The notes under the pieces: model-generated
What the model saw: the letters and a program-made list of their open reading frames with translations, nothing else
Databases searched by the model: none
What the model was told of the DNA's origin: nothing
Source of the DNA: a virus
Length of the DNA stretch: 46,468 nt
Virus record (IMG/VR): IMGVR_UViG_3300044981_000235
Span: 1-46,468 of that record
Strand: one strand, 5' to 3'
Program-made: the position numbers and the translations under genes
Shown: in pieces, positions 1-46,468 of the stretch
Layout of the letters: each line of letters begins with the position of its first letter
Numbering within the stretch: position 1 is the stretch's first letter

Positions 1-76
1 CCTTGCGCGGCGGACCGGTGCAGCGAAGTCACGCGAGGCGACGAGGTGCCACGGATCACCGCGCGCCGTTGCGGCC
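1..76 (+). repeat. Dispersed hairpin repeat, copy 1 (forward, cut by window start)
   Basis: Contains the core GCGAGGCGACGAGGTGCCAC (positions 33-52) preceded by the CCTTGCGCGG arm that also occurs in the copy at 34.4 kb. The segment lies directly after the stop of the leftward methyltransferase gene. The left end of the element is missing because the window starts inside it. Confidence 0.8.
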
Positions 77-1792
77 TCATGGCGTACCGACCCGTTCAAC
101 CGTTTGCTTGCTCTTCTGCCATTCGGCCATCCGCACATAGTCCCCATTCGCCTCGATGCCGATAAAGTCTCTGCCATGCCGGTTGGCCGCCAGCCCCGTT
201 CTTCCGCTTCCACTGAACGGGTCTAACACCACACAGGGGACAATCTCAGATTCAAACAGCGGGTGGGAGCAGGTGGGACGCCAGCCGAGAGTGGCGGGGG
301 CCGGTGGATTCTCTTTGGTGTGCGACCCGGTGCCTGCGGACGATTGCAGCTTCATGCCGTTGCGCGCGTCCACCGCCGCGCTTTTAGCCCACTTCGCCGT
401 CCCGTTCACCGCTCCCGCGTCGTGCTTGCGCCCCGGGTCCGGATGCCAGTCTCCCACGTGCGACCGCTCTACCACCCGCTCATACGGGGCCCCGCAGGCT
501 CTGCAGCGCCCGTGCTCCGAGGTTCCCGCCAGGATGCAGGGCGTCACCATTTGCTCGGGGAAGGTGGCGAAGTGGCTGATCCACTCCGCCGCCCCGCAGC
601 AACACCGCCGCGTCTTGCCGTCCAGTTCTAGCTTGCGGTACTCGCGCTGCGCATAACAGGTCTTGCACTGGACGCACATTTCGAGCGAGAAGGGCTGCGG
701 GTTCACCAGCAGGGCCAGCGGATCGGCCGCGCCGTCCACTAGCAGACCTTGGAAGCCCCTGGTATACGATTCTAGCGAAGCGAAGAACCAGTCGGTGTTG
801 CGGCGCGACCTGGTGGGCAGGACCGCGTGAACCGCCGCCGAGAATGAGTGGTTCTGCCGGTGCTTGATCTGCGCGGCGCTCTGGTGACTCGGATCCCGGT
901 CCCGCTTCATGCCGCTGTTCGGCCCCATGGCTTTCGGGTTCACACCCTGCCCGCGATCGTGTCCGTTGCCGGAGGAGTCGATCCGCACCGCCTCCCGGTC
1001 GTAGAAGTACGCCTCGCTCTTGGCCAGCAGGTAGATGTACTCTACCGAGCTGCCCGGGCGGTCTGTGCAGGATTCGGGCATCGGGTTGGACTTCAGCCAC
1101 GGGATCTGGCACCTGAGCCACCAGCCATCCTCCTGGAGGGCCAGGGCGAGACGGGCGGGCATCATGCACAGGTCTTTCGGCTTGAGCGAGCCATCGGACG
1201 CGCAGCCTTGCAGAACGGCATCCTCCGCGGCAGGGCGGCGCTTGGGATCTTGGTCGCCGTTCTTGCGCAGCGCATGCACCCTCCGCGGCTGCGCCCGATT
1301 TGTCCACCCGGCCGGCACGCGCAAACCAGCCAGCGTTGTCGGCATTCGATCCGCGCCGGCGTCCGAGCAATACGAATCCCCGATGTTCAGCCACAGCGTC
1401 CCACTGGGGTGCAACACCCTCCGCACCTCGCGGAAGACGGCCACCATGTTGGCGAGATACTGAGCGGGGGTTGGCTCCAGGCCGAGGCAGCCGCGCCAGG
1501 CGGAACAGTGGAAACAGAATTGGCCCTGATTCGTGGCCCGCTGGCTGAAGTCTTTGGTGCCGCCGGTCTGGTTCGCGGGCATCCGGTGCAGACCCGACGC
1601 GCTTTGTACGGGCACTTCAGCCGTCCACACGTGCGGACATTGCGCACTGCCGCCCCACACCGACGCCGGCACGTTGTAGCTCCGCAGTCCCCAGTACGGG
1701 ACGCTGGTGACGCAGCAGGAAACCGTATCGGAAGGGATCTCGCGGAGCCGCTGGAGCACGTCCCCCTGGCGCAAGTCGAAGAGCGGCGCCAT
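77..1792 (-). CDS. DNA amino-methyltransferase (N4-cytosine/N6-adenine type, beta-like order)
   Basis: Predicted SAM-dependent methylation of an exocyclic amino group in DNA. The catalytic motif IV is near the N-terminus (TSVPYWGLRSY, about residues 29-39) and the SAM-binding motif I near the C-terminus (DPFSGSGRTG, about 524-533), the order of beta-class enzymes. The usual SPPY reads SVPY here, an uncommon substitution. Between them, about residues 370-440, are Cys-rich clusters (CVQCKTC, CRRCCCGA-like, CRACGAPY) typical of zinc-ribbon inserts in phage enzymes of this group. At 571 residues it is long for the family because of these inserts. Its ATG overlaps the TGA of the upstream 89-residue gene (TGATG), implying translational coupling. 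No restriction endonuclease is adjacent, so a role in protecting phage DNA is the likeliest inference. Confidence 0.87.
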   Translation of the reverse strand: MAPLFDLRQGDVLQRLREIPSDTVSCCVTSVPYWGLRSYNVPASVWGGSAQCPHVWTAEVPVQSASGLHRMPANQTGGTKDFSQRATNQGQFCFHCSAWRGCLGLEPTPAQYLANMVAVFREVRRVLHPSGTLWLNIGDSYCSDAGADRMPTTLAGLRVPAGWTNRAQPRRVHALRKNGDQDPKRRPAAEDAVLQGCASDGSLKPKDLCMMPARLALALQEDGWWLRCQIPWLKSNPMPESCTDRPGSSVEYIYLLAKSEAYFYDREAVRIDSSGNGHDRGQGVNPKAMGPNSGMKRDRDPSHQSAAQIKHRQNHSFSAAVHAVLPTRSRRNTDWFFASLESYTRGFQGLLVDGAADPLALLVNPQPFSLEMCVQCKTCYAQREYRKLELDGKTRRCCCGAAEWISHFATFPEQMVTPCILAGTSEHGRCRACGAPYERVVERSHVGDWHPDPGRKHDAGAVNGTAKWAKSAAVDARNGMKLQSSAGTGSHTKENPPAPATLGWRPTCSHPLFESEIVPCVVLDPFSGSGRTGLAANRHGRDFIGIEANGDYVRMAEWQKSKQTVERVGTP

Positions 1793-2061
1793 CAGCCACC
1801 ACCGACAACAAACATACCGGGATTCACGGCGAACTTCAGGTCCGTGCGCGGCGGCTTATGGCGCGCGGCGGCTCTCTGCGCCACCTCAAGCAGATCGTGG
1901 CTCGCAACCAGGATAGTCGCACCTTCGGGCGCCCCGCAGACCCTGGCGATTACTTCGTAGCGCTCGAACTGCTTCAAAAACCACTCCCGGTCGGCCTGGC
2001 TGAAGGCTCCGCCGTATGTGGTTTCCATGGCGGAAAGGAATTGCTTGTCGGAGTCCCGCAT
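1792..2061 (-). CDS. Small protein of 89 residues between replication-like protein and methyltransferase
   Basis: Unrecognised. It starts at the ATG giving MRDSDKQFLSAMETTYGG and ends in FVVGGG; the same frame is open further upstream, but that part overlaps the larger neighbour and looks like a shadow. The product is acidic/helical with no membrane segment and no clear domain. It lies 11 bases after the stop of the 588-residue protein and overlaps the methyltransferase start by one base, so it is the middle gene of a leftward operon. Composition looks protein-like throughout, with normal use of D, E, F, Y and L. Confidence 0.72.
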   Translation of the reverse strand: MRDSDKQFLSAMETTYGGAFSQADREWFLKQFERYEVIARVCGAPEGATILVASHDLLEVAQRAAARHKPPRTDLKFAVNPGMFVVGGG

Positions 2062-2072
2062 CGGAAGCGGCC

Positions 2073-3839
2073 TCACGCACCCGCGGTATCGGAGATACCC
2101 AGCTCGCGCTCGATATCTTCGACGCGCCGGGACGCCAGCAAGCGGCGCTTCTCCGGGTCGGCCAGATCCGGGTGTGCGGCCAGCTCCTCGAACAGGGCGC
2201 GGCCGGCGCATAACTCCAACTCCCGCCGGATCTCGCCTGGCGGCATACCGAGCCGGCGCCGCTGAAACTCCTTGTCGTTCCGCCGAAGATCCCGCTCGAC
2301 GGCCACGCGGGTGTCCCATTCCTGTGGAGTCATTTTCGCGCGGACGTCGATGCAGAGTTGCGACTGGGCGTGTCGGCGTTCCTCGTCGGCGGCGCGCTCG
2401 CGGCCGATTTCGCCGAACCGCGGAGACGCCCGTTCCGCCGCCGCCAATATCTCGCGCACCTGGGCCAGGCCGCCGCCGCCACAGAGCTGCGGCACCCGGT
2501 AGAGCAGAAAGCCCACCGGCGATTTCATGGTCGCCGTCTTCCGCGCCGTCATGGCCAGCATGCCGCAGATTTCGGGTACGGTGACATCGGCGGCGCGCTC
2601 CCGGCAGTCGCCCCACAGTTTGTGTCCGGCGTCGTCGTCGCACACGAACCCGAGGGTGCGGATGTGCGCCGCGATCACCAGGCCCGGCCGGTCCTCCAGC
2701 GCCGGCAGCTTCGCCAGTGCCCCCTTACCGAGACCGAGTGCGTATAGCTCCTCGTCCGAGGTTCCCGCGGGGGCGGCAAGGGACCGCTCTGCCTTCGGGG
2801 GAGGCGTTGAGGCGGGGGAGGGGACCGGCGCCGCCGCCGTCGTTTTGCTCTTACTACTCTGGGGGATAAGGTTAAGGGCCGGTTTCAGTGCATCTTCATA
2901 CCCCCTGCTGCGCTCGGCCTTGAGATCTTGCACTGCCTTGTTATACCGGGCGCTGGTATCTTCCACCCCCTGAAAAGATGTAGATCTGATATCTTCCGGG
3001 ACCTCGGGCGCCTCGTGGATGCGGATCATGTCGGCGCGCACCGGCTGGGGCACCGTCCGCAGGATCTTCGCCAGGGCGCGGCGTTCGGCCTGCTCCTCCT
3101 CGGACTGGCTCGCGTCGAACAACTGCAGGTAGAGTCCGGGATCGTTGCCGAGGTAGAGCATCTGGCGTTCGTCGATCGACATCTCGGCCAGCCTGGCGGC
3201 CGGCGACAGTATGCCGTCGTCGTCGATGCGCAACTGCCTGCGCGCCACAAGGCGGTGCAGGGCCCGGTTCACGTTGGGTTGACGCTCGTTGTAGTACTTG
3301 ACTAAATCGATCTCGCGCAGGGGAATGAACTGTTTGTACCGGTCGACCAGCAGTTCATCGGGGTCGTCATCCTCGCGGCCGGCCAGCGGGCAGATGCCGG
3401 CGAGCTGCACGGCGTAAGTCAGGGAAACCGGGTAGCACCACGAACAATAGAGGATGCCCGCGAGCAGCCGGTCCTCCAGGTGGGGAATGCGCGGCAGCCA
3501 CCCCTTAGCTTTCCAGTCCGCCGGCCGCGGCTCCATGCCCTGCTTGAGCAGATCGCGGGGGAAGCGCACGAAGAGCCAGTCCGGAGAGCAGTCCTGGCTC
3601 AACTCCTTGGCGAGCGTCTTGGCAAGTTGGCGTGCCCGGCAGGCGCGCTTGTCCTGGCAGGTAAACGTCCCGTCCTCGTGCGCCGAGTACTTGGGAGAGG
3701 CCGCGTGGTCGATGGTGGCGTCGGCTTTGTAGACCGGGAGGAAAGCACTGCCGCACGCAGAGCATAGCTTGATTGGATCGGCGCCGTTGCCGGCGGACGG
3801 CTTGTACTTGCTCTCCTTCGGCCGGCCGTCCCGTGCCAT
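2073..3839 (-). CDS. DNA-binding protein with N-terminal zinc site and winged-helix-like segment; possible replication protein
   Basis: Product of 588 residues. The N-terminus has a CxxC (C26, C29) and later C61 and C67, consistent with a zinc finger. Around residues 160-215 a segment (FIPLREIDLVKYYNERQPNV, then RALHRLVARRQL) has the look of a winged helix, as in phage O-type replication initiators. A Pro/Ala/Lys-rich linker near 330-355 separates a C-terminal half with charged helices. I chose the ATG at 3839 because GGAGG lies eight bases upstream; a GTG at 3854 would add five residues but overlaps the palindromic operator. First gene of the leftward operon with the 89-residue protein and the methyltransferase. 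The replication role is inference from the domain layout. Confidence 0.7.
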   Translation of the reverse strand: MARDGRPKESKYKPSAGNGADPIKLCSACGSAFLPVYKADATIDHAASPKYSAHEDGTFTCQDKRACRARQLAKTLAKELSQDCSPDWLFVRFPRDLLKQGMEPRPADWKAKGWLPRIPHLEDRLLAGILYCSWCYPVSLTYAVQLAGICPLAGREDDDPDELLVDRYKQFIPLREIDLVKYYNERQPNVNRALHRLVARRQLRIDDDGILSPAARLAEMSIDERQMLYLGNDPGLYLQLFDASQSEEEQAERRALAKILRTVPQPVRADMIRIHEAPEVPEDIRSTSFQGVEDTSARYNKAVQDLKAERSRGYEDALKPALNLIPQSSKSKTTAAAPVPSPASTPPPKAERSLAAPAGTSDEELYALGLGKGALAKLPALEDRPGLVIAAHIRTLGFVCDDDAGHKLWGDCRERAADVTVPEICGMLAMTARKTATMKSPVGFLLYRVPQLCGGGGLAQVREILAAAERASPRFGEIGRERAADEERRHAQSQLCIDVRAKMTPQEWDTRVAVERDLRRNDKEFQRRRLGMPPGEIRRELELCAGRALFEELAAHPDLADPEKRRLLASRRVEDIERELGISDTAGA

Positions 3840-3853
3840 CTCAGCGGCCTCCA

Positions 3854-3871
3854 CATATCAGGTCCGATATG
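3854..3871. promoter_or_regulatory. Operator-like dyad A1 (CATATC-N6-GATATG)
   Basis: CATATCAGGTCCGATATG is an 18-base dyad with perfect six-base arms, ending 14 bases before the likely ATG of the leftward 588-residue gene and overlapping its leader. A second copy of the same dyad lies about 100 bases upstream, suggesting cooperative binding by a dimeric repressor or activator encoded by the phage. Confidence 0.6.
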
Positions 3872-3931
3872 AGCGGGACGGGCCGGCAATTCACGACTTC
3901 TTTGTCTTTTTTGGGGTGTTTTTCGGCGAAA

Positions 3932-3997
3932 TAAGTCCTTTGTTTCGGGGGGGTACATATCAGATCTGATATGTACCCCCCTCTTCTAAAGGACTTA
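3932..3997. promoter_or_regulatory. Long palindrome with operator-like dyad A2 at its centre
   Basis: The centre, 3956-3973, is CATATCAGATCTGATATG, a perfect 18-base palindrome matching dyad A1. It is extended by TA/TA and six G against six C to a perfect 34-base palindrome (3948-3981). A further outer pair TAAGTCCTTT (3932-3941) and AAAGGACTTA (3988-3997) brackets it. As DNA it is a strong protein-binding site; as RNA it would fold into a long hairpin. It sits upstream of the leftward operon, so autoregulation of that operon is the simplest reading. Confidence 0.65.
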
Positions 3998-4632
3998 CAC
4001 GAGCAATTTTCGGCAATGATGCGGGACCGCGAGATGGCACGGGCGGGTAGGTCTGTAAACCGCGGGCCGCGAGAGTGTGTCTTGGATTTCAGATGCCGCC
4101 CCTGCAAGAGAGCGTAAGGAGACCGGACGCGCTTGCAGTGGCCACCTGGGAAGATGGCCCGCGCCCGGGTCCCCGAACTACCGCCGGGAGCTACCCGGCA
4201 GGTTCTACTGTACCCCGGATGCGGAGCTTGTGCGCGTCCCCGGGTAAAAAACTTTGTACGCCAGCGTTCCGATGGCGCCAAACCGCTTGAGAAACTCCCC
4301 CGCGGCTTGCTACGATGTTTTCCGATCGTTAGCCTGACGGTCAAACTAACACGGCTCTTCTTTCTGGAGCCGACGCCGCGCCCGGTCTCTCAACTAGCCC
4401 CGGGCGCGGCTCAACCCCTTCAAATTTCAACGAAATCGATGTAAGATGGATGACGTAAGCAACGCTCGGATCCTTTAGAGGCCCGCCCTCGACATCAGCA
4501 ACCCGGGGCGGGCCTTACGTTTTCTCTCGCCTCAGTTCATGGCTGGAAGCTATAGTAAGCCCATTTTGACCCGTTTGTAACCCCCCCCCCGCAAGATGGA
4601 GTAGAAGGTGAGGCGAAGGGGTACCGCGTCTC
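3998..4632. other. Non-coding stretch with hairpins between two leftward genes
   Basis: No reading frame here looks protein-like on either strand. It contains an 11-base-pair perfect hairpin (arms 4375-4385 and 4400-4410, GCCGCGCCCGG type, loop 14), the terminator-like hairpin listed separately, and a run of ten C at 4581-4590. A small RNA or an origin-like regulatory region is possible, but nothing more specific can be shown. Confidence 0.5.
4479..4523 (+). terminator. Hairpin terminator, best read rightward
   Basis: Arms AGGCCCGCCC (4479-4488) and GGGCGGGCCT (4506-4515) form a 10-base-pair stem followed on the + strand by TTACGTTTT. On the minus strand the flank is A-rich rather than T-rich, so the + direction is favoured, although no + strand gene precedes it. 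It may end a short rightward transcript or act in both directions after the excisionase-like gene. Confidence 0.55.
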
Positions 4633-5250
4633 TCACTCCGGCAACTTGGTCTTGGCCCGCCCGTGGCGCTCGCCGCGCAGGGACCGCAGGTCTTCCCGAT
4701 GCACCAGCCAGTACTTCCCCCTGGGCGGCCCGAGCCTCTTGGCCGGCAGACGGCCGCAGCGGATTTCATGCGCGAGACCCGCGGCGGGGTAGCCGCTGAG
4801 TTCCGCGGCCTGCGGCAGGGTGAGCCAGTCCGGCTGGTGCGGCGGGGCTGCGGCGGATGACGGCGGGAGTCCGGCGGCGATGCGCGCGAACAGGCTTGCC
4901 ACCTGGTCCACGTTGGACGCGGTAGACGCATGGGCAACCTCTGTCCCGTTGGACATGGTGTTGGACATGGTGGACGCCTGGGCAACCTCTGTCCCCGGCA
5001 TCGTCCCCGGCATCGCGAACGGCCCCGGCCGGCGTTGCTCATCCCGCGCGGCATCTCTCGCCAGCTTCTCCCGCTGCACGTCGTCGGGGTTCAGGATCAC
5101 GACCGGCGGCAGTCCCGCGCGATCGCGCACGGCCTTCTGGAGCGAGCCGTCTTTGACCAGGCGGTTGACGGTTTTCTCGGAACAGCGCAGCACCTGCGCG
5201 GTCTCCTGCTTGGTCGGCCAGCGATCGAGGTTCGGGAGCTTGTGGGACAT
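4633..5250 (-). CDS. Protein with two excisionase/MerR-type helix-turn-helix domains
   Basis: Product of 205 residues from the ATG giving MSHKLPNLDRWPTKQE. The N-terminal domain (about 8-60; WPTKQETAQVLRCSEKTVNR) and the C-terminal domain (about 150-200; DWLTLPQAAELSGYPAAGLA) both resemble the HTH_17/excisionase fold. They are joined by a linker with imprecise tandem repeats (MPGTMPGTEVAQAS, TMSNTMSNGTEVAHAS), visible in DNA as repeated GTTGGACATGGT and GGGCAACCTCTGTCCC blocks. Upstream in-frame sequence belongs to another gene in a different frame and was excluded. Likely a transcription or recombination-directionality factor binding DNA bivalently. No integrase is visible, so regulation is the safer guess. 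Confidence 0.75.
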   Translation of the reverse strand: MSHKLPNLDRWPTKQETAQVLRCSEKTVNRLVKDGSLQKAVRDRAGLPPVVILNPDDVQREKLARDAARDEQRRPGPFAMPGTMPGTEVAQASTMSNTMSNGTEVAHASTASNVDQVASLFARIAAGLPPSSAAAPPHQPDWLTLPQAAELSGYPAAGLAHEIRCGRLPAKRLGPPRGKYWLVHREDLRSLRGERHGRAKTKLPE

Positions 5251-5402
5251 GGTGGACACAAGTCTACCTTCCGTCCCAGGAGAACGCGATTTAAAACGTA
5301 AGGAAAGAAAAGAAACTGCAACTGTACTTATGCAGGCCGCCATCTCTGCGCCGCATCTTTGCACGCGCGTCTTGCGCACCCGCGCACAACCGCCGCCGCG
5401 CA

Positions 5403-5630
5403 CTACCGCCCGCGGCTCTCGGATTGGTCGGCCCGCACGCTCCGGCAGGCCGGGCACAGGCAGCGCTCGGGGTGCATGCCCACGGCGGAGAAGACGCCCT
5501 TGCCCACGGCGTGGGGATGCTGCCAGCCCCAGGCCACCAGTTCGCGCGGGCTCCCGACGCCCGCCTTGCGGCACATATCCGCGAGGCGCTGGTTGGCGCT
5601 GGAGACGGAAATTTCCAGAATCTCGGCCAT
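5403..5630 (-). CDS. LuxR-type HTH protein, apparently frameshifted near its start
   Basis: The intact part (75 residues) carries the second half of a LuxR/GerE helix-turn-helix (MAEILEISVSSANQRLADMC) and a Cys-containing tail (CLCPACRS). The first helix of the domain (FDRDERELFTLVLQGTSSKR) lies directly upstream in the same frame, but that stretch has no ATG, GTG or TTG start before a TAA. A plausible N-terminus (FAAICGIWDELVKYLPEWQW, from a TTG at 5778) is in the adjacent frame. The two frames meet at a run of five G (5700-5704, C5 on the coding strand); removing one base would give a continuous protein of about 124 residues running from TTG 5778. So either a sequencing or natural indel or a frameshift. 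The domain assignment is firm, the start is not. Confidence 0.6.
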   Translation of the reverse strand: MAEILEISVSSANQRLADMCRKAGVGSPRELVAWGWQHPHAVGKGVFSAVGMHPERCLCPACRSVRADQSESRGR

Positions 5631-5887
5631 GCGCTTCGAGCTCGTTCCCTGGAGGACTAAGGTGAAAAGCTCCCGCTCGTCGCGGTCGAACGTGATGTCG
5701 GGGGTCGGCGTACACCCACTGCCATTCTGGCAAGTATTTTACCAATTCGTCCCAAATCCCACAAATCGCTGCAAACAACTGAAGTTAGGCCCATCACCAA
5801 CGCCCCCCGGCGTACCATGTTTGCATAGCATCCGCCGACCAACTCAGCCAGGCCGACGCCGCCTGGATCGAGCTTCACCTGACGCTG

Positions 5888-6412
5888 GTGGAGAAGATCG
5901 CCCGCCAGCACCACCGCATGGTCCCGCGGTCGATCGACATCCAGGATCTCAGGCAGGCCGGGAGGCTGGGCCTAGTCATGGCCGCGGTGGATCCGCTCAA
6001 GCCGGACGGCGCGGGAGAGGAGTTCGCGTCGGCCGCCATCCGCGGGCAGATCCGCAATTTCCTGGTAGGCGCCGGGCACCGCCGGCAGGGCGAAATGGCC
6101 TACGCCATGGCTGCCGTCCCCCTCGACACCGCCGGCGGCCACCAGCAGGCCCTGGATTACTGGCGCGAAGCCTCCGCCGCCGCGGAGCGCGACCGGGCCA
6201 CCGAAGCCGCCCTGGTCAAAGCCAAGGAAGGGCTGAGTGAGCGGCAGCGGGCTTTGATCGACCTGGTATACGGCCAGGGCCACAGCTTGACTCAGGTGGG
6301 CAAGGCCCGAAGCGTCGGTATCGGGGTGCGCCGGGTGATCGATGAGCACCGCGCGGCACTGACGCGGCTCCGCAAGTTACTTGAGGAAGCCGGCGAGGAC
6401 AAGGCGGCGTAG
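5888..6412 (+). CDS. Phage sigma-70-family RNA polymerase sigma factor
   Basis: At least 174 residues. A region-2-like segment (DIQDLRQAGRLGLVMAAVDP, then FASAAIRGQIRNFL) recognises the -10 element and core polymerase in this family. A C-terminal region-4-like helix-turn-helix follows (LSERQRALIDLVYGQGHSLT and GVRRVIDEHRAAL). The GTG at 5888 is the first standard start, but homologous-looking sequence (WIELHLTLVEKIARQ) continues in frame upstream to about 5822 without ATG/GTG/TTG, so the true start may be non-standard or the 5' end altered. It stands opposite the LuxR-like gene and heads the rightward regulatory block. It probably redirects host polymerase to phage promoters; see the paired 30-base motifs at 6689 and 12046. 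Confidence 0.8.
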   Translation: MEKIARQHHRMVPRSIDIQDLRQAGRLGLVMAAVDPLKPDGAGEEFASAAIRGQIRNFLVGAGHRRQGEMAYAMAAVPLDTAGGHQQALDYWREASAAAERDRATEAALVKAKEGLSERQRALIDLVYGQGHSLTQVGKARSVGIGVRRVIDEHRAALTRLRKLLEEAGEDKAA

Positions 6413-6451
6413 AACACCGGCGTCGCTCTTCCCCCGCTCCAGCCCGTGCTC

Positions 6452-6640
6452 CCGTGGCACCTCGCAGCCGGCCGGAAGCCCTACGCGGCAAAAGCGCCGG
6501 GCGGCTGGTGTGGACCGCGCGGCGCTTTCTCTGCACCTGGGGAGCTGGTTACGGTTCGATGGAGGTAGGCTTCAGTGTACCGTGCCCGTCCCGCGCAACG
6601 AAATCGCGCGAGGCGGCGAGGTGCCACCGCAACCCGCGCC
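6452..6640 (+). repeat. Dispersed hairpin repeat, copy 2 (B part plus A part)
   Basis: The left half has GTGGCACCTCGCAGCCGGCC (6453-6472), shared with the copies at 30.1 and 44.6 kb. The right half has GCGAGGCGGCGAGGTGCCAC (about 6611-6630), the forward core. The whole gap from 6413 to 6688 (about 280 bases) holds no gene; it is this repeat plus unassigned sequence. Confidence 0.75.
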
Positions 6641-6688
6641 CCCCGCCGCGCACCGCTGCCCGGAGTTTGAACACCTTTGCTTTCATGG

Positions 6689-6718
6689 GGGTTGCATGGC
6701 CCTGCGCCTCTATACCAG
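6689..6718 (+). promoter_or_regulatory. Conserved 30-base motif, copy 1 (candidate phage promoter)
   Basis: Begins GGGTTGCAT and ends CCCTGCGCCTCTATACCAG, and matches the segment at 12046-12075 at 28 of 30 positions. TATACC sits 7-12 bases before the ATG at 6722, so if it is a -10 element the transcript would be nearly leaderless. It follows the phage sigma factor gene by about 280 bases. Confidence 0.45.
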
Positions 6719-6721
6719 CAG

Positions 6722-7135
6722 ATGGCCAAACTCACGAAGGCGCAACTCACCCTTCTCATCGACGAATACGGCGACCTGAAGCAGCAGGCCGACCTCTGGC
6801 AGCCCAGCGTAAACCCCCATCTCCAGCGCCTCGCGGAAGTCGAAGCGCAGCTCCTGGCCCTCCAGGCCGAAGCCGACCCCGAACAGCCCATCGTGCTCGA
6901 CGGCGCCCGCTGGAAGGTTCCCATCTCGACGTGCCGCAAACAGGCCAAGCTGATCGCCTCGCGGCTCCCCGTCCTGTTCAAGCGCCTGGGGCAAGCCTGG
7001 GTACTTGAGAACTGCGCGCCGACTCTCGCCGCCGTCAAAGCCGCCCTCCCCAAGGACCAGCACAAGTCGTTCATCGCGGAATCGCGCGGCACCGTGCGCA
7101 CCGTGGGCAACCCGGTACTCAAGGAAGTAAGCTAA
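6722..7135 (+). CDS. Conserved-looking helical protein of 137 residues, function unknown
   Basis: Not recognised. The N-terminal third (KLTKAQLTLLIDEYGDLKQQ through LAEVEAQLLALQAEAD) is predicted coiled-coil/helical. The middle has VLDGARWKVPISTCRKQA, and the C-terminal part is basic. I chose ATG 6722 over an earlier in-frame start because the upstream residues come from the repeat and the 30-base motif. No Shine-Dalgarno is visible, consistent with a leaderless start from that motif. It is followed after one base by the 46-residue gene. Confidence 0.72.
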   Translation: MAKLTKAQLTLLIDEYGDLKQQADLWQPSVNPHLQRLAEVEAQLLALQAEADPEQPIVLDGARWKVPISTCRKQAKLIASRLPVLFKRLGQAWVLENCAPTLAAVKAALPKDQHKSFIAESRGTVRTVGNPVLKEVS

Positions 7136-7136
7136 T

Positions 7137-7277
7137 ATGGCAGACACCCGCGAGACCGGCCAACCTTCCCCCGAGCGGCAGCGCGCCAGACTCCTCGAAG
7201 CCGCCTACCAGACTCTCCGTAGAAAGCTCCTGCTGAATACCCTCCAACAAAGCCTGCCGCTCGGGAGCAAGCCATGA
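7137..7277 (+). CDS. Small basic protein, 46 residues
   Basis: MADTRETGQPSPERQRARLL to GSKP. It begins one base after the preceding stop (TAA-T-ATG) and its TGA overlaps the ATG of the KTSC gene (ATGA). The central helix is Arg/Leu-rich. Unrecognised, but its position in a run of coupled genes and its composition support it as real. Confidence 0.6.
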   Translation: MADTRETGQPSPERQRARLLEAAYQTLRRKLLLNTLQQSLPLGSKP

Positions 7278-7486
7278 CTATGACCCCGGTCGATTCCGAC
7301 TGGATCGCGGCCATCGGCTACGACCCCGCCACCCTCACCATCCATGTGGAACTGAAGAAAGGCGGACGGTACCACGTGGGCGGCGCCTCGCAAGCCGACT
7401 TCGATAACTTCGCCGCCTCCGATTCGAAAGGCCGCCACTTCAACAATCACATCAAGCCCGCATTCCAGGTACGCAAGGCGCGATGA
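7274..7486 (+). CDS. KTSC-domain protein
   Basis: 70 residues matching the KTSC pattern: PVDSDWIAAIGYDPATLTIH (S-x-x-I-x-x-x-G-Y-D), then a Y-x-V-x-G segment, and S-KGRHFNNHIKP at the end. KTSC domains are common small phage and bacterial modules, named for similarity to the lysyl-tRNA synthetase C-terminus, with unclear biochemical role. Translationally coupled to the 46-residue gene upstream through ATGA. Confidence 0.82.
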   Translation: MTMTPVDSDWIAAIGYDPATLTIHVELKKGGRYHVGGASQADFDNFAASDSKGRHFNNHIKPAFQVRKAR

Positions 7487-7489
7487 TCC

Positions 7490-7774
7490 TTGGAACGCCT
7501 ACCCAAAGCCGACAGGCTGAGTACAGCCGCGGCGGCATCGGCCCACGATTTGAACGACGAGCTGACCATCGTCCTCATCGGCATCGGCGAAGCCTTGCTG
7601 CGCATGGATGCCAACGCCCCCGCCAGAGTGTGGCTGCTCGCGGCGCAGAACGCGGCCTACCGGTGCGGCTGGAAAGTGGAAGGCTTGCTGCGGTACTCGC
7701 TCGCGCAGGGAGGCAAGTCGGGCGCGGCCACCTTCGAACAGTTGGTAGCGCTCGGAGAGGGTGCCATTGAGTAG
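7490..7774 (+). CDS. Stand-alone histidine-kinase-dimerisation-like mini-protein
   Basis: 94 residues from a TTG start. The stretch ASAHDLNDELTIVLIGIGEA (H19) resembles the phosphoacceptor H-box of sensor kinases (AHDxNNxLTxIxG). It is followed by a second helix (WLLAAQNAAYRCGWKVEGLL) that matches the usual hairpin partner. No ATPase domain (N, G1, G2 boxes) is present, so it cannot autophosphorylate alone. It may accept phosphate from a host kinase, dimerise with one, or be a decoy. The stop overlaps the start region of the next methyltransferase. The TTG start lies three bases after the KTSC stop. Confidence 0.62.
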   Translation: MERLPKADRLSTAAAASAHDLNDELTIVLIGIGEALLRMDANAPARVWLLAAQNAAYRCGWKVEGLLRYSLAQGGKSGAATFEQLVALGEGAIE

Positions 7775-8723
7775 AAGCAGAATTATTCGCGGCGACGTGC
7801 TGGCGGTCTGCCGGGAATTGCCAGCGGAATCATTCGATGCGTGCCTGTGCGATCCGCCGTATGGACTGGCCTTCATGGGCAAGAAGTGGGACCACGGCGT
7901 ACCCGACTCTGAGGTGTGGGCCGCGATCCTCCGCGTGTTGAAGCCCGGCGCGCCGTTGCTGGCCTTCGGAGGAACACGCACGCATCACCGGCTGATGTGC
8001 GCGATTGAAGATGCGGGATTTCTGCTGAGCGACACGCTGTGCTGGCTGCACGGGCAGGGATTCCCCAAGGGTCACTCGCAACTGAAACCGGCCTGGGAGC
8101 CGATTACGCTGGCCTGGAAAAAAGGGAAGAGGGTGCTGGCAATTGACGCGGCGCGGATCGGGGTCGCGGGCGGAACGGCGGTCGCGGGCGGAACGGCGGT
8201 CGCGGGCGGAACGGCGCGGCTATCAGTTCACGCTTATGGCGATGGCCTCAATGATCGACGCGGCACACCGGTTGACGGGCTTGGACGCTGGCCCGCCAAC
8301 CTCATCTTGGATGAAGAGTCAGCCGCCATGCTGGACCGGCAGAGCGGGATAGGTAAGAGTACGGCGCGCACCCGGCACAACGGCGATTTCAAGTCACCAG
8401 CCAAAGGCCACGAGCGGGCACACGATAGCGGCGGCCATGATGATTCCGGCGGCGCATCCCGCTTCTTTTATTGCGCTAAAGCCTCACGCTCGGAGAGAGG
8501 CGACGGGAACACGCACCCCACGGTGAAGCCGCTGAAGCTCACGGAGTATCTGGCGCGGCTGATCCTCCCGCCGGGCGACGAAACCCGGCTGCTGGTGCCC
8601 TTCGCTGGTTCAGGATCCGAGATGCTCGGCGCAAAACGCGCAGGGTGGAAGCACATCACCGGCATCGAGATATCGGCGGAGTACCGGCGCATTGCGGAAA
8701 AACGGATGGCGGTAGCATGTTAG
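7761..8723 (+). CDS. DNA amino-methyltransferase with DPPY motif
   Basis: About 320 residues from GTG 7761 (TTG 7767 also possible). The catalytic DPPYGLAFMGKKWD is near residue 31, and the SAM-binding FAGSGSEMLGAKRAGW near residue 285 with GIEISAEYRRIAEKRM behind it: a beta-order N6-adenine or N4-cytosine DNA methyltransferase. Midway there is an exact triplicated six-residue unit VAGGTA coded by three 18-base repeats (8163-8216). It overlaps the kinase-like gene by 14 bases at the start, and its end overlaps the LuxR gene start. No restriction partner. Probably anti-restriction or regulatory modification. Confidence 0.85.
   Translation: MPLSRSRIIRGDVLAVCRELPAESFDACLCDPPYGLAFMGKKWDHGVPDSEVWAAILRVLKPGAPLLAFGGTRTHHRLMCAIEDAGFLLSDTLCWLHGQGFPKGHSQLKPAWEPITLAWKKGKRVLAIDAARIGVAGGTAVAGGTAVAGGTARLSVHAYGDGLNDRRGTPVDGLGRWPANLILDEESAAMLDRQSGIGKSTARTRHNGDFKSPAKGHERAHDSGGHDDSGGASRFFYCAKASRSERGDGNTHPTVKPLKLTEYLARLILPPGDETRLLVPFAGSGSEMLGAKRAGWKHITGIEISAEYRRIAEKRMAVAC
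8163..8216 (+). repeat. Three exact 18-base tandem repeats inside the methyltransferase
   Basis: Unit GTCGCGGGCGGAACGGCG occurs at 8163, 8181 and 8199 without change and keeps the reading frame (VAGGTA three times). Identity across units implies recent slippage, so copy number may vary between relatives. Confidence 0.9.
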
Positions 8724-9082
8724 CCCTCCACTCTCTGAAATCCGTGGACGCCCCCCAGGAGATCCTGATCCCGCGTACCTGCTGCAAATGCGGCCAGGAG
8801 TTCCGGGGAAGCGGACAGACCCGCGTCTGCCCCGCGTGCCGGAAGCCCAAGCCGCCGTGGGGTGCCAGCATGGGCAGCCGGATCGCCTCGAACCATCTGC
8901 ACCCCCGCGAGAAACAGGTCACCACCCTGGTGGCGCGCGGCCTGAGCAACAAGGCCATCGCCTACGAACTGAAGCTCTCCGAGGGGACCATCAAGACGTA
9001 CCTGTTCTGCATTTTCAGGAAGGTCAAGGTGACCAACCGGACGGAACTGGCCATCTGGTCGCTGAAGGAGCAACAACCATGA
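8717..9082 (+). CDS. LuxR-type transcription regulator with N-terminal zinc ribbon
   Basis: 121 residues. The N-terminal zinc ribbon is formed by C22/C23, C25, C38 and C41 (TCCKCGQEF ... RVCPACRK). The C-terminal LuxR/GerE helix-turn-helix (about 60-115) reads LHPREKQVTTLVARGLSNKA then IAYELKLSEGTIKTYL, a very typical match. There is no receiver domain. ATG 8717 overlaps the methyltransferase stop; its TGA at 9080-9082 overlaps a following ATG. Likely a phage regulator acting with the neighbouring sigma factor. Confidence 0.85.
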   Translation: MLALHSLKSVDAPQEILIPRTCCKCGQEFRGSGQTRVCPACRKPKPPWGASMGSRIASNHLHPREKQVTTLVARGLSNKAIAYELKLSEGTIKTYLFCIFRKVKVTNRTELAIWSLKEQQP

Positions 9083-9086
9083 GCAC

Positions 9087-9116
9087 CGCAAACGCGCAAG
9101 GCGGCGAAGTGCCACC
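9087..9116 (+). repeat. Dispersed hairpin repeat, copy 3 (core only, forward)
   Basis: ACGCGCAAGGCGGCGAAGTG CCACC is the forward core with three substitutions from consensus. It lies between the LuxR-like gene and the secreted protein, within an open frame, which is why the later ATG is preferred for that protein. Confidence 0.7.
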
Positions 9117-9144
9117 GAAGCACGGGGAGGTTTTATCCTGGGAT

Positions 9145-9786
9145 ATGCCGCTCAGGCTTGTGTTTCTCAGCCTCCTGCTGACCGCCTTCGCTTTCTCCCA
9201 GACCCTCACCGTAACCGGCCCCTCTTCGATAGCCCAGGGCCAGACTGCTACCCTGACCGTCTCTATATCGGGATCGTCGGGGCTGAATCTGGCCGGTATC
9301 GAGTGGACGCTCGCGCCGGCCACCGGCCAGACCTGGGGGGCGCCGGCCATCTCGACGGGCGATGCCGCCCTCGGCAAGGGCGCCTACTGCAACGCCGCGG
9401 GCCTGTGCCTGGCGGTCGACCAGAGCAACACCACCCCGCCCGTCCTCACCAATAACCCCTTCACGGACGGTGCCGTGCTGACGATCCCGGCGACTTTCAC
9501 CTCGACGCCGCTGGGCACCATCAGCTTCCCCCTGACCGCCATGCTGGGTGTCTCGACCGCCGCCGCGCCCATCGCCATCGCCGCGGGCACCACGTTCACC
9601 CTCACCATCACCCCCAGCCACTGCGACTACAACGGCGACGGCGCGGTCAACGACCTCGACGTCCAGGCCATCATCGCGGCTATCGAAGGGCCGGCGGTCT
9701 GCTCGGCATCCTTCGCGGCGGGGTGCTCGCTGCACAGCCTGCAGGCGGTGGTGCAAGCGGCACTGGGAGGAGCCTGCATCTTGTGA
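9145..9786 (+). CDS. Secreted cohesin/dockerin-like protein
   Basis: 213 residues. A clear signal peptide (MPLRLVFLSLLLTAFAFSQ) is followed by a beta-rich cohesin-like region (GQTATLTVSISGSSGLNLAG). Near the C-terminus is a dockerin/EF-hand-like calcium loop (CDYNGDGAVNDLDVQAII), and then a Cys-rich tail (CSASFAAGCSLHSLQAVV). ATG 9145 is chosen because it starts the signal peptide; an earlier in-frame ATG at 9079 would read through the dispersed repeat. Such combinations are common in bacterial extracellular proteins but odd between phage regulators; it could alter the infected cell surface or be a virion decoration. Confidence 0.72.
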   Translation: MPLRLVFLSLLLTAFAFSQTLTVTGPSSIAQGQTATLTVSISGSSGLNLAGIEWTLAPATGQTWGAPAISTGDAALGKGAYCNAAGLCLAVDQSNTTPPVLTNNPFTDGAVLTIPATFTSTPLGTISFPLTAMLGVSTAAAPIAIAAGTTFTLTITPSHCDYNGDGAVNDLDVQAIIAAIEGPAVCSASFAAGCSLHSLQAVVQAALGGACIL

Positions 9787-10097
9787 CGGCGACGGCCCTC
9801 AGCCTCGATCAGAAGTGCGCCCTGATGCGGGCGGAGCAGGCGCGTCTGCGCACGGCCCGCCGCAAGGCCACCGGCGCCAAGCGCACCAAGCGTAAGCCCG
9901 AGACCACCGAGACCACCCTTCTCGCCCGCACGAAGCGGACGGAACCCCCGGTGCGCCGGGATAGCGGCCACCAGATCGCGCGCATGCCCTGGCCCGAAGA
10001 CTACTTCGACGTGGCCTGGACCGGGGGCTCGTCGCTCGGGACAGCCTCGCGGGATTTCCGCAAGGCCCGCTATATCGCAGGCGACGTCGACCGATGA
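9783..10097 (+). CDS. Basic protein of 104 residues, unknown
   Basis: GTG start at 9783 overlaps the preceding TGA (GTGA); the product begins MTATALSLDQKCALMRAEQ. The middle is Lys/Arg/Thr-rich (RKATGAKRTKRKPETTETT), suggesting nucleic-acid contact; the C-terminus has PEDYFDVAWTGG. Its TGA overlaps the ATG of the downstream sigma factor (ATGA), so it may be co-regulated with, or modulate, that factor. Confidence 0.62.
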   Translation: MTATALSLDQKCALMRAEQARLRTARRKATGAKRTKRKPETTETTLLARTKRTEPPVRRDSGHQIARMPWPEDYFDVAWTGGSSLGTASRDFRKARYIAGDVDR

Positions 10098-10675
10098 CCG
10101 CACCCGATAACTTTCCGGCCCTGGTTTCGGGCATCCGCGCGGGCGAGCCAGACGCCATGGTGGACCTCTACCGCATCCTGAAAGGCCACGTGCGCCTGCA
10201 CCTCTGCCGCCAGCTTGGCGTCGAGGACCTGGAGGACCGCGTACACGACCTGTTCCTGACGCTGGTCGACGCCATCCAGCGGGGCGCGATACGGCAGCCG
10301 GAGCGGCTGATGGGCTACGTGTGGACCGTGGTCCGGCGCGCCGAGGCCAGCGGGGTGCGCGCGATGCTCGACGGCCGCCGCGCGGCAATCGCCGAGTGGA
10401 ACTGGGTACCCGACTGGCGGCCTAACCCGCAGGCCCAGACGCTCGACCGCGAGAGATCCCGGCTGCTGCGCCGCATTCTCGCCGGGATCGGCCGGCGCGA
10501 CCGCGAGATCCTGGTGCGCTTCTACCTGGAGGAGCAGACCCAGGCGCAGATCCGCCGGGAGATGGGACTGTCCCCGGCCCAGTTCCGCCTGAACAAGTCG
10601 CGGGCCAAGGCGCGGCTTGTGAAGCTGGCGCGGGCGCACCAGCGGAGCCGTGGTACGCTGCGCTCACGAGGATGA
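10094..10675 (+). CDS. ECF-like sigma-70-family factor
   Basis: 193 residues. A region-2-like part (DAMVDLYRILKGHVRLHLC, then DLEDRVHDLFLTLVDAI) is followed by a linker. Region 4 follows: GRRDREILVRFYLEEQTQAQ then IRREMGLSPAQFRLNKSRAK, a normal helix-turn-helix for -35 contact. This is the second sigma-like protein of the window and more ECF-like than the one at 5.9 kb. ATGA-coupled to the basic 104-residue protein, and its end overlaps the C5-methyltransferase start. Confidence 0.85.
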   Translation: MTAPDNFPALVSGIRAGEPDAMVDLYRILKGHVRLHLCRQLGVEDLEDRVHDLFLTLVDAIQRGAIRQPERLMGYVWTVVRRAEASGVRAMLDGRRAAIAEWNWVPDWRPNPQAQTLDRERSRLLRRILAGIGRRDREILVRFYLEEQTQAQIRREMGLSPAQFRLNKSRAKARLVKLARAHQRSRGTLRSRG

Positions 10676-12003
10676 CGAATGTGGATACACCTGCCCGCAC
10701 CATACTTTCCCTCTGCTCCGGATACGGCGGCCTCTCGCTCGGTCTTAGACTCGCTGACCCGGCGTTTGTCGACGTCTGTCACGTGGAACGCGAAGCCAGT
10801 GTCGCCCGCGTCCTGGTCGCGCGTATGCAGGATGGAACCTTGGACGACTGCCCAATTTGGAGCGATATCCAGACCTTCCGCGGCAAACCGTGGCGCGGCA
10901 GAATACATACGATCGCTGCCGGTTATCCATGCACGCCTTTTTCATGCGCCGGTAAGCAACTCGGCAAGAAAGACCCGCGCCACCTCTGGCCGCACGTCGC
11001 AAGGATCATCCGCGAAGTCCAGCCGCAGCAAGTCTTCCTCGAAAACGTGGACGCCCATCTACGACTCGGCTTCCATGAAGTCGCAGAAGAACTGGAAGCT
11101 ATGGATTACCGCGTTGCGTGCGGACTCTTTAGCGCGGAGGAAGTCGGCGCGCCACATAGAAGGCTCAGACTGTTCGCGCTGGCCCACCGTAAGGGGACAC
11201 GAGGTTGGAGAGTACCAGAATCAGACGGACGGGACGACGCAGCCGACCCTGAAGGACGTGATTCTGAGCTGGCAGACCCCGGCAACGGACTCCTTCCGAT
11301 CGCGCGGCGGGGAGAGAAAGGACGAACCGGGGCTCGATCAGCAAGCCCGCCAGTGGGCCACTCCCAACGCCTCGGAATCCAAGAGAGGATCGAACCGCAG
11401 GTACCTTTACGGAGACAACCGCACGGGGGAGATGCTGAAGATGCAGGCGCAGCAGTGGCGTACCCCGGACTCGCCAGGGGCGGGCGGACCTCGCAACCGC
11501 AAGGACTCGATAGGGCAGGGGCACCAGACGACCATCGCGGAACAAGCGGAACACTGGCCGACGCCGGAAGCCCACTTCAACGCTCGCGGGCCGGGCTTCT
11601 CAGCGACGGACAGCCATTACAAACCGCACGATCTGGCGACGAAAGTAGATCAGTGGCCGACGCCCCAATCGAAAGACACCCGCTCGGGGGTGACCGGCGA
11701 CATCAAAAAGAAGAACGCGCGGCCTCTCTGCGAAGTGGCCTCCCAATCTTCCCTCCAGGCCCGGCGGACCTTGAAGCCTGGAGCGAACTGCTCCACAGGC
11801 ACCCCGAACTCGCCCCGGCAGTTGAATCCGGCTTTCGTGGAACTGCTGATGGGACTGCCGGCGGGGTGGACCGACGCCGAAGCTCCCGCGTCCAGCGCCT
11901 GCGAGCTTTGGGTAACGGCGTCGTCCCAATGGTTGCGGCTTATGCTTATCTCAGCCTCTCCCGCGCGCTGGCTGACGGGAAGCGCATGAGGGCCGCGGCA
12001 TGA
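10672..12003 (+). CDS. C5-cytosine DNA methyltransferase with double-frame coding signal
   Basis: The N-terminal part in the frame of ATG 10672 shows motif I (LSLCSGYGGLSLGL, about 12-25), motif IV with catalytic Cys87 (AGYPCTPFSCAGK), motif VI (FLENVDAH, about 123-130) and motif VIII (GAPHRRLRLFALAH). The last 40 residues in that frame carry motif X (RLRALGNGVVPMVAAYAYLS). Between about 11195 and 11885 the +1 frame, also stop-free, looks more genuine: five W-x-TP boxes each preceded by a Q/L-rich segment, then LNPAFVELLMGLPAGWTD, a usual C-terminal signature of phage C5 enzymes. Third-position G+C also favours the +1 frame there. I therefore suspect two compensating frame changes. The ATG overlaps the preceding sigma gene, and the TGA overlaps the next ATG. 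Confidence 0.8.
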   Translation: MTNVDTPARTILSLCSGYGGLSLGLRLADPAFVDVCHVEREASVARVLVARMQDGTLDDCPIWSDIQTFRGKPWRGRIHTIAAGYPCTPFSCAGKQLGKKDPRHLWPHVARIIREVQPQQVFLENVDAHLRLGFHEVAEELEAMDYRVACGLFSAEEVGAPHRRLRLFALAHRKGTRGWRVPESDGRDDAADPEGRDSELADPGNGLLPIARRGEKGRTGARSASPPVGHSQRLGIQERIEPQVPLRRQPHGGDAEDAGAAVAYPGLARGGRTSQPQGLDRAGAPDDHRGTSGTLADAGSPLQRSRAGLLSDGQPLQTARSGDESRSVADAPIERHPLGGDRRHQKEERAASLRSGLPIFPPGPADLEAWSELLHRHPELAPAVESGFRGTADGTAGGVDRRRSSRVQRLRALGNGVVPMVAAYAYLSLSRALADGKRMRAAA

Positions 12004-12665
12004 CCCCGGCCCTGGCCCTGGCCCCTAACCCCCGTATTCTCAATCGGGTTGCATACCCCTGCGCCTCTATACCAGTGGAGGACACGTTCCCGCATCAATC
12101 TCCGGGTAGCCTTACCGGACTCCATGCGAACGGGTCAGTCTCAGCTACCGCGAATGCCGTAGGACCCCCCGGCTTAAACTGGTACGCCCTGTACGTCCGT
12201 ACCGGCTTCGAAACGCTGGTCGCCGACCGGCTCAATAACTGGGCCCACTTCGACGCCTTCTTCCCCTCCTTCAAGCACAAGGACCGGTTCCTGCGGAGAG
12301 TCGTGCGCAAGGCGTTCTTCCCCGGCTACGTCTTCGCCCGCTTCCCCTTGGAGAGACACGGCCTGGCGCTGGCTCTGCCGCACGTGCTCAGGATCGTAGG
12401 CTACGGCGAGCCGACGCCCTTGAAGGCTTCCGAGGTCGAGAGCGTGCGCATCGTCGGCCAGCTCCCGCGCGCCACGGCGGTGCAAGGACACGTGCAGAAG
12501 GGCGACAAGGTAATCATCCGCTGCGGGCCGCTCGCCGGCGTCGAGGCGGAAGTCGAGTACCGCAAGGGCAAGGCGCGGGTGGTGGTGATGGTCGATCCGC
12601 TCGGGCAGGCGCTCAGAGCGGAGGTCGATATCAACTGGCTGCGGGCGGAACCGAAGGAGAAATAG
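12000..12665 (+). CDS. NusG/UpxY-like transcription antitermination factor
   Basis: Up to 221 residues. From about residue 60 it is a clear NusG family protein: NGN domain (LNWYALYVRTGFETLVADRL ... RKAFFPGYVFARFPLERHGL) and KOW-type C-terminus (VQKGDKVIIRCGPLAGVEAE). The first 55 residues look non-conserved and include the 30-base motif. ATG 12000 overlaps the methyltransferase TGA (ATGA); GTG 12075, right after the motif, is an alternative start. NusG paralogues of this type allow polymerase to read through terminators in long operons. Here it sits just before the packaging genes, suggesting late-gene antitermination. Confidence 0.85.
   Translation: MTPALALAPNPRILNRVAYPCASIPVEDTFPHQSPGSLTGLHANGSVSATANAVGPPGLNWYALYVRTGFETLVADRLNNWAHFDAFFPSFKHKDRFLRRVVRKAFFPGYVFARFPLERHGLALALPHVLRIVGYGEPTPLKASEVESVRIVGQLPRATAVQGHVQKGDKVIIRCGPLAGVEAEVEYRKGKARVVVMVDPLGQALRAEVDINWLRAEPKEK
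12046..12075 (+). promoter_or_regulatory. Conserved 30-base motif, copy 2 (candidate phage promoter)
   Basis: Same sequence as 6689-6718 except two adjacent bases (AC for GG). It lies inside the weak N-terminal extension of the NusG-like gene and directly before its alternative GTG start. In both copies TATACC is the only -10-like element; a usual 17-base-spaced -35 is not evident. Confidence 0.45.
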
Positions 12666-12667
12666 GC

Positions 12668-13048
12668 ATGTCCGATACCCTCACCATCAACGCCGCGTTG
12701 CAGTACAACCTGGGCACCGGAAGTGTCGCCAACCAGCTCATGCAGTTGCTGGCCTTCAACTGGACCTTGACCGGCACGGGGTTCTACCAGGGCACCTTCA
12801 GCGTACCGACCACTTCCGGCGGCACGGCCTTACCTTTGGGCGGAGTGACCACGCTGGGGTGGTTTATGATAATCAACCGCGACCCGGCTAATAATGTGGA
12901 CCTCCTGCCGGCGGCTTCGGGAACGGGCACTATCACGATTCCCCCGGGCGGCTGTGTCATGGGTTACTTCAAGAGCACGGCTACGGCGCCGGCGGTGATT
13001 GCCCATACCGCCCCGGTTCAGATCGAGTACATGATCTGCCAGGCTTGA
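12668..13048 (+). CDS. Probable virion or surface-exposed beta protein, 126 residues
   Basis: AAGGAG nine bases before ATG 12668. The product (SDTLTINAALQYNLGTGSVA to IEYMICQA) is rich in T, G, V and alternating hydrophobics, as in decoration or tail-associated beta-sandwich proteins. No signal peptide and no named family recognised. It lies just before the terminase region, after the NusG-like gene. Confidence 0.7.
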   Translation: MSDTLTINAALQYNLGTGSVANQLMQLLAFNWTLTGTGFYQGTFSVPTTSGGTALPLGGVTTLGWFMIINRDPANNVDLLPAASGTGTITIPPGGCVMGYFKSTATAPAVIAHTAPVQIEYMICQA

Positions 13049-13058
13049 AGAAGTAACC

Positions 13059-13150
13059 TGTGGAACACCAGCGTTGCGCGTGCGCCAGCGACGCGGTTGG
13101 CGCGGTGGCACATCGTCGCCTTGCGCGATTCCGCGGCGAAACCCAAGACC
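13059..13150 (-). repeat. Dispersed hairpin repeat, copy 4 (reverse)
   Basis: Reads GGAACACCAGCGTTGCGCG, then GGTGGCACATCGTCGCCTTG CGCGATT, the reverse-complement orientation of the family. The space 13049-13230 between two rightward genes contains only this element and a short leader. Confidence 0.8.
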
Positions 13151-13230
13151 GGCGACTGAGCGGGCGGCCAAGGCAAGGCCCGCGGCTGGCACCGGCTCAC
13201 GACCGAAAGTTTTTCAATTCATACCTCGGC

Positions 13231-13515
13231 ATGTTAAATAATAAACTGCCAAGCACCCATAACGGGCCGGCACCGCCAAACGCGCCAGCCCAAACCCCCA
13301 CCCAATTCGCCAACGCCCTCGTGGACCAATCCCGCGAGATCAACGTAGGCTTACGCCAACTGCGCAACCGGCTCTTCGGGGACGACGAGGCTCAGGACGT
13401 CGGCCCCAACGAACCCAAAGAGGCTGCGCCCAACCAACTGGACACCCTCGCCAAAGCCCACTGGGGACTGAATCAAGCCAGGGAACAGTTGGAAGCCATC
13501 CATAACCGCCTGTAA
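13231..13515 (+). CDS. Small hydrophilic protein, 94 residues
   Basis: ATG 13231 gives MLNNKLPSTHNGPAPPNAPA; an in-frame extension upstream is repeat sequence and was dropped. The N-terminus is Pro/Ala-rich, and the C-terminal half is helical (QFANALVDQSREINVGLRQL; QLDTLAKAHWGLNQAREQLE). No known domain. It precedes a membrane-anchored coiled-coil protein and the terminase. Confidence 0.6.
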   Translation: MLNNKLPSTHNGPAPPNAPAQTPTQFANALVDQSREINVGLRQLRNRLFGDDEAQDVGPNEPKEAAPNQLDTLAKAHWGLNQAREQLEAIHNRL

Positions 13516-13596
13516 CGCCAGCGCGGCGTCCTGCCCTTACAGCGGACGCCGCGTACCTCGTCTCTCAAAACGCCGTTTTTGGGGCAGAAAGAAATA

Positions 13597-13932
13597 GTGT
13601 TTGAATCCGTGAACTATCCCTTAATCGGCGCCCTCCTGGTGCTCCTTGGAATGGTGGCCAATACCGTCTGGGTGATGGCCAACCTGAGAATTGAAAACCG
13701 TATCGGCGAGCGCGTCGAATCCTTGAAAGAGTGGATGGAGAAGCGCTATGTCTCCGTCAAAGCCCTGGACGACCTGAGCGCCCGCTCGGACGAGCGCTAC
13801 ACCGAGATCACCCGGCGTCTCGCGGCCCTCGAAGTCCTCGCCACCGCCGCCACCGTGGCCGCCGCCACCTCGGCCGGCTTCGCCGCCGCCAACCGGGCCC
13901 ACGAAGAGCGCGAGCGCAAAGAACACCCGTAA
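13597..13932 (+). CDS. Membrane-anchored coiled-coil protein, 111 residues
   Basis: GTG 13597 is preferred, with a weak purine-rich site AGAAAGAAATA in front (TTG 13579 would add six residues). One transmembrane segment (PLIGALLVLLGMVANTVWVM) is followed by a charged coiled coil (ERVESLKEWMEKRYVSVKAL, DDLSARSDERYTEITRRLA) and an Ala-rich stretch. Topology resembles small phage inner-membrane or lysis-associated proteins (i-spanin or holin partners), but no diagnostic motif is present. Ends four bases before the small terminase gene. Confidence 0.65.
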   Translation: MFESVNYPLIGALLVLLGMVANTVWVMANLRIENRIGERVESLKEWMEKRYVSVKALDDLSARSDERYTEITRRLAALEVLATAATVAAATSAGFAAANRAHEERERKEHP

Positions 13933-13935
13933 CGT

Positions 13936-14739
13936 ATGATGCTCACCGGCCCGCAGGAGTTCGCCGCCATCCGGGTGGCGGAGGGAAAGCTATCGCTCCC
14001 CGAGATTGCCGCCGAGGCCAAGATCCACCCGCGCACGCTTCACAAGTGGAAGGCGCTCGCGGAGTTCCGCCAGGTGGCCGAGTACCACCGCCACAGGCTG
14101 GCCCAGGAAGCCGCCCAGGCCGCGCGCCTGCCGATCGCCGACAAGAACCGCCGGCTCGCGGACTTGAACGACCTGCGGGTGCGCACGCGAAAAGTCATCT
14201 CGGCCCGCGGAAGGACCGCGTTTCCGCTCAGGCCCACGCCCAAGCGGCTGGCCAAGATGACGCCCGCGCAACTGGACGAGTTGAAGATGCTCGAACGCCA
14301 GTGGCGCACCGGCCTCTTGTGCATCAACCGGCACGGCGAAGCCAAGATCGACACCGGCGCGATCCTGGCCCTCGCCAAAGTCAACGAGCACGCCGCCAAG
14401 GAACTGGGCGAATACTGCGAGAAGCTGATCGTCTCGGACCCCGCCACCGAGAAGGCCCAGCAACTCGCCAGACTCTTCACGCCGGATCAACTGAAAACTA
14501 TCGATGAATGGCTTCGCCACCCCGGACCTGTTGCCCCTGCGCCAACTGACCCCGGAGACTCAGGCGGCCCTGCTCGACCCGCGGACGCGCAGCCAGGCGC
14601 TCAAGATCCACCAGTACAACCGCATGGAGTACCTCTTCCCGGAGGAGGGGGCGCTCAACCGGCACCTGTACCGGAAGCACAGCCAGTTCTTCCAGGCGGG
14701 AGCGGTTCGAAGGTGCCGGGCGTTTCTGGCTGGCAATAA
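13936..14739 (+). CDS. terS: Small terminase subunit-like protein (terS)
   Basis: The N-terminus has a helix-turn-helix (LSLPEIAAEAKIHPRTLHKW, about residues 19-38), the DNA-recognition element of small terminase subunits. A helical, basic middle follows (RRLADLNDLRVRTRKVISAR). The last 78 codons overlap terL in another frame and are Pro/Gly/Ala-rich, looking like a shadow; the functional protein probably ends near LFTPDQLKTIDEWLRH. No stop separates them, so a long tail is formally encoded. Position directly before the large subunit is the classical terS-terL order. Function from context and HTH. Confidence 0.72.
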   Translation: MMLTGPQEFAAIRVAEGKLSLPEIAAEAKIHPRTLHKWKALAEFRQVAEYHRHRLAQEAAQAARLPIADKNRRLADLNDLRVRTRKVISARGRTAFPLRPTPKRLAKMTPAQLDELKMLERQWRTGLLCINRHGEAKIDTGAILALAKVNEHAAKELGEYCEKLIVSDPATEKAQQLARLFTPDQLKTIDEWLRHPGPVAPAPTDPGDSGGPARPADAQPGAQDPPVQPHGVPLPGGGGAQPAPVPEAQPVLPGGSGSKVPGVSGWQ

Positions 14740-16045
14740 GGTAGGCAAGACCACCTCGGGCGCCTACGAGATGGCCCTGCACCTGACCGGCAGGTATCCC
14801 CGATGGTGGCCCGGCAAGCGCTTCGCGGGGCCCGTCAAGGCGTGGAGCTGCGGCCTGAACAACGTCAAGGTGCGCGACTCGCTGCAAGCCGAGATGTGCG
14901 GCCTGATCGTCAGAGACCCCAAAGCCGCCGCCGATGAGATTGTCGGCCTGGGCACGGGGATGCTGCCGCTCGATTGCATCCTCGGCAAGCCGCGGCCGAA
15001 AGCCGGAGTCACCGACGCCTTCGACACGGTACACGTGCGGCACGCGAGTGGTGGCGTCTCCGTCCTGCTGTTCAAAAGCTACGACGCCGGCGTGGATTCG
15101 TTCAGTGCCGAAAACCTGGACGTGATCCACCTGGACGAAGAGTGCCCGCAGGACATCTGGACCGAGTGCCTGCTCAGAACCATGACCCGCAACGGGATCA
15201 TGTACCTGACGGCCACGCCCCTGCTCGGCATGACCGAAGTCTGCGTCTCGCTGATGCAGGCCTATGAGACTCAAGGCCCTCTTCACGAGCACTCCTCCGC
15301 CACATACGTGACGATGGCTTCGTGGGATGACGCCCCGCACCTCACGGAGCAGGCCAAGAAAGACCTGGAGAAGGAGATTCCAGCCTATCAGCGGGACGCC
15401 CGCATGCGCGGCATTCCGCAACTGGGCGCGGGGGCCATTTACCCGATCGAGGAATCGGCCATCAAGGAAGACCCGCAGGAGATCCCCGACTTCTGGCCGC
15501 GCAGTTGGGCCATGGACGTGGGCAACAACACCGCCGTGCTGTGGGGCGCCCACGACCGCGCAAGCGGCGTCTACCACATCTACCGCGAGTACTTCCGCTC
15601 GGGCGATGTGGAAGCCGTCCCGCCGAGTATCCACGCCGCGGCGATTAAAGGCTTCAAGGACAAAGACAAGTGGATGCCGGGGGTGATCGACCCGGCGGCG
15701 CGCGGCAGGAGCCAGACCGATGGCAACAACCTGCTCCAGATGTACACGGACCTGGGCCTCGACGTGACCCCCTCCCAGAACGCCGTCGAGAGCGGCATTC
15801 AGGAAGTCCTCGACGCCTTCTCCACCGGCAAGCTGAAAATCTCCGCCACCTGCCAAACCTTCTGGAGCGAATTCCGGCTCTACCAGCGCGACAAAAACGG
15901 CAAGGTCAAGAAGACCCGCGATCATTGCATGGACGCGCTCAGGTATTTTTGGCTCAGCGGCCGCGACATCATGCGGACACGCCCCGCGCCGCAGGGCACC
16001 GGGCAGTCCGGAGCGGCGGGCACGCCGGGATCGTGGATGGCGTAG
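14504..16045 (+). CDS. terL: Large terminase subunit (terL), DNA-packaging ATPase/nuclease
   Basis: 513 residues. Walker A AGNKVGKTT (76-84) and Walker B VIHLDEE (207-213, with catalytic Glu), then coupling motif TATPLLG (236-242). The C-terminal RNase-H-fold nuclease has acidic residues at AMDVG (D338), VIDPAA (D396) and TRDHCMDALRYFW (D473/D477). Cuts concatemeric DNA and drives it through the portal during head filling. Length is normal for the family. ATG 14504 lies inside the terS frame, giving a 236-base overlap; a later start would lose the conserved N-terminus. The stop abuts the stop of a minus-strand gene. Confidence 0.93.
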   Translation: MNGFATPDLLPLRQLTPETQAALLDPRTRSQALKIHQYNRMEYLFPEEGALNRHLYRKHSQFFQAGAVRRCRAFLAGNKVGKTTSGAYEMALHLTGRYPRWWPGKRFAGPVKAWSCGLNNVKVRDSLQAEMCGLIVRDPKAAADEIVGLGTGMLPLDCILGKPRPKAGVTDAFDTVHVRHASGGVSVLLFKSYDAGVDSFSAENLDVIHLDEECPQDIWTECLLRTMTRNGIMYLTATPLLGMTEVCVSLMQAYETQGPLHEHSSATYVTMASWDDAPHLTEQAKKDLEKEIPAYQRDARMRGIPQLGAGAIYPIEESAIKEDPQEIPDFWPRSWAMDVGNNTAVLWGAHDRASGVYHIYREYFRSGDVEAVPPSIHAAAIKGFKDKDKWMPGVIDPAARGRSQTDGNNLLQMYTDLGLDVTPSQNAVESGIQEVLDAFSTGKLKISATCQTFWSEFRLYQRDKNGKVKKTRDHCMDALRYFWLSGRDIMRTRPAPQGTGQSGAAGTPGSWMA

Positions 16046-16378
16046 CTACAGCAACGGCCTCGACAGCGCCTCGCCCACGGCTTCAAACACGGCCTGAATC
16101 TCCGGGGCCATCAGTTCCAGTGTGGCGGGCAGCGGCTGGCCCGAGAACGGATCGACCCCTCCCGCCGCGGACCAGAAGGCGTAGAAGGCGACCTCGGCCC
16201 GGGTCTGGCCCGCCTGGGGATTGTAGAGCACCGGCACGATGGGACATGGCGGCCGAAAGAACCCCGGTGGATCGAACGGCGGCCGGAATGGTTCGGGTCC
16301 GGGACGGTTGGGCGGCTCGAAAGGCCCCGGCGGGTGCTCGGGGAAGTGCGGCGGTCCTCCGTGAAAAGGCGGTGGCAT
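16046..16378 (-). CDS. Proline-rich small protein, 110 residues
   Basis: ATG 16378 gives MPPPFHGGPPHFPEHPPGPF; a TTG upstream could add eight residues. The first half is Pro/Phe/Gly-rich, the second half ordered-looking (FYAFWSAAGGVDPFSGQPLP, LMAPEIQAVFEAVGEALSRP). No signal peptide or domain recognised. It is convergent with terL and the stops are adjacent without a spacer. Confidence 0.55.
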   Translation of the reverse strand: MPPPFHGGPPHFPEHPPGPFEPPNRPGPEPFRPPFDPPGFFRPPCPIVPVLYNPQAGQTRAEVAFYAFWSAAGGVDPFSGQPLPATLELMAPEIQAVFEAVGEALSRPLL

Positions 16379-16458
16379 AGAGCCATCGTACCGCCGCCGC
16401 AATTACGATGGGGAGTTATGACGGGCAGTACGGAGGATGCCCCCACGGACATTTGGCG

Positions 16459-16486
16459 TTGACAAACTAAGCGAACCCACTACACT
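16459..16486 (+). promoter_or_regulatory. Sigma-70-type promoter
   Basis: TTGACA (16459-16464), 16-base spacer, TACACT (16481-16486), a near-consensus vegetative promoter and the best one in the window. Transcription would begin near 16493, about 70 bases before the gene at 16562, and should serve the accessory genes. It faces away from the proline-rich minus-strand gene. Confidence 0.7.
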
Positions 16487-16561
16487 CCAAATCCGCTCTC
16501 TCGCCGGGATTCGTTAGCCCCCGGCTGACGTAGTACGTGCAATCTCCCCGCAGAATAGTAT

Positions 16562-17092
16562 ATGCCGCATTTCACCAGACCGGTCAAGCAAGATTCCCCG
16601 CCGCCTCCTCCGAAAGAACTGACGCTGGCGCAGATTGCCAGGCGCCTGCTGGCCGACATGGGCCCGCTGGCTCCTCCATGCGTGTTGGTATCGTCGGCGC
16701 GCGGCGAGCGGCTGGGCAGAACGGTGTCGGCGCCGGGCGGGCATGTGCTGCTCGACCGGCAACCGTACTGCGTAGTCCTCGTGCCGATCAAGGATCTGAC
16801 GCTCGACATTGCGGAGTTGGCCCTCCGGTACCTGGTTCCTATCGCGCACATTCTCACGAACCGGGCGCGGAAGTGCGGCGCGGAGCGTGGGGTCCCTGGC
16901 AAGATCGTAGTCTGCTCGCTGGCCTATTCGCACGTGGGGCAGGAGCGCGTGGAAGACCACGGCCCGGGCTTGTCGCTCATGGCCTCACCGGAATGGCACA
17001 GGCCGGATTACGTGCGGATCAAGTTCGAGATCCTGTACGGGTGGATGCCGGCCAAGGAATCGGGCAAAGAGCCGGCTGCCGGAGCGGGCTGA
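16562..17092 (+). CDS. Unknown soluble protein, 176 residues
   Basis: MPHFTRPVKQDSPPPPPKEL, then an ordered alpha/beta protein (LLADMGPLAPPCVLVSSARG, DRQPYCVVLVPIKDLTLDIA, PGKIVVCSLAYSHVGQERVE). The C-terminus contains YVRIKFEILYGWMP. No signal peptide or known motif. It is preceded by the best host-type promoter in the window, suggesting expression independent of the phage sigma factors. Confidence 0.68.
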   Translation: MPHFTRPVKQDSPPPPPKELTLAQIARRLLADMGPLAPPCVLVSSARGERLGRTVSAPGGHVLLDRQPYCVVLVPIKDLTLDIAELALRYLVPIAHILTNRARKCGAERGVPGKIVVCSLAYSHVGQERVEDHGPGLSLMASPEWHRPDYVRIKFEILYGWMPAKESGKEPAAGAG

Positions 17093-17102
17093 TTCCCGGC
17101 CG

Positions 17103-17144
17103 GGCCCCGTTGACTGCCGCTCGCGCTTTCCTCCGCACGGGGCC
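17103..17144. terminator. Hairpin between convergent genes
   Basis: GGCCCCGT (17103-17110) pairs with ACGGGGCC (17137-17144) around a 26-base loop, between the end of the gene at 16562-17092 and the end of the minus gene at 17246. No long T-run follows closely, so efficiency is doubtful. Confidence 0.35.
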
Positions 17145-17245
17145 ACGCTTCGGATCTTTCTTCGCTCGCAACGGGCTGACTCTTATCTTCGCATTTTAGG
17201 ATCGGACGGTTCGCGCGCAACGCTGGTGTTTCGCCGCCGCGTTAT

Positions 17246-17497
17246 TCATTCGATGAGGTGGCCCATGTGTTCGCAGACGTACCAGCCGTCGCTGAGGTTA
17301 GTGTAACCCAATCGCCGGGCTTCCCTGCGCAACAGCCGGTAGAACGACTTCGAGGAGCACGGTGTTGGAGCGCGAGGCAGTCCATCGACCGGCGGCCACT
17401 CCACAAACACCGCAGCCGGATACTCCGTCAGGTTGGTCGGTTCGTCGCCCGGCTCGGGACACTCCCGCTCGATCAGAAACTGCACTTCGCGCACCAT
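17246..17497 (-). CDS. Small protein, 83 residues, head-to-head with GroES-like gene
   Basis: MVREVQFLIERECPEPGDEP, then FVEWPPVDGLPRAPTPC and a Trp/Tyr-containing C-terminal helix (FYRLLRREARRLGYTNLSDG, WYVCEHMGHLIE). No known domain, but composition is clearly protein-like. Its ATG is only five bases from the ATG of the opposite-strand GroES-like gene, so both initiation regions overlap coding sequence. Confidence 0.68.
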   Translation of the reverse strand: MVREVQFLIERECPEPGDEPTNLTEYPAAVFVEWPPVDGLPRAPTPCSSKSFYRLLRREARRLGYTNLSDGWYVCEHMGHLIE

Positions 17498-17502
17498 AGC
17501 TT

Positions 17503-17889
17503 ATGATTGCATTCACACCCCTCTTCGATTATCTGCTGGTAGAACCAATTCCCGAATCGGCCTCCATGCGGAACGGCTTGCACCTTCCCATGGCGACCAA
17601 CGACGACAAACACAAGTTCGCCTCCCACATGCACGGCAAGTTGCTGCGCGGCTTAGTTATTGCCGCCGGCCCCGGCGATATCTGCAAGAAGTGCCACGGG
17701 GAAGCCGGGCATAACGGCTGCCAACGCTGCTTCGGCAAAGGGCGCCTGCCGATGAACGTGAAGGCGGGCGACATCGTGATCTACCCGCACCGCGAGGCTG
17801 AAGTCAGAGGCCATACGATCACGCGGGAAGGCAAGGACTACTTGCTCATCAACGAGGAACAGTGGGCCGTGGGGGTGATCGAAGCATGA
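17503..17889 (+). CDS. GroES-like co-chaperonin with DnaJ-type zinc-finger insertion
   Basis: 128 residues with the GroES pattern: an N-terminal beta strand (FTPLFDYLLVEPIPES), a mobile-loop-like region (MRNGLHLPMATNDDKHKF), G-x-V-I-A-A-G-PG (about 50-58), and VKAGDIVIYPHREAEV then DYLLINEEQ...VGVIE. GroES caps GroEL and helps fold proteins; phages encode variants to fold large capsid proteins. Here residues 61-80 hold CKKCHGEAG...CQRCFGKG, two CxxC pairs with the CxxCxGxG flavour of DnaJ zinc centres, placed where GroES has a short loop. ATGA overlap to the next gene. Confidence 0.78.
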   Translation: MIAFTPLFDYLLVEPIPESASMRNGLHLPMATNDDKHKFASHMHGKLLRGLVIAAGPGDICKKCHGEAGHNGCQRCFGKGRLPMNVKAGDIVIYPHREAEVRGHTITREGKDYLLINEEQWAVGVIEA

Positions 17890-18374
17890 AAAACGTATTC
17901 ACCGAAGCGGACGCGGAATCTCAGGCGGAGGCCATCGCGGCGGCCGCCGCCATCGCCATCGCTGAAAAACTGACCGTGCCGGCAAAACACATTTATGCGG
18001 ATCTGAATCTCGGCAAAAGGTCCCTGCGGCGCGGCGATTACTTGGACGGCTTCGGCGAGCTTTCGCAGACCGTCATGGCACCCGTCGAGTTCCGGACGAT
18101 GGACTTCCGTCTTATGGAGCCGGGCGCCTTCCTCGAACGATACTTCCAGGAAGCCGTCGAGAGCCTCGGCCGGCAACTCAGCGAAAGCGGTGTGGGCGTA
18201 GCTACCTTCGATCTGCCGGCGCCGTGCGGCGTTTTCTGCAAGGCGCGAGCGGTATACAACGGGGTCGCCGTGCGATTCGTAGGCGGATACGATATCGCGG
18301 CCGATTCCTTTGTGGGCCGCATCGATGTGCTCTTCGCCCACCGCACCGCCGAACCGGCAACCCTGGCGGCATAG
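17886..18374 (+). CDS. Unknown protein, 162 residues, coupled to GroES-like gene
   Basis: ATG 17886 overlaps the GroES-like TGA. MKNVFTEADAESQAEAIAAA, with Ala-rich N-terminal helices, then an alpha/beta region (VMAPVEFRTMDFRLMEPGAF; VGVATFDLPAPCGVFCKARA; VRFVGGYDIAADSFVGRIDV). No signal peptide despite the Ala-rich start. Coupling suggests joint expression with the chaperonin-like protein. Confidence 0.68.
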   Translation: MKNVFTEADAESQAEAIAAAAAIAIAEKLTVPAKHIYADLNLGKRSLRRGDYLDGFGELSQTVMAPVEFRTMDFRLMEPGAFLERYFQEAVESLGRQLSESGVGVATFDLPAPCGVFCKARAVYNGVAVRFVGGYDIAADSFVGRIDVLFAHRTAEPATLAA

Positions 18375-18376
18375 CT

Positions 18377-18559
18377 ATGCTCACCAAAGCGGAAGTTTCG
18401 GACCTCAGATCCCACATCGACCGCGTAGTGCGGACGGCCCTGGAAGAGCAGACCGCCAGCATGGTCCACTCGCACGCCAAGGACAAGCTGAACGACTTCC
18501 TCTGGCACCAGGAATTCGACAACAAGCCGGAAACGGCATCGGTCAAGGAGCAACCATGA
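18377..18559 (+). CDS. Small helical protein, 60 residues
   Basis: MLTKAEVSDLRSHIDRVVRT, then a His/Lys-containing helix (MVHSHAKDKLNDFLWHQEFD) and KEQP. It starts two bases after the previous stop and its TGA overlaps the next ATG (ATGA). Unrecognised. Confidence 0.62.
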   Translation: MLTKAEVSDLRSHIDRVVRTALEEQTASMVHSHAKDKLNDFLWHQEFDNKPETASVKEQP

Positions 18560-18879
18560 AACACGTAACCGCCTCCGCCAGGAAGTCTTCCAAGTCTTCG
18601 GGCAAAGGCAAAGGCAAGACCCACCACGTCACCATTACCCCCATGGATAACGGGGGCTTCACCGTCGAGCATCACATGAAGGGCAAAGATCCCCAGAAGC
18701 CTTGGGAGATGCCGCCCCCGACGACCACCGCGCATGAAGACCAGGCCGGAATGCAGCAGCAGGTAGGCAGCATCTTCCCGCCCGACGACAATAGCGCGGA
18801 AGGCGGAGGGGACGCGGGCGGAGCTGGTGCTGGTGGTGCTGCCGGAGCTGCGCCGATGCCGGACGCTCAAGCGGCGTAA
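18556..18879 (+). CDS. Low-complexity protein, paralogue of gene at 20.1 kb
   Basis: 107 residues: Lys/Ser-rich N-terminus (KHVTASARKSSKSSGKGKGK), core HHVTITPMDNGGFTVEHHMK, a Pro/Thr stretch, and a Gly/Ala-rich end. The core resembles VKVHIQPLDSGFKVTHVMHP of the 95-residue protein at 20076, so the two are likely paralogues (HVTITPMD..GFTVEHHM versus VHIQPLDSGFKVTHVM). Role unknown. Confidence 0.65.
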   Translation: MKHVTASARKSSKSSGKGKGKTHHVTITPMDNGGFTVEHHMKGKDPQKPWEMPPPTTTAHEDQAGMQQQVGSIFPPDDNSAEGGGDAGGAGAGGAAGAAPMPDAQAA

Positions 18880-19066
18880 GATTGAAGAGGCCGCACGCGG
18901 TGTAGCCATCGAGACCCGATCCATGGTCGGGCGAGGGAAAGCGCCACTTAGCGGGCGGCCATCAAGATCGACTTTCGGGGGCAAACGTCAGCCCAGCTAC
19001 CTGACGGGGCGGCGGTTGGCCATCGAGTACGCAACTGCGATTGTTCCCGCCCCCGATCCGCCTCTC

Positions 19067-19120
19067 ATGGCACCCCTCAATCCCATGCCGCTCTCCAAGC
19101 CCCCGAAGATTGAAAGTTAG
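19067..19120 (+). pseudogene. Orphan 5' fragment resembling the gene at 20076
   Basis: Codes MAPLNPMPLSKPPKIES then stops. The neighbouring gene at 20076 begins MSPMKPMPLPKPPKMTS, and the DNA between CCCATGCCGCT and CCCCGAAGAT is nearly identical. It looks like a duplicated or truncated start of that gene. The surrounding stretch 18880-19171 has no convincing gene: a continuous + frame exists from 18827 but has shadow-like composition. Confidence 0.5.
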
Positions 19121-19171
19121 GTGAGCACCGGGAGGCCCGATGCAGGCAAGCAAAGGGGGGAAAATGGAGCC

Positions 19172-19546
19172 ATGAGCCACAGCCGCGGCGTGCTGCACAA
19201 GGCCCGCTTCTGCCCCTGGTGCGGATTAGATCGCCTGGAGAGAGACACGCTGCCGGCCGGAGGCTCGCGCGTCGAATTCATCTGCACGTCCTGCGGCGTT
19301 CCCTTCGCCATCACGCCCAGCACCAGACGGCAGCGCGCCTCTGCCATGTTCGCCGCCGAGCGGAGGCAACGGGTCAACCAAAACGGCCCCAGCGACATGC
19401 GGGAAGATCGGCTCTTTGCCAAGGCGTGCCACGCGAAGTGGAAGGAGTTCAAGCGGCTGGGAAAACTCTTCACGCGGGATTCGATGCGCGCTTGGATTGG
19501 CAGCCCAGAGGCCGAGGCATTGCGGAAGGAACTTGAGGGCCAGTAA
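19172..19546 (+). CDS. Zinc-ribbon protein, 124 residues
   Basis: Start at ATG 19172 with GGAG four bases upstream; GTG 19121 would add 17 residues of unlikely composition. ARFCPWCGLDRLE and EFICTSCGVPFAI give two CxxC pairs for zinc. The C-terminus is charged and helical (LFAKACHAKWKEFKRLGKLF, SPEAEALRKELEGQ). Possibly a nucleic-acid-binding accessory protein. Confidence 0.7.
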   Translation: MSHSRGVLHKARFCPWCGLDRLERDTLPAGGSRVEFICTSCGVPFAITPSTRRQRASAMFAAERRQRVNQNGPSDMREDRLFAKACHAKWKEFKRLGKLFTRDSMRAWIGSPEAEALRKELEGQ

Positions 19547-19567
19547 AAAACATTCGGATACCGGCAG

Positions 19568-19641
19568 TGGCGGGAGCGGGATTTGAACCGGCGGCCTTTG
19601 GGTTATGGGCCCAACGAGCTACCAGACTGCTCTATCCCGCT
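19568..19641 (-). tRNA. Initiator-type tRNA-fMet (anticodon CAT)
   Basis: Acceptor stem 2-7 GCGGGA pairs with TCCCGC, with A1 opposite C72 unpaired, an initiator hallmark. The D arm reads GAGCAGTCTGGTAGCTC. The anticodon stem TTGGG/CCCAA contributes the three consecutive G:C pairs GGG/CCC that define initiator tRNAs, around loop CCCATAA with anticodon CAT. The T arm GCCGG-TTCAAAT-CCCGC has one C:C mismatch. Odd points: base 33 is C instead of the near-universal T, and CCA is not encoded (A-CTG follows). 74 bases. Confidence 0.85.
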
Positions 19642-19829
19642 GTTTGGATTCTACCAGAGCCACGTTCCGGCGGTTGCGTGCTTCCATCAGCTCCAGCGCT
19701 CGGCCAGATACTCCTTGCGGAATCTCCGGTATCCGGCCACTCGTCGGGCATCGGCAACCAGACCACGCGCCGCTGGCCCTCATCTTCGTAGGGGAACGGG
19801 ACATCCAGCGCAGGCGGCTGCGTAGTTCC

Positions 19830-20057
19830 TCAGATCACACCCAGATCCCGAAGGAGCGTGGCGATAAGGTCACCCGTCACGTAGTCGTACACGCCGTCGT
19901 AGTCCGCCACTTCGCCGCCGCAATCGAAGCAGGCCAGCAGGCCGTGGTTCTCCTTCACGAACTCAACCTGCCACGGCTCAGGGGCGCCCATGAAAACGGT
20001 GGTAACGATGGCCACGTTGTCCGAGTGATCCTTGCAGATACATCGCTTCCACGCCAT
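19830..20057 (-). CDS. Small Cys-containing protein, 75 residues
   Basis: ATG 20057 (MAWKRCICKDHSDNVAIVTT); TTG 20066 could add three residues. It contains LLACFDCGGEVADYDGVYDY and ends LLRDLGVI. The CxC and CxxC suggest metal binding. It faces the + gene at 20076 with 18 bases between starts. The stretch between it and the tRNA (19642-19829) shows no convincing gene. Confidence 0.65.
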   Translation of the reverse strand: MAWKRCICKDHSDNVAIVTTVFMGAPEPWQVEFVKENHGLLACFDCGGEVADYDGVYDYVTGDLIATLLRDLGVI

Positions 20058-20075
20058 TTGGCCCAATGGTAACTC

Positions 20076-20363
20076 ATGTCACCTATGAAGCCCATGCCGC
20101 TTCCCAAGCCCCCGAAGATGACCTCGGTAAAGGCTGCTACGCCCAAGGTGCCCAAGATCGTAAAGGTGCATATACAGCCCTTGGACAGCGGGTTCAAGGT
20201 CACTCACGTGATGCACCCCAAGCCGGATAAGCAGTTCGTGTTTCACTCGCCCGCCAAAATGGTCCACAGCCTCAAACGCATCGAAAACAATTCGTGGCTG
20301 CGGCCCGGGACCGACATCGCGCCACGGCTGACGGCAGTAGAGAACCTGGGGATGGAAGCGTAG
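20076..20363 (+). CDS. Pro/Lys-rich small protein, 95 residues, paralogue of gene at 18.6 kb
   Basis: MSPMKPMPLPKPPKMTSVKA, then VKVHIQPLDSGFKVTHVMHP, KQFVFHSPAKMVHSLKRIEN and a short tail. Shares its middle motif with the protein at 18556 and its N-terminus with the fragment at 19067. Basic and probably nucleic-acid or protein binding; no family recognised. Confidence 0.68.
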   Translation: MSPMKPMPLPKPPKMTSVKAATPKVPKIVKVHIQPLDSGFKVTHVMHPKPDKQFVFHSPAKMVHSLKRIENNSWLRPGTDIAPRLTAVENLGMEA

Positions 20364-20372
20364 AATCGAAGC

Positions 20373-20579
20373 GTGAACGGCAGAACCAAGGGCTACTGGT
20401 ACAAGGCCGTCAAGTGGGGCCGCGTGTCCGCGCCCGTCCGCAATATCCCCTCGGTGCAGCGCGCAATCAAGCGCTGGCCGGACACCCCCGGCGTCGTCTG
20501 GACGCGCTACTTCAAGTGGGCACCGGCCTACAGCTACAGCCGATGTACATCCCCGTCAAGCACATCTTCGACCCCGTAA
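20373..20579 (+). CDS. Small aromatic/basic protein, 68 residues
   Basis: GTG start in the sequence TAGAATCGAAGC-GTG. MNGRTKGYWYKAVKWGRVSA, then RAIKRWPDTPGVVWTRYFKW; the last 12 residues overlap the next gene. Rich in W, Y, R and K. Unrecognised. The spacer resembles the TAGGCTGAAAGC seen before genes at 22.6 and 22.8 kb. Confidence 0.55.
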   Translation: MNGRTKGYWYKAVKWGRVSAPVRNIPSVQRAIKRWPDTPGVVWTRYFKWAPAYSYSRCTSPSSTSSTP

Positions 20580-20968
20580 CCGGCGAAAGCCTGGGCACCG
20601 TGCCGGTAGACGACATGGTGACCGGCCTCGTACTGGTACGGGAAGCGGCTGCGAGACGCGCCAACCCACGCTTATTCGAACCCCAGCCGCGCCGGTTGGA
20701 CGCCCGCGAGAAGGCCCTGGCGGACCAAGCCAATATGGCCCTGGCAATGCCGTTCGAGATGTCGATAGCGGGCAGCGCGAACGCCTTGCAGGTAATCGCA
20801 CGGCAGGCCACCCGCGTAATCGCCGCGCCGCGGAGAGCCTTCATCGAAGTCCCGCCCGAGAACTACTGGGACCGGGAGCCAAGCCCGTACCCCAAGGGCT
20901 ACCGCCTGGTGCCCGGGTTCTGCGATACCTGCGGAGCTTCGCCGGGAAGGTGCGGCTGCAAACGCTGA
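20543..20968 (+). CDS. Protein of 141 residues with C-terminal zinc knuckle
   Basis: ATG 20543: MYIPVKHIFDPVTGESLGTV, a helical middle (REKALADQANMALAMPFEMS), and a Cys-rich end FCDTCGASPGRCGCKR suggesting a small zinc site. Overlaps the preceding gene by 37 bases. The in-frame region upstream of this ATG is a shadow and was excluded. Confidence 0.68.
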   Translation: MYIPVKHIFDPVTGESLGTVPVDDMVTGLVLVREAAARRANPRLFEPQPRRLDAREKALADQANMALAMPFEMSIAGSANALQVIARQATRVIAAPRRAFIEVPPENYWDREPSPYPKGYRLVPGFCDTCGASPGRCGCKR

Positions 20969-20972
20969 CTGT

Positions 20973-21275
20973 TCACTCCCGAACGGGCGGTGGCGCGTTG
21001 GCAGACGATTGCGTGGCGTCCTCGCCAGCCTCGGGAACGGCGTCGGGCCGGCCGTTAAACCTCACGGAGACCCCACTGTTAGGCCACTGTCTCCGGCAGC
21101 GGTCCAATTCGTCGCACAGCTTTTTCGGCAGCCGCAACAACAGGTGAAGCGTTGCGACGGCACCCTGCGGCGTAAGCGTCAGATGCCCGGCGATGAAGTC
21201 GTACTCCACCTCGACGCCTGCGGCCAGAAACGATCCCGTCACATGCTTGTCGATGTCGCCCATGGCACCCAGCAT
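20973..21275 (-). CDS. Unknown protein, about 100 residues
   Basis: Starts at ATG 21275 or 21263 (MGDIDKHVTGSFLAAGVEVE); both lack a clear ribosome site. Contains FIAGHLTLTPQGAVATLHLL, LPKKLCDELDRCRRQWPN and an acidic tail. Frame is open further upstream with less convincing composition. Convergent with the gene ending at 20968, four bases apart. Confidence 0.58.
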   Translation of the reverse strand: MLGAMGDIDKHVTGSFLAAGVEVEYDFIAGHLTLTPQGAVATLHLLLRLPKKLCDELDRCRRQWPNSGVSVRFNGRPDAVPEAGEDATQSSANAPPPVRE

Positions 21276-21350
21276 ACCGCTGGCAACGGCACCGCGCACA
21301 GGCCCCCACGCTACTGAGCCGCTTCGGGAGAGAACAAGGAGCTTATTTCG

Positions 21351-21530
21351 ATGCACATAAATCCCGAGCATAAGGGCCTCTTCCACAAGGACGTTGGAGA
21401 GCCGGCCGATAAACCCATCACCGGCGCCGACGTGATGAAGGGCCTCGATTCCAGCGACCCCGCCGTGCGCCGCCGCGCCAACTTCGCCCGCATGGCCAAG
21501 CGCAAGTTCAAACCGCTGAAAAAGAAGTAA
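21351..21530 (+). CDS. Small basic phage protein, 59 residues
   Basis: AAGGAG nine bases before ATG 21351. MHINPEHKGLFHKDVGEPAD, then ITGADVMKGLDSSDPAVRRR and RMAKRKFKPLKKK. The Lys/Arg-rich end suggests nucleic-acid contact. The ribosome site is among the best in the region. Confidence 0.72.
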   Translation: MHINPEHKGLFHKDVGEPADKPITGADVMKGLDSSDPAVRRRANFARMAKRKFKPLKKK

Positions 21531-21538
21531 GCTCGGGT

Positions 21539-21691
21539 ATGCGCTGCCTGCCGAACGGCGAACCGTTGACCTGGAGCCTCTACGCCGCCGGGTTCCCGAC
21601 CTGTTGCGTGACGCACGCCCGCTTGTATTTCATGGTCATGTGGAACCTCGGGCGCAACCACGAGACGATCTACCGGTTTTCGATCAACTGA
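21539..21691 (+). CDS. Small protein, 50 residues
   Basis: ATG eight bases after the previous stop. MRCLPNGEPLTWSLYAAGFP, then TCCVTHARLYFMVMWNLGRN and HETIYRFSIN. Aromatic-rich and protein-like but unrecognised. Confidence 0.55.
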   Translation: MRCLPNGEPLTWSLYAAGFPTCCVTHARLYFMVMWNLGRNHETIYRFSIN

Positions 21692-21699
21692 CCCTCTCC

Positions 21700-21972
21700 A
21701 TGAAGCTGCTTCTCTCTCTTCTGCTGGTCACTCTCGCGTTCGCCTTCCAACTGCCGCAGCCGATCCCGCCTTTCCAAGGGGACGGCAATCCGCAGCACGA
21801 CGGGCAGCCGCGTTGGTGCCAGAACAAAGACGACGCGCACCTGCACAACTGCGAGTGCATGAAGACGGCCTGCGACCGCGACGGGCAGCCAGGCGGCGAT
21901 GAACGGCCGACCTGCAAGGTGTATTGCCGAAGGAACGCCTGCCGCTGCCAGAAGCCCTGTCAGACGGAGTAA
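21700..21972 (+). CDS. Secreted cysteine-rich small protein, 90 residues
   Basis: Signal peptide MKLLLSLLLVTLAFAFQLPQ, followed by a mature part with ten Cys in under 50 residues (RWCQNKDDAHLHNCECMKTA, CKVYCRRNACRCQKPC). It resembles disulfide-rich periplasmic or extracellular peptides. In a phage it may act at the envelope (exclusion, lysis timing). No named family. Confidence 0.68.
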   Translation: MKLLLSLLLVTLAFAFQLPQPIPPFQGDGNPQHDGQPRWCQNKDDAHLHNCECMKTACDRDGQPGGDERPTCKVYCRRNACRCQKPCQTE

Positions 21973-21981
21973 GCTGAAGCC

Positions 21982-22122
21982 ATGAAAGCCGCCCTCGCCA
22001 CCGTCTTTATCGTGGCCCTGTTCGCCATGGCCTACTCCTGCGAGTCCTGGAAATACAAGGAGTGCCGGAAGGTGGGCCACTCGACGCTCTATTGCGTGAG
22101 CAAGATCGGAAGCGACCAATGA
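21982..22122 (+). CDS. Small exported/membrane peptide, 46 residues
   Basis: MKAALATVFIVALFAMAYSC has a hydrophobic signal segment ending in a possible lipobox (AYSC). The rest is short and charged (ESWKYKECRKVGHSTLYC). The stop overlaps the next ATG (ATGA). Confidence 0.6.
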   Translation: MKAALATVFIVALFAMAYSCESWKYKECRKVGHSTLYCVSKIGSDQ

Positions 22123-22514
22123 CACCAGCGCCCGAAAAGATCCAACTGGCCGTAATCGGCGACCTCCAGGGCAACTGGGACGTGAAACAGGTGGTGGTCC
22201 AATCCCTCTCCGAGGCGCAGATGGCGCACTTCCGCCGGTGCGGCCAGATCGACTGCGGCAGGCGCCAGCACTGGCTGCATATCTCGATTGCCAAGCTGCC
22301 CGAGAAGGTGGTCGGGAAACTCTTCGCGCGCAACCTGCTGACCGCGGAAATGGACTTCCTGCACTTCGGCGCGGGCCAGATGTGCATGGGACTGCCGATG
22401 AGTCCCGAGCCGAACGAGTCCAAGGCCACGGCCCTCGCGGTAGCCCAGGCCATCGCGGAACTGGACCATGAGTACGAGGTGGTGCAGATCGACCGCTCGA
22501 TCCCTTCGGTGTAG
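22119..22514 (+). CDS. Unknown protein, 131 residues
   Basis: ATG 22119, coupled to the previous peptide. MTPAPEKIQLAVIGDLQGNW has a strand-loop-helix start, followed by QMAHFRRCGQIDCGRRQHWL, FLHFGAGQMCMGLPMSPEPN and an Ala-rich helix. GDLQGNW is reminiscent of metallophosphatase GDxHG but too weak to call. Confidence 0.66.
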   Translation: MTPAPEKIQLAVIGDLQGNWDVKQVVVQSLSEAQMAHFRRCGQIDCGRRQHWLHISIAKLPEKVVGKLFARNLLTAEMDFLHFGAGQMCMGLPMSPEPNESKATALAVAQAIAELDHEYEVVQIDRSIPSV

Positions 22515-22517
22515 CGT

Positions 22518-22616
22518 ATGAAGCTGTTCTCGCTGGGGTTTATCGCCGGGTTTCTGAGCGCCACGCTGTTGCTGCTCTATGCGGTCAGGAACGGGTTGAA
22601 CTTCCCCAATCTCTGA
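22518..22616 (+). CDS. Single-span membrane peptide, 32 residues
   Basis: MKLFSLGFIAGFLSATLLLL, then YAVRNGLNFPNL. A hydrophobic helix with short polar tail, three bases after the previous stop. Candidate lysis or superinfection-exclusion peptide; no motif beyond the span. Confidence 0.5.
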   Translation: MKLFSLGFIAGFLSATLLLLYAVRNGLNFPNL

Positions 22617-22634
22617 AAGATGTAGGCTGAAAGC

Positions 22635-22832
22635 ATGTTGGATTGGCTCTGGATCTTCCTGCTGGCGATCTCCGCCGTGTCGCTCGCGTGGACCATGGTG
22701 GCGGATGTGGCCGAGACGTTCCGCAAGACGGTCTGGGTACCCAGGACGATCCGGGTATGCAGCCTGATGGCTTTCGCCGCGGGCACCGGATATATCGTGG
22801 TTTTCCTGTTCACCCATCTGAAAAGCCTGTAG
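22635..22832 (+). CDS. Two-span membrane protein, 65 residues
   Basis: MLDWLWIFLLAISAVSLAWT and MAFAAGTGYIVVFLFTHL form two transmembrane helices joined by a basic loop (FRKTVWVPRTIRVCS). Size and topology suit a class II holin or an exclusion protein. Preceded by TAGGCTGAAAGC directly before ATG. Confidence 0.62.
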   Translation: MLDWLWIFLLAISAVSLAWTMVADVAETFRKTVWVPRTIRVCSLMAFAAGTGYIVVFLFTHLKSL

Positions 22833-22841
22833 GCTGAGAGC

Positions 22842-23285
22842 ATGTTGAACCGCCGCTCATTCTTCACCGCCTTGATCGGGGCACCGGCTGCGAAACCTGT
22901 ACCGAAGCCCGCGCTTCAATCGCGCCTTGAGGCCGCCTACAACTGCCCGCGTTGCGGACTGGCTGTGCTCTATCGGGGGCGCCGGGGCGAGACGCAGGTG
23001 ATGTCGTGTTGCAATCGATCGTGCCCGCTCTACATGGTGCCCTTCGCCATCCCCACGGTACCGCTGCGGGTGGCCGACCCGGAGACGGTGAGGGAAGTTC
23101 TCGCCATGGAGGCGGAAGAGGAACGCCAGCGCCTTCAGGACTTGCAATGGGGGAGCAGGCAACTGGAACTGCTGCGCGAGTTAAGCAGGCTACGACCGCT
23201 GCCGGTCGAGAAAATCAACCGTCAGTACGACCGCTCTTTCGGAGTCGCGGGCGCACCTTTCCCGAACGTGCCACCCCGAATCTGA
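22842..23285 (+). CDS. Tat-like/zinc-ribbon protein with a coat-protein-like C-terminal peptide
   Basis: 147 residues. N-terminus MLNRRSFFTALIGAPAAKPV has RRSFF plus hydrophobics, Tat-signal-like. A zinc ribbon follows (YNCPRCGLAVLYRG ... SCCNRSCPLY). A helical segment (EEERQRLQDLQWGSRQLELL) leads to VEKINRQYDRSFGVAGAPFP, which closely matches VKKFNRQYDSSFGVAGAKIG near the N-terminus of the coat protein at 31477; the DNA is also about 90 percent identical over 50 bases. The tail may let it bind coat or scaffold, or the segment was copied by recombination. Confidence 0.68.
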   Translation: MLNRRSFFTALIGAPAAKPVPKPALQSRLEAAYNCPRCGLAVLYRGRRGETQVMSCCNRSCPLYMVPFAIPTVPLRVADPETVREVLAMEAEEERQRLQDLQWGSRQLELLRELSRLRPLPVEKINRQYDRSFGVAGAPFPNVPPRI

Positions 23286-23317
23286 GCGGTGAAAGACGGT
23301 GGCCCCGCTTGCCCCTG

Positions 23318-23440
23318 TGCGGCGTCCTTTCCCGGTGGCACGTCGTCGCCTCGCGCGGTGGTCGCCACGTAAAGACGGGCCGGCTGCGAGGTGCCAGCGC
23401 ACTAACAGCCCGTTGCCGCGCACCCCGGCTGCAACCCGTT
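23318..23440 (-). repeat. Dispersed hairpin repeat, copy 5 (compound)
   Basis: GTGGCACGTCGTCGCCTCGC GCGG starting near 23335 is the reverse core. It is followed by GGGCCGGCTGCGAGGTGCCA GCG and TAACAGCCCGTTGCCGC, a part shared with the segment at 39524. Fills most of the space between two rightward genes. Confidence 0.78.
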
Positions 23441-23476
23441 TCACCCCCAAATCTTTCTTATTAAGGAGTAACTCAC

Positions 23477-23635
23477 ATGGCCAAAGATACCAGCATCCCC
23501 GCCAAGGGAACGGATATGAAAAATGCCGCTAAGGTAGCCGACCTGCATTCCAAGCCGGAATCCGAGAGCATGACCAAGGCAATCCCGGTAAGCGAATGCT
23601 CGGCCCCCTGCGCGGACGGAAAAGGCTGCAAGTAA
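23477..23635 (+). CDS. Small protein, 52 residues
   Basis: AAGGAG eight bases before ATG 23477. MAKDTSIPAKGTDMKNAAKV, then PESESMTKAIPVSECSAPCA and DGKGCK. Hydrophilic with three Cys at the end. The stop lies in a short direct repeat AGTAAACTTGC that recurs 20 bases later. Confidence 0.66.
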   Translation: MAKDTSIPAKGTDMKNAAKVADLHSKPESESMTKAIPVSECSAPCADGKGCK

Positions 23636-23693
23636 ACTTGCGCATAGGTAAGTAAACTTGCAAGGCATCTACAACCACATCCCCCGGCCTAAG

Positions 23694-23876
23694 ATGCCGG
23701 CCGTCAAAGGCAGTCACCCCTGCCTCAACCAGTGCGGACGCCAGGTATCCGGCAATAAACGCTGCTGCCTGACGTGCATGGCCGGGTTTCTGACGGCTTC
23801 GCTCGAAGCGAAAGGGGAGCAAGTCAGTCCCGGCGAGGTGAAGGTGTTCCTGCGGGATCAGGCGGCGGGGCTGTAA
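23694..23876 (+). CDS. Small Cys-rich protein, 60 residues
   Basis: ATG 23694 preferred (TTG 23658 adds 12 residues). MPAVKGSHPCLNQCGRQVSG, NKRCCLTCMAGFLTASLEAK: C-x3-C and CC-x2-C, a likely zinc finger, followed by a helical tail. Its 3' end overlaps the convergent minus-strand DnaJ-like gene by 53 bases. Confidence 0.6.
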   Translation: MPAVKGSHPCLNQCGRQVSGNKRCCLTCMAGFLTASLEAKGEQVSPGEVKVFLRDQAAGL

Positions 23877-24090
23877 ATCGTCCCGGCCATCTGAGCCTGA
23901 GAATGTTCTCCGGGTAATGCTCCTTCTCCCAGGCGAATTCCTCGTCTTCTGAAAGCACGCGCCCGGTCCCACGGCACGGGAAACACATCGTTTCGTGGGG
24001 CGGCGGCTGTGGAATATCCGGGTCTCCGAAACAGACGATCATCCGGCTCATCACCCGTCCGCCGCCGTGGCACTTCGCGCACTCGGCCAT
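23824..24090 (-). CDS. DnaJ-type zinc-finger mini-protein, 88 residues
   Basis: MAECAKCHGGGRV and MCFPCRGTGRVL are two CxxCxGxG repeats, the zinc module of DnaJ, without any J domain. Similar free-standing modules serve as small redox or chaperone-like adaptors. The Pro/Arg-rich tail overlaps the neighbouring convergent gene. It is head-to-head, 17 bases apart, with the gp4-like gene at 24108. Confidence 0.72.
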   Translation of the reverse strand: MAECAKCHGGGRVMSRMIVCFGDPDIPQPPPHETMCFPCRGTGRVLSEDEEFAWEKEHYPENILRLRWPGRFTAPPPDPAGTPSPRRD

Positions 24091-24107
24091 CCCCTCAGTC
24101 TACCTCC

Positions 24108-24866
24108 ATGCTCGCCTCGGACCTAATCTACGCCGCCTTCCGCATCTCGGGCGTCCTCAAGAACGCCGGCCGCAACTTCCCGGTCTCTGGCACCAACTAC
24201 GCCGAGGGTCTCACCATCCTCCAGAACCTCATGGACGAGTGGGCCACTGAGCGCCTCACCATCTACACGGTGCAGATGTACGTGCAGCCGCTGGTATCCG
24301 GCCAGGGCGGGGCGGTGCCTTACACCATCGGTCCCGGCGGCCAGTTCGATATCCCGTGGCCCTCGCGGATCGAGCGCGCGAGCGTGCAGCTTATCACCGA
24401 GAACGCCGCCGCGCCACTCGAACTGCCCATGACCATACTGACCCTGTATGGCTGGCAGAACATCCCCCAGAAGAACATCCAATCGTCGTTTCCGCTGTGG
24501 CTGTACTACGACGGGCAGTTTCCCCTGGGCAATGTGTACGTGTGGCCCATCCCCTGCCAGGCTAACAACCTCATCATGTACCTGTGGCAGGTGTTGAGCC
24601 AGCCGGCGACGCTGGCGACGGAACTGTTCCTGCCCTTCGGGTATACCAACGCCCTCGAATACTGCCTCGCGCGGGAGTTCGCCATCAGATGGCCGGAGAG
24701 GGCCGCGATGAGCCAGGACGCCATGATGCGGGCCATGGAGACGCGGGACAAGATCAGGGCGCTGAACGTGCCGATCCTGGATTTGGACTGCGACCAGGCA
24801 CTCATCAACTACGGGCAAGGCCAGTACAACTGGCGGACGGGATCGATGAGCCGCCGCGGCTTCTAG
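24108..24866 (+). CDS. P22 gp4-like head-completion/tail accessory factor, copy 1
   Basis: 252 residues from ATG 24108; the longer in-frame start lies antisense to the DnaJ-like gene and was rejected. Typical features: LTILQNLMDEWATERLTIYT, a beta-rich YTIGPGGQFDIPWPSRIERA, the YDGQFPLGNVYVWPIP segment and C-terminal helices (GYTNALEYCLAREFAIRWPE). In P22 gp4 binds the portal and closes the head for tail attachment. A paralogue lies at 36073. Convergent with the Tat-signal gene, overlapping it by four bases. Confidence 0.8.
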   Translation: MLASDLIYAAFRISGVLKNAGRNFPVSGTNYAEGLTILQNLMDEWATERLTIYTVQMYVQPLVSGQGGAVPYTIGPGGQFDIPWPSRIERASVQLITENAAAPLELPMTILTLYGWQNIPQKNIQSSFPLWLYYDGQFPLGNVYVWPIPCQANNLIMYLWQVLSQPATLATELFLPFGYTNALEYCLAREFAIRWPERAAMSQDAMMRAMETRDKIRALNVPILDLDCDQALINYGQGQYNWRTGSMSRRGF

Positions 24867-25300
24867 GTTTCAAAGAGCTTCTGCTGCCCCGGCGCACGGA
24901 GTTTCCGGGCCGGCTTCGGGCAGCGCAACCGTATGGCGGATGGCGTGCGCTGGCGCCGAACGTGGCGATCCCTTAAGCCGGTAGCGCACGCATCGATGAT
25001 GGGTTTGGCTTTCAGGTATTGCCGGGCCTTTTCAACAAAACCGCTAGGCACCAGTGTTGCCAGGGTGCGGCCTTCCTCGTATAGCTCCGTGACGGTCCAT
25101 ACCCTCGGGTCGCTGCCGAAGGTGATCCGGTCGCCCAAACGTATGATGCCAAGGTGCCAGCCGTGAAGCGTCGCCGTCACCGGTACCGGCTTCGGGATCG
25201 AAATCAGCTTCTTCCCCGGCACCCATAAGGCTTTCTCGGGATCGTAAGCCGCACCGGCCACGGCACCCGCCAGCGCGGACAGAAAGAAGCGGCGGTTCAT
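24863..25300 (-). CDS. Small exported protein with Tat-like signal, 145 residues
   Basis: MNRRFFLSALAGAVAGAAYD has RRFFL plus a hydrophobic stretch, a twin-arginine-type or Sec signal. It is followed by PEKALWVPGKKLISIPKPVP, a motif I associate with surface proteins of acidobacterial or planctomycete phages (memory, not verified). A beta domain follows (GIIRLGDRITFGSDPRVWTV) and then a basic tail. The frame is open upstream into the repeat, which is excluded. Minus-strand single gene inside the virion cluster. Confidence 0.68.
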   Translation of the reverse strand: MNRRFFLSALAGAVAGAAYDPEKALWVPGKKLISIPKPVPVTATLHGWHLGIIRLGDRITFGSDPRVWTVTELYEEGRTLATLVPSGFVEKARQYLKAKPIIDACATGLRDRHVRRQRTPSAIRLRCPKPARKLRAPGQQKLFET

Positions 25301-25318
25301 GCTCCGATTGTAACCCCG

Positions 25319-25392
25319 AAATCGCGCAAGGCGACGACGCGCCACCGCACTTACCGCCTCACTGGCGCACGCACAACGCTGGTGTTTCACCG
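25319..25392 (+). repeat. Dispersed hairpin repeat, copy 6 (forward)
   Basis: GCGCAAGGCGACGACGCGCC ACC, then ACCGCCTCACTGGCGC and CAACGCTGGTGTTTCACC: a full A part between the divergent starts of the Tat-signal gene and the portal gene. Confidence 0.85.
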
Positions 25393-25431
25393 GCTCGCCA
25401 CGCGCCGTTACCTCAGAGCCTAATTCTCGCA

Positions 25432-27810
25432 ATGTTTCCCCCCGCCCGCAACGCCACCCCCACCCCGCGCACCAACACCACTCCTCCCACCGGGATGGTG
25501 AGCGTCATGGGCAAGCTCCGCACCTCCCAGCCGGAGCCCAAGAACTTCGCGGGCCTGTTGGAATTGATGCGCAAGCGTTTCCTGGTATGCCAGGACGCCT
25601 CGAACCAAATCCGCCGCGACGCCCTCGAAGACCGCCAGTTCTACCGCGGCGACCAGTGGCCGCCCACCGTCGAAGCCGACCGCACGACGCAGAACCGGCC
25701 CTGCCTGACGATCAACCGGCTGCCCCAGTTCGCCAAACAGGTGCTCAACGAACAACGCGCCTCCCGTCCCGCTATCCAGGTCAACCCGGTAGGCGACGGA
25801 GCCGACGTAGAAACCGCTGAGATCATCCAGGGGATCGTCCGCCACATCGAAGTCAACTCCAACGCCGACGTGGCCTACGACCAGGCTTTTCAGGACGCCG
25901 TAATCAGTGGCTTCGGCTACTTCCGCATCGGCACGGCTTACGCGGCCGACGATTCCTTCGACCAGGAAATCACCATCGAGCGGATCGAGGACCCCTTCAC
26001 GGTGTACTTCGATCCGACCTGCCGGGAACCGGACTATTCGGACGCGCAGTACTGCTTCATCGCCCACGATATCCCCCGCGAGCTGTACGAGGAGATGTAC
26101 CCCGACTCGCAGGTAGCCTCGCTCCAGGACTTCCGCACCATCGGCGACGGAGTAAGAACCTGGTTCGAGAACGGCGCCGTCAGAGTGGTCGAGTACTTCC
26201 GCGTCGAGTACCGGAAGAAAACCATCGTCATGCTGGCCGATGGCACGGTCATGGACGAAGACGCCCTCATGGAGCACTTCGCCGGCGACGCGGCGCCCTT
26301 GATCCTCAAGACCAAGCACGGCGAGCCGATGATCCGCGAAGTCTCCGTGCCGATCGTCAAATGGTCCAAGTGCAACGCCGTCGAGGAACTCGACAAGGCC
26401 GAGTGGCCGGGCCGCTGGATCCCGATTATCCCCGTGCTGGGCGACGAGATCATCGTAGACGGCAAGAAGTACCTCTACGGGATCGTCCGCTACGCCAAGG
26501 ACGCGCAGCGCCAGTACAACTACATGCGCACGGGAGTGGTCGAACAAATCGCCCTCTCGACCAAGGCACCCTGGCTGGTCGAATGGAGCCAGATCGAAGG
26601 CTTCGAGGATTGGTGGCGCCAGGCCAACACCCGCAACTTCCCGTTCATGCCGTACCGGGCCCGCGCCATCGGCGGCCAGCCGGTGCCTCCGCCCATCCGC
26701 AACCAGTACGAGCCGCCCATTCAGGCTTACGTGGCCGCCCTGGGGCAGGCCGACATGGACCTGCACTCGACCACGGGAATCTTCGACCCCTACCTCGGCA
26801 AAGAGCAGGCCGACCAGTCCGGCAAGGCCATCATGGCGTTGCAGCGGCAGGGCGAACAGGCCAACAGCAACCTGCTCGACAACCTGGCCAGAGCCATCCG
26901 GCATGCGGGCCGGGTGATTCTCGACCTGGTGCCCAAGATTTACGACGCGCCTAGGGTTGTCCGGATCGTGAAGCCGGACATGACCCACGATATGGTCCCG
27001 ATCAACGGGATGCAGTCGCCGGCCCCGGGGCAGGCTCCCACAATGCCGCAGATCCAGGGCGGCCAGCCGCAAGTATTGCCCATGCCGCTGATCCAGCAGG
27101 CGGTCAAGAAAGTCTACGACGTCACCGTGGGACGCTACGACGTGACGATCACCATGGGCAAGAGCTTCCAGTCGAAGCGGCAGGAATTTGTAGAATCGGT
27201 GCTCAGTTTAGTCCAGGCCGCCCCCCAAACCTTCCAGTTCGTGATGGACCTGCTGGTGCGGAATATGGATTGGCCTGGGGCGAACGAGATTGCCGATCGC
27301 CTGAAGATGATGCTTCCCCCTCAACTCCAGGCGCAAACTGGAGACGACGGCGCGGAACCGCTGCCTCCGCAGGCGCAGGCGCAGATTCAGAGCCTTTTGG
27401 CCGAGAAGGCGCAACTCGTCGCGGCGGTGCAGGCGGCCAACAACGTGATTGCGACGAAGCGGCTGGAGATGGAAAGCAAGGAGCGCATCGCGACCCTTCA
27501 GGCGCGCGTGGATCTCATCGTAGCGGAGCTGAACAACAAGGCCGCCATGGGCGCGCAGATGGCCCAGCTCGAATACGGTGCGGCCGGAAAGCAATTAGAG
27601 GGTTGGCACGAGACGAAGAAACTCGATACCCAGGCCGATCTGCAGCAGGCCACGCAACAGCACCAAGTCCAGATGGCGCAGCAGGCCCAGGGTCACGAAG
27701 CCGCTATGGCCGGGGCGGATCACGCCCATGAACTGAACCTGCAACGGAACGCGCAGGACGCCGCGCAGCAGATGGCGCAGCAACCGCAACAGCCTGGCGG
27801 TGGTGCATAA
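25432..27810 (+). CDS. Portal protein, P22 type
   Basis: Up to 792 residues (ATG 25432; 25495 is also possible). Conserved P22-like portal features: an N-terminal region LRTSQPEPKNFAGLLELMRK, then DALEDRQFYRGDQWP and RPCLTINRLPQFAKQVLNEQ. A long core follows (VSGFGYFRIGTAYAADDSFD-like, EDPFTVYFDPTCREPDYSDA). The Gln-rich C-terminal coiled coil (DLQQATQQHQVQMAQQAQGH) matches the extended barrel of P22 portals. It forms the dodecameric DNA channel at the capsid vertex and senses head filling. TAATG overlap to the next gene. Confidence 0.92.
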   Translation: MFPPARNATPTPRTNTTPPTGMVSVMGKLRTSQPEPKNFAGLLELMRKRFLVCQDASNQIRRDALEDRQFYRGDQWPPTVEADRTTQNRPCLTINRLPQFAKQVLNEQRASRPAIQVNPVGDGADVETAEIIQGIVRHIEVNSNADVAYDQAFQDAVISGFGYFRIGTAYAADDSFDQEITIERIEDPFTVYFDPTCREPDYSDAQYCFIAHDIPRELYEEMYPDSQVASLQDFRTIGDGVRTWFENGAVRVVEYFRVEYRKKTIVMLADGTVMDEDALMEHFAGDAAPLILKTKHGEPMIREVSVPIVKWSKCNAVEELDKAEWPGRWIPIIPVLGDEIIVDGKKYLYGIVRYAKDAQRQYNYMRTGVVEQIALSTKAPWLVEWSQIEGFEDWWRQANTRNFPFMPYRARAIGGQPVPPPIRNQYEPPIQAYVAALGQADMDLHSTTGIFDPYLGKEQADQSGKAIMALQRQGEQANSNLLDNLARAIRHAGRVILDLVPKIYDAPRVVRIVKPDMTHDMVPINGMQSPAPGQAPTMPQIQGGQPQVLPMPLIQQAVKKVYDVTVGRYDVTITMGKSFQSKRQEFVESVLSLVQAAPQTFQFVMDLLVRNMDWPGANEIADRLKMMLPPQLQAQTGDDGAEPLPPQAQAQIQSLLAEKAQLVAAVQAANNVIATKRLEMESKERIATLQARVDLIVAELNNKAAMGAQMAQLEYGAAGKQLEGWHETKKLDTQADLQQATQQHQVQMAQQAQGHEAAMAGADHAHELNLQRNAQDAAQQMAQQPQQPGGGA

Positions 27811-28283
27811 TGGCAAATAAGCTCATGACTGCCACGGAGATCGTCAACGCGGCGATGAAGAATCTGGCGAACCACCTCGCCAACAAGATGGACGCGGACG
27901 TTCTAGCCCGGGCCGTTCTAGCCCGGTGGGAAACCATTTCCATGGCCCCCAAGGCCCCTTGGGTGGGGATGGATTACGCGATCGGATTGGCCTCCACCAC
28001 ACCGATCCCCGCGTTCGCCCACGACCACATCTCGGACTTGCGGCACGAATGGGAGCACGAACGGGCGGTCTCCGGTATCCACGCGGGCGACCGCTGCAAC
28101 GACCGTATCGCGGTTCTCGAAGCCCGGATTCAGTTCATCGAGCGGGAATTGAATGGCGGCGCCGCCGACGATGCCGAAGTGCAGGCCGCTTTCGACAAGC
28201 TAAATGGGATGCTCGCCGCATGGAACCCCGCTGGCAAGATCGGCGACCCGCTGAACATCCGCAAGCCGGCGCGCTTCCGCTAA
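27810..28283 (+). CDS. Unknown protein, 157 residues, downstream of portal
   Basis: ATG overlaps the portal TAA. MANKLMTATEIVNAAMKNLA, then WVGMDYAIGLASTTPIPAFA, HDHISDLRHEWEHERAVSGI and a coiled-coil-like DRIAVLEARIQFIERELNGG. Has an in-frame direct repeat (GTTCTAGCCCGG twice, 27899-27928). Possibly head-associated by position. Overlaps the end of a minus-strand gene by four bases. Confidence 0.66.
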   Translation: MANKLMTATEIVNAAMKNLANHLANKMDADVLARAVLARWETISMAPKAPWVGMDYAIGLASTTPIPAFAHDHISDLRHEWEHERAVSGIHAGDRCNDRIAVLEARIQFIERELNGGAADDAEVQAAFDKLNGMLAAWNPAGKIGDPLNIRKPARFR

Positions 28284-28819
28284 GGGCAGTCCGCGCCCAC
28301 GATCTTGCACAGTTCCCGCACGATCTCAGCGCCCTTCCGCGTGGCATCGTAGCACCGGCTGACAAAGGACTCCACCCCGAAACAGACCGTCACCTGGGAA
28401 CCGCATATCTGGATCGAGAGGGTATATTTCTCCTGAATCAGCTTCTCGCGAATCTCCTGGAGGATGCGCTGCTTAGCCGCCAGTTCGGCATCCCGCACCA
28501 GGTTGCCCTCTTCCGCCGGGGTGGCCATGCGGAGCTTCCCCGATTGCACGTCGCGGCGCACCAGTTCCAGCACTTCCTTGGTCAATTGCCGCTGAAACTC
28601 GGTTTTCACGATCACCACGGCATCGGTATAGGCTTCTTCGAGCGCCTTCAGCTTCTGAGCCGTCGATAGCCGGGCAGCCTTCTGCTTTTCGGCGATCAGG
28701 TCGATCTCGCGCTGGGCCGCCGAGACCACGTAGCCGTCGCGGGTCACCAGTTCGTTGCAGGCTTCGAGCAGAAGCTCCACCAGTTGATCGTCGGTGAGGG
28801 AACTGCACCCGAGAGCCAT
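28280..28819 (-). CDS. Helical protein, 179 residues (third gene of VWA cassette)
   Basis: MALGCSSLTDDQLVELLLEA, then long amphipathic helices (IDLIAEKQKAARLSTAQKLK, GNLVRDAELAAKQRILQEIR) and a C-terminal alpha/beta part (LSIQICGSQVTVCFGVESFV). Its N-terminus is paralogous to the neighbouring 209-residue protein (LGC..L(S/T)D(E/D)QL..L..E.C). Function unknown; the cassette order suggests a partner of the VWA protein. Begins four bases after the previous stop. Confidence 0.7.
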   Translation of the reverse strand: MALGCSSLTDDQLVELLLEACNELVTRDGYVVSAAQREIDLIAEKQKAARLSTAQKLKALEEAYTDAVVIVKTEFQRQLTKEVLELVRRDVQSGKLRMATPAEEGNLVRDAELAAKQRILQEIREKLIQEKYTLSIQICGSQVTVCFGVESFVSRCYDATRKGAEIVRELCKIVGADCP

Positions 28820-28822
28820 GGG

Positions 28823-29452
28823 CTACTTCCGATGCCATCCCGGGGGGGCGCTGGCCGCGCGCGCCTGCTCCCGCCGCCACTCCATGTACTGCGCGGGTGA
28901 CATGGTGAGCAGTGAATCGTAGTCGGGTTGGACCGGGTACGGCGGTACCGACGCCTGACGCCGCTGCTCCTCGGCCCGCTGCCAGATTTCACGAGCCATC
29001 GATTGACGCGCCGGACTCATGGACTGCCGGGCGAGCCGGGCAATCACCACGGATACCAGTTCCAGGCGCACGTAGTCGGGCACCCGCTCGTTGAGATAGC
29101 GCTGGGCGTCCTGGACGACCTGTTCGGCGAGCCGCTCCCGCGCCTTGATGGTGGCATTGGCGATGAGGGTTGCTTCCTGTGCGGGTGTGAAGAGCTTGAT
29201 TTCGCCCGAGCCGACACCTTGCTCGACGGCCTCGCGGCACTCCTTGCCTATCAGGTCGCAATAATCGGCCTTGGCCCGCAGGATGGCATCCGCCAGCGCC
29301 CGCTTCCACTCCGCCAGCTTTTCGGCCGCGCTGTAGATTTCGCACTGGGCAGCCTTCCGCACCAGCGGGTCGCGCTTGACCCACTCGCCGCAGATTTCCT
29401 GGGTGAGTTCAAAGAGCTGCTCGTCCGAAAGCCGATCGCACCCGAGGCTCAT
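28823..29452 (-). CDS. Helical protein, 209 residues (second gene of VWA cassette)
   Basis: MSLGCDRLSDEQLFELTQEI, then helices (WVKRDPLVRKAAQCEIYSAA, EAVEQGVGSGEIKLFTPAQE, ERLAEQVVQDAQRYLNERVP) and a Gln/Arg/Pro tail with DYDSLLTMSPAQYMEWRREQ. Its ATG overlaps the VWA gene TGA (ATGA), so it is translationally coupled. Paralogue of the next gene. Not recognised. Confidence 0.72.
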   Translation of the reverse strand: MSLGCDRLSDEQLFELTQEICGEWVKRDPLVRKAAQCEIYSAAEKLAEWKRALADAILRAKADYCDLIGKECREAVEQGVGSGEIKLFTPAQEATLIANATIKARERLAEQVVQDAQRYLNERVPDYVRLELVSVVIARLARQSMSPARQSMAREIWQRAEEQRRQASVPPYPVQPDYDSLLTMSPAQYMEWRREQARAASAPPGWHRK

Positions 29453-30051
29453 GGGTTGCCTCCGGGCGCTTCTAGCATGGCGCGGATGGTCGAGCCGATG
29501 GACGCCTTGTAGCCGTCCCAGACGATCTCGGTCCCTCCGGTCTCGCGGGCCAGTTGCCGCAGGAAGGCGATCGGCTCGTCGTGCGATTCCTGGCCGCAGT
29601 AGATCGTGTCGATCGATCCGGTCATCTTTTCGGCCACCTTCAAGGCCCTGTCCGCGTTGGTGGGCAGGCCGTCCGAGATGACGATGGTTTTGCGCGGCTT
29701 GAGCCTGGCGGCCAGCGCGAGGCCCGCGGCGAGGTCGGTATCGCCGTCATCCGGCGCCGGCAGTTGCGTGGGGTTGTCCACCATGCGCGCCTTCCAGCCG
29801 AAGGCGATTATCTTGATACGCGGGTGGCTTTCAAAGACATCTTTCAAGGCCGCTTGCAGGTGCTGGTACTTCGACAAGCCCAGGGCGCCGATGCCTTCAT
29901 TCATCGAACTGGAGACGTCGACCAGAGCCACGATGACAGGCGAGCATCCGTCGAAGCGCTTCCGCAGTTTGGCGATGGGGCCTTCGGCTTTCGATTCCAT
30001 GGCCTTGCGGATGATCTCCTGAAGCGGAGAAGCGATTTCATTATCCGGCAT
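29449..30051 (-). CDS. VWA-domain protein with intact MIDAS motif
   Basis: 200 residues from ATG 30051 (MPDNEIASPLQEIIRKAMES). The von Willebrand factor A core: VIVALVDVSSSMNEG with D45-x-S47-x-S49, then DTDLAAGLALAARL (Thr of the site), IVISDGLPTN (Asp) and the final alpha/beta turns. The metal site appears complete, so it should bind Mg or Mn and a protein partner. Heads a three-gene minus-strand operon inserted between portal and scaffold regions, with a dispersed repeat upstream. In bacteria VWA proteins often act with AAA ATPases; none is adjacent here. Confidence 0.82.
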   Translation of the reverse strand: MPDNEIASPLQEIIRKAMESKAEGPIAKLRKRFDGCSPVIVALVDVSSSMNEGIGALGLSKYQHLQAALKDVFESHPRIKIIAFGWKARMVDNPTQLPAPDDGDTDLAAGLALAARLKPRKTIVISDGLPTNADRALKVAEKMTGSIDTIYCGQESHDEPIAFLRQLARETGGTEIVWDGYKASIGSTIRAMLEAPGGNP

Positions 30052-30109
30052 CACCCCTAAGTCTACGGTATTCAGGGCTGCGCAGTCCGCGCCCGGTGAG
30101 TCACTCGCT

Positions 30110-30222
30110 CCCGTGGCGCTTCGCAGCCGGCCAGAAGCCCGCCGCCGCGAAAACACGCGAGGCGACGACGCGCCACCGCACTTACCGCCTCCCCGGCGCA
30201 CGCACAGCGCCGGTGTTCCACC
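30110..30222 (+). repeat. Dispersed hairpin repeat, copy 7 (B plus A parts)
   Basis: GTGGCGCTTCGCAGCCGGCC (30113-30132), then ACACGCGAGGCGACGACGCG CCACC, ACCGCCTCCCCGGCGC and CAGCGCCGGTGTTCCACC. A nearly full-length element between the divergent VWA operon and scaffold gene. Confidence 0.87.
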
Positions 30223-30295
30223 AATCTTCGATTTCGCAACCTGCCTACGGCTAGGGCCTTATACAGCCGGTTCAATCCATCTGGAGTAACTACCG

Positions 30296-31402
30296 ATGAT
30301 CGTTACAGAATCAACCACGGATTCTCCTGAAGAAGTGCGCCGGGCTATCGAGTCCCTCGGTCTCGAAGCCGAAGTAACCGTCTTCAGCAACGAACCGGAG
30401 AGTCAAGAAACAGCAGCACCCGCCGCCGACCAGCCCCTGACAGAGCGGAACACTGGGGACGAGGCAAAACCCGCCGATGAATCGGGAACATCGGAACAAG
30501 TTACGCAGGAGACGGCCCCCAAGCCGGAAGCCAAAGAGAGCAAGGAAAAAAAGAGCAACCTCCAGAACCGGATCGACGAGATCACCCGCGAACGCAAGGA
30601 CGCCCAGCGTCTGGCCGATGAACGGGCCACTCGTATCGCCGACCTGGAACGCCAGATCGAAGCCGCCAAGCCCAAGCCGGAAGCCAAGCCGGAGCCTGTT
30701 CCCGAGGCCAAGCCGCCAGTCGCAGCACTGGTGGAACCCAAGGAAGAGGATTTCCCGGACGACTACACCGCCTACCTGAAAGCCCTGACCAGGTACGAAG
30801 CCGCCTCCGCGAAAGCCGAGTTGCGCGCCGAGTACGAGACCAGGATTCAGGAACTGCGCGGGCAGCTCGACCAGAAGGATGCCGCCAAGAGCATCCAGAA
30901 CGAGCGCGAAGCCAAGCGCCTCGAAGCGGTGGCCATCGGGGAAGAGAAGTACCCCGACTGGAACGAGATCAAAGCGCGGCCGGAAACGGCTGACGTGATG
31001 TTCGCCCCGGCTCTCAACGACGCTCTCGAAGGCATGGAACCGGAAAACCGGGCCGACGTGACCTATTACCTGGTCACTCACCCGGACGAAGCCAAGGCGC
31101 TCTACGAGGCCGTCAACCACAAGCTCGACGCGCCGCCTTCGGTCTACTTCGCCGCCAACCGGAAACTGGGCCGCGAGCTCGCGCGCATCGAAGCCGCCAT
31201 CCGCGCGAACGAAGCCGCCGCGCCCCAGCCCGACACCGCCGCTCCTGCAACCCCTAAACCCAGGGCCCGAGTCAGCCAGGCGCCCCCTCCCATCGCTCCG
31301 GTGAGGGGCGGGGCCGCCGCTACCGCCGAGAAGAACCCGCAGACCATGAACACGCAAGAGTTCCTGGCCTGGCGGGCGCGCACCGCCAAAGCCGTGCAGT
31401 AG
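30296..31402 (+). CDS. Scaffolding protein (P22-like)
   Basis: 368 residues; GGAG nine bases before ATG. Acidic, Pro/Glu/Lys-rich and highly helical: an N-terminal acidic segment, a Lys-rich coiled coil (RIDEITRERKDAQRLADERA), and a helix-rich centre (ALTRYEAASAKAELRAEYET). The basic, Pro-rich C-terminus (PKPRARVSQAPPPIAPVRGG) with a final helix (TMNTQEFLAWRARTAKAVQ) suits the coat-binding end of scaffolds. Guides coat assembly and then leaves. Position directly before the coat gene is typical. Confidence 0.85.
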   Translation: MIVTESTTDSPEEVRRAIESLGLEAEVTVFSNEPESQETAAPAADQPLTERNTGDEAKPADESGTSEQVTQETAPKPEAKESKEKKSNLQNRIDEITRERKDAQRLADERATRIADLERQIEAAKPKPEAKPEPVPEAKPPVAALVEPKEEDFPDDYTAYLKALTRYEAASAKAELRAEYETRIQELRGQLDQKDAAKSIQNEREAKRLEAVAIGEEKYPDWNEIKARPETADVMFAPALNDALEGMEPENRADVTYYLVTHPDEAKALYEAVNHKLDAPPSVYFAANRKLGRELARIEAAIRANEAAAPQPDTAAPATPKPRARVSQAPPPIAPVRGGAAATAEKNPQTMNTQEFLAWRARTAKAVQ

Positions 31403-31476
31403 CCGCCGACTCGCACTTGCCCGCCGGCGCCCCCAGGCCGGCACATCGCGCCGCAATTCCGCGGCGGGAGTCACCA

Positions 31477-32757
31477 GTGAACGTACTTTTGAACATCTCC
31501 ATGATTACCAACGAGGCCCTCAGAATCCTCGTGAATAATCTTGTCACCGTCAAGAAATTCAACCGCCAGTACGACTCCTCTTTCGGAGTCGCCGGCGCCA
31601 AAATCGGGACGACTCTGAACGTCCGCAAGCCGGTGCAGTATGTCGGTGGCGAAGGCCCGGCCCTCACCATCGAAGACATCACCGAAACGCTGGTCCCCGT
31701 GGTGCTGAACCGTCAGCCCCTGGTCGGCATCAGCTTCACCTCGGCCGACCTGAAGCTGTCCATCGACGACTTCTCGAAGCGGCTGATCTCCCCCGCCGTC
31801 GCCAACATCGCCAACAAAGTCGATGCCGCGGGCAACCAGCTTTCGCAGTTGGTGTGGAACACCGTGGGCCCCGCGCAAGGCGCCACCCCCGGAGTGACTC
31901 CCACCGACTTCCAGCCCTGGCTGCAATCCCAGGTCAAGCTGAACAACAACGCTACCCCCATGGACGGGCAGCGCAACACCATCCTCACCCCCTTGATGGA
32001 AGCGACCGTGACCTACGGGCTGCGCACCTTGTTCCAGTCTTCTCAGCAGATCAAGGAGCAGTACGAGAAGGGAACGATGGGCCGCGCCGCCGGGTACGAC
32101 TGGTCGATGGACCAGAACGTCTTCACCCAAACCATCGGGGCCCTCGGCACCGCCGCCGACGTGCTCTCCCAGCCGACCATGAGCACCCTGGCCGGCCAGA
32201 CCGGCAACTCCATCGCCACCATCGGGTGGGATCACTCGATCACCAACATCCTGAACACGGGCGACGTCTTCCAGATCGCCGGGGTTCACCTGGTCAATCC
32301 GCAATCCCGCCAGTCCACCGGCCAGCTCCAGGACTTCGTAGTGGCCGCTCCGGTGTCCTCGGATGGCTCGGGCAACGCCACCATCACCTTCAACCCGCCG
32401 ATCACCGTTTCGGGCGCCTACCAGACGGTCGATAGCGCCCCGGCCGCTTCCGCCGCCCTGACCATCTACGGGGTAGCGGGCACCGGCGTTTCGACCACCG
32501 GCCTGTCCACCATCGCGGGCGTGCAGTCCCCGCAATCGCTGGGCTTCCACCCGGACGCCTTCACCCTGGCTTGCGCCGACCTGCCCCTGCCCGAGGGCGT
32601 AGACATGGCGGCAAGAGCCTCCGACAAAGACCTGGGACTGGCCCTGCGCATGGTCCGGGCATACGACATCATGAGCGACCAGTTCCCCTGCCGTGTCGAT
32701 CTGCTCTTCGGAGTAGCCGCGCTGCGGCCCCAACTGGCCGTGAGAATCCCCGGCTAA
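31477..32757 (+). CDS. Major capsid (coat) protein, P22 type
   Basis: 426 residues from GTG 31477 with GGAG seven bases upstream; P22 coat has 430. Conserved N-terminus ITNEALRILVNNLVTVKKFN and RQYDSSFGVAGAKIGTTLNV, then RKPVQYVGGEGPALTIEDIT, DLKLSIDDFSKRLISPAVAN and the C-terminal LRMVRAYDIMSDQFPCRVDL. HK97 fold expected. The peptide around NRQYD.SFGVAGA recurs in the gene at 22842. A hairpin terminator follows. Confidence 0.92.
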   Translation: MNVLLNISMITNEALRILVNNLVTVKKFNRQYDSSFGVAGAKIGTTLNVRKPVQYVGGEGPALTIEDITETLVPVVLNRQPLVGISFTSADLKLSIDDFSKRLISPAVANIANKVDAAGNQLSQLVWNTVGPAQGATPGVTPTDFQPWLQSQVKLNNNATPMDGQRNTILTPLMEATVTYGLRTLFQSSQQIKEQYEKGTMGRAAGYDWSMDQNVFTQTIGALGTAADVLSQPTMSTLAGQTGNSIATIGWDHSITNILNTGDVFQIAGVHLVNPQSRQSTGQLQDFVVAAPVSSDGSGNATITFNPPITVSGAYQTVDSAPAASAALTIYGVAGTGVSTTGLSTIAGVQSPQSLGFHPDAFTLACADLPLPEGVDMAARASDKDLGLALRMVRAYDIMSDQFPCRVDLLFGVAALRPQLAVRIPG

Positions 32758-32777
32758 AGCGCCCCGCGGAACGGACG

Positions 32778-32811
32778 GGGAGCGGGCCGGTAATCTCGCT
32801 CCCTTTCTTTT
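32778..32811 (+). terminator. Rho-independent terminator after coat gene
   Basis: GGGAGCG (32778-32784) and CGCTCCC (32797-32803) form a seven-base-pair stem with a 12-base loop, followed by TTTCTTTT. Twenty bases after the coat stop, it should limit read-through so that coat ends one message. Confidence 0.8.
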
Positions 32812-32834
32812 CCTTCAAGGAGAAAAACACTACC

Positions 32835-33881
32835 ATGAATACCTTCACGAAACTCTTCACCACTTTCGCCGTGGCTCTCACTCTGTCCCTGGCTCTCGCG
32901 CCCCGCGCGGCTGCCCAGACGCTCATGACCAACACCACCCTGACCGCGACCGTTCAGCCCACCGACCAGTTCATCTACGTGGCCTCGCTGACCGGCATCA
33001 CCGCGGCGGGGTCTCTCAACCAGCCCGTCACGGGCCTCCTGATCGACCGCGAGTACATGACCGTTACCACGACCGCGACTCTCGGCACCGTCTACCAGGT
33101 GGGCGTGAACCGGATCGCCGGCCCCACTCAGGGCAAGACGCACTCGAACGGCACCGTCGTATGGGCCGGGGTGCCCAATGCCTTCTCGCAGCAGGACCCC
33201 TCGGGGGGCTGCATTTACCAGAACGAGCTGTATCTGCCCAAGGTGGTTATCCCCACCGGACGGGTATGGACCTGCTTCCAGAATGGCCTGGGAGTCGCCG
33301 GACAGGGCTTCTGGGCGCGCGAAGGCTACGCGATAATTTCGCCGGCCAACTGCGGATTCAAGGGCAGCTCCGGCACCGACAACGGCATGATCGCGGCGGC
33401 CACCGGCAACGTGGTGCGCCAATGGACCACCACCACCACCAGCGTCACCAACGAAATCACCTGCGACATCACGCCTCCGCAATCCCGTCTTTCGGATGGG
33501 CGCGGCGTGTTCGTAGGAGACGTGGATTTCTTGTATGGCCTTCAGACGACCGCGCTGACCACTGGGGAAATCGCCGCAGCTACCGTCAAGACCGTCACCT
33601 ATCCCGCATCGACTGCGGCGGGCGCGGCGGCTGCCGGTACAGTGGCGGCGGCGGGCGGCACTTACACCGTCACGCCGACCACCTTGCAACTCTCGCTCAC
33701 TACCACCGGCCAGTGCTTCAACGAGAAACTGACGTTCGGCACGCCGATCCAGCTCAACACCGACAACCAGAAACTTGCCTTCGACCAAGTATTCACCAAC
33801 CCTGCGACCGGGTCTGCAGCCACGGTCATCCAGGTTTGCGGTCTTTTGGTCCACTACTACGAACCCAACCCCGCGTTCTAA
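32835..33881 (+). CDS. Virion-associated or secreted beta protein with signal peptide, 348 residues
   Basis: AAGGAG 12 bases before ATG. Strong signal-like N-terminus (TFAVALTLSLALAPRAAAQT with an AQ/T cleavage site). The rest is Thr/Gly/Ala-rich beta sequence (TTLTATVQPTDQFIYVASLT, GLLIDREYMTVTTTATLGTV, TYTVTPTTLQLSLTTTGQCF) like tail or surface proteins. Phage virion proteins seldom have signal peptides, so it may be exported to the host envelope instead. Lies between two terminators, hence a separately controlled unit. Confidence 0.72.
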   Translation: MNTFTKLFTTFAVALTLSLALAPRAAAQTLMTNTTLTATVQPTDQFIYVASLTGITAAGSLNQPVTGLLIDREYMTVTTTATLGTVYQVGVNRIAGPTQGKTHSNGTVVWAGVPNAFSQQDPSGGCIYQNELYLPKVVIPTGRVWTCFQNGLGVAGQGFWAREGYAIISPANCGFKGSSGTDNGMIAAATGNVVRQWTTTTTSVTNEITCDITPPQSRLSDGRGVFVGDVDFLYGLQTTALTTGEIAAATVKTVTYPASTAAGAAAAGTVAAAGGTYTVTPTTLQLSLTTTGQCFNEKLTFGTPIQLNTDNQKLAFDQVFTNPATGSAATVIQVCGLLVHYYEPNPAF

Positions 33882-33900
33882 GCGGGCGCTTCACTCACCA

Positions 33901-33930
33901 GCGGGGGCCGGTCAAGCCCCCGCGTCTTTT
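33901..33930 (+). terminator. Rho-independent terminator
   Basis: GCGGGGGC (33901-33908), loop CGGTCAA, GCCCCCGC (33916-33923) then GTCTTTT. Eight perfect G:C-rich pairs with T-run. Nineteen bases after the preceding stop; the strongest terminator in the window. Confidence 0.88.
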
Positions 33931-33949
33931 CCTTTCCGAGGTTCCGTCC

Positions 33950-34363
33950 ATGCCCCGTTTCAACATCACCCTGACCATCAGCGCCGGCTCACCCATCTGT
34001 GTGGGCGGTTCGACCTACGCCACCCAGGGAGGCACCCCGCAGACTACCGCCGTGGCTCCGACTGCCGGGAAGCCGGCTCTCTACGCCCCGGTCTGGGTGA
34101 ACCCTCTATCGATTCAGGCGTCGGTAGGCAATGCCGGGGTGATTTACATCATGGACGGGATCTCCTACCGGGTGGTGCCTTCGGCTTCGGTGTCGGGGTG
34201 CCTGACGGCCACCTTGGGAGCGGGAACGTCCACGCAACCCGGATCGCAATACAACGACTCCGGAAGACTCATCGACCTGAACCAACTGTGGATCGACGGT
34301 GACAGCTCGGGGGACACAGTAACCATAGCGGCCAATTTGGGCGGCGGAGCGTTGGGCGGATAA
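33950..34363 (+). CDS. Small virion-like beta protein, 137 residues
   Basis: MPRFNITLTISAGSPICVGG, then GTPQTTAVAPTAGKPALYAP, VGNAGVIYIMDGISYRVVPS and SRLIDLNQLW-like end. Beta-rich and Gly/Thr-rich as in decoration or tail proteins; no signal peptide. A longer in-frame reading crosses the terminator and was rejected. Confidence 0.7.
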   Translation: MPRFNITLTISAGSPICVGGSTYATQGGTPQTTAVAPTAGKPALYAPVWVNPLSIQASVGNAGVIYIMDGISYRVVPSASVSGCLTATLGAGTSTQPGSQYNDSGRLIDLNQLWIDGDSSGDTVTIAANLGGGALGG

Positions 34364-34410
34364 AGGTTTGAACGGCTCGAAACCGGAGTGCGCGGCAAGA
34401 AGGCCCGTAC

Positions 34411-34529
34411 ATCGGTGGCACCTCGTCGCCTTGCGCGGTGGACAGGTGCACCGAAAACACGCGAGGCGACGACGTGCCACGGGACTTAGCGCCTCACCGG
34501 CAAACCTCACAGCGCTGGTGTTTCACCGT
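34411..34529 (+). repeat. Dispersed hairpin repeat, copy 8 (complete hairpin)
   Basis: GTGGCACCTCGTCGCCTTGC GCG (from 34415) pairs with CGCGAGGCGACGACGTGCCA C (to about 34479), a stem of about 22 bases with few mismatches around GTGGACAGGTGCACCGAAAACA. It is followed by GCGCCTCACCGGC and CAGCGCTGGTGTTTCACC. Sits between convergent gene ends, so it could act as a bidirectional terminator. Confidence 0.9.
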
Positions 34530-34843
34530 AACGCTTTAGTAGCTTCGCCTAACTGCCGTAAGGGCCGCATCTTCTCAGGGCTTGCGGGTGGGATGAAAAC
34601 CTCAACTCCATCCACTTCGGCCAGAATTTCAATTTCCTCCAGGTTCTCGTCGGGGTGGAAGATCCACAGGCCCGGCCACCGGTACATGAAGCTGATGCCC
34701 CGGCGAACGTCTTTCTCCTCCCTGACCGGGAGCATGGCGCAACGGTAGCGCCCTCCGCGCAGACAGTAAACCAACCGGCTGTAGATCCAGGCGTAGGGGT
34801 CCCCGGCGGAGACCTGCACGTGCTGGAAGGGGCGCTCAGCCAT
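34523..34843 (-). CDS. Small protein, 106 residues
   Basis: MAERPFQHVQVSAGDPYAWI, then YSRLVYCLRGGRYRCAMLPV and WPGLWIFHPDENLEEIEILA, EVDGVEVFIPPAS. Alpha/beta and acidic. No known domain. Overlaps the upstream minus-strand gene by eight bases and the repeat end by seven. Confidence 0.7.
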   Translation of the reverse strand: MAERPFQHVQVSAGDPYAWIYSRLVYCLRGGRYRCAMLPVREEKDVRRGISFMYRWPGLWIFHPDENLEEIEILAEVDGVEVFIPPASPEKMRPLRQLGEATKALR

Positions 34844-35195
34844 CCGCGCGGTCCTCGACCGTCATGAAGCCGGTCCACTTCCTTACCGGAGGCACCGGGG
34901 GACAGCCGGGGAACCTGTCCATATCGGCTGGAGGCACGTAAGCCTCGAATTCATCTTCCGGCTGCACGCTCTCCTGCGTTTTCATGGGAATCGTCAGCAC
35001 CGGCAGCTTGGTCCAAGCCGGGTTACCGCACGCGAGCGAGCCGCAGGGATCGTAGACGTTCATCCACGGCCCCATGCTCCCGTCGTCGAAGACGCACAGG
35101 TCGCCGAACGAGTAAGGGTTCCACACCCGCTTGCCGTCCTCGACGTAAGCCACGCGCGTGATTCCTTTAGCCGCGCACTCAGCTAGTTTCACCAC
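34836..35195 (-). CDS. Small protein, 119 residues, head-to-head with + gene
   Basis: GTG 35195 (MVKLAECAAKGITRVAYVED). Contains GKRVWNPYSFGDLCVFDDGS, MGPWMNVYDPCGSLACGNPA and KLPVLTIPMKTQESVQPEDE, ending in a Pro-rich tail. Unrecognised. First of two minus-strand genes; its start is eight bases from the + strand start at 35204. Confidence 0.68.
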   Translation of the reverse strand: MVKLAECAAKGITRVAYVEDGKRVWNPYSFGDLCVFDDGSMGPWMNVYDPCGSLACGNPAWTKLPVLTIPMKTQESVQPEDEFEAYVPPADMDRFPGCPPVPPVRKWTGFMTVEDRADG

Positions 35196-35203
35196 TCAAG
35201 TTT

Positions 35204-35647
35204 ATGCCACAAACCCATCCCAAAGCCAAATACCACCAGGTGACCGGTGAAATGAAGATCGCGCCGACGCCCGAAGCGGAAGCCCGCATGGACCCCGCCA
35301 TCTGGGGAGACAAGCGTCCCCGCCAGCCGCATCCCCTGCCGCCGCCGAATCCGGAAGCGGAAGCGCTGACCAGGAAGTTCAACGCCAAGTGGGACGAACT
35401 GGCCACGCGATACGCGGAGCTGGAAGCCAAGTACCTGAAGCTGCTCGACGAATGCCAGTCGCTTCTCGACCAGCACCAGGACGACCGGCTCAAAATCGAA
35501 ATGCTGGAACAGGACGCCGCCCTGGCAACGCTTGTTCCGCCGGCGCCGCCACCCGCGCCCGAAGCTGCCGCCGAAGCTGCCGCGGCCGCCGAAGCCGCCG
35601 AGCCGCCCGCCGAGCCGCCCAAGGCCACCCGCAAGGCCGCCAAATAA
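35204..35647 (+). CDS. Coiled-coil protein, 147 residues
   Basis: Pro-rich N-terminus (MPQTHPKAKYHQVTGEMKIA), a coiled coil (FNAKWDELATRYAELEAKYL, KLLDECQSLLDQHQDDRLKI) and an Ala/Pro/Glu tail. The coiled coil is related to that of the next gene (LTRKFNAKWDELATRY versus LTAKFDASWAAQTKRY), suggesting tandem duplication. Confidence 0.68.
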   Translation: MPQTHPKAKYHQVTGEMKIAPTPEAEARMDPAIWGDKRPRQPHPLPPPNPEAEALTRKFNAKWDELATRYAELEAKYLKLLDECQSLLDQHQDDRLKIEMLEQDAALATLVPPAPPPAPEAAAEAAAAAEAAEPPAEPPKATRKAAK

Positions 35648-35648
35648 C

Positions 35649-35882
35649 GTGTCGATCCCCGAGCTGACCGCCAAGTTCGACGCCTCCTGGGCCGCGCAGA
35701 CCAAACGCTATCAGGATCTGTGGGCCCAGCACGAGGCGTTGAAAGCGGAGCACCAGAAGCTCAAAGAGGAGCACGCGGCCGTGCTGAAGCAACTGGCCGA
35801 GTACGAATCCAAGCAAGCCGCCGCCCTCCGCGCGTCTTCGGGTGGTGCTGGCGCTGGGAGTCGAACCCAGCCCGAGCTCTGA
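35649..35882 (+). CDS. Small coiled-coil protein, 77 residues, ending within tRNA
   Basis: GTG 35649 one base after the previous stop. MSIPELTAKFDASWAAQTKR, YQDLWAQHEALKAEHQKLKE and EEHAAVLKQLAEYESKQAAA. The last 13 codons (GAGAGSRTQPEL-like) and the stop are the antisense of the tRNA 3' half, so the tail is accidental or acquired. Paralogue of the preceding gene. Confidence 0.58.
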   Translation: MSIPELTAKFDASWAAQTKRYQDLWAQHEALKAEHQKLKEEHAAVLKQLAEYESKQAAALRASSGGAGAGSRTQPEL

Positions 35883-35934
35883 TCTAGAGCGATGCGGGAT
35901 ATAAATCCGCCCGTGCGCCGTACACCTCGCCAGC
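35843..35934 (-). tRNA. Class II (long variable arm) tRNA with unusual TAT-reading loop
   Basis: Acceptor GCTGGCG/CGCCAGC seven perfect pairs, discriminator A and encoded CCA. T arm CTGGG-TTCGACT-CCCAG is perfect; the variable arm is a perfect GCTCT-AGATC-AGAGC hairpin. D arm GTG...CAC has a short loop with GG. The anticodon stem GCGGA/CCCGC has one A:C mismatch at its top and loop TTTATAT, placing TAT at 34-36. Long variable arms belong to Leu, Ser and Tyr, none of which uses TAT, and base 8 is A rather than T. 92 bases. Identity unresolved. Confidence 0.7.
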
Positions 35935-35943
35935 ACAGCAAAC

Positions 35944-36045
35944 GGTCTGGCGCGTCGGAGCGCCGCGTTATAAACCCGGTGCCATTCCAGGCCGAAGCTA
36001 CGGCGTTACCCCCGGCTGAGCTTCCCTGACTGTCCGCGCCAGACC
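35944..36045. other. Structured intergenic element closed by an 11-base-pair stem
   Basis: GGTCTGGCGCG (35944-35954) pairs perfectly with CGCGCCAGACC (36035-36045). Inside are GAAGCT/AGCTTC and GCCG/CGGC pairs and a GTTATAAACC motif. The 102-base element begins 10 bases beyond the tRNA 5' end. It resembles a tRNA in size and closing stem but no proper T arm can be drawn, so it may be a decayed tRNA or another structured RNA. Confidence 0.45.
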
Positions 36046-36072
36046 TTCATCGAGTATACCTCGCAGGTTCCC

Positions 36073-36813
36073 ATGTCCTTTTCCTTCACCGCCCAAAACA
36101 TCATCGACCTAGCCGCCCTCGACATCGGCGTGCTGGCTTCAGGCGAGACCCTTCAGCCCGAAGAGTACGTGGACTGCCTCAACAAGCTCAACGGCATGAT
36201 GCAGGCGTGGGACACCATGCGGCTGAACATCTTCGCCGCGTCGGAGGCGGTCTACACCTTAACCAGCGGGCAGTATCTCTACACCATCGGCACCGAGGGA
36301 AGCCCCTCTTTCAACGCCCTGCGCCCGGTCTCGATTAGAGCCGCGAACATCATCAGCGGAGGCTTGCGGTTCGGCATCAGGATTATCTCGGTCGAGGACT
36401 GGGCCATGCTGCCCGAGCAATCGAACGTAGCCACCGTGCCGCGGCTGCTCTATTACGACAACGATTACCCGCAGGCCCGCATCTACCTGAACCCCGGCCC
36501 CAACAGTTCCTCGACGCAACTGGAACTGTTCACCTGGGAGCAACTGACCCAGTTCGCCTCGCTGACAACGCCTTTCGATCTGCCGCCGGCTTACCAGAAC
36601 GCGATTGAGTGGAACCTGGCGGTGGACCTGTGCGATATGTTCGGCCGGCCGATCACGCAAACCGTAGCCGGAAACGCGCAGCGCTACATGCAGGCACTAC
36701 AGGGGCTGAACCTGCCGCCCTCGCCGGGACAGTCGCAGGAGGCGCAGGCGCGCATGAAGGCCATGCAGGGAGTCACTCAGGGGGCTGTGCCGGAAGCGGT
36801 GCAGCAGCAGTAA
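36073..36813 (+). CDS. P22 gp4-like head-completion/tail accessory factor, copy 2
   Basis: 246 residues. AQNIIDLAALDIGVLASGET, then YVDCLNKLNGMMQAWDTMRL (equivalent to LMDEWATERL in copy 1), YTLTSGQYLYTIGTEGSPSF, RIISVEDWAMLPEQSNVATV, YYDNDYPQARIYLNPGPNSS and C-terminal helices. In P22 this protein sits between portal and gp10. Copy 2 is directly upstream of the gp10-like gene, the canonical position, and so is the likelier functional equivalent. Confidence 0.82.
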   Translation: MSFSFTAQNIIDLAALDIGVLASGETLQPEEYVDCLNKLNGMMQAWDTMRLNIFAASEAVYTLTSGQYLYTIGTEGSPSFNALRPVSIRAANIISGGLRFGIRIISVEDWAMLPEQSNVATVPRLLYYDNDYPQARIYLNPGPNSSSTQLELFTWEQLTQFASLTTPFDLPPAYQNAIEWNLAVDLCDMFGRPITQTVAGNAQRYMQALQGLNLPPSPGQSQEAQARMKAMQGVTQGAVPEAVQQQ

Positions 36814-37063
36814 GCACGGGTCTCCACCCGGCCTTGTACGCCTGTTCGATTCGCATGAGGGCAACAGCCGCATCGCCCTCACAGAATTCCTGATGCTTTT
36901 GCCAGATCGCCACGTAGCGCGGCTCGTCGTTCATGCCCCGGCCCAGCAAAAATAGGTTGGCGCATTTGGCGCAGCGGATGCGCGGAGACTCGTCGCGAAA
37001 GCCGGGCGTCGGGTTCGACATCGTATTCAGTTCGATGACATCGAGCTTCACTACTTCGCGCAT
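36773..37063 (-). CDS. Small Cys-containing protein, 96 residues
   Basis: ATG 37063 (MREVVKLDVIELNTMSNPTP); a much longer upstream frame lies antisense to gp10 and was rejected. SPRIRCAKCANLFLLGRGMN has a CxxC, followed by helices (YVAIWQKHQEFCEGDAAVAL). Its end overlaps the gp4-like gene by 41 bases; its start is 27 bases from that of the gp10-like gene. Confidence 0.65.
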   Translation of the reverse strand: MREVVKLDVIELNTMSNPTPGFRDESPRIRCAKCANLFLLGRGMNDEPRYVAIWQKHQEFCEGDAAVALMRIEQAYKAGWRPVLTAAAPLPAQPPE

Positions 37064-37090
37064 ATTGTTCACAGGCACACCGCACCTACC

Positions 37091-39172
37091 ATGTCTAAGT
37101 TCGCGTTCATAGGTGCATCGTACACCCTCGACGAAGTACAGGCCGATTGTCAGCGGTCCATGAACCTCTACCCCGAGGTAGTCGAAAGCCAGACCGGCAA
37201 GAACAAGATCATCGACAAGCGGACCCCCGGCATCACCGACCAGTGGACGCTTCCCACCACCCCGGTACGGGCCCTCTGGGCCGGCGAGCAGCGCCTCTTC
37301 GCGGTGGGCGGCATCAACCTCTTCGAGCTGCTTTACAGCGCGATGGACGGTTATACCTACGTCAACCGCACCTCCGCCGGAACCGTCACGACGGTGGGAA
37401 CGGCAGTCGCCTACGTTTCGGGCGACAACTTCACGGGCCTCGCGGCGGGCGACCCCATCACCATCAATGGGGTGGCGTACACCATCGACACGGTGACGAG
37501 CGCCCTGGCCCTGACGTTGACGGCCACCGCAGGCACGCAAAGCAGCCCGGTCGATTACACCTTCGGCAACTCCGTCAAGCTGGTCAACGACGGCAACCCG
37601 GCGCAGATCATCGCCAACGGCAACCAACTCCTGGTCATCTCGGGGGGCCTGGCCTACTGCGACGAGGGCTTCGGCCCCCTGCAGGTGGCCTTTTCGACCG
37701 ACACCGGGTACGTAGACACCAACGGAACGGCGGTCAAATTCGACACGGGCGACAATTTCTCGAACGTATCGGAAGGCAATCAGATCCTCATTAACAGCGT
37801 GCTCTACGTTGTCTTGACCGTGTCGGCCGATGGCAATTCCCTGGTACTGACGACCTCGGCTGGAATCCAGTCCAGCGCACCCTGGAGCGATTACGCCCTC
37901 AACGGCACCGTCTACACCATCCCCAACGACCCCACCGCGGGCCAGAGCACCGTCTACCAACTGGGCACCGGCAACAGCCCTTTCACGGTGGGGATGACCG
38001 CCATCGTCATCTCAGGCACGTCGTACCCGGTGGTCTCGGTTATCAGCGGCACGCAACTCGTCATCACCGGGGTGCTGAATATGGCCGGCGTTCCCTTCGC
38101 CGCCAATTCCAACGTGACGGCCTCCTCGGGCACCTTCCTGGATGGCTACTTCATCGTCTCTCAGCCCAATTCCAAGCTGCTGAACCTCTCGGCCCTGGAC
38201 GACGGCACCACCTGGTCGGGCCTGGATGTGGCGACCAAGGAAGGCTATCCCGACAACATCGCCTCGCTCAAGGCCGATCACGAGCAGCTTTGGATTCTGG
38301 GCGACGAAGTATCCACGGAAGTCTGGCAGGACACCGGCAACGCCAATTTCCCCTTGCAGCGGATCCCCGGCGCTTTCGTGCAGTGGGGCTGCGCGGCCCC
38401 CTTCTCGCTCGTCAGGCTCGGCGCCGCAGTGGCGTGGCTGGGCCTCGATCAGGAGCGTGGCGGGGTGGTGGCCTACATGGCGCAGGGCTACGCGCCGATG
38501 CGCGTCTCGAATCATGCGGTCGAAGCCAAGTGGGGGACGTACACCACCGTCAACGACGCGGTGGGCTACACGTACATCGAGGACGGGCATGAAATCTGGG
38601 TGCTGAATTTCCCCACGGCCAACGCCACCTGGTCCTACGATGCCACCGAATCGGCCCTGGCCGGGATGCAACTCTGGCACGAGCGGGGCTGGTGGAACGG
38701 GTCGAGCATCGACCGCCAGCGGGGCGTCTGCCACGCCTACGTGCCGCTGGCGGGACTGGCTACGGTCCAGTTGGAGCACTACGTCGGCGACTGGCAGAAC
38801 GGCAACGTGTATGTGTCGTCGGTCGAGATTTTCAACGACAACGGGGTGCCCATCCACCGCATCAGAACCTGCCCGCACATCGCCAACGAAGACTTGCGCC
38901 AGTTCTTCTCGCTGTTTCAACTGATGGCACAGGTGAATGACGGCGGAGTGCTCAATCCGATCCTGGATTACTCGGTCGATTACGGGCAGAACTTCGTCAA
39001 CCCGCAGACCAGGACATCCGATCAGCCGGGAGTGACGGACCAGTATCAGACCAGGCTCTTGTGGAGAAGGCTGGGGGATTCGAGGGACCGGGTGTTCAGA
39101 GTAACGATCACCGACTCGGCGGATTTCGCTTTAGTGGATGGCTACTATTACTCGACGCCGGGAGTCAGTTAA
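37091..39172 (+). CDS. P22 gp10-like packaged-DNA stabilisation protein with inserted repeats
   Basis: 693 residues, longer than P22 gp10 (472). The N-terminus SKFAFIGASYTLDEVQADCQ and RSMNLYPEVVESQTGKNKII, and the C-terminus WRRLGDSRDRVFRVTITDSA, are hallmarks of the family, a beta-propeller hub attached to gp4. Between about residues 97 and 330 are two or three related beta repeats (AYVSGDNFTGLAAGDPITIN; VKFDTGDNFSNVSEGNQILI; TGNSPFTVGMTAIVISGTSY) that account for much of the extra length. These insertions probably protrude from the propeller. Confidence 0.85.
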   Translation: MSKFAFIGASYTLDEVQADCQRSMNLYPEVVESQTGKNKIIDKRTPGITDQWTLPTTPVRALWAGEQRLFAVGGINLFELLYSAMDGYTYVNRTSAGTVTTVGTAVAYVSGDNFTGLAAGDPITINGVAYTIDTVTSALALTLTATAGTQSSPVDYTFGNSVKLVNDGNPAQIIANGNQLLVISGGLAYCDEGFGPLQVAFSTDTGYVDTNGTAVKFDTGDNFSNVSEGNQILINSVLYVVLTVSADGNSLVLTTSAGIQSSAPWSDYALNGTVYTIPNDPTAGQSTVYQLGTGNSPFTVGMTAIVISGTSYPVVSVISGTQLVITGVLNMAGVPFAANSNVTASSGTFLDGYFIVSQPNSKLLNLSALDDGTTWSGLDVATKEGYPDNIASLKADHEQLWILGDEVSTEVWQDTGNANFPLQRIPGAFVQWGCAAPFSLVRLGAAVAWLGLDQERGGVVAYMAQGYAPMRVSNHAVEAKWGTYTTVNDAVGYTYIEDGHEIWVLNFPTANATWSYDATESALAGMQLWHERGWWNGSSIDRQRGVCHAYVPLAGLATVQLEHYVGDWQNGNVYVSSVEIFNDNGVPIHRIRTCPHIANEDLRQFFSLFQLMAQVNDGGVLNPILDYSVDYGQNFVNPQTRTSDQPGVTDQYQTRLLWRRLGDSRDRVFRVTITDSADFALVDGYYYSTPGVS

Positions 39173-39181
39173 CGAACATTC

Positions 39182-39262
39182 CGGTGAAACACCAGCGCTG
39201 CGCGGCTGCCGGTGAGGCGGTTGGTCCCGTGGCACCTCGTCGCCTCGCGCGTTTTCGTGGCG
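39182..39262 (-). repeat. Dispersed hairpin repeat, copy 9 (reverse)
   Basis: GGTGAAACACCAGCGCTGCG ... CCGGTGAGGCGGTT ... GTGGCACCTCGTCGCCTCGC GCGTTTTCG. Together with copy 11 it forms an inverted pair about 650 bases apart around the XRE gene. Confidence 0.88.
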
Positions 39263-39275
39263 TAGACTGGTAGCC

Positions 39276-39554
39276 ATGCGTGCCAAGACTCCCACCGCCA
39301 TCGGTTTCCGCTTGCGGCTGGAACGCGAAGAGAAGGGCTGGACCCTGCGGGTGCTGGAGAGCCGGTCCAAGGTCTCCAACACATACCTTTGTCAAATCGA
39401 GAGGGGACACGTGGGGAACCCGGGCATTCGTTCCGTGGCCCAGATCGCCGTAGCGCTGGGTGTGCGGCCCGGCTGGCTCGCGTGGGGCGAGACGCCGAAA
39501 TACCCGGACTCCGCCGCGCAGCCAAGGGCCTGCTGCGAAGTGCCAGCGACCTAA
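39276..39554 (+). CDS. XRE-family helix-turn-helix regulator
   Basis: 92 residues. FRLRLEREEKGWTLRVLESR, then SKVSNTYLCQIERGHVGNPG and SVAQIAVALGVRPGWLAWGE: a standard five-helix Cro/C1-type domain covering residues 10-70. A short tail ends in sequence supplied by a dispersed repeat fragment (CEVPAT and stop). It probably represses from the tandem dyads at 39843-39879. It lies inside an inverted pair of dispersed repeats. Confidence 0.88.
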   Translation: MRAKTPTAIGFRLRLEREEKGWTLRVLESRSKVSNTYLCQIERGHVGNPGIRSVAQIAVALGVRPGWLAWGETPKYPDSAAQPRACCEVPAT

Positions 39555-39572
39555 CAGCCCCTTGCCGCCTCA
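39524..39572 (-). repeat. Dispersed repeat fragment, copy 10
   Basis: GGGCCTGCTGCGAAGTGCCA GCGACCTAACAGCCCCTTGCCGC matches the second half of copy 5 (23.4 kb) closely. It supplies the last residues and stop of the XRE gene. Confidence 0.75.
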
Positions 39573-39615
39573 TCTGTTCCAACCCGCTCAACGCCTTTCT
39601 TCTTATGGTTTCCCA

Positions 39616-39798
39616 ATGCCGCAACAAGACCAGTTTCTACCCCCCTGCGACGAAGAATGGGAACTTGAGATATTCGAGCTTCTAAGTTGGGATTTGCCGG
39701 GGATGAGGAAGCGGAACCGCCCGTGCGACGGTTGGCGGAACTTGACGCCCAAGCCTCCACACTTGACGCTCCCGCGCGGGGTGAAGGCCGTTATTTGA
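39616..39798 (+). CDS. Small protein, 60 residues
   Basis: MPQQDQFLPPCDEEWELEIF, ELLSWDLPGMRKRNRPCDGW and RNLTPKPPHLTLPRGVKAVI. Acidic start and basic end; protein-like but unknown. Downstream of the XRE gene and upstream of its candidate operators. Confidence 0.5.
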   Translation: MPQQDQFLPPCDEEWELEIFELLSWDLPGMRKRNRPCDGWRNLTPKPPHLTLPRGVKAVI

Positions 39799-39842
39799 CC
39801 GTCATGTGACTGAAGGCCACGGAAGGCCCGACTCGCGGCGGT

Positions 39843-39879
39843 TTCCTATTTGATTAGGAATTTCCTATCCGGTTAGGAA
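39843..39879. promoter_or_regulatory. Tandem operator dyads (TTCCTA-N6-TAGGAA twice)
   Basis: TTCCTATTTGATTAGGAA (39843-39860) and TTCCTATCCGGTTAGGAA (39862-39879) share perfect six-base arms, with centres 19 bases apart, near two helical turns. Typical for cooperative binding of an XRE dimer. The only XRE gene in the window ends 290 bases upstream. Confidence 0.75.
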
Positions 39880-39910
39880 ATGGTCTGGGCGCGACGATTC
39901 AGTATAGCGC

Positions 39911-39990
39911 GCGAAAACACGCGAGGCGACGACGTGCCACGGGACCAACCGCCTCACCGGCCCACCTCACAGCGCCGGTGTTTCACCGCT
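39911..39990 (+). repeat. Dispersed hairpin repeat, copy 11 (forward)
   Basis: GCGCGAAAACACGCGAGGCG ACGACGTGCCACGGGACCA ... CGCCTCACCGGC ... CAGCGCCGGTGTTTCACC. Inverted relative to copy 9, about 91 percent alike. Overlaps the last eight bases of the convergent minus gene. Confidence 0.9.
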
Positions 39991-40264
39991 TCTTCTTCTG
40001 CTGCTCTAAGTCGTGCTGTGAGTACCCCCGCTCATCGCAGGGTGTAATACTCATGATGGCTCCTGGACAGATCAGTTCCTCTTCGTCGTAATCCCGTCTG
40101 GTTCCATCTCCCGCTTCGCTCACCCGGCGGAAACCTTGTTTCATCAGAGCGTGCGTCGCATCCGAATCGCTCCATCCGTCCCGCACTACTTTGAGCACGT
40201 AGGAATCGAACACCGCCGCTTGAAAGCCATTCGCCCGCAGGTACCGTATCCGCAGATATTCCAT
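39983..40264 (-). CDS. Small protein, 93 residues
   Basis: MEYLRIRYLRANGFQAAVFD, then SYVLKVVRDGWSDSDATHAL, MKQGFRRVSEAGDGTRRDYD and a Gln/Lys tail (SQHDLEQQKKKR). Looks like a small alpha/beta nucleic-acid-related protein; no family known. Start 15 bases from the opposite lipoprotein gene start. Confidence 0.66.
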   Translation of the reverse strand: MEYLRIRYLRANGFQAAVFDSYVLKVVRDGWSDSDATHALMKQGFRRVSEAGDGTRRDYDEEELICPGAIMSITPCDERGYSQHDLEQQKKKR

Positions 40265-40279
40265 ACAAGGAACCCTAAC

Positions 40280-40825
40280 ATGAAACGAAACGCGATTCTC
40301 TCCTTCGCCCTCGCGGCCCTGCTGTTTACGCAGACCGCCTGCACCCCCTCCCAGATCGACCAGGTAATCGCGGACGTGCAGATCGGAGTGGATGCCGCCT
40401 CCGTGGCCGCGCCTCTCGTGCTGGCCGCCTTCGCCCCGGAAGTGGCCGCCCCCGTAGCCGCCTATCTCGGCGTGGCCGATCAAGTCTTCGCCGACATCGC
40501 CCGCGTGGTCTCCTCCGATGTGACCGCCGGCGAGAAGGCGTCCGCGATCGCTACCGAGATCGCCGTGCTGGTGGCGCAGAACCCCTCGCAGATCCTGCCG
40601 CCCAATTCACCGCCGCAACTCGTAGCCGAAGTGGAAGCCATCGCCAACGCGGCCCAGGCCGTCGCGGGGCTGTTCCCCCCGGCTGCCGTGGCGCTGAGCC
40701 TGCATCCGCACTTCAAGGGGAAAGCCGCGCCCAAGCTGAAGCTCTCCGCATCGCAGGCCGCCAGGGTGGCGCAGATCGAAGCGCAGGCTCAGGCGGAGTT
40801 GGCGTTCCTCGCAACCAAACGGTAA
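40280..40825 (+). CDS. Lipoprotein, 181 residues
   Basis: AAGGA nine bases before ATG. MKRNAILSFALAALLFTQTA C gives a lipobox (QTAC). The mature part is Ala/Val-rich and helical (VAAPVAAYLGVADQVFADIA, PQLVAEVEAIANAAQAVAGL) with a basic C-terminus. Candidate envelope protein for superinfection exclusion, or a phage-encoded host-surface factor. Confidence 0.72.
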   Translation: MKRNAILSFALAALLFTQTACTPSQIDQVIADVQIGVDAASVAAPLVLAAFAPEVAAPVAAYLGVADQVFADIARVVSSDVTAGEKASAIATEIAVLVAQNPSQILPPNSPPQLVAEVEAIANAAQAVAGLFPPAAVALSLHPHFKGKAAPKLKLSASQAARVAQIEAQAQAELAFLATKR

Positions 40826-40830
40826 GCCCC

Positions 40831-41631
40831 ATGCCCCATAACCGCACCACCGTCAAACTCGGCTGCAAGCCCAAGGTCCACGACGCCCGCACCTTCAAGC
40901 TGAGCGCCTACCTCAACCGCCTGACCCTCCCCACGGCCCCTCCAGTGGTCGATTGGACCAAAGCGGTCCCGCAGTACGGGATGCTCCTGAACGACCAACT
41001 GGGAGACTGTGTGATCGCGGGAATGATGCACCTGGCGATGGGCTGGCAGGCCAATGCGGGAAGCCCCGACTCGATACCCTCGGACGCCGAAGTGATCGCG
41101 GCTTACTCCGCGATCGGCGGGTACGACCCCAACGCGCCGCTGAATTCCGATGGCACCAACCCGACCGACAACGGCTGCGCCATGCTCGACGCCTTGAAAT
41201 ACTGGCGCACCACGGGAATCCGGATCGCGGGAGCGCCGAACAAGATCCTCGGCTTCGCGGAAGTGAATCTCGCCAGCCCGGCGGAAGTGGAGGCGGCCCT
41301 GTGGCTCTTCGGCGGCCTGTTCACCGGCTGGGACATGCCGGTGAGTTGCCAAGGCCAGTCCATCTGGCAGGTTCCCCCGGAAGGCCCCAAGGGAGACGGT
41401 GCGCCGGGAGGCTGGGGCGGCCACTGCGCGCCATTAGCGTCCGAGGGCGCCGGGATAGCGGCCTTCCAGGCGATCACCTGGGGCGAAACGATGCCGGTCA
41501 CCGGCAATTTCAGGATCGACTACTGTTCCGAGGCTTACGCGGTGATTTCCTCCGAGTGGCTGGAGAAAAGCGGCGAAGCGCCCTCGGGCTTCGATCTGCA
41601 GCAGTTGCAGGCGGACCTGGGAGCGCTGTAA
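40831..41631 (+). CDS. Cysteine-peptidase-like protein, 266 residues
   Basis: MPHNRTTVKLGCKPKVHDAR, then NDQLGDCVIAGMMHLAMGWQ, where Q56 and C60 match the oxyanion Gln and nucleophile Cys of papain/C39-like peptidases. GGWGGHCAPL supplies His198, and FQAITWGETMPVT the final strand, where papain has NSWG, so the usual Asn is not obvious. No signal peptide. Might process virion or host proteins, or be a peptidoglycan-acting lysis enzyme; no classic endolysin is otherwise visible. Confidence 0.7.
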   Translation: MPHNRTTVKLGCKPKVHDARTFKLSAYLNRLTLPTAPPVVDWTKAVPQYGMLLNDQLGDCVIAGMMHLAMGWQANAGSPDSIPSDAEVIAAYSAIGGYDPNAPLNSDGTNPTDNGCAMLDALKYWRTTGIRIAGAPNKILGFAEVNLASPAEVEAALWLFGGLFTGWDMPVSCQGQSIWQVPPEGPKGDGAPGGWGGHCAPLASEGAGIAAFQAITWGETMPVTGNFRIDYCSEAYAVISSEWLEKSGEAPSGFDLQQLQADLGAL

Positions 41632-41633
41632 AC

Positions 41634-41670
41634 GCGCGAGGCGACGAAGTGCCACCGGCATGAGCGCCGC
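41634..41670 (+). repeat. Dispersed hairpin repeat, copy 12 (core, forward)
   Basis: ACGCGCGAGGCGACGAAGTG CCACCGGCATGAGCGCC starts directly after the stop at 41631. Same right flank (CCGGCATGAGCGCC) as copy 13 at 42341. Confidence 0.82.
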
Positions 41671-41741
41671 AGCCACTTGCTGCATCTGTCTTTAACCAGT
41701 TGATCCAACGAGCATCGCGCGTTCTGCGGTGGCGGTAGTGG

Positions 41742-41775
41742 CGGTAGTGGCGGTCAAATCCACTACCGTTCTTGT
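41742..41775 (+). terminator. Probable terminator hairpin
   Basis: CGGTAGTGG (41742-41750), loop of nine, CCACTACCG (41760-41768), then TTCTTGT. Preceded by a GTGGCGGTA triplication. Weak T-run. Confidence 0.5.
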
Positions 41776-41835
41776 AATCGTCAGTGGACGCCGCCCCCCC
41801 GGTACCCAATGGGGCGCCGGAAAGTTGCAACAAAC

Positions 41836-42297
41836 ATGACTAATTCGCGGTGGAAAGCGACGGCGTGCGTCGCGGCGATCGTGCTGGCGGGATGCGCGGG
41901 CCAGCGACCGGTGGCAGCGCCTCCTGTGCCGGCGCCGATGCCGACTCCGGAGCAAGTAGAGCAAGAGGCCACGCGGCGCGAACTGGACCTGGCGAAGGAA
42001 ATGGCCTGGCAGGAATACCTGGTATTGAGCGAAGTCGCATATAAGAGCGGCTCCGTGGCAGACCTGGAGCTAGCCGACGCGGCATTCCTGAAATGGAACC
42101 GGCTGGCAGACAGGGCGGCGGGCATCGTGGAATACGAGTGCTACCCGAAGGGGGTCGGAGTGCTCCTCGGAAAGACCTGCTACGTCTACGCCATCGCGGA
42201 CCGGCCGACAGGGCAGGAAGGGTTTATGCAGTGTACGCTGTCACTCATCAAGCCTGGCTGGGTCCTCTGCTGGTGGCCGGCGGCAGTGGTGGAATAG
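41836..42297 (+). CDS. Lipoprotein, 153 residues
   Basis: MTNSRWKATACVAAIVLAGC gives a lipobox (LAGC). A Pro-rich spacer (RPVAAPPVPAPMPTPEQVEQ) is followed by helices (ELDLAKEMAWQEYLVLSEVA) and a C-terminal part with Cys (YECYPKGVGVLLGKTCYVYA; MQCTLSLIKPGWVLCWWPAA). Flanked by two same-orientation repeat cores, so it could move as a unit. Confidence 0.74.
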   Translation: MTNSRWKATACVAAIVLAGCAGQRPVAAPPVPAPMPTPEQVEQEATRRELDLAKEMAWQEYLVLSEVAYKSGSVADLELADAAFLKWNRLADRAAGIVEYECYPKGVGVLLGKTCYVYAIADRPTGQEGFMQCTLSLIKPGWVLCWWPAAVVE

Positions 42298-42335
42298 CGC
42301 CTCGCCGGCAAAAAACGGTCCCGCATTAGCGCTGT

Positions 42336-42380
42336 AAACGTAAACGCGCAAGGCGGCGAGGTGCCACCGGCATGAGCGCC
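42336..42380 (+). repeat. Dispersed hairpin repeat, copy 13 (core, forward)
   Basis: GTAAACGCGCAAGGCGGCGA GGTGCCACCGGCATGAGCGCC between the lipoprotein gene and a convergent minus-strand gene. Confidence 0.82.
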
Positions 42381-42408
42381 CCATGGGCCACAGGCGCAGC
42401 CGCCATTT

Positions 42409-42630
42409 TCACAGGATCATCCGTAGGGGAATGGCGGCCACCTCAAACGACGGCTGCCGCATCTCCCTTAGTTCCTCTTCGAACTGGCCCATATCCTCGC
42501 CATTCTTGACGGCCACTCTGGCGATGTAGCAGTGCATCGGCACGCCTCTCTCGGTAGTGCCTTCCCAGACCCGGCATTGTACGCCGTCGAGGAATACGAC
42601 CTTGGTGGTGCTTTCGATACTGATTTTCAT
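42409..42630 (-). CDS. Small protein, 73 residues
   Basis: ATG 42630: MKISIESTTKVVFLDGVQCR, VWEGTTERGVPMHCYIARVA and an acidic helix (NGEDMGQFEEELREMRQPSF). A compact beta domain that I believe recurs in other phages, role unknown. Head-to-head with the glycosyltransferase-like gene, seven bases between starts. Confidence 0.72.
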   Translation of the reverse strand: MKISIESTTKVVFLDGVQCRVWEGTTERGVPMHCYIARVAVKNGEDMGQFEEELREMRQPSFEVAAIPLRMIL

Positions 42631-42637
42631 AGGCCCA

Positions 42638-43801
42638 ATGTTACAACACCCCAACGTCCACCGCGCTTTCAGCCCCTGGTCGGAAGACCAGATCCTGCAC
42701 GTCGCCTGCATGTACTCGAACCCCCAGCGCTGGCCGGTGCGCCGCGAGCTGATGAACGATTTCCGGTTGCGCCTGGAGTCGAACCCCAACGTGAAGCTGT
42801 ATGTCGGAGAGGTGGCCTTTGGGGAGCGGCCCTATGAAGTAACCGACCCCGGCAACCCGCGCGACTTCCAGTTCCGCACCTCGCACGAGCTCTGGCTGAA
42901 AGAGAACGTGCTGAACCTGGTGGTCCAGCGCATGCCCGTGGAAGCCCGGTACATCGCGTATCTCGACGGGGACGTGCAGTGCTCGCGCTACGACTGGGCG
43001 CTCGAAGCCATCCACCAGTTGCAGCACTACCATGCCGTGCAACTCTTCCACCAGTTCGTGGACACCGATTTCCGGCACCGGCCCTATTCGGTCACGAACG
43101 GCTTCGCCTACTCCTACGCCAACGCGATCACGCCCAAATCGTTTCTGGATCCGGCCGCCGCGCAGTCTCCCGGCGTGAGCCGCATGGAGCAGAAGAGCGA
43201 ACAGGCCGCCGAGAACCGCTACCGGCATCCGCGGCCCCACCGCCCGCACCATCATGAGCCGCACCACCACGGCCACCACGACCCGCACCACGACCCCCGC
43301 CGGCGCGACGCCATCGAAGACGCCAAGGCGCAGGTCTGGTGGGGCGCCACCGGCCTCGGCTGGGCCTTCCGCCGCGAGACCTGGAACCTGATGGGCGGCC
43401 TCTACGACACCGCCATCCTCGGCAGCGCCGACTGGATCATGGCTTATGGAATGGTGGGGCTGGCGGACGGCCTCGAATTCATCCCCGAGTGCGCGCCGTA
43501 TTACCAGAGCGTCAAGCGCTGGCAGCAAGGGGCGCTGGCGCTCAAGGCCGACATCGGCTACCTCGACAACACCATCACGCACTACTGGCACGGGGCCAAG
43601 GCCAACCGCTTCTACCGCACGCGCGAACAGATCCTGGTGGAAAACGCCTTCGACCCGTACATGGATCTGCGCAGAGACGCGCAGGGACTCTGGCAGTTGA
43701 CCGGCGACAAGCCCAAGCTGCGGGACGATCTGCGGCATTACTTCAGAGCGCGGAACGAGATGGACCAGAACCTGGGCGAGGGGTCGAAGCTGCTGGCATG
43801 A
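42638..43801 (+). CDS. Glycosyltransferase-like protein with His-rich insertion, 387 residues
   Basis: ATG 42638. HVACMYSNPQRWPVRRELMN starts a GT-A-like fold. YLDGDVQCSRYDW carries a DxD (D110-G-D112) for metal and nucleotide-sugar binding, and WWGATGLGWAFRRETWNLMG with DTAILGSADWIMAYGM forms the acceptor side. Residues about 197-218 hold 12 His (HPRPHRPHHHEPHHHGHHDP), absent from ordinary members. Might glycosylate phage DNA, virion or host surface. ATGA overlap to the next gene. Confidence 0.75.
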   Translation: MLQHPNVHRAFSPWSEDQILHVACMYSNPQRWPVRRELMNDFRLRLESNPNVKLYVGEVAFGERPYEVTDPGNPRDFQFRTSHELWLKENVLNLVVQRMPVEARYIAYLDGDVQCSRYDWALEAIHQLQHYHAVQLFHQFVDTDFRHRPYSVTNGFAYSYANAITPKSFLDPAAAQSPGVSRMEQKSEQAAENRYRHPRPHRPHHHEPHHHGHHDPHHDPRRRDAIEDAKAQVWWGATGLGWAFRRETWNLMGGLYDTAILGSADWIMAYGMVGLADGLEFIPECAPYYQSVKRWQQGALALKADIGYLDNTITHYWHGAKANRFYRTREQILVENAFDPYMDLRRDAQGLWQLTGDKPKLRDDLRHYFRARNEMDQNLGEGSKLLA

Positions 43802-44163
43802 TGTCCTCCAGGCGATTCCTGGCCGTGGTGGCCGTCGACGCCCTCATCGCCGCCGCCTTCTTCCTGGGCGGCTTCTTCTTCCCGATCCGCGGCCAAAGCG
43901 TGGGGCCGACGACTGCGGCCACTTATGCCTCGCCCGCGGGCTGCGCGCAACAGGTGGACATCTGGGTAGGGGTCGCGGGTCACCCGCGCACGCTCTCGCA
44001 GCCCATCGCGCCCAACACCCTGGTGCAGGTTTACGTGAATGGAATCCTGATGGCGAACGGCCTGGACTATTCCCTCTCGGGGAACACGTTGAGCTTCGCC
44101 GGCCAGAGCATCGACGGGCTGAGTCCTCCGATCGTGCAGGTGGTTTACTGGGTGGCGGCTTGA
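43798..44163 (+). CDS. Membrane-anchored or exported small protein, 121 residues
   Basis: ATG 43798 or 43801 (SSRRFLAVVAVDALIAAAFF). RRFL with a long hydrophobic stretch suggests a signal or anchor. The exported part is beta-rich (VDIWVGVAGHPRTLSQPIAP, NTLVQVYVNGILMANGLDYS), reminiscent of fibre-head or receptor-binding segments. Coupled to the glycosyltransferase-like gene. Confidence 0.68.
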   Translation: MMSSRRFLAVVAVDALIAAAFFLGGFFFPIRGQSVGPTTAATYASPAGCAQQVDIWVGVAGHPRTLSQPIAPNTLVQVYVNGILMANGLDYSLSGNTLSFAGQSIDGLSPPIVQVVYWVAA

Positions 44164-44180
44164 AGGTACGTATCCGGCGC

Positions 44181-44423
44181 ATGATCGAAGGTCCGCACGG
44201 GCGGCCCGCGCCCAGCCGCAAACGCCTGACCGGCGAGGAGCGCGCCGAGAACCGCCGGTTCGGCGACCGCCTGCGATTCGACCAGCCCTCGAAGACCTGG
44301 GTGCCTCCGGAAGTTCACAGCATCCCTTCCACCTGGCCCGCTTTCGCCGCGGCGGTGAGGAAGTGGGGACCGCCGGGCTTCTGGCTGCCGTGCAGGGACG
44401 CTTCGGCTCAAAGGACTAAATGA
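44181..44423 (+). CDS. Small basic protein, 80 residues
   Basis: ATG 44181 (TTG 44160 possible, adding seven). MIEGPHGRPAPSRKRLTGEE, then RAENRRFGDRLRFDQPSKTW and FAAAVRKWGPPGFWLP. Arg/Trp-rich. Its TGA overlaps the ATG of the next small membrane gene. Confidence 0.58.
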   Translation: MIEGPHGRPAPSRKRLTGEERAENRRFGDRLRFDQPSKTWVPPEVHSIPSTWPAFAAAVRKWGPPGFWLPCRDASAQRTK

Positions 44424-44575
44424 CCAACTGGAAGACCACCACCCTGGGAATTGCGGGAGTCCTGGTTGCCTTAGCTACGATCTGGTGTCCACCGCGATAC
44501 CAGGGAAGGATTGCGGCCACGGGAATAGCTATCTCAAGCTGTGGGCTGTTGGCGGCCAAGGATCACGACAAGTAG
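44420..44575 (+). CDS. Small membrane protein, holin-like candidate, 51 residues
   Basis: MTNWKTTTLGIAGVLVALAT, then IWCPPRYQGRIAATGIAISS and CGLLAAKDHDK. Two hydrophobic stretches, and an end (GLLAAKDH) like small phage proteins annotated near lysis genes. ATGA-coupled to the preceding gene. If the peptidase-like protein at 40.8 kb is lytic, this could be its holin. Confidence 0.58.
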   Translation: MTNWKTTTLGIAGVLVALATIWCPPRYQGRIAATGIAISSCGLLAAKDHDK

Positions 44576-44581
44576 GTGCAA

Positions 44582-44702
44582 TGAAACACCAGCGCTGTGA
44601 GGTTGGCCGGTGAGGCGGCCGGTGCGGTGGCGCCTCGTCGCCTCGCGCGATTTCAGCGCTTGAGCGGCGCAGGGCTTCCGGCCGGCTGCGAGGCGCCACG
44701 GT
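44582..44702 (-). repeat. Dispersed hairpin repeat, copy 14 (reverse, full length)
   Basis: GAAACACCAGCGCTGTGAGG, CCGGTGAGGCGGCC, GTGGCGCCTCGTCGCCTCGC GCGATTTC, then GGGCTTCCGGCCGGCTGCGA GGCGCCAC. This is the most complete reverse copy, with both A and B parts, between convergent gene ends. Confidence 0.9.
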
Positions 44703-44710
44703 CAAAGATA

Positions 44711-44848
44711 TTACCAATCGGTCGCGTGGACGGCCCGCATTACACAAAAACTCATTATCCAGAAGCAAACTAACGCGGTGAGACTGGGATAGCCGTTCCA
44801 GCCGCATACGACCCAAACGACAAGGAGCACCACGGCCAGTTCCCACAT
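44711..44848 (-). CDS. Small membrane protein, 45 residues
   Basis: ATG 44848 (MWELAVVLLVVWVVCGWNGY), then SLTALVCFWIMSFCVMRAVH and ATDW. Two transmembrane helices with four Cys. A TTG at 44893 would add 15 residues. Possible exclusion or lysis peptide. Confidence 0.5.
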   Translation of the reverse strand: MWELAVVLLVVWVVCGWNGYPSLTALVCFWIMSFCVMRAVHATDW

Positions 44849-44958
44849 GAAGTAACGCCGCCCGGCCCGCTGGCCTATCGCCGGGAATGACAAGTAACCG
44901 CCGAGGTATCGCGCGGGCCGGGTAGCACCTCCTCAGTGTAACCGAAGGATTCGCAGAA

Positions 44959-46083
<1,125 letters not shown>

Positions 46084-46084
46084 T

Positions 46085-46468
46085 ATGCGCCTGATCCTCA
46101 GTTTGCTTTTGCTTTCGGTGAGCGCGCAGGCGAAACCGTTCTACCGGTTCACCGCCGGGGACATGCTCGACCGCCTGTTCGGGCACCTGTACCAGAATGT
46201 GCAGATGATCGTCCCGGGCCCCGTCCCGGGCGGCGGGTATCCGACCCCGGCTTTCGTGCAGGTGGTGGTCTGCCCCACCGTCGATTTCACCTCGGGCAGT
46301 TCGCTTACCTGCTCCTTCGGGACTACGCCCACCGTGGGGGACTTTATCTTTGTCAGCGCGGTAAGTGAATCGACCACCGCCGCGGCGGCATGGAATAACG
46401 CCTCCGACAATCAGGCTAGCGGGGGGAACACCTACACCCAGTTCAACTACAATCTGTCCGGCGTGACG
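46085..46468 (+). CDS. Exported protein, 3' end beyond window
   Basis: ATG 46085, one base after the previous stop. Signal peptide MRLILSLLLLSVSAQA, then KPFYRFTAGDMLDRLFGHLY and beta-rich, Thr/Ser-rich sequence (TVDFTSGSSLTCSFGTTPTV, GDFIFVSAVSESTTAAAAWN). The 128 visible residues run off the edge. Probably another fibre or surface protein, co-transcribed with the collagen-like gene. Confidence 0.7.
   Translation, partial: MRLILSLLLLSVSAQAKPFYRFTAGDMLDRLFGHLYQNVQMIVPGPVPGGGYPTPAFVQVVVCPTVDFTSGSSLTCSFGTTPTVGDFIFVSAVSESTTAAAAWNNASDNQASGGNTYTQFNYNLSGVT

Follow-up and report, generated by a model that had tools for sequence, protein, structure and literature searches.

A phage cytosine-C5 methyltransferase locus with two almost fully overlapping genes, probably encoding a two-subunit enzyme

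A viral DNA stretch of 46,468 nt (IMG/VR record IMGVR_UViG_3300044981_000235, here called the window) contains a C5-methyltransferase gene whose coding signal switches frame twice. Is the enzyme encoded by one of the two frames, by a protein that passes from one to the other, or by both frames as separate proteins? We propose that the locus very probably specifies a two-subunit DNA cytosine-C5 methyltransferase in the M.EcoHK31I arrangement, encoded by two almost fully overlapping genes, a reading based on comparative sequence analysis.

Two open frames and the motifs they carry

The first-pass annotation, made from the letters of the window, had described the ATG frame and the +1 frame as both open, with the catalytic motifs and LGNGVVP in the former and five W-x-TP boxes plus LNPAFVELLMGLPAGWTD in the latter. 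We found the same, with lengths of 443 aa and 436 aa, respectively, and refer to the two ORFs as alpha and beta. The features of the locus are as follows.

10668..10671, + strand: GAGG, possible Shine-Dalgarno sequence, 7 nt before ATG 10679 and directly abutting ATG 10672
10672..12003, + strand: alpha ORF, ATG frame, 443 aa, C5-methyltransferase motifs I-VIII and X; alternative start GTG 10681
10679..11989, + strand: beta ORF, +1 frame, 436 aa, entirely within alpha; N-terminal MWIHLP, fitting the conserved MxW[LI][YH]xP
10679..10683, + strand: ATGTG, beta ATG 10679 overlapping alpha-frame GTG 10681; possible dual initiation site
10672..11187, + strand: alpha-selected segment with motifs I-VIII, beta merely open (from substitution rates and stop counts)
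11180..11749, + strand: beta-selected segment with W-x-T-P/V boxes, putative recognition units: a degenerate WPTV at 11180 and five W-x-TP boxes at 11270, 11354, 11456, 11555 and 11654
11180..11749, + strand: alpha over the same segment, predicted disordered linker, merely kept open
11750..11821, + strand: island in which alpha (PPGPADLEAW...) is constrained too (from the substitution profile and AlphaFold2)
11822..11875, + strand: motif IX in beta, LNPAFVELLMGLPAGWTD, invariant in 52 beta proteins; phrog_1008
11882..12003, + strand: alpha-selected segment with motif X (LGNGVVP 11908) and C-terminal helix

The alpha assignment is based on the ORF and its motifs, a Pfam match and a predicted fold. 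Motifs I, IV (PC), VI (ENV), VIII and X, taken together as the test for a C5-methyltransferase, are all located in alpha (CSGYGG at 10714, PCTPFS at 10927, ENV at 11041, RLRLF at 11161, and LGNGVVP), and the match to Pfam DNA_methylase (PF00145, E 5e-29) is limited to residues 10-177. Motif IX is present in beta and absent from alpha. The beta sequence has the register of the canonical motif, L-x-P-x6-M-G-x-P, and its equivalence to that motif follows from this register and from phrog_1008, not from structure; its counterpart in M.HhaI is LHPRECARVMGYPDSY. In the comparison to phrog_1008 (PHROG, DNA methyltransferase), the profile is matched up to position 284 by beta (residues 258-403) and from position 291 by alpha (residues 403-431). 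This beta-then-alpha split indicates that the region before motif X is provided by beta, and motif X by alpha. No Rfam family was found in the locus region.

In the AlphaFold2 model of alpha (42 sequences), pLDDT exceeds 90 over most of residues 1-178 and is 96 in the block 421-430 adjoining motif X. It is <50 from about residue 179 to 353 and in much of the part overlapping motif IX; around the island, which has a helix at 367-376, it is 64-83. The poorly predicted parts coincide with the segments in which beta is the constrained frame (see below). Foldseek with this model retrieved M.HaeIII and M.HhaI over about 170 columns. Two results for beta count against a two-subunit enzyme: the beta middle alone (AlphaFold2, 52 homologues) gave no confident fold, and beta matched no Pfam family and found no relatives in a PDB profile search.

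The locus is flanked by a sigma-region-4-like gene (10094-10675, under the Pfam cut-off) that ends over the alpha ATG and by a NusG-family protein gene (12000-12665, Pfam NusG 3e-12) whose first 4 nt overlap the end of alpha. Elsewhere in the window, at 7761-8723, there is a second DNA methyltransferase gene (Pfam N6_N4_Mtase 1e-16).

Recurrence of the arrangement and alternating selection

A search for related loci with the window proteins as queries returned almost no matches. The motif IX stretch was turned into a degenerate DNA pattern, blind to the alpha frame; on IMG/VR this pattern matched at least 120 stretches. The frame of motif X differs from that of motif IX in the same way in 116 out of 121 loci, namely the window and 120 viral contigs among the matches listed (96%, which is not a prevalence among all C5 enzymes since the viral and genome loci were found via the beta motif IX). 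The other 5 sampled loci are without a recognisable motif X, and none of the 121 carries motif X solely in the motif IX frame. Most of them keep alpha and beta both open for 500-1300 nt with the third frame closed. The same relation was observed in 32 of the 35 loci found in GTDB bacterial genomes. The natural overprinting considered in the first-pass annotation was correct; the attached idea of two enzyme subfamilies, each using one of the frames, is incomplete, since one locus keeps both open and each is selected in a different segment.

Among isolated phages, 17 of the 23 inspected have the nested arrangement (not a prevalence, since the 23 were hand-picked from matches of either frame), including epsilon15, E. 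coli K1H, PMG1, eiAU-183, PhiXhv-28, ABMM1, Bloom and HB10c2. Two of the 23, phiBT1 and GordTnk2, are divided like M.AquI, their motifs IX and X both being in the +1 frame; Darolandstone (1/23) has W-x-TP in the +1 frame and motif IX in frame 0, and 3/23 encode a single-chain enzyme. Existing annotations of such loci vary. In Streptomyces phage phiBT1 (about 1369-2400) the methyltransferase is annotated "may be inactive", and an unannotated +1 ORF with W-x-TP, IX and X comes next, an AquI-like split. The annotated CDS in Alfacinha1, Vibrio phage 1.236.O and PMG1 is beta, and the open catalytic alpha is unannotated. Both ORFs are annotated in K1H ("Mte8-like"), Bloom (Bloom_57) and PhiXhv-28.

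We examined which frame is under selection from pairwise difference rates at alpha codon positions 1/2/3 (related pairs pooled, descriptive). These rates were.222/.163/.404 for motifs I-VI and.224/.143/.388 for motifs VI-VIII; the middle had.332/.144/.144, motif IX.322/.071/.120 and motif X.127/.109/.435. Since alpha position 1 is beta position 3, amino-acid selection moves from alpha to beta and back to alpha: substitutions follow alpha across motifs I-VIII, change to beta for the W-x-TP region and motif IX, and follow alpha again at motif X. Constraint is mixed in the island that precedes motif IX, where alpha reads PPGPxDxxxW. Resolved at 15 nt, the first switch occurs 30-45 nt past the motif VIII anchor, and the last one is sharp, ~60 nt past the start of the motif IX pattern. 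In the window the coding signal moves from alpha to beta near 11150-11190 and returns to alpha at ~11870-11880.

Codon statistics from a model trained on the other long ORFs of the window preferred the ATG frame at both ends of the gene and the +1 frame between 11152 and ~11870. The preference for the ATG frame in the N-terminal region, noticed by eye at the first pass, is thus reproduced up to about 11150, and the suspected switch points 11190 and 11885 match the substitution and codon profiles. The hand counts of third-position G+C over 11554-11691 proved exact (35/46 in the +1 frame, 26/46 in the ATG frame), and the reported overlay of WPTP on VADA is seen at 11654 over 11653, together with WPTP 11555 over LADA 11554. 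One frame conserved throughout and the other not, the pattern that the first-pass annotation had named as contrary to its reading, was found in neither direction because each frame is conserved solely in its own segment. With both frames open and each selected in a different segment, it would follow that each is translated and provides one of two complementary parts of a single enzyme.

Stop-free unselected stretches and initiation of beta

The number of expected stops was estimated by shuffling the beta codons of the middle among synonyms. In the window middle there are 0 ATG-frame stops vs 3.8 expected (P 0.007), and the third frame has 11 vs 7.5 expected. The alpha middle of 95 loci contains 47 stops vs 423 expected, nearly all 47 in one clade, and that of the 34 loci with <55% G+C contains 0 vs 174 expected; the third frame in the middle, used as a control, has 769 vs 722 expected. 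In the pooled loci beta is nearly stop-free from ~codon -90 before motif VIII and at expectation farther upstream. Over motifs I-VIII, the 31 loci in which beta begins with M-x-W-[LI]-[YH]-x-P have 0 beta stops vs 42.2 expected, and 121 vs 149 in the third frame. Judged from these sequences, each frame is kept open even where its own amino acids are of little consequence. Open frames in both stretches are required for two full polypeptides but not for a single frameshifted protein, which argues for two polypeptides.

One clade (L011, L071, L119, L089, L144, L159 and L166) has as many as 14 stops in the alpha middle, with motifs I-VIII, beta and motif X intact, and this interrupted alpha middle counts against two subunits. 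An alpha-frame ATG is located ~130 nt before motif IX in this clade, with AGGGTG or AAGGTG ahead of it in several members, and may start a separate small motif X ORF. Another side observation concerns an (AG)n run that separates motif VIII from the W-x-TP part, lies about 170-210 nt ahead of motif IX and has 17 units in L016, 10 in L082 and 19 in L113. With 17 units the catalytic part falls in the third frame, and with 10 or 19 in the beta frame, joined to the W-x-TP part; phase variation of a phage methyltransferase is a possible interpretation of the run.

AT-richer loci have the beta start within alpha, at an internal ATG with a strong Shine-Dalgarno sequence, for example taaaggagttagctaATG; this ATG is usually located at codon -91 to -98 relative to motif VIII. 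Scoring took the best start no more than 15 codons from the upstream stop, and 24 out of 36 internal beta starts had a Shine-Dalgarno match of at least 5, vs 26 out of 433 other starts; taking the best of three random starts as a control gave a mean of 6.1 and a maximum of 16, vs the 24 seen. In the clade of the window an alpha-frame start lies within 7 nt of the beta start in 40/41 loci. The paired starts are ATGTG or GTGTG in 12/41 loci and ATGAATG or ATGGCATGG in others, and in L010, L036, L055 and L059 no alpha start other than the overlapping GTG was found in the 30 nt upstream. In E. coli, both overlapping frames can be initiated at AUGUG and GUGUG sites (Kohl et al., PMC9841429). The GAGG at 10668-10671 of the window is well spaced for 10679 and 10681 and touches ATG 10672, which overlaps the TGA of the upstream sigma-like gene. 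Translation of alpha may start either at GTG 10681 or, by coupling, at 10672. Neither the alpha nor the beta start of the window has a strong Shine-Dalgarno sequence, which counts against two subunits.

The number of W-x-TP-like boxes varies from 0 to 8 per beta protein with a median spacing of 38 aa. Units more than 60% identical were found in enzymes whose catalytic regions are less than 60% identical, and at different positions. At the sequence level the W-x-TP units are mobile units of ~38 aa, and by analogy they probably serve beta as target-recognition modules.

Proposed enzyme, rival explanations and known systems

We propose that neighbouring start codons of one mRNA would give rise to alpha (frame 0) and beta (+1). 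Alpha would consist of the catalytic domain (I-VIII) and motif X, joined via a disordered linker of nearly indifferent residues; beta would contribute motif IX and the W-x-TP array, probably for target recognition, and its N-terminal ~165 residues would be little constrained. The two proteins would assemble into one enzyme that methylates the phage DNA, probably against host restriction. As far as the sequences go, both frames are kept open, selection alternates between them, relatives carry beta initiation signals, and the units are mobile. We infer that both proteins are made in the window phage and form an active complex in which beta has the recognition role.

It is very improbable in our judgment that a single polypeptide arises because ribosomes shift frame twice in a programmed manner, +1 after motif VIII and back again between IX and X. 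The order of constraint, N-terminal part in alpha, middle in beta, motif X in alpha, is what one expects of a single protein, single-chain relatives exist, and the L011 clade combines an alpha middle full of stops with intact I-VIII, beta and X. Such a protein needs no open alpha middle, yet only 47 of 423 expected stops are present there, nor does it need an open beta over I-VIII with its own Shine-Dalgarno sequence and start; an unsystematic look at the junctions noticed no slippery site. Double frameshifting is disfavored because both unconstrained stretches stay open and beta has starts. That beta is translated as a separate overprinted protein unrelated to the methyltransferase, such as a regulator or anti-restriction protein, is very improbable. 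Its low-confidence fold and lack of a Pfam or PDB match fit that idea. Against it, motif IX is in register and rightly placed before the motif X of an alpha that has no motif IX, phrog_1008 spans beta and the alpha motif X, and the same region is fused to I-VIII or X in single-chain and AquI-like relatives. Two compensating indels, by sequencing error or in a decaying gene, had also been offered at the first pass; they would explain the frame switch itself and nothing more. The same phase is found in phages, prophages, metagenomes and bacterial genomes of very different G+C, and both frames are selected; this recurrence refutes the explanation, whose chance we regard as negligible. A scheme with one real frame and a fossil in the other was ruled out by the alternating constraint and the openness.

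If the two-subunit assignment is right, an organisation known from very few restriction-modification enzymes appears frequent among phage cytosine methyltransferases. Public annotation gives sometimes alpha, sometimes beta, and seldom both, and such enzymes would seem dead if a single recoded ORF were cloned alone. Long overlaps with segment-wise constraint in each frame are rare; since each frame is simply open outside the segment in which it is constrained, the cost of the overlap is measurable. The arrangement suggests an exchangeable specificity subunit for escape from host restriction. More tentatively, we can imagine a phage-wide class in which a catalytic subunit and a swappable, possibly multi-target specificity subunit start from one AUGUG/GUGUG-like site and use the same nucleotides, each frame paying with an unconstrained stretch. 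Such pairs would be among the longest and commonest nested genes in phages, and module exchange in one frame would alter specificity without closing the other.

Literature searches found no report of an overlapping two-subunit class in phages. The same nested +1 ORF is annotated as K1H ORF28 ("Mte8-like"), Bloom_57 and in PhiXhv-28, and these were never tied to a two-subunit enzyme in the sources found. The main text of a frame-transition survey (PMC3711429) does not mention DNA cytosine methyltransferases.

Multispecific C5-methyltransferases are known from the SPbeta group of Bacillus phages (Trautner et al. 1996, cited in PMC2413257 and PMC12707154). The window locus resembles them in that several short exchangeable units lie between motifs VIII and IX. 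The Bacillus phage enzymes are single chains; the window array would be on a separately encoded, overlapping subunit, with a specificity role that we propose for it.

M.EcoHK31I has the recognition sequence YGGCCR, and its beta gene lies inside alpha in another frame and encodes about 176 aa. The window has the same nesting of a smaller gene in a larger one (10679-11989 inside 10672-12003), but its overlap is almost complete, with a beta of 436 aa and an alpha of 443 aa. The larger polypeptide of M.EcoHK31I carries motifs I-VIII, X and the predicted recognition domain, and the smaller one motif IX only; M.AquI (CYCGRG) is naturally split after motif VIII into two polypeptides, with IX and X in the smaller one (reviewed in PMC3404938; original paper on M.EcoHK31I, Lee, Kam and Shaw 1995). 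Unlike M.AquI, the window has motif X in the alpha frame and under alpha selection. As in M.EcoHK31I, motifs I-VIII and X are on the large chain and motif IX is on a putative second one, a likeness of arrangement; the second chain is supported by reading frame and selection. The recognition domain is predicted in alpha of M.EcoHK31I (PMC3404938) and proposed in beta here, which counts against our proposal; the alpha middle of the window is unconstrained and predicted disordered where beta is constrained. The window locus further differs from M.EcoHK31I in its paired starts and in the variable W-x-TP array in beta. By the features compared, as the review gives them, the phage form fits the M.EcoHK31I arrangement and not that of M.AquI.
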